A stretch of 22,312 bases of DNA, taken from positions 1-22,312 of the IMG/VR virus record IMGVR_UViG_3300046010_004201; one strand, written 5' to 3'. The position numbers and the translations under genes were made by a program. Below are positions 1 through 22,312 of the stretch, piece after piece (position 1 is the stretch's first letter; the number at the start of each line of letters is the position of its first letter). The notes under the pieces were generated by a model. It made no database searches. It was given only the letters and a program-made list of their open reading frames with translations, and was not told where the DNA came from. Source of the stretch: a virus.

Positions 1-180
1 GAATGTTTCCAATTGAGCATCATTCTTGACGCCGGCATTGTACAGGCGCTGATAACATTCTACTAACACTTCCAAACCTTCCGTAGTATTTCCAGCGCCG
101 GCCGCCAACAATACCGCAAGTTGTCTTTCCGTCAATTTTCGCTGAAACATTTTCGGGTTTTCTATCGGCTTTTTTGGCAT
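1..180 (-). CDS. Hypothetical protein, N-terminal part (runs off the window)
   Basis: An open leftward frame starts at ATG 180-178 and continues past the left edge, giving the first 60 residues (MPKKPIENPK...). The visible part is soluble, with a basic N-terminus and a helical segment beginning LTERQLAVLLAAGAG. I do not recognise the family. No Shine-Dalgarno precedes the ATG. Instead a perfect TATAAT on the minus strand ends 6 nt before it, so the transcript may be leaderless. It is divergent from the operon that starts at 619, with a repeat-rich control region between them. A regulator would fit that position, but no clear HTH is visible. Confidence 0.6.
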   Translation of the reverse strand, partial: MPKKPIENPKMFQRKLTERQLAVLLAAGAGNTTEGLEVLVECYQRLYNAGVKNDAQLETF

Positions 181-186
181 AGGGTC

Positions 187-215
187 ATTATATAAATTTC
201 TTAGATGTGGGTCAT
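187..215 (-). promoter_or_regulatory. Candidate leftward promoter for a leaderless transcript
   Basis: On the minus strand TATAAT (192-187) is a perfect -10 box. ATGACC (215-210) lies 17 bp upstream and matches 4 of 6 bases of the -35 consensus; it belongs to the first unit of the adjacent tandem repeat. The expected start site, about 7 nt beyond the -10, falls on the ATG at 180. This was read from sequence only. Confidence 0.45.
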
Positions 216-236
216 GTGGGTCATGTGGGTCATGTG
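205..236. repeat. Tandem 9-bp repeat, ATGTGGGTC x 3.5
   Basis: Three perfect head-to-tail copies of ATGTGGGTC begin at 205, 214 and 223, followed by ATGTG. The core GTGGGT/ACCCAC recurs in both orientations further right, at about 325-332, 378-383, 391-398, 403-409, 445-453 and 460-465. Such iterons are typical of replication-initiator or repressor binding sites. The protein that binds here is unknown. Confidence 0.85.
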
Positions 237-345
237 TTTTTAATCGCTGCCTCTCCAAATGTTAATTCTCAGCGCGGCCATTATTTCACATTTATGTGTA
301 ATTTCCGACAACTTGAAAAAAGAATGACCCACAACCCTATAAAAT

Positions 346-450
346 ACCCCAAAACCGAGGCGTATCAACGCTTTTCCGTGGGTTGCGCCATGACCCACAA
401 AAGACCCACAAAACCCCAAAACCGAGGCGTATCAACGCTTTTCCGTGGGT
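346..450. repeat. Pair of 38-bp direct repeats (346-383 and 413-450)
   Basis: A 38-bp sequence beginning ACCCCAAAACCGAGGCGTAT occurs twice without mismatch, 67 bp apart. Each copy ends in TTTTCCGTGGGT, so both carry the GTGGGT core of the tandem repeat on the left. The spacer at 384-412 holds two ACCCAC elements in the opposite orientation. Together with the 9-bp repeats this forms an ordered, AT-rich array. It could be a replication origin or a multi-site operator. Confidence 0.85.
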
Positions 451-530
451 CATCCTACAACCCACAAAACGTGTTTTAAACCCCTAAAACCGCTAAAGCC
501 CTTATATTTCCCAGGGTTATTGACTAGGAC

Positions 531-595
531 TGTAAAAAATTCTTTTACATTCTCTAAAAGTGTGCTATTTTGCTTCTGCAGTACAATCTTTTACA
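531..595 (+). promoter_or_regulatory. Rightward early promoter with palindromic operator
   Basis: TGTAAAA (531-537) and TTTTACA (543-549) are perfect inverted arms around AATTC; a third half-site TTTTACA lies at 589-595. The right arm overlaps a -35-like TTTACA (544-549). Sixteen bp later comes TATTTT (566-571), preceded by TG at -15/-14 (563-564), an extended -10. Other options are TTGACT at 520-525 as -35 and TACAAT at 582-587 as -10. A repressor bound to the palindrome would block the -35. It would drive the genes from 619. Confidence 0.45.
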
Positions 596-618
596 AAACA
601 AAACGAAGGGGTTATCAA

Positions 619-711
619 ATGAACACGAAACCAACACTCTTAGAGATGATCGGCGGCGCGCTCGGCGCGCTGTTGATGTGGGCATTCTTTTACGTTTTGT
701 TTTCTTTTTAA
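619..711 (+). CDS. Small single-pass membrane protein (30 aa)
   Basis: A 30-residue protein starts at ATG 619, 6 nt after a good ribosome site (GAAGGGG, 605-611). It has a short polar N-terminus (MNTKPTLLEM) and one hydrophobic helix rich in Gly, Leu and Phe covering about residues 11-30. It is the first gene after the operator region. Its stop TAA (709-711) is embedded in the ribosome site of the next gene. Function is unknown; small membrane proteins of this type are common in phage early regions. Confidence 0.5.
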   Translation: MNTKPTLLEMIGGALGALLMWAFFYVLFSF

Positions 712-718
712 GGGGTTG

Positions 719-862
719 ATGATGACTAAAACCGAATTTGCGGCGCTCTGCCTGGAAATGCAGATTAATCCGTACGTCGCGCTCGAAAACGAAAACCTAG
801 TCGCGGCACTTCAGGCACGCGACGATCAAAAAGCCATTGAAATACTCGCCAACGAATTTTGA
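719..862 (+). CDS. Hypothetical protein (47 aa)
   Basis: The frame starts at tandem ATG codons (719 and 722) right after AAGGGG at 710-715 and ends at TGA 862. The product (MMTKTEFAALCLEMQINPYV...) is acidic and predicted helical. I recognise no family, but the segment FAALCLEMQINPYVALENENLVAALQARD resembles short phage proteins that carry a degenerate HTH. A terminator-like hairpin follows immediately, so this and the preceding small gene may form a separate short transcript. Confidence 0.5.
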   Translation: MMTKTEFAALCLEMQINPYVALENENLVAALQARDDQKAIEILANEF

Positions 863-874
863 CGCCGCACCGCC

Positions 875-899
875 GCCGGACGGTTTCCGGCTTTTCATT
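875..899 (+). terminator. Intrinsic terminator or attenuator inside the early operon
   Basis: GCCGGA (875-880) pairs with TCCGGC (886-891) around a 5-nt loop, followed by TTTTCATTTT. The stem is short but GC-rich. It lies between the stop at 862 and the ATG at 918, so it could be leaky and reduce expression of the downstream genes. Confidence 0.5.
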
Positions 900-917
900 T
901 TAGAAAGTGATCCGACT

Positions 918-1505
918 ATGAAAAAAGAATTACACCGCTACATTCCACAAGGCTATGAGCTAATCGCAAAAGATGAGCGATTCGGTTTTGAGGTTTACGG
1001 CCAGCTTACACCGCGAATTGTCGCTATCTGCTACTCAGGCAAGCGAACCAAATCAGACTGGCATTTCCGCTTTCAAGATGAAAAGCGATTGCACGCCAAA
1101 ATCGAAGAATCGTTGTCGGGTTTGATGGAATGGCAAGAACGCAAAGAAAAGCGCAAAGCCGAGCGAAACAAACCGCATGATGTCAAGGTTGGGGACGTTT
1201 TCCGCTGTTCTTGGGGATATGACCAAACCAACATTGACTATTACGAGGTGACGAAGGTACTCGGCGCAATGGTTGAGGTTTGCGAAATAGGCCAGATGAG
1301 CGAGGAAACTGGCTTTATGTCGGGCGAATGTGTGCCTGAAAAAGGCCGCTATATTGGTGAACCAATGCGGAAAAAGGTTTCAATGTACGGTAGCGAACCG
1401 TCAATCTCAATCTACAGCTTCGCTAACGCCTACCGCATCAAACCTGTTGCCACTGTTGCAAATACGCCCGTTTATGGCGCATCGCATTGGACGGCCTACG
1501 CGTGA
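918..1505 (+). CDS. Conserved phage/plasmid protein with GDVF-SWGYDQTN domain
   Basis: The start is placed at ATG 918 (MKKELHRYIPQGYEL...), giving 195 aa. The frame is open further upstream to a TTG at 837, but that would include the terminator hairpin and the end of the preceding gene. The first part (about residues 1-75) resembles small proteins of mobile elements with a GYELIAKDERFGFEVYGQ-type opening. A charged helical linker follows, then about residues 95-165 carry KVGDVFRCSWGYDQTNIDYYEV, a motif I recall from widespread uncharacterised phage and plasmid proteins. Function is unknown. It overlaps the next frame by 4 nt. Confidence 0.7.
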   Translation: MKKELHRYIPQGYELIAKDERFGFEVYGQLTPRIVAICYSGKRTKSDWHFRFQDEKRLHAKIEESLSGLMEWQERKEKRKAERNKPHDVKVGDVFRCSWGYDQTNIDYYEVTKVLGAMVEVCEIGQMSEETGFMSGECVPEKGRYIGEPMRKKVSMYGSEPSISIYSFANAYRIKPVATVANTPVYGASHWTAYA

Positions 1506-1654
1506 CGCAATACGGATGGCTAGACGATTTCGGCGCGGTTATGTGTTGGCGAGATTACCCGCCAACAGACGGCCGCGCCTACATTACGCGCAAAACACCG
1601 CGCAGACGGGCGCAAGCGCCCACAATCGAAACTCACGGCGCTGCGCGCTGGTAA
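1502..1654 (+). CDS. Hypothetical protein (50 aa), GTG start
   Basis: A GTG at 1502 overlaps the preceding stop (GTGA), a usual coupling arrangement, and the frame runs to TAA 1654. The product begins VTQYGWLDDFGAVMCWRDYP and has a basic middle (TRKTPRRRAQ). It fills the gap to the next ribosome site exactly. No family is recognised and no strong ribosome site is visible, so coding is probable rather than sure. Confidence 0.4.
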   Translation: MTQYGWLDDFGAVMCWRDYPPTDGRAYITRKTPRRRAQAPTIETHGAARW

Positions 1655-1670
1655 CTCTGGAGAATGACAT

Positions 1671-1949
1671 ATGCAAACAATAAATATTGATGGCACCACG
1701 TACAAAGTGAAATTTGACCGTGACCCTATCGAGCTCGCCAAGCTTGCGCGCAAACCGTACAAGCAAAAGAAACCGAAGGACATACGCAAGTTTCCGACAT
1801 GGGATCTGGCCGTGTCGACGGCCGAATACATTCGGCGGTTCGATAGCCTGAACAATTTACAGGCGGTCCAATACGCCGGCGCCAGTACCGAAACGGCCGC
1901 TCAGTACGACTCCACAATCCCACTTTGCGAGGTATTTACCGATGAATGA
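1671..1949 (+). CDS. Hypothetical protein (92 aa)
   Basis: ATG 1671 follows GGAG (1659-1662) at 8 nt. The protein starts MQTINIDGTTYKVKF, which looks like a beta-hairpin, and continues with a lysine-rich stretch (KPYKQKKPKDIRKF, about residues 28-41) that could bind nucleic acid. The C-terminal part is acidic. Its last codons overlap the start of the next gene by 8 nt. I recognise no family. Confidence 0.6.
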   Translation: MQTINIDGTTYKVKFDRDPIELAKLARKPYKQKKPKDIRKFPTWDLAVSTAEYIRRFDSLNNLQAVQYAGASTETAAQYDSTIPLCEVFTDE

Positions 1950-2250
1950 AGCGCGAAAAGACGCGGCCGCTGTCGCCGGCGCTCGGCGGCCATATGCCCA
2001 CTATTTGGAGCGCGTCGAACAATCGATAGCCGATATCGAGTTAACTTGCTGGTACGATTTTGAGCCGGCCGATCGGTCGGTAGGTCTACCGGCTACCGCT
2101 TGGCTAATACATGCGCGGCCGGCCGGTTCACCCTGCGATATCGCAGACATTCTCGATTCGCGCGTAATCAAGCGCCTGGAGCGCGAAGCGGCCGAGGTAT
2201 TAGACCAAGAATGCAACGATTCGGAAGGCGGCCGCTATGATTTTGATTAA
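1942..2250 (+). CDS. Hypothetical protein (102 aa)
   Basis: ATG 1942 lies inside the end of the previous gene, with GAGG at 1929-1932 as ribosome site. The protein is acidic (ends NDSEGGRYDFD), has a helical N-terminus and the central sequence TCWYDFEPADRSVGLPATAWLIHARPAGSPCDI. No family is recognised. The DNA is notably rich in GGCC compared with the structural genes of the window. Confidence 0.6.
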   Translation: MNEARKDAAAVAGARRPYAHYLERVEQSIADIELTCWYDFEPADRSVGLPATAWLIHARPAGSPCDIADILDSRVIKRLEREAAEVLDQECNDSEGGRYDFD

Positions 2251-2290
2251 ACTTTTCGCCGCCGTGATGATAATTTTGCGTAGACTGTAG
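2237..2290 (+). CDS. Possible 17-aa hydrophobic peptide
   Basis: ATG 2237 follows GGAAGG (2223-2228) by 8 nt and overlaps the end of the preceding gene. The peptide MILIKLFAAVMIILRRL is a short hydrophobic helix with a basic tail, compatible with membrane insertion. It is the last possible gene before the terminator at 2335. It is too short to be sure from sequence alone. Confidence 0.3.
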   Translation: MILIKLFAAVMIILRRL

Positions 2291-2334
2291 GCGCGTAATC
2301 TCCCCTTGGCGGCGCTGCGCGGTGTCGCCTTTTG

Positions 2335-2371
2335 CCCTGTACCGAGCCGAGAGCTCAGTACAGGGTTTTTT
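2335..2371 (+). terminator. Strong intrinsic terminator of the rightward early operon
   Basis: CCCTGTAC (2335-2342) pairs with GTACAGGG (2358-2365), and GAGC (2344-2347) with GCTC inside it; six T residues (2366-2371) follow. On the minus strand there is no T-run after the stem, so it should end only the rightward transcript. It lies at the 3' end of the converging primase gene. Confidence 0.85.
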
Positions 2372-4673
2372 ATTTCACCAAGCGAACCGCGGCCGGTGTC
2401 GGCGGTTGTTCGGCCAAGCGCCTGAGCTCAGTACGCGACATGTCGGCCATGTCTGGCGCGCAGAACAGCTGTTTTTTGGTATTGAAGTCCCGCGAATGTA
2501 CGCGGCCCAAGTCCACCCATCCGGCCTCGGTTAACGCGTGCAAAAGCGCAACCGGTGGGATTTTGACGCCGGCCGGCGCAGACCCTGCTAGCCGGTCACA
2601 AAGCGAGAAAAACGGGGACGCGACGACACCGGCCGCAAATTCACCCACGCGGCCGGTAATGAGTTCAACCAAGTACGACTCGGCCGTACTGCGGCCGTGA
2701 TCAATCATAATCGCTTTTGCTTCTGTCATCGGCGGCGCTGCGCCAGGGTTAAACATTGACACGTCGCGGCTGTGTAGATAAGACGCGACAGCCGCGAAGC
2801 CGCATTTATGTTTGTACCAGTTCCACAAGCGCCGCGCGTCGGCCTCAGGCAGCCGGCCGGCGTCCGACCATAGGCAAAACCATCGCCGGTCATTAGTTGG
2901 GATACTAATCGCCGCCCTCTCGTTTGAGAATGCCACCACCAGGACGCGGTTCGGGGCCATGTAAGGGTGCAAACCCTTGCGGTTGATCTGTAAAAAGTCC
3001 GGCGGCGCTGCAATGATCGGTTTTAGACTGTTCTCGAGCGCGCGCCGATCCCGGGCTTCACTCTGGCGCAGTTCGGCGATTTCCATCACTTCACACTCGA
3101 GCGCATAACCCCACTGGGACGTGAGTTCCTCGTTGCGCACCAGGCTGCAGTTTTGCTTAGTGTCGCCGCCAATAGCCCAAAAGAACGGCGCCATCATGGT
3201 GTCTTTACCGCTGCCGGGTAAACCGCCGACCAAGACGGCGTGATTGATTTTCACGCTCGGGTTTTGGGTTTTGTAGGCCAAGACGTTCAGAAGATGCTCG
3301 CGCTCGTCCTCGTTAGGCACCATGCGCTCGACATGGGCCAGCCACGGGGACGCGTCGCCGGCCGTCGGGTTCGGCCGTGCGTTGCGCCAGCGGTTACCGA
3401 ACTCGACGCCGTCACGGCGCACTACCACGCCATCGCCGGCCGCGTAGGTGATACCGGTCAAGGCCATCGCGCCCTTCGCGTCTCGGTTCTCGTCAAAACA
3501 GACGGACGCCTCGATTCGGCGGCCGTTATGAATCGACAGGCAACTAATGTGGCGGAAAAGGGCATTGAACGCGCTGCGCGTCACTTCTCGCCGGTCGACC
3601 AGGTCGAAATACGCCTCATCCTCGACAATGTACGCGAAGCGCTCATACCAGCCCTCGCGCTCGACACGCGCCAATTGCCGGCGCTCGACGGCCTCGACCA
3701 CCTCGGCCGCCACGTCCGGGAACTCGTCCGTCGGTTCGAGTTTAGCCAGCGCCATGTTCATCGTGCCGACGATCAGTTCCTCGCGCAGGCCGGGCTCGCG
3801 TTTCGGCCCACCGTTCGCCGCCACCCAGGCCAGAAAGTCCGTAGAGCCCAAGTCGATGCAATGCGAATGCAGGCAGCAATACGCCCTCGAGGACGGGTTG
3901 TAGCGCCCTTCCGGGTTGCCGTCCGTGTGCTGATCCTTATTCGGGCAGACGACGCCTGCCCATCCCTCGCGGTTGGGTTTGGTCAGCACCAGACCATGCT
4001 CGCCCAGCCACCCGAAGACGTCGTCGCCACCGTCGTCCGCCAGTTTGATTGGGTTAACGCCGATCGATTCGACCGGCACCGGCGTGACGTTCAATGCCGT
4101 GCAGATTTCGTCTAGCGTGTACTCGCGCGTCGGGTGAAACTCGGTCAACTGCGCGGCAAAGCTATTGCGGCCGGGTTTTAAGTTAACCGAGCCCGGTAGG
4201 CGGAAGTTGCGCACCGGATTGCAGGCGCCAGGGTCGCTGTAGCCGGCCGCTGCGATCGCTTTAATGGCCGCGGCATAGTCGGCTTTGGTCGGCTGTTCCG
4301 AGAATGCGTAGCCCCACTGAAACGATCCGGGCGACGTCTCCATGATCCAGGTGGGCGCTAACGGCGGCGTCTCAGGCGCTTTGGCCGGGTCGCCCACGTC
4401 GTCTAGCACCATCACTAAGACGTACTCGCAGTTCGCGGCGCTGGCGCTAGGTTTGCCTTCAGTAAACCGATCGACGATAAACGACGCGGTGTTGCCGTAC
4501 CACGCCTCGCCGTCACGGCGACGGTGATCAGGATAGAACGCCGGCCAGACGGCCTTGACCGCCCCGTCGGCGTGCAGTTCGACCTGTCCGTCTTTGAGTT
4601 TCGGCTTTTGCCGAACGATTAATAGGGTTTCGCCTTCAGGCGCGAGTTTTGTGAGATACTCTAAGAACTCCAA
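2370..4673 (-). CDS. Bifunctional primase-helicase (AEP-like primase plus superfamily 3-type ATPase)
   Basis: This 767-aa protein combines priming and helicase domains, a common phage and plasmid arrangement. The N-terminal part (about 1-200) has features of archaeo-eukaryotic primase/RepB-like domains: VLVMVLDDVGD with paired Asp at 91-92, WIMETSPGSFQWGYAF, and CNPVRNFRLPGSVNLKPG at about 151-168. A small cysteine/histidine cluster follows (C243, H249, C266, C267, H269, H272). The helicase domain has Walker A GGLPGSGKDT at 483-492. The start is TTG 4673, supported by GGGAG about 9 nt upstream and by the absence of another start until residue 88. It is the last gene of the leftward replication operon, separated from the polymerase by a hairpin. 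Its DNA is GGCC-rich, unlike the polymerase gene. Confidence 0.85.
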   Translation of the reverse strand: MEFLEYLTKLAPEGETLLIVRQKPKLKDGQVELHADGAVKAVWPAFYPDHRRRDGEAWYGNTASFIVDRFTEGKPSASAANCEYVLVMVLDDVGDPAKAPETPPLAPTWIMETSPGSFQWGYAFSEQPTKADYAAAIKAIAAAGYSDPGACNPVRNFRLPGSVNLKPGRNSFAAQLTEFHPTREYTLDEICTALNVTPVPVESIGVNPIKLADDGGDDVFGWLGEHGLVLTKPNREGWAGVVCPNKDQHTDGNPEGRYNPSSRAYCCLHSHCIDLGSTDFLAWVAANGGPKREPGLREELIVGTMNMALAKLEPTDEFPDVAAEVVEAVERRQLARVEREGWYERFAYIVEDEAYFDLVDRREVTRSAFNALFRHISCLSIHNGRRIEASVCFDENRDAKGAMALTGITYAAGDGVVVRRDGVEFGNRWRNARPNPTAGDASPWLAHVERMVPNEDEREHLLNVLAYKTQNPSVKINHAVLVGGLPGSGKDTMMAPFFWAIGGDTKQNCSLVRNEELTSQWGYALECEVMEIAELRQSEARDRRALENSLKPIIAAPPDFLQINRKGLHPYMAPNRVLVVAFSNERAAISIPTNDRRWFCLWSDAGRLPEADARRLWNWYKHKCGFAAVASYLHSRDVSMFNPGAAPPMTEAKAIMIDHGRSTAESYLVELITGRVGEFAAGVVASPFFSLCDRLAGSAPAGVKIPPVALLHALTEAGWVDLGRVHSRDFNTKKQLFCAPDMADMSRTELRRLAEQPPTPAAVRLVK

Positions 4674-4693
4674 ATGCTTCTCCCGTAGTAGTT

Positions 4694-4721
4694 AAAGCCG
4701 CCCTGCCAGGCGGCTTTTTTT
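4694..4721. terminator. Hairpin between polymerase and primase genes
   Basis: AAAGCCGCC (4694-4702) pairs perfectly with GGCGGCTTT (4709-4717) around CTGCCA. Read rightward it ends in seven T residues and is a textbook terminator, although no rightward gene lies upstream. Read leftward it follows the polymerase stop directly and has only TTT after the stem, so it would be a weak terminator or attenuator ahead of the primase gene. Confidence 0.7.
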
Positions 4722-6687
4722 ATTTGCCGTACCGGGTCATTGTTTTGACACCAGCGTTTAAAGGTAGTCCTGCCGCCCAGTCAGGCGGCGTACACATCAC
4801 TTGCTTTAGGGTATTGGGTGCTTCAGGGTCTGCCGTCTCCAGAACGATCTCGTCATGCACATGCAGCACGACGTCATCTAATTGGCGTAAAGAATGCCGT
4901 AGCAAGTCGTGTGCGATTGCCTGAGTAATATTCTCACAGGCCAACCCCTTCCACAAGCGCGCTCTCGGCCATTCTTTGGCGTCGGCCGCCGGTTTCCATG
5001 CCGCCTTGATATAGGTGATCTCGTCGCCCTCGAACTTAGCGAATGGGTAACACAGGATTCGACCCGAGGGCAGCGCGTACCAGAGATGCTGACCGTCGTA
5101 GAGGTACGTCACACGTCCGGCTGAGAACTCACGCCCTGGGTTGCGTAGCGCCCGCGTGTAGGCGTCTTCGAGCTTCGCCCAGTAACGCACCGCCCATGAG
5201 TTTGCACGGCGCCACGCGTCCACAATCCGCCGCGCGTCCGACTCAGGCATATAGACCTTGTAGACGCGCCCCATTGCAGAGAAGGCGCCGATCGAGCCGC
5301 CGAAACCGAGTGAAAGAATGGCGACCTTGCCGATCTGGCGCCGATCGGACTCGCCGGTCTGCTCGTACTCTTCGGCGATCTCTTCGTATGGCACCCGGTA
5401 GATGCCAGCGGCCTCACGGATGTAAATATCTTTGCCTGCGCGGAAGGTATCCAGCACCTCTTCAGCCTGCGGATCGGCGGACGCCCACGCTGTTACGCGA
5501 GCCTCAACCGCCGACCAGTCGGCGACAACGAACTGCTTGCCGGGCGCTGGGATCAGTGCGGGCCGGAGCATTCCCTTGAGAACATCCGTAACGCGAACTC
5601 CAAATCTTGGGACGACGCTGTGGCCACGGACCATAGCGTGCCTAACGTCATCGGGTTCTGCTGCGCACTTTCGGGTGAAGTTGTGAACCTGTGCCCCATA
5701 GCTTGACGCACGCCCGGTGGCAGATCCTCCGGCGAAGACAAATGCACCTCGTACTCGGTGATCAACTTCGTCAGCCAGCTCGCCAAGGCGGCTGAACTTC
5801 GCAACCGACGACGCCCAGAGGTCATCCGCGCATTGAATGACGTCCGCAACATGGGCCGGAATTTCATCAGCATTCTCCTTGGCTAAGATGAGCAAGTTGG
5901 CGCGTACCGTCTTATCAATACTGTACTTCTTTTCGCCGTCCTTGTAGACCTCCATCAGCTTTAACGCCTGCTCGCCGACGCGCTCCATCACCCACGCTTT
6001 CATGCGCGGGCTGCGCACTGAAGAGATATCACCCTTGGTTATATCTTGCACCAGGTTCTCGATCTCTTCCATCTCGGTCGCGGCGTATTTGATCGCAGCC
6101 TGGGCGAGCGGTAGGTCAAGCAAGACGCCACGGTCGTTGATGCGCTCGTTGACGTGGTAGTCGAGTAACTCTTCGTCGGTAAGCTGGCGCATCGCCTTGC
6201 TGATCTCGCGCATGGAGCGGACATCCTGCTCGCAATAGCGAATCATCTCGACCATTAGTTCGGGCGAATCGTTAAACGATCCATCAGCGCGAGGGATGGA
6301 AAGTGCACGGATAAGTTGGCTACCTCGGTGGTCTTTGCGCATGTTGCTGGAAATGGCGCGTCCGACGTCTTCAAGGCTGCCCGGTAGGCAGTTAGCACGC
6401 GCTTGAGTAGCGGTGCAGTAGAACTGTTCGAGTTGAAAGTCACACTGTAGGACGTACCAAAAGATGAGTCGCTCGAACGCGGCGTTATGCGCGCGTATTT
6501 GCCCGGTGTGATTCTTAACAGAATCCGGAAAAGGCTGGTCGGGAGTCCAGGTGACAACGGGATCGTCGTCAAATGCGTAGGACATGCATAACACATCCGT
6601 GGTGCCGTCTTGAGCATAGTTATAAACTCCACGCGAGAACAGGTCGCAGCGGCTGCGGGTTTCAAAATCACAATAAAGCACCTTCAT
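4720..6687 (-). CDS. Family A DNA polymerase with 3'-5' exonuclease domain
   Basis: This 655-aa replicative polymerase has both expected domains. Proofreading exonuclease: Exo I DFETRS (D7, E9), Exo II AHNAAFERL (N68, F71, E72) and Exo III YCEQD (Y151, D155). Polymerase: ATGRASS near 323-329, motif A VVADWSAVEARV with catalytic D390, motif B RRQIGKVAILSLGFGG (R450, K454) and motif C VLHVHDEIVLE (H611, D612, E613). All catalytic residues appear intact. Length fits phage polymerases that lack the 5' nuclease. The ATG (6687) overlaps the stop of the HNH gene (ATGA), so translation is probably coupled. The stop overlaps the T-run of the 4694-4721 hairpin. Confidence 0.97.
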   Translation of the reverse strand: MKVLYCDFETRSRCDLFSRGVYNYAQDGTTDVLCMSYAFDDDPVVTWTPDQPFPDSVKNHTGQIRAHNAAFERLIFWYVLQCDFQLEQFYCTATQARANCLPGSLEDVGRAISSNMRKDHRGSQLIRALSIPRADGSFNDSPELMVEMIRYCEQDVRSMREISKAMRQLTDEELLDYHVNERINDRGVLLDLPLAQAAIKYAATEMEEIENLVQDITKGDISSVRSPRMKAWVMERVGEQALKLMEVYKDGEKKYSIDKTVRANLLILAKENADEIPAHVADVIQCADDLWASSVAKFSRLGELADEVDHRVRGAFVFAGGSATGRASSYGAQVHNFTRKCAAEPDDVRHAMVRGHSVVPRFGVRVTDVLKGMLRPALIPAPGKQFVVADWSAVEARVTAWASADPQAEEVLDTFRAGKDIYIREAAGIYRVPYEEIAEEYEQTGESDRRQIGKVAILSLGFGGSIGAFSAMGRVYKVYMPESDARRIVDAWRRANSWAVRYWAKLEDAYTRALRNPGREFSAGRVTYLYDGQHLWYALPSGRILCYPFAKFEGDEITYIKAAWKPAADAKEWPRARLWKGLACENITQAIAHDLLRHSLRQLDDVVLHVHDEIVLETADPEAPNTLKQVMCTPPDWAAGLPLNAGVKTMTRYGK

Positions 6688-7112
6688 TTTTTACCTCGAC
6701 GCGTAATTCGCCCTCTATCAAGCGCGGCTTTTCGTTCTGGTGTCATCCACGTACCGTGTCGGATAGCGTCGCGTATGTTTTCTGTCCTTGTGCCCCACCG
6801 CAAATTTACCAAACGGTTGTCAGCTGGGTTTCCATTTGCGTGCAAACATTCGAAGCCTTCCGGCGCGGGCCCCACAAACGCCAGCAAAACCAATTTATGT
6901 ACGCATTGACTGTTGTGTCTACCAAGCGATACCGATAGATGTCCTGCTGGCATACGCCCCGGCCTAAGCATACGGCCTTGTCTAACAGAAAAATACGAAC
7001 CTTTAATGGTTCCCTCGCACATAACTAAACGCGTGGAAGACCGCACGCGCCCTTGATCGCTGACTTCATATTGGCCTTCGTAGCCAGGTATAGGCTTCCA
7101 AATTTCTTTCAT
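6684..7112 (-). CDS. HNH homing-type endonuclease with NUMOD4 domain
   Basis: This 142-aa protein begins MKEIWKPIPGYEGQYEVSDQ, the classical NUMOD4 opening (about 3-45). An HNH core follows at about 85-130: VHKLVLLAFVGPAP, then CLHANGNPADNRLVNLRWGT, with the usual His and Asn positions, and a basic tail. Start ATG 7112 was chosen because NUMOD4 starts there; the frame extends upstream but only through the inverted-repeat element. It is probably a free-standing homing endonuclease inserted next to the polymerase gene. It overlaps the polymerase start by 4 nt. Neither neighbouring protein is interrupted, so there is no sign that it lies in an intron. Confidence 0.9.
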   Translation of the reverse strand: MKEIWKPIPGYEGQYEVSDQGRVRSSTRLVMCEGTIKGSYFSVRQGRMLRPGRMPAGHLSVSLGRHNSQCVHKLVLLAFVGPAPEGFECLHANGNPADNRLVNLRWGTRTENIRDAIRHGTWMTPERKAALDRGRITRRGKK

Positions 7113-7124
7113 GCTGCCACCAAT

Positions 7125-7227
7125 AAAAAAGCCCTGTTCTGCATTCTCGTCGTAAGACGTTGGCGGACTCGGCAGACACCGAGCAGAATGCAGAACAGGG
7201 CTTGTCTGTAAGCGTGCCGCCAAGCAC
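7125..7227 (-). ncRNA. Structured RNA element: 19-bp stem, three-way junction, possible pseudoknot, T-run
   Basis: Arms 7129-7147 and 7185-7203 are perfect 19-bp inverted repeats. Between them lie two further hairpins: CGTC/GACG (7148-7151 with 7156-7159) and CTCGG/CCGAG (7168-7172 with 7179-7183). The linker TTGGCGG (7160-7166) is complementary to CCGCCAA (7217-7223), most of which is the loop of another small hairpin (GTGC 7214-7217 with GCAC 7224-7227). On the minus strand the long stem runs straight into TTTTTT (7130-7125), so it can act as a terminator just before the HNH gene. The extra structure is far more than a terminator needs. It could be a cis-acting regulator of the downstream HNH, polymerase and primase genes. 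Confidence 0.55.
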
Positions 7228-7254
7228 ATACAAATATTAGCATAGTGTAGGGGT

Positions 7255-7325
7255 GGCTCCGGTCATTCGACCGCTGTCAGGTAGATCCGACCAAGGGTAC
7301 CTAACATCAAAATGACCAGAGCCAT
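7255..7325 (-). other. Second inverted repeat in the same non-coding gap, enclosing a 20-codon frame
   Basis: GGCTCCGGTCATT (7255-7267) and AATGACCAGAGCC (7311-7323) form a 13-bp stem with a single G-T type pair. Inside, AGGTA and TACCT give a further small stem. One arm can instead fold locally as GGTC-ATTC-GACC, so alternative structures compete. On the minus strand a 20-codon frame (MALVILMLGTLGRIYLTAVE) starts at 7325 and stops at 7263, at the two arms of the stem, without a visible ribosome site. The rest of the 7113-7418 gap holds only further short hairpins; I see no other gene in it. Confidence 0.4.
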
Positions 7326-7418
7326 AGAAAGGGTGGGCCTACTCGCTGCGCCTGAAGCTTTCTCTGTGCCAGTGGTGCGTTCTGGCGCTCTTCAGTATCC
7401 GCTTTCGGCCCGTAAAAC

Positions 7419-8039
7419 TTAACCGCGACGACGACGTGCTGGAGCAGCGTCAGCTTTAGGTTCTTCACCTTCGGCCTTGCCACCATCCATGCTCATCCAC
7501 TCTTGCACTTCGAACACCGGCGTATAAATCTTACCGTAGCTCTTGTGCGTGTAGTGATCGCGCTTTAGCGTGACGACTGGTACTGGCTTGCTTTGATCGT
7601 TCTCAACTTGCTGCGCGATCGCAACGGCCAAACCTTGCACGGCACGCTTGCCGCCGACTGACGTGACACTGTAGCGCACTTCAAGACCGTTATCGGGTCC
7701 GCTAATGCACTTCAACGACATGCCGACCTGCGTCTCCCACCCACGCTTGGCGCCCGCGGGTGCAGCTTCCATCTCTGGCAACGGATGCGATACCGATACC
7801 ATCTTCTCGCCCAACACTTCACCGTCGCCCCACGCGATATAGCCGTGGACGAACGAGAACGGATTGACAGCCCAGAGGGTGCCTTCGTCCACTTCGGTTT
7901 GGTCTGCGCCGAAGACCCAGTCGCCGCGCTTGTCCATCTTCAAGATCACGCTGCCGGCAGGGCCGACATCTTTCTCGAGCTGACGCAGAGCAACTGACAG
8001 GGAAGAAACAGGAGGGAGGTTTGCTAATTCAAAGGCCAT
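7419..8039 (-). CDS. Probable phage ssDNA-binding/replication accessory protein (206 aa)
   Basis: The sequence (MAFELANLPPVSSLSVALRQ...; NPFSFVHGYIAWGDGEVLGEK; VGMSLKCISGPDNGLEVRYSVTSVGGKRAV; HKSYGKIYTPVFEVQEWMSMDG) matches what I remember of conserved podovirus proteins encoded between a RecB-like nuclease and the polymerase. These proteins are usually treated as single-stranded DNA-binding candidates. The body is predicted mainly beta, with aromatic residues. The tail (about 182-206) is acidic and then ends in a run of arginines, unlike a classical SSB acidic tip. It follows the nuclease gene by 11 nt with AAGGAAA as ribosome site. The binding role is inferred from context. Confidence 0.6.
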   Translation of the reverse strand: MAFELANLPPVSSLSVALRQLEKDVGPAGSVILKMDKRGDWVFGADQTEVDEGTLWAVNPFSFVHGYIAWGDGEVLGEKMVSVSHPLPEMEAAPAGAKRGWETQVGMSLKCISGPDNGLEVRYSVTSVGGKRAVQGLAVAIAQQVENDQSKPVPVVTLKRDHYTHKSYGKIYTPVFEVQEWMSMDGGKAEGEEPKADAAPARRRRG

Positions 8040-8050
8040 GATAGTTTCCT

Positions 8051-9172
8051 TTATTGGAGTTTAGAAAGGGCTGCAGTCAACTGCTTCCCGATTTGTAACA
8101 CCGCTGGCCTCGGGTCTGACGCCGGTGCCAACGTACTACCTGACGATACCGTGATGACGAGATCGCTGGGTAATTCTTTGTCGTGCTTCTTCAGCACTTT
8201 TTCCATCTGCGCAGGCGACTTTATTTTTGTCTCATACGCATCGGTGATGCCATTCACATCCGCCCACGCTTCAATCGCGGCTTCAGACGCCCACTGTCGC
8301 GTGCCGCGCTTGGCGACCAACTTGTAGCCTGGCACTTCTGCGCCTGATTCTAACACTTGAAACGCCAGCGCCCGCAGGTCTTTGATCCAATCTTCCAACA
8401 TATCGGCCTTCTCAAGATACGCGCCGAGCTGTTCTTTATCGAGATTGACAATCTGCTGATGCACTGCGCGATCCACTGCGCCGTTCATCTGTGGGCAAAT
8501 CGGTTTCGCTGCGCACCAACGGCAATGGTCACCCGTCTGCATCGGCGCGCCGTCTTGTTGCGCACGCTTTACCGCTTTTGCGAGTTCTTGTTCAAAAGAA
8601 AGAATCCGTGCCTTAGTAGTAGTCCAGCGCCGGATTTCTGGCGGTTGTACGATGATGAGTTCAATCTCATCGGCGTCCTCAAAAACCCACTTCGACGCTT
8701 CGGTGCGCATGGCGGCGGCAGCGTAAAACATGAGCTGATCGTTTTCCACAGCATCCACAAGTACACCATCGCCAAATTTCCAATCAAGAACGATGGCGCG
8801 TGAGCCCTGACGCCCAAGTAAATCAGTGCTGCCAAAGACGCCAGGGAGAAAATCACCAAAGCCGACGCGCGTCTCCACCATGTACTCCATTCGCTTGTCT
8901 GGATCAATGACATCGAGGGCCGCGAGAGCGGGAATAATTTTCTCATCGATTAGCTCCTGCGTGAGAACCTGATCGTTGTACTTGGCGCCCAAACACTGCG
9001 CGGGCGGCTTGTCGAACTCCAGTAATTCAGCAATCACATTGTGCAGGAGCGTACCACGGTCGGCGTGTTCGCTCGATGGGCGCGGTGGCATTTGCTGCAC
9101 CAGCTTGACCGACGCCGGGCAGTTGATGACGCGCTTGGCGGTGCTGCCGCCGACGATATTGGAATGGTTCAC
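8051..9172 (-). CDS. RecB/Cas4-like PD-(D/E)XK nuclease, DUF2800 type, Fe-S cysteines
   Basis: This 373-aa nuclease is counted from GTG 9172, which has GGAGG 4 nt upstream and yields the family-typical opening VNHSNIVGGSTAKRVINCPAS. A TTG at 9229 would add 19 residues but lies in the -35 box of the promoter. Catalytic motifs: GTLLHNVIAE (H44), GSTDLLG (D117), VLDWKFG (D130, K132) and a Q motif ENDQLMFYAAA (Q146). Four cysteines (C18, C217, C220, C226; CRWCAAKPIC) match the iron-sulphur pattern of Cas4/AddB-type nucleases. It is the first gene of the leftward operon and probably acts in recombination or end processing of replicating phage DNA. Confidence 0.88.
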   Translation of the reverse strand: MNHSNIVGGSTAKRVINCPASVKLVQQMPPRPSSEHADRGTLLHNVIAELLEFDKPPAQCLGAKYNDQVLTQELIDEKIIPALAALDVIDPDKRMEYMVETRVGFGDFLPGVFGSTDLLGRQGSRAIVLDWKFGDGVLVDAVENDQLMFYAAAAMRTEASKWVFEDADEIELIIVQPPEIRRWTTTKARILSFEQELAKAVKRAQQDGAPMQTGDHCRWCAAKPICPQMNGAVDRAVHQQIVNLDKEQLGAYLEKADMLEDWIKDLRALAFQVLESGAEVPGYKLVAKRGTRQWASEAAIEAWADVNGITDAYETKIKSPAQMEKVLKKHDKELPSDLVITVSSGSTLAPASDPRPAVLQIGKQLTAALSKLQ

Positions 9173-9200
9173 TGTACCTCCGTTTACTGTTTGAGCCTCG

Positions 9201-9229
9201 ACTGTACCGCCGCAAATAATTCTTGTCAA
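9201..9229 (-). promoter_or_regulatory. Leftward promoter of the replication operon
   Basis: On the minus strand TTGACA (9229-9224), a perfect -35, is followed 17 bp later by TACAGT (9206-9201), a 4/6 -10. The predicted start near 9194 leaves about 20 nt of leader with GGAGG before GTG 9172. A near-repeat of the -10 context, CGGAGGTACAGT, covers the ribosome site. Confidence 0.7.
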
Positions 9230-9251
9230 ATACTTTTTTAGCCTTTATATT
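9223..9251 (+). promoter_or_regulatory. Rightward promoter sharing its -35 with the leftward one
   Basis: TTGTCA (9223-9228, 5/6) and TATATT (9246-9251, 5/6) are 17 bp apart. The predicted start site is at about 9258, the A of the VRR-NUC ATG. There is no Shine-Dalgarno there, so the first gene is probably translated from a leaderless mRNA. The -35 occupies the same base pairs as the minus-strand TTGACA. Confidence 0.7.
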
Positions 9252-9257
9252 TCGGAC

Positions 9258-9557
9258 ATGCGCGAATCTGAAGTCGAGAATTATTTGGTGTGGACGGTGG
9301 AAACCTTGGGCGGCCGCGCTTGGAAATTCAAGTCGCCTAACCAGCGCGGGGTTGCTGATCGGATCGTGTGCCTGCCGAATGGCGAGACGTGGTTCATCGA
9401 ATTGAAGCGACCCAAGGGCGGACGGTTAGCACCTTTGCAAGCATTGTTTCGCGACGAAGTAATCAAATTACAACAACGCTACGCGTTACTGATTAACCTA
9501 CAGGAGATTGATGAATGGCGCCGTTTATACCTCACCCGTTGTTCGACCGAATCATAG
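9258..9557 (+). CDS. VRR-NUC domain nuclease
   Basis: This 99-aa protein is a stand-alone VRR-NUC, a PD-(D/E)XK nuclease fold often found in phages and thought to cut branched or other structured DNA. Visible motifs are ESEVENYLVWTVETLGG at the N-terminus, K-SPNQRGVADRIV with D34, FIELKRP with E48 and K50, and LAPLQALFRDEV with Q61. Start ATG 9258 lies 6 nt after the -10 box with no ribosome site, which suggests leaderless translation. It is the first gene of the rightward operon and overlaps the next gene by 43 nt. Confidence 0.9.
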   Translation: MRESEVENYLVWTVETLGGRAWKFKSPNQRGVADRIVCLPNGETWFIELKRPKGGRLAPLQALFRDEVIKLQQRYALLINLQEIDEWRRLYLTRCSTES

Positions 9558-9727
9558 AAATTTACAAATTGAAAAACGACGCGGCGTTAGCGCGCGCGTT
9601 GAAGATGTCGCCGTCTAACATTAGTCGGTATCGTTCACGCTACACGCCGATCCGCGCGCACGTTATCCTGCGCATTCACGACGCGACCGGTTGGCCGATC
9701 AAGACAATTAAGGAGTTGTGCGAATGA
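9515..9727 (+). CDS. Small HTH DNA-binding protein (Cro/C1-like)
   Basis: This 70-aa protein starts at ATG 9515 after AGGAG (9502-9506). The sequence LFDRIIEIYKLKNDAALARALKMSPSNISRYRSRYTPI has the form of a helix-turn-helix: helix DAALARAL, turn KMSPSN, recognition helix ISRYRSRY. The C-terminal part (HVILRIHDATGWPIKTIKEL) is typical of this phage family. It lies in the operon immediately after the divergent promoter and may regulate that promoter; this is inference. It overlaps the VRR-NUC end and the next start (ATGA). Confidence 0.75.
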   Translation: MAPFIPHPLFDRIIEIYKLKNDAALARALKMSPSNISRYRSRYTPIRAHVILRIHDATGWPIKTIKELCE

Positions 9728-9921
9728 AGACACAAAAAGACATAGACGTACTACACAAAGCAGATTGGTTTTCCGATACGCCAGAAATTGTTCAGCGTTT
9801 ACGCAATGATGGTGAGCTTGAGATTGCGCGGCACCTGCATAGAATGCACGTCTACCATAAAGCACTGATCGCCGAGATTAGAAAGCTGCGTCGACAGCTG
9901 AAAGAAAAGAATGCAGCTTAG
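9724..9921 (+). CDS. Hypothetical coiled-coil protein (65 aa)
   Basis: The start is taken at ATG 9724, overlapping the previous stop (ATGA), with AAGGAG at 9709-9714; GTG 9718 is an alternative. The second half (LEIARHLHRMHVYHKALIAEIRKLRRQLKEKN) is a charged helix with leucine heptads, likely a coiled coil for dimerisation. No function is recognised. It overlaps the helicase start by 11 nt. Confidence 0.65.
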   Translation: MKTQKDIDVLHKADWFSDTPEIVQRLRNDGELEIARHLHRMHVYHKALIAEIRKLRRQLKEKNAA

Positions 9922-10920
9922 ACCTTACCAGGAAGAGGCCGCCGACTTCTTGTACGAGAACGACCGCGCGTTGGTGTTGGCGCCTGTGGGCGCCGGCAAG
10001 ACCGCGATCACGTTAACCGCAATGGGTGACATCATTGCAGACAAGATCGCGCAGCGTTTTCTTGTACTCGCGCCCAAGCGCGTCTGCACCGACGTGTGTT
10101 ACTCGGCCGTGCGAAGGGTGCGTTCATGCAGCAGTACTTTGTCTGCACCAATCGCGACTTCGGCGACTGGGCGCCGCGCAAAGGCGCGCTGGAGCAGGTC
10201 ATGCGACGCATCAAGCCGGCGACGTTCCTATTGGAGCCGGGCGACTACAAGGACAAACTGCCGCCGTGTCATGTTGTCGAGCTGCGCTGCGAGATCGACG
10301 ATCGTCAGCCATATGAAATGATGAAGCGCGACTTCGTGGTGGACTTCCCTGACGCCCAGGCGGTGGCGGCTAACGCGGCCGTGGTGACTAACAAGCTTCA
10401 GCAGATGGCGTCCGGTTTTGTTTACGACACGACGAAACTCGCCAGCGCCATGCCCGGCAAGTTCACCGTCACCAAGAAAGCGGTGTGGTTCAGCAGTCAC
10501 AAGTTCGATTTGTTGCATGACCTTTTGGAGGAAAACCAACATGCCAATACGATCCTGGTTTACCAGTTTGAAGAAGAGCTTGCAGAGATTAAAAGGCGCT
10601 ATCCACAGGTTCAGACATTGGATGACGTGGACGCGGTGGAGCGTTGGAATAAAGGGTTGGTCGAGCTTATGGCCATTCACCCGAAAAGCGCGGGACACGG
10701 ACTTAACCTACAGTACGGAGGGAGCTGCATTGCTTTTATATCCCTACCGTGGTCCCTTGAGCTGTACGAGCAGACCGTCGGACGTCTGCATCGTTCCGGG
10801 CAACTGCGAGAGGTATGGGTGTATATCCTTATGGCACAGAGAACGGTCGACGAAAAAATCTGGGCTGCCCTGCACGACAAACGAGCCATTTCAGACATCG
10901 CATTGGAGGCATTGAAATGA
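9911..10920 (+). pseudogene. SNF2-type DNA helicase, broken by an out-of-frame internal deletion
   Basis: The frame from ATG 9911 encodes a proper helicase start: Q motif-like LRPYQEEAADFL, Walker A APVGAGKT (residues 24-31) and LAPKRVCTDV. After about 10096 it loses homology and ends at 10321. From GTG 10096 another frame carries the rest: LLGRAKGAFMQQYFVCTNRDFGDWAPRKG, motif V-like HPKSAGHGLNLQ and motif VI QTVGRLHRSGQ, ending at TGA 10920. The section with the Walker B/DExx box and motif III is absent from every frame. The simplest reading is a deletion of roughly 100 or more codons near 10094-10099 that also shifts the frame. Neither half alone should be an active ATPase. An assembly or sequencing error is the main alternative. 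Confidence 0.8.
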
Positions 10921-11276
10921 GATACCTACTTTTGCTCTTGCTGACCGCGCCGGCTTTCGCTGGCGTGAGGCTAGTCGAAACGCCGCCCGCGCCGCCGCCA
11001 CCGACTAAAGGCGCGACAGTTTTAATACCCGCGCCCAATGTGCTCTATACCGTCTATTTAACTGGCGCTGGCACCCGCGCTGTGCTGACACCAGAACAAG
11101 GCGGCGTATGTTGGAACCGATACAAGATGTTTGAAGTTAATCGGTATAGCGAAGCAATGCGCGGTTGCTGGTCGCAATCAAACGGCATCATACATATTGA
11201 ATTGCAAGACGGCGATCGTCGTGCAATTCCCGCAGTGCAGTTTATTCAGACGACGCCGGAAGCATTACGATTTTGA
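10917..11276 (+). CDS. Secreted or periplasmic protein of unknown function (119 aa)
   Basis: ATG 10917 overlaps the helicase stop (ATGA) and has GGAGG at about 10904. The N-terminus MRYLLLLLLTAPAFAG is a clear Sec signal peptide with AFA cleavage site. A proline-rich stretch follows (ETPPAPPPPTKG), then a predicted beta domain with two cysteines (GGVCWNRY and MRGCWSQ), possibly a disulphide. An exported protein in an early replication operon could modify the host envelope, for example against superinfection; this is conjecture. Confidence 0.7.
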   Translation: MRYLLLLLLTAPAFAGVRLVETPPAPPPPTKGATVLIPAPNVLYTVYLTGAGTRAVLTPEQGGVCWNRYKMFEVNRYSEAMRGCWSQSNGIIHIELQDGDRRAIPAVQFIQTTPEALRF

Positions 11277-11296
11277 TAAAGTCTACGGAGGTAACT

Positions 11297-11467
11297 ATGA
11301 AGCGCCTAGATTACTGGAAAGCGCAGCACAAGGCAGCGCGGGCAGAATATCGCCAGCGCAGTAAGGAATACAACCAAGCGGCTCGGGCTTTATACCGAGC
11401 AAATCAGAGACTACAACGAACAGAGGCCAGAATTGCAAACGAAACATTTAAGTTGGCGCGCGCTTAA
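11297..11467 (+). CDS. Small basic coiled-coil protein (56 aa)
   Basis: ATG 11297 follows GGAGGT (11286-11291). The product (MKRLDYWKAQHKAARAEYRQ...) is almost wholly helical and rich in Arg, Lys, Gln and Ala, with periodic Tyr/Leu. It could be a DNA-associated or scaffold-like coiled coil. No family is recognised. It overlaps the next frame by 35 nt. Confidence 0.6.
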   Translation: MKRLDYWKAQHKAARAEYRQRSKEYNQAARALYRANQRLQRTEARIANETFKLARA

Positions 11468-11633
11468 CGATCGCCTGTCGTCCATGACGGAGGAAGAGGT
11501 CTTCGCGCTACTGACGCACGAATCCATACATGAGCGCCGCAGCTCCATTTTGCAGCGACTACACCAACGCTACTGCGCCCTACGCGACGCACGGGAGCGG
11601 ATCGAGATCATGGCCAAGGCGGTACGACCATGA
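11433..11633 (+). CDS. Hypothetical helical phage protein (66 aa), TTG start
   Basis: The frame starts at TTG 11433 with AGAGG about 6 nt upstream; ATG 11484 is the alternative but has no ribosome site. The sequence SWRALNDRLSSMTEEEVFALLTHES...RSSILQRLHQRYCALRDARERIEIM resembles short conserved phage proteins of replication regions, function unknown to me. It is entirely helical. The stop overlaps the ATG of the zinc-ribbon gene (ATGA). Confidence 0.55.
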   Translation: MQTKHLSWRALNDRLSSMTEEEVFALLTHESIHERRSSILQRLHQRYCALRDARERIEIMAKAVRP

Positions 11634-11875
11634 AGTGTATGCAGTGCGGGGAGCGGACGTATGTCGTCAACGTCATCAACATGTCCGGCGGGCTGCGCCG
11701 TCAGCGCCGGTGCAAGGAATGCAAGTTCAATGCCTACACGGCCGAGGTGTGGCTGAAAGCAACGGTCAACGGTGCGGAGCCGGTTTATACTAAAGAGGAG
11801 GCAGCGTTAATAAAAAAGAAAGAGGTTGACGTTCGCCGGGCAAATGAAGATAGGAGAAAAACCGATGTTACATAA
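11630..11875 (+). CDS. Zinc-ribbon protein resembling the NrdR zinc finger
   Basis: This 81-aa protein has CMQCGERTYVV and RRQRRCKECKF, giving cysteines at 3, 6, 28 and 31, the spacing of a zinc ribbon. The segment resembles the metal-binding N-terminus of the repressor NrdR, but the ATP-cone is absent. It is followed by a charged helical tail (KEEAALIKKKEVDVRRANEDRRK). It is probably a nucleic-acid-binding or transcription-modifying small protein. It starts at ATG 11630, overlapping the preceding stop. Confidence 0.65.
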   Translation: MKCMQCGERTYVVNVINMSGGLRRQRRCKECKFNAYTAEVWLKATVNGAEPVYTKEEAALIKKKEVDVRRANEDRRKTDVT

Positions 11876-12080
11876 AGGAAGATTCGTTCAAGACAACACT
11901 GTGGTAAAGCCTGCGCCGTACGACACCGGCAAGGTCAGGATTGGCGTGTTTTACGACCCGCCGCTATTCCGCCGCGCGTCGACGCCTGAAGAGCGGTTTA
12001 TGCAGGACGTGGTGCTGGGGACGAAACCCTATAAAGAGTCGTCCCTCACCAAGTTCTTCGGGAGACTGCTGCGGATATGA
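11865..12080 (+). CDS. Hypothetical protein (71 aa)
   Basis: ATG 11865 is preceded by AGGAGA (11852-11857) at 7 nt, better than upstream starts at 11826 or 11844. The product (MLHKGRFVQDNTVVKPAPYDTGKVRIGVFYDPPLFRRAST...) is basic, with no membrane segment and no recognised domain. It overlaps the zinc-ribbon end by 11 nt and the next gene by 4 nt. Confidence 0.6.
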   Translation: MLHKGRFVQDNTVVKPAPYDTGKVRIGVFYDPPLFRRASTPEERFMQDVVLGTKPYKESSLTKFFGRLLRI

Positions 12081-12256
12081 AAGACCTTGTGGTGGTGTAC
12101 TACGCGGCGATCGCGTTGGCGACGTTCGCTTTTCTGGCCATTGGTTTACCTGAACCCAAGGGGCCGTCACCCACAGAGTGCGGGTCGCGCGATACCGTCA
12201 TCATGACGACGCGCGACCGCGTCATCTGCCAGCAACTGCGGCGCCGCCTAGTTTGA
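12077..12256 (+). CDS. Small single-pass membrane protein (59 aa)
   Basis: ATG 12077 overlaps the previous stop (ATGA). The protein has one hydrophobic helix (about 4-25, LVVVYYAAIALATFAFLAIGL) followed by a short tail with two cysteines (TECGSRDTV and RVICQQL) ending in RRRLV. It is the last gene of the rightward operon. Its final 35 nt overlap the 3' end of the Rz gene on the other strand, and no terminator is visible between the converging operons. Confidence 0.55.
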   Translation: MKDLVVVYYAAIALATFAFLAIGLPEPKGPSPTECGSRDTVIMTTRDRVICQQLRRRLV

Positions 12257-12716
12257 GCCGGACGGCTTCGTACTGGGCGTAGCACTGCTTGAGGGCGATC
12301 CGGACTTCGTCGGCTTCTCTGGCGAGTCCAACAACCACTTCGCTATCCTGTCGGTAAAGCTCTCTTGGGGTACAACCGCCTGATCCAGTACCGGTGGCAC
12401 CGGGCACGGCACCGGCTTCGGTGGTGGGGCGCTCGGCGCGGTTGCGCAGGCTGTTGTTAAGAGCGGTATTCCTAGCAAGCAAATCACGCGTTTCACGATC
12501 CTTCTCCTGTCTCAAGTGATCAGCGTCCGCCTGGATCGCCTGTTGTTTTTCAATCGACGCCTGTAACGCCTTCGCGTGTTCTGCCTGCTGCTTGATGCGT
12601 TCGGCGTCCCACTCGGCCTGCACGACCATCTTGCCGTGCGACGTCCCTTTGACGTAGCCAGCGCCGCCCGCAACGACTACTGCGATAACGGCGCCAGCAA
12701 TAAAATAGGGGTTCAT
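12222..12716 (-). CDS. Rz: Rz-like i-spanin
   Basis: This 164-aa inner-membrane spanin subunit has an N-terminal membrane anchor (about 4-22, YFIAGAVIAVVVAGGAGYV). A long charged coiled coil follows (about 35-100, with EWDAERIKQQAEHAKALQ), then a C-terminal periplasmic part. With Rz1 it fuses inner and outer membranes in the last step of lysis of Gram-negative hosts. The Rz1 gene is nested in it in another frame, the classical arrangement. The ATG (12716) overlaps the stop of the upstream small secreted protein (ATGA). Confidence 0.88.
   Translation of the reverse strand: MNPYFIAGAVIAVVVAGGAGYVKGTSHGKMVVQAEWDAERIKQQAEHAKALQASIEKQQAIQADADHLRQEKDRETRDLLARNTALNNSLRNRAERPTTEAGAVPGATGTGSGGCTPRELYRQDSEVVVGLAREADEVRIALKQCYAQYEAVRLKLGGAAVAGR
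12248..12496 (-). CDS. Rz1: Rz1-like o-spanin lipoprotein, nested within Rz
   Basis: An 82-aa frame lies wholly inside Rz in the +1 frame. It starts at GTG 12496, with AGGAGAAGG just upstream. MKRVICLLGIPLLTTAC is a lipoprotein signal peptide with lipobox LTTAC (C17). The mature part begins proline-rich (APSAPPPKPVPCPVPP), as in Rz1 proteins. The long C-terminal tail is Ser/Pro/Lys-rich. The outer-membrane lipoprotein should pair with the Rz C-terminus. Confidence 0.88.
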   Translation of the reverse strand: MKRVICLLGIPLLTTACATAPSAPPPKPVPCPVPPVLDQAVVPQESFTDRIAKWLLDSPEKPTKSGSPSSSATPSTKPSGSN

Positions 12717-12880
12717 TTTGGCGGTACCTTAGTACCTTCGAGCTTTTTATGGACCTTGATGGTCTTGCAGACCTCCGTGTCCTTACCCTTGACCTTCTCG
12801 GTGCGGCAGACTTTCTTCATCTCACCGCCAGCAAACGCCACCATCGGCACAAACGCAATAAGTGCAACGAGTTTCTTCAT
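12713..12880 (-). CDS. Small secreted protein in the lysis cassette (55 aa)
   Basis: ATG 12880 follows AGGAGA, which lies at the stop of the holin-like gene. The N-terminus MKKLVALIAFVPMVAFA is a Sec signal peptide, predicted cut after AFA. The mature part (about 38 aa) is very basic, with two cysteines (KKVCRTEK and TEVCKTIK) that could form a disulphide. The function is unknown. Its place between holin-like and spanin genes suggests a role in lysis or its regulation. Confidence 0.6.
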   Translation of the reverse strand: MKKLVALIAFVPMVAFAGGEMKKVCRTEKVKGKDTEVCKTIKVHKKLEGTKVPPK

Positions 12881-12889
12881 GACGATCTC

Positions 12890-13324
12890 CTATTCAATCT
12901 CAGGTTGAGGTGCTGGGGGCGGCGCTGCCTTGCCGCCGAAACCGGTGACGACAGGCGCCGAGGCGAGTTGCGGCTCAACGCGCTGCACAGGCGCATGAGT
13001 CGGCGACGGTGGCGGCGTCTTAGGTGGCGTCGGATCTGTCCAATCGCTGGCCTTGGATACGCCAGGCGGTGGGTCGATCAATTTGGCGACGCCGTCTTTT
13101 CCTTTAATAGCCAAGAGCGTTGCCAGAGCGCCCAATATGTATTTCGACATATCGGAGAGCAACATAAAGAACTGCTTATCCGCTGGCGCAATACCCACCA
13201 TCGGCTGCGTTACGAACACGACCGAATACATGGCCAAGCTCGACATCATCAGCAGCACGACGCAAAACGTCGCGCCGATGATTAGCTTGATGATCGAATC
13301 AATATGGTCAGGAGTCCACTTCAT
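12890..13324 (-). CDS. Putative holin with proline-rich C-terminus
   Basis: This 144-aa protein has two predicted membrane segments: about 12-38 (IKLIIGATFCVVLLMMSSLAMYSVVFV) and about 60-73 (KYILGALATLLAIKG). A long Pro/Thr-rich cytoplasmic tail follows from about 85. The position between endolysin/lipoprotein and spanin genes makes a holin the best guess. The tail is longer than in most small holins. The start (13324) overlaps the lipoprotein stop by 4 nt. Confidence 0.6.
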   Translation of the reverse strand: MKWTPDHIDSIIKLIIGATFCVVLLMMSSLAMYSVVFVTQPMVGIAPADKQFFMLLSDMSKYILGALATLLAIKGKDGVAKLIDPPPGVSKASDWTDPTPPKTPPPSPTHAPVQRVEPQLASAPVVTGFGGKAAPPPAPQPEIE

Positions 13325-13527
13325 GGTTTCTGTTCCTCCGGCTTAAAGTCAGACGCGGGCAGCAACTGATCGGGGCAGGTGCCAGTCAAAGCGCAAGTTG
13401 GGCGTTGGCACTCGGGCTTGCTCCAGTTTTTGTTATCCATACAAGGATAACGGAAGCGGTCTTCGCAGCCGACTAGCCAGACGACGCCGATCAGACTAAG
13501 CGCCAAAAATATGAAGCGCATGATCAT
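13321..13527 (-). CDS. Small lipoprotein of the lysis region (68 aa)
   Basis: ATG 13527 is chosen, with AGGAAA about 9 nt upstream; ATG 13521 is the next in frame. MIMRFIFLALSLIGVVWLVGC is a lipoprotein signal with lipobox LVGC (Cys 21). The mature part EDRFRYPCMDNKNWSKPECQRPTCALTGTCPDQLL has four more cysteines and resembles conserved phage lipoproteins beginning C-DRYRYPCQDP, function unknown. It overlaps the endolysin 3' end by 32 nt in another frame. Confidence 0.65.
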   Translation of the reverse strand: MIMRFIFLALSLIGVVWLVGCEDRFRYPCMDNKNWSKPECQRPTCALTGTCPDQLLPASDFKPEEQKP

Positions 13528-14116
13528 AGTGTTTTTTCCTGTCTTCAAGACCAATCGTGCCGCCGTTGATGCGCTTGGTCATGCCAAGAATATCGCCGGC
13601 GTCCGCAAACTTGTTCAGGTTGTTCGTCTCCCAGAACCAGCAGGCGCTCTGCGCTGCGCCTTCGAACGTGCCTAAGTACTCTGGCACGTCGTCGATGCTC
13701 ATCTCCAGGGAGTCAGCAAAAGCCTGATAGTTTGATCGTCCAGTAAGCTGAATAAGCCCACGGCCGCGAAAACGATAACCGTCCCCGCTAGACTCATTGC
13801 CGTTGCCCATACGGTTAGCATAGATAAGATTTGCAATGGCCTCTTGTTTGTTAGGTCTCGCGCAATACTGATTAGCTGTGACATCGTCAGAAAAATATTT
13901 AGGAAACAAACGCCGCAGCGCCTGGGGTTTGTAGTTAAGGTTTTCGACGATGCTGGAAAAGCCACCCGACTCATGCGCACACTGGGCTAAGAACGCCGCC
14001 ATGCGCTTCGGAGTGTTGATGTCGTAATCGGGAAAGAGTTGCGCAAGCGCGCGGTGCCAGTACTCGACGTACTTATTCTGTGGAATGATCTGACGTAGTT
14101 GGGCTTCGGTAATCAT
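13496..14116 (-). CDS. Endolysin, glycoside hydrolase family 19
   Basis: This 206-aa muralytic enzyme has the GH19 signature CAHESGGF, with predicted catalytic acid E49, then NRMGNGNESSGDGYRFRGRGLIQLTGRSNY at about 101-130, with E108 as candidate second acid. KRINGGTIGLEDR near the end is also typical. There is no signal peptide or anchor, so release through a holin is expected. The ATG (14116) overlaps the stop of the upstream membrane protein (ATGA). Confidence 0.93.
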   Translation of the reverse strand: MITEAQLRQIIPQNKYVEYWHRALAQLFPDYDINTPKRMAAFLAQCAHESGGFSSIVENLNYKPQALRRLFPKYFSDDVTANQYCARPNKQEAIANLIYANRMGNGNESSGDGYRFRGRGLIQLTGRSNYQAFADSLEMSIDDVPEYLGTFEGAAQSACWFWETNNLNKFADAGDILGMTKRINGGTIGLEDRKKHYDHALHIFGA

Positions 14117-14418
14117 CTGCCGTACATCCTTTCTTCCAGTATTTCACGTCGCAATTCTTTCATCTTCCTGACTTCAGTCACCGCCGCCTGCGTTGCGACA
14201 TACATGTCGTAATACATGAACGCCAACACGGGCATGACGATAAAAAAGGTCAGTAGCACTGCCATGACGGTGATTAGTAGTGACCAAGGGACGTCTTCAT
14301 CATCGCGCTTCTTGTCGTTAGCCACATTAGGCCCACTCCCCACAGCACTACGAAAACGACTGCCGAAATCCATATTATTTTGGCCCTTAGTTCCGCTAGT
14401 TTTCTTTTGCGTCGCCAT
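14113..14418 (-). CDS. Single-pass membrane protein overlapping the preceding gene (101 aa or shorter)
   Basis: The frame from ATG 14418 gives 101 aa; an internal ATG at 14373 (MDFGSRFRSAVG...) gives 86 aa and may be the true start. One strong membrane helix is visible (about 45-70, WSLLITVMAVLLTFFIVMPVLAFMYYDM), with a charged C-terminus (VRKMKELRREILEERMYGR). It overlaps the 3' end of the next upstream gene by 100-145 nt in a different frame. Because it directly precedes the endolysin it could be a second holin or antiholin. Confidence 0.6.
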   Translation of the reverse strand: MATQKKTSGTKGQNNMDFGSRFRSAVGSGPNVANDKKRDDEDVPWSLLITVMAVLLTFFIVMPVLAFMYYDMYVATQAAVTEVRKMKELRREILEERMYGR

Positions 14419-14969
14419 CTCGCCATTTGAATCAATTTAAGCTCTTCTGCGTGCGCCTGATCTTGCTCGGCCACGATGGTCTTCCACATCTCCTCAAACT
14501 TGCTCCAAAGTGACCCCAATTCCGGCGGCGCTCGGAACACCATCGTTTCGCGTATCTCAGCCAGCATGGCGTCTAATCGTGTCGTGATGATGATACGGCG
14601 CAGCGCCCGGCGCCCAACGCTTTCCTCACCCTTGTAGACCTTTTTGCTCTCCATCTGCTCGGCCAACAGCGCCTTGCTTAGTGCGTCATACGAGTCCATC
14701 AACGCGCCCAACTGGTCACCGATCTCGGTGTACACGTCGTTCGGGTCGGCCTTAGCAATCTCCTGGACGCGCTGCACCTCGGCGTTGTACTTCTGCTTCT
14801 GCTCGACGGTCGGATTGCCGCCCGTTACCTTATCGAACTGCGCACGCAAATCCTTCAGTACTTCTGACACCTCGCCGCTGGCGCCCTTGATGTCCTTGTA
14901 AAGCTGGCAGCCCTTCTTAACCGCTGCGACTGCGGCATTTGCAGCGGCAAGAAGGGTTAGTGGGTCAAT
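14274..14969 (-). CDS. Conserved phage protein with C-terminal membrane helix, apparent ATT start
   Basis: The frame is 231 aa if it begins at ATT 14969 (IDPLTLLAAANAAVAAVKKG CQLYKDIKGASGEVSEVLKD). That opening is what I recall as conserved (MDP-TLLA-ANAAV) in podovirus homologues. GGAG lies 6 nt upstream of the ATT. The only conventional start is GTG 14870, which would cut off 33 conserved residues and lacks a good ribosome site. The body is helical (EIGDQLGALMDSYDALSK; ESVGRRALRRIIITTRLDAMLAEIRETMVFRAPPELGSLW). A single membrane helix sits near the C-terminus (IIWISAVVFVVLWGVGLMWL). Function is unknown. Confidence 0.75.
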   Translation of the reverse strand: MDPLTLLAAANAAVAAVKKGCQLYKDIKGASGEVSEVLKDLRAQFDKVTGGNPTVEQKQKYNAEVQRVQEIAKADPNDVYTEIGDQLGALMDSYDALSKALLAEQMESKKVYKGEESVGRRALRRIIITTRLDAMLAEIRETMVFRAPPELGSLWSKFEEMWKTIVAEQDQAHAEELKLIQMARWRRKRKLAELRAKIIWISAVVFVVLWGVGLMWLTTRSAMMKTSLGHY

Positions 14970-14972
14970 TTT

Positions 14973-17099
14973 TTACTCCATAGAAATACCGCGACGACGC
15001 ATCTCTTCTTCAATATCCGACAAAGACGGTTCAGGAGCCGCTTCAGGCGCCGCTACTTCGGCCGGTAGATTAGGCTGCATTACATCCACCATTGGACCAC
15101 CGCGCGCGCCAGTAATCGCCACTCCTTTACCAAGCGTCTGTATTGCGTTGTAGGCTTTCTCACCCTTGGTTTTTCCTTTAGCCAAATCTAGCAACAGTTT
15201 ACGGTTGTTGCCCTCGAACAACACTCGAGAGAATGCTTCTGGGCTGGCAATTAGCGCGTCAACTAAAGCACCAGCTTCTTTAAGCAACAGACTTTGCGTA
15301 GCAGTGGCGCCGGCGCCGCGTGATACGCTATAGACCGTGCCGGCAGACGGGCCTGCGGTGCCCGCTGCGGTTTGTCTGGACAACACGCGCTGCATGTATT
15401 TCACAGCTAACTGGGCTTCTTTTAAATCAGCCGCGTTAGGGAACAGCGCCGCTAAGTCACCCTTTTTCTGTAAGGCTTTCAGCATATTGTCGATACTTAC
15501 CGCCGGGTCAAGCGCCGACCCACTAGCGCGGCCTTGTGTCAGTACGTCATCTAAAGCACTGCGACGTACCGTGTCCAACACCGACGTTACTTGCGGGTTA
15601 GGATGCGCCGACATAACTTGAACTAAGAAGTTCTGCTGCGACTCCGGCAATTTTTTCAGCCTAGCCAAAACTTGTTCTGGCACCAATTCCGTTACGTTAG
15701 CCTTATCAAAAGCTTTTGTAAGTGGCCGGTCAGAGAACTCTTCAATGCGACGGATGTTGGCCGCAAAGTTGTCGCGCGCCTGAAGTAACTTGTCCGCGCC
15801 AGGTACCTTATTTTGAATGGCCGCGTCTAAGGATTCCTTGAAGCCACGCAATACGTTCATGGCAATGCCTTTGGCTTTGCCTGGCGCTACGCCTTCAAAG
15901 ATATTGCTACCGCCAATCGTGGCCTTACCCGAATAGGCGGCGTCGCCCCATATGGCCAAGTTATCTTGCAATCGTTTGATATCAATCGATCGAATGACAT
16001 CCGGTGTCGCGGGCGTCACGATCGTACTAGCCGGTGTACCGCCTGGGCCAAGCACAGTTGATGTTGTGGTCGTCGCAGGTTTGCCCGGCTCAACGTACTC
16101 AGTCAGGATACGCTCTAACGACGATTTTAGCTGGGCAAAGCCAGGTTCTTCTGGCGCAATAGTCGCGAGTTGCTGGCGGACTTTATCGACGACTGGTGAA
16201 GTGTCGATCATGCCGCCGGCTGACTTGGCCGCGTTGAAGTCTTTCTTAGCGTCGCCGCGTAATTTGGACGACAGCGCCTTGCCGTAATTCTGAAACGCAT
16301 CATAAACTGCTTGAGTCGCGGCTTCTGCCCGCTGAAGCGTGACTGGCGCGCCAGCAGAGCGTTGAAATAGCCGATCAAGAAACCCTTCGACGTCGATGGC
16401 TTGCCCTTGACGAAACGCAATGGGCGCTTGTCCGCTACGCGTTGACGACTCGGTTCTCGCTTCAATGGCTAATTGTTGGCGGTCTAACGCTGCTTCGCCC
16501 GGCGTCAGTCGGCCAACACGAAGCAGCTCACTTGTCTCTGCTACTGATGGCATCGTAACGCGTGGTTGTGTCAATGCGCGCTGCGCGCCTAGGTAACTAG
16601 CCTTTGTAGCGTAAGGCGACATACCCAAAGCAAGTTGTGCGGCAGGACTTTCTGGCGCTACCGTGCCGGCGAAAAGACCTGTTGTGCCACCAACACCATA
16701 TTCGCCTGCAACGCCCATCTTAGTGCGACCAAACAGACCAGGAACACCGACCGCCGTTAGCGCGGCCGCTGGAGTGCCGGCGGATGAAAACTCATACGCG
16801 CCTTTGTAGCCGGGTATCGAAAGCAAATCTATGCCGGTCAAATTACGTATGCCGCGCACCATACCTGCAGAAGAGAACGCATTAGGGTCGTTACTTTTCT
16901 TAAGGTAATCGTACAGATTTCCCCAACCACCAAGGATGTCGACAACGCCTTTAGCGCCACCTTTAAATAACGATTCACCAAAATTCTGAAACTCTTTAAG
17001 TGTCGTTCCTGGCTCGTCCATCACTGAGCCGCTTACGGTCAATAGACCGCGCCGGCGCATTTCGGCTTCAACTTCCTCCAGTGTAGGTGTCTGTGCCAT
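14973..17099 (-). CDS. Internal virion / DNA-injection protein (708 aa)
   Basis: This large, Ala/Gly-rich, largely helical protein lies in the place of the podovirus internal core proteins that are ejected with the DNA. No transglycosylase motif is visible. The short motif (D/E)(V/I)E-EMRRRG appears at both ends: LEEVEAEMRRRGL at about residues 7-19 and LSDIEEEMRRRGI near the C-terminus. Glycine-rich hydrophobic stretches around 100-150 could interact with membrane. The start overlaps the preceding stop by one base (TAATG). The role is inferred from position and composition. Confidence 0.65.
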   Translation of the reverse strand: MAQTPTLEEVEAEMRRRGLLTVSGSVMDEPGTTLKEFQNFGESLFKGGAKGVVDILGGWGNLYDYLKKSNDPNAFSSAGMVRGIRNLTGIDLLSIPGYKGAYEFSSAGTPAAALTAVGVPGLFGRTKMGVAGEYGVGGTTGLFAGTVAPESPAAQLALGMSPYATKASYLGAQRALTQPRVTMPSVAETSELLRVGRLTPGEAALDRQQLAIEARTESSTRSGQAPIAFRQGQAIDVEGFLDRLFQRSAGAPVTLQRAEAATQAVYDAFQNYGKALSSKLRGDAKKDFNAAKSAGGMIDTSPVVDKVRQQLATIAPEEPGFAQLKSSLERILTEYVEPGKPATTTTSTVLGPGGTPASTIVTPATPDVIRSIDIKRLQDNLAIWGDAAYSGKATIGGSNIFEGVAPGKAKGIAMNVLRGFKESLDAAIQNKVPGADKLLQARDNFAANIRRIEEFSDRPLTKAFDKANVTELVPEQVLARLKKLPESQQNFLVQVMSAHPNPQVTSVLDTVRRSALDDVLTQGRASGSALDPAVSIDNMLKALQKKGDLAALFPNAADLKEAQLAVKYMQRVLSRQTAAGTAGPSAGTVYSVSRGAGATATQSLLLKEAGALVDALIASPEAFSRVLFEGNNRKLLLDLAKGKTKGEKAYNAIQTLGKGVAITGARGGPMVDVMQPNLPAEVAAPEAAPEPSLSDIEEEMRRRGISME

Positions 17100-18526
17100 T
17101 ATTTTTTACCTCCAGTCAACCTAGCGCGCGCGGCCTTCAACTCATCGTCGCTCATACCGGCTGCGTTAGACCCAGACGGCTGTCTAGCAATAGGAATCTT
17201 AGACTTAAAGCCTTTGAGACTATTGTTTTCTCTAGCGTAATCTTCAAGGCGCGTAGTTTCGTCGATGATTTCTTGATTCTTCTTAAGCAAGAAATCCAGA
17301 AGCTGTCGACGTCCGGCGGCGCTTGTCTCAAGTTGCGGCACCAACCCTTGAATAAACTTACGATCCTCATTAGAAAACCCGGCGCCCAATCGACCACCCA
17401 ATGTGGCCAAAACAATATCACCAGCAATTTTTTGGTAGTTCTCCGATCTTGCCAACAGACCTTTGTCTCTTTCGCTTGTGAGCCCTAATGCGTCAAGGAA
17501 GTTAACGACGCCGGTTCTACCACCTGCATACGGGCCGCTAATTAGCCCCGCATCGCTCAATGACGTCAGTCTGTTAAGTGAATTTATAGCAGCGATAGAG
17601 TTATCGCGAGTTGAGATAGCAGATTCGACGCGGTTTGCATCCAAAGTACCCAGACGCTGAGTAAACGCTTTCTCGCCGACGGACGATGCAGACGCGGATA
17701 CTTTGGCCGTTGTGCGGTCTACACCACCAAAATATGGCTGACGAACCTGTTTTCCTTCTGCATCTTTTATGAAAATGAACTGTTGCCCTGCAATTTCATC
17801 AAGGTAGACCGGCGCATTGGTACCTATTGCTACACCGACCTCTTTAATGCTGGGTTTAGTCTCTTTGGTTTCTTTAGTGGTCAGTCGTGTCAACTGCGCC
17901 GTATACTCATCCTCGTATTCTTTTGTTCCCGGCGCGCCTTTACGACTGGCAAGTTCACGCGCAAGTTCAATAGCATCAGGCGCCTTACCGCCACCACTAA
18001 CAGGTAAGCTGGCCAGCGTGAGTTCAGCTTGCTCAAGTTTTGCATCACGTTCTGGCGACGCGGGCTCGGCTTTTAGCCCCCTGATCTGGGTTTGCAATTT
18101 AGCGCGTTCTTCTGCAATCTGAAGCTCTTTCGGCACCGCAGCCGCACGTCCTTCACGTGTGCGCTGCGTCACCAACGCCGCATCCGCTTGGGCCTTGCGG
18201 CCATAGTCGGCCAGCATCAACGCGCCTTGCTGATCGCCTGCATCGGCAAGTTGTCGAGCGGCGCTGAAGATCGACTCGGGGCTGCTTAAGTCGATACCTT
18301 GCAGGGCCGACTGACGCGCGGTTATCATGCGCAACTGTGGGTCTTCCGCGCCCAAGATACCCGCCAAGCCGCGGCCGAACTGCTGACCAGCACGGATCGC
18401 GCCGAAGCGGATGCTCTGATACGGATCAAGCTGCGCGAGTTCCGCAGCCTGACGTTGCATCATCAAATCCTGCTGTCGTTGATACATCTCAGGCGAGGTG
18501 AACAACCCTAAAATTTCGCTTGCCAT
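17099..18526 (-). CDS. Internal virion / structural protein (475 aa)
   Basis: The protein opens MASEILGLFTSPEMYQRQQDLMMQRQAAELAQLDPYQSIRFGAIRAGQQFGRGLAGILG, a pattern I recall from conserved podovirus virion proteins next to the internal core proteins. It is glutamine- and alanine-rich, with coiled-coil stretches (about 125-165) and a C-terminal helical domain (GLISGPYAGGRTGVVNFLDALGL; SNEDRKFIQGLVPQLE). ATG 18526 follows TTAGGAGCC. It is part of the late leftward operon and probably enters the cell with the DNA. Confidence 0.65.
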   Translation of the reverse strand: MASEILGLFTSPEMYQRQQDLMMQRQAAELAQLDPYQSIRFGAIRAGQQFGRGLAGILGAEDPQLRMITARQSALQGIDLSSPESIFSAARQLADAGDQQGALMLADYGRKAQADAALVTQRTREGRAAAVPKELQIAEERAKLQTQIRGLKAEPASPERDAKLEQAELTLASLPVSGGGKAPDAIELARELASRKGAPGTKEYEDEYTAQLTRLTTKETKETKPSIKEVGVAIGTNAPVYLDEIAGQQFIFIKDAEGKQVRQPYFGGVDRTTAKVSASASSVGEKAFTQRLGTLDANRVESAISTRDNSIAAINSLNRLTSLSDAGLISGPYAGGRTGVVNFLDALGLTSERDKGLLARSENYQKIAGDIVLATLGGRLGAGFSNEDRKFIQGLVPQLETSAAGRRQLLDFLLKKNQEIIDETTRLEDYARENNSLKGFKSKIPIARQPSGSNAAGMSDDELKAARARLTGGKK

Positions 18527-18553
18527 GATGGCTCCTAATTCGTCACTGCGTTC

Positions 18554-19639
18554 TTAGTAATTTCCGTATGGCTGGTTAGCCTTAAAATAATTCGTAGGGA
18601 AGTTTGCCGGCACATTTTCACTTCTTAACTGTGTACGGTTATACGCTGGGCTACCTGCGCCGCTAAACAAGTTCGATGCGTAGTTCCCTAACGCGGAAGT
18701 CAATTGTTGATTACTGCCCAATCCTTGCAAGAATGATGCAGTTGGATTCAGCATGTTCGCTGCTTGCATGGTCTGCGCTGCTCCTATACCACCTTGCAAG
18801 AGCGCCTGCGCGCCTGCTGGCGATGCTTGACGGCCACCCAATTGCGCACCGATATCCAATGGTTGTTGACCAAGCGCCTCGATGTCGCCTGCTGCGCCAA
18901 AATAACCTTGGAACGGCGCAAGTGAGCCAACCAAACCGCGCTGGTACTGACCAAGCAAATCGGAACCGGTACCAAACAACGTAGTGCCGAAAGCCAATTG
19001 ACGTTGGCCTTCTGTTTGCGCTCTAGCCGCCAACTCGGCGTCTTCTTGCGCAAGCGCGTTGTAATACGCTTCCATCTCGGGATTCGTCGCGCCAAGTCCA
19101 GCACCACCGCCAGGACGCAAACCTGTTGCGCCGACCGACAGACCTGACCGACCGGTTTGGAACTGCTGGTTGCGTAACTCGGCCAACTGACGCTCACGTT
19201 GTGGTGCCAAGATGTCGAGTTGCGACGTCATATAACGCTGCGCAACTTGTTCGGGCGATTCGGACAGATAGCGCTCGCCTAACTGAAACAGCCGGCCGGA
19301 GGCATCCGTCAACGGCGCGTATAGCCCTGGCGCAGCAGCGGCAAGATTTAACCCCGTCTCACCACCCAACCCAAGCAGTTCGTCTTGAAATGCGCGCAAC
19401 TGAGGGTCTAAAGTGTATCCAGCTCCAGATACTCGACCATCTCGCCCATAGGTAAATTGACTAGTGCCAAAACGTGTCGTGATGCCTACAGGACGAAAAC
19501 GGGCTTCTTCAGCAGCGATACGCGCGGCCGCTACATTAGCGTCCGCAGCCGCGCGCGCCGCGCGTTCAGCCGAACGCGACTGCATCGAGCTGCCTAGTAG
19601 CCCCGCTCCACCCCCAATTAGTGCGGCAGTGATAGGCAT
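18554..19639 (-). CDS. Internal virion protein, gp14-like in character (361 aa)
   Basis: The N-terminus MPITAALIGGGAGLLGSSMQSRSAERAARAAADANVAAARIA has a short hydrophobic glycine-rich segment followed by an alanine-rich helix, as in small ejection proteins of podoviruses. The rest is rich in Gly, Gln and Ala with low complexity (RPGGGAGLGATNPEMEAYYNALAQEDAELAARAQ). It is the first of three consecutive putative injection proteins. The assignment rests on composition and gene order. Confidence 0.6.
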   Translation of the reverse strand: MPITAALIGGGAGLLGSSMQSRSAERAARAAADANVAAARIAAEEARFRPVGITTRFGTSQFTYGRDGRVSGAGYTLDPQLRAFQDELLGLGGETGLNLAAAAPGLYAPLTDASGRLFQLGERYLSESPEQVAQRYMTSQLDILAPQRERQLAELRNQQFQTGRSGLSVGATGLRPGGGAGLGATNPEMEAYYNALAQEDAELAARAQTEGQRQLAFGTTLFGTGSDLLGQYQRGLVGSLAPFQGYFGAAGDIEALGQQPLDIGAQLGGRQASPAGAQALLQGGIGAAQTMQAANMLNPTASFLQGLGSNQQLTSALGNYASNLFSGAGSPAYNRTQLRSENVPANFPTNYFKANQPYGNY

Positions 19640-19640
19640 G

Positions 19641-19964
19641 TCATTCCCCTTTAATTAACACGTTGTCCACTTTGGCTGGGTCTTTTTCGTCAGTCGCGTG
19701 GATGCAAAACCAAACACAATCTTCAATGGCTTTCACGCCGTGCGTGATGCCTGCCTTAATCTCTAAACACGCTGGCGCGTGGACAATCTGAATCTCATCG
19801 CCTACCAATACTGCTACCTTACCTTTAGCCAAGATCGACAAGTGACTAAAATCATGCGTGTGCTTCAATATGGCTTGCCCAGCCTCAACACGAATCTCTT
19901 TGGCATATAGCCCATCAGAAAAATGATGGATCAATTGCCGATCAGGTAGCGTATCAATAATCAT
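19641..19964 (-). CDS. Cupin-fold protein (107 aa)
   Basis: ATG 19964 overlaps the stop of the tail-fibre gene (ATGA). The sequence is a compact single-domain cupin: motif 1 VEAGQAILKHTHDFSHLSILAKGKVAV with H-x-H, and motif 2 ACLEIKAGITHGVKAIEDCVWFCIHATD with a further His, suitable for binding a metal. The Glu usual in motif 1 seems replaced (FSHLS). Cupins beside tail-fibre genes occur in several phages, with unproven roles such as host-recognition or structural functions. Confidence 0.75.
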   Translation of the reverse strand: MIIDTLPDRQLIHHFSDGLYAKEIRVEAGQAILKHTHDFSHLSILAKGKVAVLVGDEIQIVHAPACLEIKAGITHGVKAIEDCVWFCIHATDEKDPAKVDNVLIKGE

Positions 19965-20656
19965 GCAGTCCGCTTCCACATATAGACAACAATGTACGGC
20001 GGTAAGTTAGCGTTCGTTCCAGACGAACCTGTTGAGTTAATAGAAATACCTGTTGTTGTGGATATATTTTGCCCCGAAGTATTACTAGTAAATGTAGTCC
20101 CACCCATAAGTGGAGTATTATTAACTACACCTGCATTAGTATCCCCACCACCTCTAGTAAGGTGTGAGTGACCGGGGTCAGTAACAGTATGCGTATGACT
20201 TACAACAATTGCGTCTTTAGAGCCGCCAGTTTCTTCCACAGTATTAAAAGAAGTATCCCCAGCGTCTAAACCAACCATAAATCTACCGGCACCAAACGCT
20301 GTCCAAGTGCCAAACCCTAACAACGTGCTAGGGTTTGTACTGCTTGTTGCATTGGTATAGATAGAACCTACCGGGTATAGCGAACTTTTTATCGCGTCTA
20401 CTACGTCTTGCACAAATGCTGTTGTAGCTAATTTAGTGCTGTCATCCGATGTAGACTGGGTAACCCCGGTCGTACCTGACGGCAAAGAAGGTGTGCCGGT
20501 GAATGTAGGCGACGCGAGGTCAGCTTTTGTAGCTATAGCTGTAGCAATATTGTTGAACTCCGTGTCAATTTCGGTGCCTTTAACAATTTTGGCAGCATTG
20601 CCTGACGACAAAGAATCCTTAGATGCGAAGTCCGTACTTTTTGTGTAATTACTCAT
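19961..20656 (-). CDS. Tail fibre / tail collar-domain protein (231 aa)
   Basis: The N-terminal part (STDFASKDSLSSGNAAKIVKGTEIDTEFNNIATAIATKADLASPTFTG) and STKLATTAFVQDVVDA are typical of phage fibre proteins. A collar-type domain follows: LYPVGSIYTNATSSTNPSTLLGFGTWTAFGAGRFMVG. A histidine cluster HTHTVTDPGHSH probably binds metal in the trimer. The end NLPPYIVVYMWKRTA is also typical. Serine/threonine repeats make up the tip region. The DNA is more AT-rich than its neighbours. It is likely the receptor-binding part or its attachment; the start overlaps the preceding stop by 4 nt. Confidence 0.85.
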   Translation of the reverse strand: MSNYTKSTDFASKDSLSSGNAAKIVKGTEIDTEFNNIATAIATKADLASPTFTGTPSLPSGTTGVTQSTSDDSTKLATTAFVQDVVDAIKSSLYPVGSIYTNATSSTNPSTLLGFGTWTAFGAGRFMVGLDAGDTSFNTVEETGGSKDAIVVSHTHTVTDPGHSHLTRGGGDTNAGVVNNTPLMGGTTFTSNTSGQNISTTTGISINSTGSSGTNANLPPYIVVYMWKRTA

Positions 20657-22212
20657 GATACTCGCCCGTTCTTGGTGAGAATTTCAATCTTTTGGATAGA
20701 CAGCTCAGAAGAGTTAATTTCTGCCTCATAGCCCGTCTGCACAATACGCCCCGATCCAGTACCTTGCGCATAGAGGGTTTGTAATGCGATACCACCGCTG
20801 TACTGTGCTACAGGCACACCATTCGCTCCGTACTCAGCAATGCCGTACTCCGACACGCCTTGCGTAGGAATCTGCGCATTTTGCGAGTAAAAATTTTCAG
20901 TGAAATCAAACCCCCACTTTATGGTGACAACTTGATTAGTACCGCCAATCACCACGACACCAATACGTTTTAAGATGGACGTTACACTTTGGTCGCCTAA
21001 ATCTGACTGATTGGTGTAGTAGTAAAGACGATAGGTATCCGTGTCGTCCAAATACCCGTTGTATCTACCGATATACCCACTCTTACCGATTAACAAATCA
21101 CCGTTACGACGGGACAACAATGCCGTTGGTGATATATCCCGCCAATTAGTGACTCTTGACGACCCGTCCTCTAATACGCCGCGTGTATCAAACACATAGA
21201 CGAAGTTAGCGGTTGGGAACGTGATTAGGTAGAACGCATTGATTTCTGAATAAATCGCTTTAATGTTGGCCGGGTTTTCTCCTGAAGCCATTCGCACAAT
21301 GTCGTTACGAACATTTTTGCTCAAGTCACGAAACGGCGCGGACTTCTCTTGAATCGTGCGTAACACCGACCGCACACCGCTGTTTGACAAGAACACGACA
21401 TCCGTGTTGGTATTCTGCACCGAATCGCGTGCAATGCAACCAATCCCGCCGACCGTGTCGTAAAGCGACATCGTCGACGGCGCTGTTGCGCCTTGGTAAA
21501 CCAAAATCTGGCGCTTACCAAAAATGAACAAGAAACCGTTATGCGCTGCTAACGCGACAATCTCATCCGGCCCGTTTGGCCACACGGTGTTGACGTTAAG
21601 TGACCCCGCCGTGCCGGTTGACCAGACGTGGCCTGCAATCAAGTCGGAAAAATACAGGGTCTGTTTATTGCCTGCCGTATTAGCCGCCCATAGACGACCG
21701 TAAGCTGAGATAACGCAATCAGCAGAAGGTACCGTAGCAGCGTAACCTGTCTTCTCGGAAACACGGCGATAGGTTGTGGTGCTTACCGCAGGATCGTAAA
21801 TTAACGGATCGTGGCCGGTCTGGAAAAAGTAAGTGATGCCATTTAACGATGCGCATTGCCAGTTGTTGGCGGTGATCGTTGGGGCGGTACCCCCTCCCCC
21901 GTAGGTCAACTCGACGACAGCATTGCTACCGTCGAGCTTAAACAACTTACTGTTGCCAGCAAACAGAACGGTGTACACACCGTCCGCGCCGACCAGTTCA
22001 TGGATGACGCCGACACTGTTCGCGCCTAAGTTGCCAGACGACGAGTTAACTTTCGACCACCCCTTACGCGCGCCGATGCGGCCATACTGGTCGATGACAC
22101 AGTTAGTCGCCTCCAAAGCAAACCCGGCCGCCAAATCCATCGGCGAATCTTGGGTGTTCAGGCCAAAAAAGCCTGGTGCAGAAATCGTATTGACCTGTAG
22201 CGCCTGGCTCAT
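20653..22212 (-). CDS. Tail protein resembling the P22 gp10 tail-stabilisation (hub) protein (519 aa)
   Basis: The opening MSQALQVNTISAPGFFGLNTQDSPMDLAAGFALEATNCVIDQYGRIGARKGW is characteristic of podovirus tail proteins that start with NxxxPGFxGLNxxDSPxxL. The body is predicted all-beta with repeated modules (ISAYGRLWAANTAG; ALAAHNGFLFIFGKRQILVYQG; SNSGVRSVLRT; YIGRYNGYLDD), consistent with a beta-propeller as in P22 gp10. It would sit below the portal and carry the fibres. ATG 22212 overlaps the upstream stop (ATGA). Confidence 0.8.
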   Translation of the reverse strand: MSQALQVNTISAPGFFGLNTQDSPMDLAAGFALEATNCVIDQYGRIGARKGWSKVNSSSGNLGANSVGVIHELVGADGVYTVLFAGNSKLFKLDGSNAVVELTYGGGGTAPTITANNWQCASLNGITYFFQTGHDPLIYDPAVSTTTYRRVSEKTGYAATVPSADCVISAYGRLWAANTAGNKQTLYFSDLIAGHVWSTGTAGSLNVNTVWPNGPDEIVALAAHNGFLFIFGKRQILVYQGATAPSTMSLYDTVGGIGCIARDSVQNTNTDVVFLSNSGVRSVLRTIQEKSAPFRDLSKNVRNDIVRMASGENPANIKAIYSEINAFYLITFPTANFVYVFDTRGVLEDGSSRVTNWRDISPTALLSRRNGDLLIGKSGYIGRYNGYLDDTDTYRLYYYTNQSDLGDQSVTSILKRIGVVVIGGTNQVVTIKWGFDFTENFYSQNAQIPTQGVSEYGIAEYGANGVPVAQYSGGIALQTLYAQGTGSGRIVQTGYEAEINSSELSIQKIEILTKNGRVS

Positions 22213-22312
22213 GTCGGCACGAACTCCTGCATCTCAGGAAAGCGGGTGGCTTCCAGAGCTATATAATCAGAAAGCATACTTCTGTAGAGCGCATATGCTT
22301 CTGAGGAATTTA
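22209..22312 (-). CDS. C-terminal end of an upstream structural protein (partial)
   Basis: The frame enters from the right edge and ends at TGA 22211-22209, overlapping the next start by 4 nt. The 34 visible residues end MLSDYIALEATRFPEMQEFVPT. The position just before the tail-hub gene suggests a portal-adjacent tail or neck protein, but too little is visible to identify it. Confidence 0.65.
   Translation of the reverse strand, partial: NSSEAYALYRSMLSDYIALEATRFPEMQEFVPT

Follow-up and report, generated by a model that had tools for sequence, protein, structure and literature searches.

A terminator-ended phage RNA with two pseudoknots ahead of replication genes as a possible transcription attenuator

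On the minus strand of the window, by which we mean the whole 22.3-kb virus record analysed (22,312 nucleotides), an RNA of about 103 nt extends from 7227 to 7125 and comprises a 5' hairpin, a three-way junction and two pseudoknots, whereby the 18–19 bp stem P1 of the junction doubles as the stem of an intrinsic terminator. This RNA probably decides whether the adjacent gene, most often a replication gene, is switched on. That it does so as a cis-acting transcription attenuator, in which promoter, double-pseudoknot RNA and terminator form a self-contained leader and gate the next gene, is a reading to which we give an even chance. The initial annotation of this DNA had proposed a structured RNA with a terminator at its end, located directly before replication genes, a view supported by the relatives described below; the second pseudoknot, the existence of an RNA family, the promoter-like box at the 5' end and the location of the RNA within an insert missing in close relatives go beyond it.

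Read 5' to 3' on the minus strand, the RNA opens with the hairpin H0 (GTGC TTGGCG GCAC, 7214–7227), the stem of which covaries in 72 relatives and the loop strand of which (TTGGCGG, 7217–7223) constitutes the 5' strand of the first pseudoknot, PK1. The 5' strand of the second pseudoknot, PK2 (CAGACA, 7203–7208), lies directly 5' of P1. The 5' arm of P1 (7185–7203) is 19 nt long, or 18 nt if PK2 uses position 7203, and is the perfect complement of the 3' arm (7129–7147), which forms the terminator stem with it, as complementarity and covariation indicate. Enclosed between the arms are the covarying hairpin P2 (CTCG..CGAG, 7168–7183), whose loop TGTCTG (7173–7178) is the 3' strand of PK2 and pairs with 7203–7208; the junction strand J2/3 (CCGCCAA, 7160–7166), which is the 3' strand of PK1; and the hairpin P3 (CGTC TTAC GACG, 7148–7159), which covaries while its loop varies in sequence and length. 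The six T residues of the T-run (TTTTTT, 7125–7130) conclude the RNA and are conserved in relatives. The perfect 19-bp stem, the two enclosed hairpins, the six T residues and, in plus-strand letters, the linker TTGGCGG at 7160–7166 with its complement CCGCCAA at 7217–7223 are all found where the initial annotation had placed them. When folding was compared with 200 dinucleotide shuffles, z was -5.7 for the minus strand and -4.9 for the plus strand, no shuffle being as good. The strand, left uncertain by the initial annotation on account of a plus-strand GTAA loop of GNRA type, is the minus strand: T-run, promoter-like box and start codon all lie on it, which rules out the plus strand, and the GTAA loop is not conserved, the P3 loops of relatives reading GCGA, GCAA, GTAA, TTAC and others on the minus strand.

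Evolutionary comparison supports every helix of this fold. In a set of 72 dereplicated sequences compared with shuffles, 96.1% of the pair cells of P1, P2, P3 and H0 are standard-paired versus 73.9% in shuffles, the covariation score is 0.589 versus 0.166, and both-sided changes occur at 30 of 37 pairs, the other seven being those of PK1, which show none because the PK1 sequence was fixed by that search. Compensatory changes, the absence of which would have spoken against the proposed structure, are therefore present, and every helix is kept in relatives. P1 has a near-constant length and all of its pairs covary in this set; of the two pairs at its center, one is mismatched in 41 and the other in 18 of the 72 sequences, and in the predicted structure this conserved mid-stem mismatch divides P1 into a lower and an upper half.

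Since the first pattern searches fixed either the PK1 or the stem sequence, covariation was invisible there, and a scan blind to PK1 was done next. Among the 80 distinct sequences that it yielded, the H0 loop is the exact complement of J2/3 in all 80, and the loop compensates every change in J2/3: TTGGCGG/CCGCCAA is found in 47 sequences, TTGACGG/CCGTCAA in 19, TTGGAGG/CCTCCAA in 10 and TTGGCAG/CTGCCAA in 4, amounting to three kinds of compensatory double change. Moreover, a diverged second copy in one virus record (G043; a paralogue at L433:3355-3500), which precedes another gene, has a different PK1, CTGCAA/TTGCAG. The 7-bp pairing of loop and junction, suspected in the initial annotation, is real as judged by these compensations. 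PK2, formed by the P2 loop and the strand immediately 5' of P1, is represented by 47 different helices in 72 sequences. Because the gaps that MAFFT placed in the PK2 loop were inconsistent in alignment A1, PK2 was tested by a register-free permutation and in a second alignment, A2. The mean Watson-Crick run is 5.78 versus 3.12 with partners swapped (permutation maximum 3.47), and in A2 93.9% of the pairs are formed, with changes on both sides at five of six positions. In 70 of the 72 sequences the 5' strand of PK2 stops 0–1 nt from P1. It should be noted that covariation alone does not reveal whether two strands pair in the same molecule or across two copies.

Both ends of the RNA carry recognizable signals. 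A -10-like hexamer resembling TATAAT starts 16–19 nt before the H0 loop in most members and is present in the tested interval in 87% of members, compared with 36% in shuffles and 8–15% in upstream control windows. In the window it is part of an extended -10-like box, TGcTAATAT (TGCTAATAT, 7234–7242, minus), with the hexamer beginning at 7239, at a distance of 16 nt from the loop (7223); the position of the box predicts a transcription start at or near the first base of H0, which is about 7227 in the window, and the RNA is hence predicted to start at its own promoter. At the other end, a G+C-rich P1 base (AGCCC/GGGCT) is followed by TTTTTT, as expected from the sequence of an intrinsic terminator. 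The T-run follows P1 at 138 of 139 loci in a search that did not require it and in 66 of 66 members of the PK1-blind set. One family member (L291, at about 9555, minus) has intact stems and lacks the T-run, having a GGAG sequence resembling a ribosome-binding site instead, and two large Burkholderiaceae genomes (L436 and L437) contain copies with damaged lower P1 and T-run that are perhaps prophage remnants. A scan of the window with a strict two-hexamer promoter pattern and a generic terminator pattern found nothing, because the former needs a -35 hexamer and the latter allows only short loops.

The minus-strand replication cassette of the window encodes, in this order, a DUF2800/PD-(D/E)XK exonuclease, an SSB-like protein, a NUMOD4-HNH endonuclease, a family A polymerase and a primase/helicase; the name SSB-like is a guess from gene order, the sole match being to a PHROG labelled nucleotidyltransferase. 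Directly behind the RNA lies the NUMOD4-HNH gene (6684–7112, minus; Pfam PF07463 and PF13392), its start codon at 7112 being 12 nt past the T-run, and downstream of RNA and HNH gene follow the polymerase gene (4720–6687, minus; Pfam PF00476, phrog_17) and, further downstream, the primase/helicase-like gene (2370–4673, minus; DUF5906, by domain and PHROG matches). Alignment with four relatives (L006, L007, L032 and L034) revealed that RNA and HNH gene form one insert of about 553 bp (6688–7240, minus), flanked on one side by a conserved leader hairpin distinct from the RNA and on the other by the polymerase gene. Relative to L006 and L007, the polymerases of which are 93% identical and which have neither the RNA nor the HNH gene, the insert site (7240 to 6688) is exactly the polymerase start codon, and the TG of the promoter-like box in the window derives from the ATG with which the polymerase gene starts in L006. 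Among 80 relatives retrieved by their polymerase protein, the 19-bp stem was found in L011 and L028 only, both of which also have an 80% identical HNH gene. Is the RNA then an integral part of the HNH element? This is ruled out, as the RNA also precedes initiators, ParB-like genes and a polymerase; moreover, HNH relatives in L100, L104, L105 and L113 sit in records without the RNA.

The gap between the SSB-like and the polymerase gene is an insertion hotspot in the relatives L003–L082, ranging in size from 0 to about 1590 nt and containing an apparent DNA methyltransferase (L004), two kinds of HNH genes and others, and the insertion point, downstream of the leader hairpin, is often right at the start codon of the polymerase gene. 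This separate long hairpin (window 7254–7324, minus; loop CCTTGGTCGG, stem TGGCTC..GAGCCA) lies just upstream of the RNA, and hairpins of its type occur in the same gap in L004–L060, ahead of the polymerase or whichever gene occupies the site. Its 38 distinct relatives align to a single consensus fold and have no T-run, and from its sequence it also looks like a conserved leader RNA.

How widespread is the RNA? A search with the stem sequence retrieved 16 contigs, and even in this first set the genes that follow the RNA differ, the one in L085 being the polymerase itself. Patterns built on the conserved core raised the number to 112 distinct, structurally checked members, and after later scans at least 163 distinct sequences pass a strict parser, with a median length of 103 nt. 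Almost all members are located on viral contigs, nearly all of them of environmental phages. Genuine matches in genomes come from one Polynucleobacter genome and from two MAGs, one of Burkholderiales and one betaproteobacterial; a genome search at family level found the RNA in 3 of 398 genomes, including that Polynucleobacter, and a search at class level in Polynucleobacter only. One copy is found in 44 of 45 matching virus records, which may be incomplete, and two in G043. BLAST of the window region against named phages gave no match; with another member as query, the matches are two Manatee Spring phage records that have the same length, and a copy is present in the one inspected.

What follows the RNA differs widely: the start codon mostly lies 8–15 nt after the T-run, across many unrelated protein clusters. 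Replication initiator-like proteins constitute the largest cluster among 112 downstream genes (54), followed by NUMOD4-HNH endonucleases (15) and ParB-like proteins (8); further downstream genes encode other HNH and GIY-YIG endonucleases, a DNA polymerase (once) and others. By a mechanical count, a start codon is at most 20 nt away in 84 of 132 members, compared with 13 of the 41 further terminators that these loci contain, and the compactness of phage genomes accounts for part of this short spacing. In the Polynucleobacter prophage (L404) the order, with names read from translations, is CI-like repressor, small gene, RNA, O-like initiator and DnaC-like ATPase, and the place of the RNA is presumably that of nutR/tR1 in lambda. 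In another record (L196) the RNA is the first element of a rightward operon. In other members the RNA is often located inside an operon: for 66 of 100, the next gene upstream has the orientation of the RNA. The layout is that of an attenuator or riboswitch-like leader, with a structured RNA in the 5' leader, a terminator and a gene of the same orientation directly behind.

How could such an RNA control the gene behind it? Sequence comparison yields the fold including PK1 and PK2, as well as the promoter-like box, the T-run and the nearby start codon; beyond these, we infer a competition in which the pseudoknots oppose pairing at the foot of the terminator stem. RNA polymerase would start at H0, and PK1 and PK2 would form on the emerging RNA before the 3' arm of P1 exists. 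PK2 would hold the strand abutting the base of P1 and tie it to the P2 loop at the far end of the 18-bp stem, and in this pseudoknotted state the terminator base would stay open, leading to read-through. If PK2 were broken, P1 would close and transcription terminate. A protein, a ligand, the speed of polymerase or kinetics alone could tip the balance. The main argument for cis-attenuation is the dependence of the adjacent gene on read-through, which is to be expected as the few nucleotides from T-run to start codon cannot accommodate a promoter. By an estimate from A-form geometry, PK2 and a fully zipped P1 are hard to reconcile, as 18 bp span about 50 Å and the connection is 0–1 nt long; for PK2 to form with P1, at least about four base pairs at the foot would have to be open or P1 would have to kink at the central mismatch. 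Such a kink could also let PK2 and the full P1 coexist. Approximate energies are -10.9 kcal/mol for PK1, -6.0 kcal/mol for PK2, -10.7 kcal/mol for lower P1 and -28 kcal/mol for the whole of P1. PK1 and PK2 together, at about -17 kcal/mol, compare with -10.7 kcal/mol for lower P1, which makes a switch possible; the whole of P1 is stronger than both pseudoknots, the terminator therefore wins at equilibrium, and so kinetics would have to favor the pseudoknots. Against the attenuator count this possible coexistence, the member that keeps the structure without a T-run (L291), the damaged Burkholderiaceae copies and the 13 of 41 other terminators that also closely precede a start codon. In addition, few unpaired positions seem to be conserved, unlike in a typical ligand aptamer. 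We consider it rather doubtful that promoter, double-pseudoknot sensor and terminator constitute a portable cassette, interchangeable before unrelated genes, which would sense a signal of host or phage origin, would gate replication genes with no need of a dedicated protein and would represent a new class of phage RNA switch.

The main rival, possible though somewhat unlikely in our judgement, is a trans-acting phage small RNA of about 103 nt, equipped with promoter, protective 5' hairpin, folded body and terminator, that acts elsewhere on host or phage RNA or protein and has the next gene close by owing to genome compactness. For such an RNA a promoter-like box exactly at the 5' end, the near-universal T-run, the usual presence of a single copy per record and downstream genes of many unrelated kinds would all be fitting. 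However, a distance of 8–15 nt leaves the next gene promoterless, which is hardly acceptable for a polymerase or an initiator unless read-through is designed in, and at these loci a start codon lies at such a short distance less frequently behind general terminators. In another proposal, which takes up the put sites of phage HK022 named in the initial annotation, the folded leader would bind RNA polymerase in cis and render it resistant to the terminator of the RNA and to later ones. Put RNAs are about 70 nt long, consist of two stem-loops, occur in two copies per genome, bind the β' zinc-binding domain and, as described, have no terminator of their own (PMC9378689). The RNA family resembles them as a phage leader RNA near an early promoter and ahead of early or replication genes, at the start of rightward replication operons in L404 and L196 and so in the position of nutR/tR1 or put in lambdoid phages, with an elaborate and length-constrained fold and, if our reading is right, an effect on termination in cis. 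But it ends in its own terminator, has about 103 nt that comprise H0 and a three-way junction with two pseudoknots instead of two stem-loops, and usually is present once rather than as putL plus putR, so that we do not assign it to the put RNAs and hold a put-like action to be improbable; of the two suggestions in the initial annotation, the regulated terminator is also the best reading here, and evidence of a put site was not found. Very improbable is an ordinary terminator and/or RNase III processing signal with an inner structure that is merely stabilizing: the 18-bp P1 of near-constant length, mismatched in its middle, resembles two-part RNase III substrates and is followed by a T-run, but neither role needs two pseudoknots kept by compensatory change with a strand upstream of the terminator.

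The cis-acting attenuator can be set beside several known systems. By position it resembles lambda nutR-tR1, located between early promoter and replication genes with a terminator to be overcome; nut function needs the N protein and boxA/boxB. The c4 antisense RNA of P1/P7-type phages is a phage regulatory RNA that controls termination in an operon, and its family (RF01695) has no Rfam match at the RNA. A proven precedent for a pseudoknot that competes with a terminator is the fluoride riboswitch (PMC11077080); the transcriptional version (crcB) likewise forms a pseudoknotted fold first and then an intrinsic terminator that displaces part of it, whereas here the terminator stem encloses the junction and both pseudoknots reach in from the 5' side, and there is no match to RF01734 at the RNA. 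Polynucleobacter-1 (RF01718), a candidate cis-regulatory RNA of Burkholderiales and fresh water (PMC2864571), was not found at the RNA when its model was run on ten records, which gave weak matches below the cut-off elsewhere. With Rfam 15 nothing in the window reached the gathering threshold, and at the RNA in the window and in other members there were chance-level matches only; a literature search of incomplete coverage found no description of this RNA. We file the RNA as a new family of a known kind, that of regulated leaders and terminators.

The family is a structured RNA widespread in environmental phages, without an Rfam entry, and its fold is proven by evolution with unusual clarity. 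Should the RNA be an attenuator, replication genes in phages of Burkholderiales-type hosts would be controlled by RNA, where lambda uses the N protein and nut sites; if it acts in trans, it would be an unexplored phage RNA. As ready-made mutants, nature offers three compensatory variants of PK1 and 47 variants of PK2. As a minor observation elsewhere in the window, a helicase frame on the plus strand (9911–10920) is apparently split, with a DEAD/ResIII N-terminal part at 9911–10321 and the remainder at 10096–10920 in another frame, suggesting a frameshift or a sequencing error.
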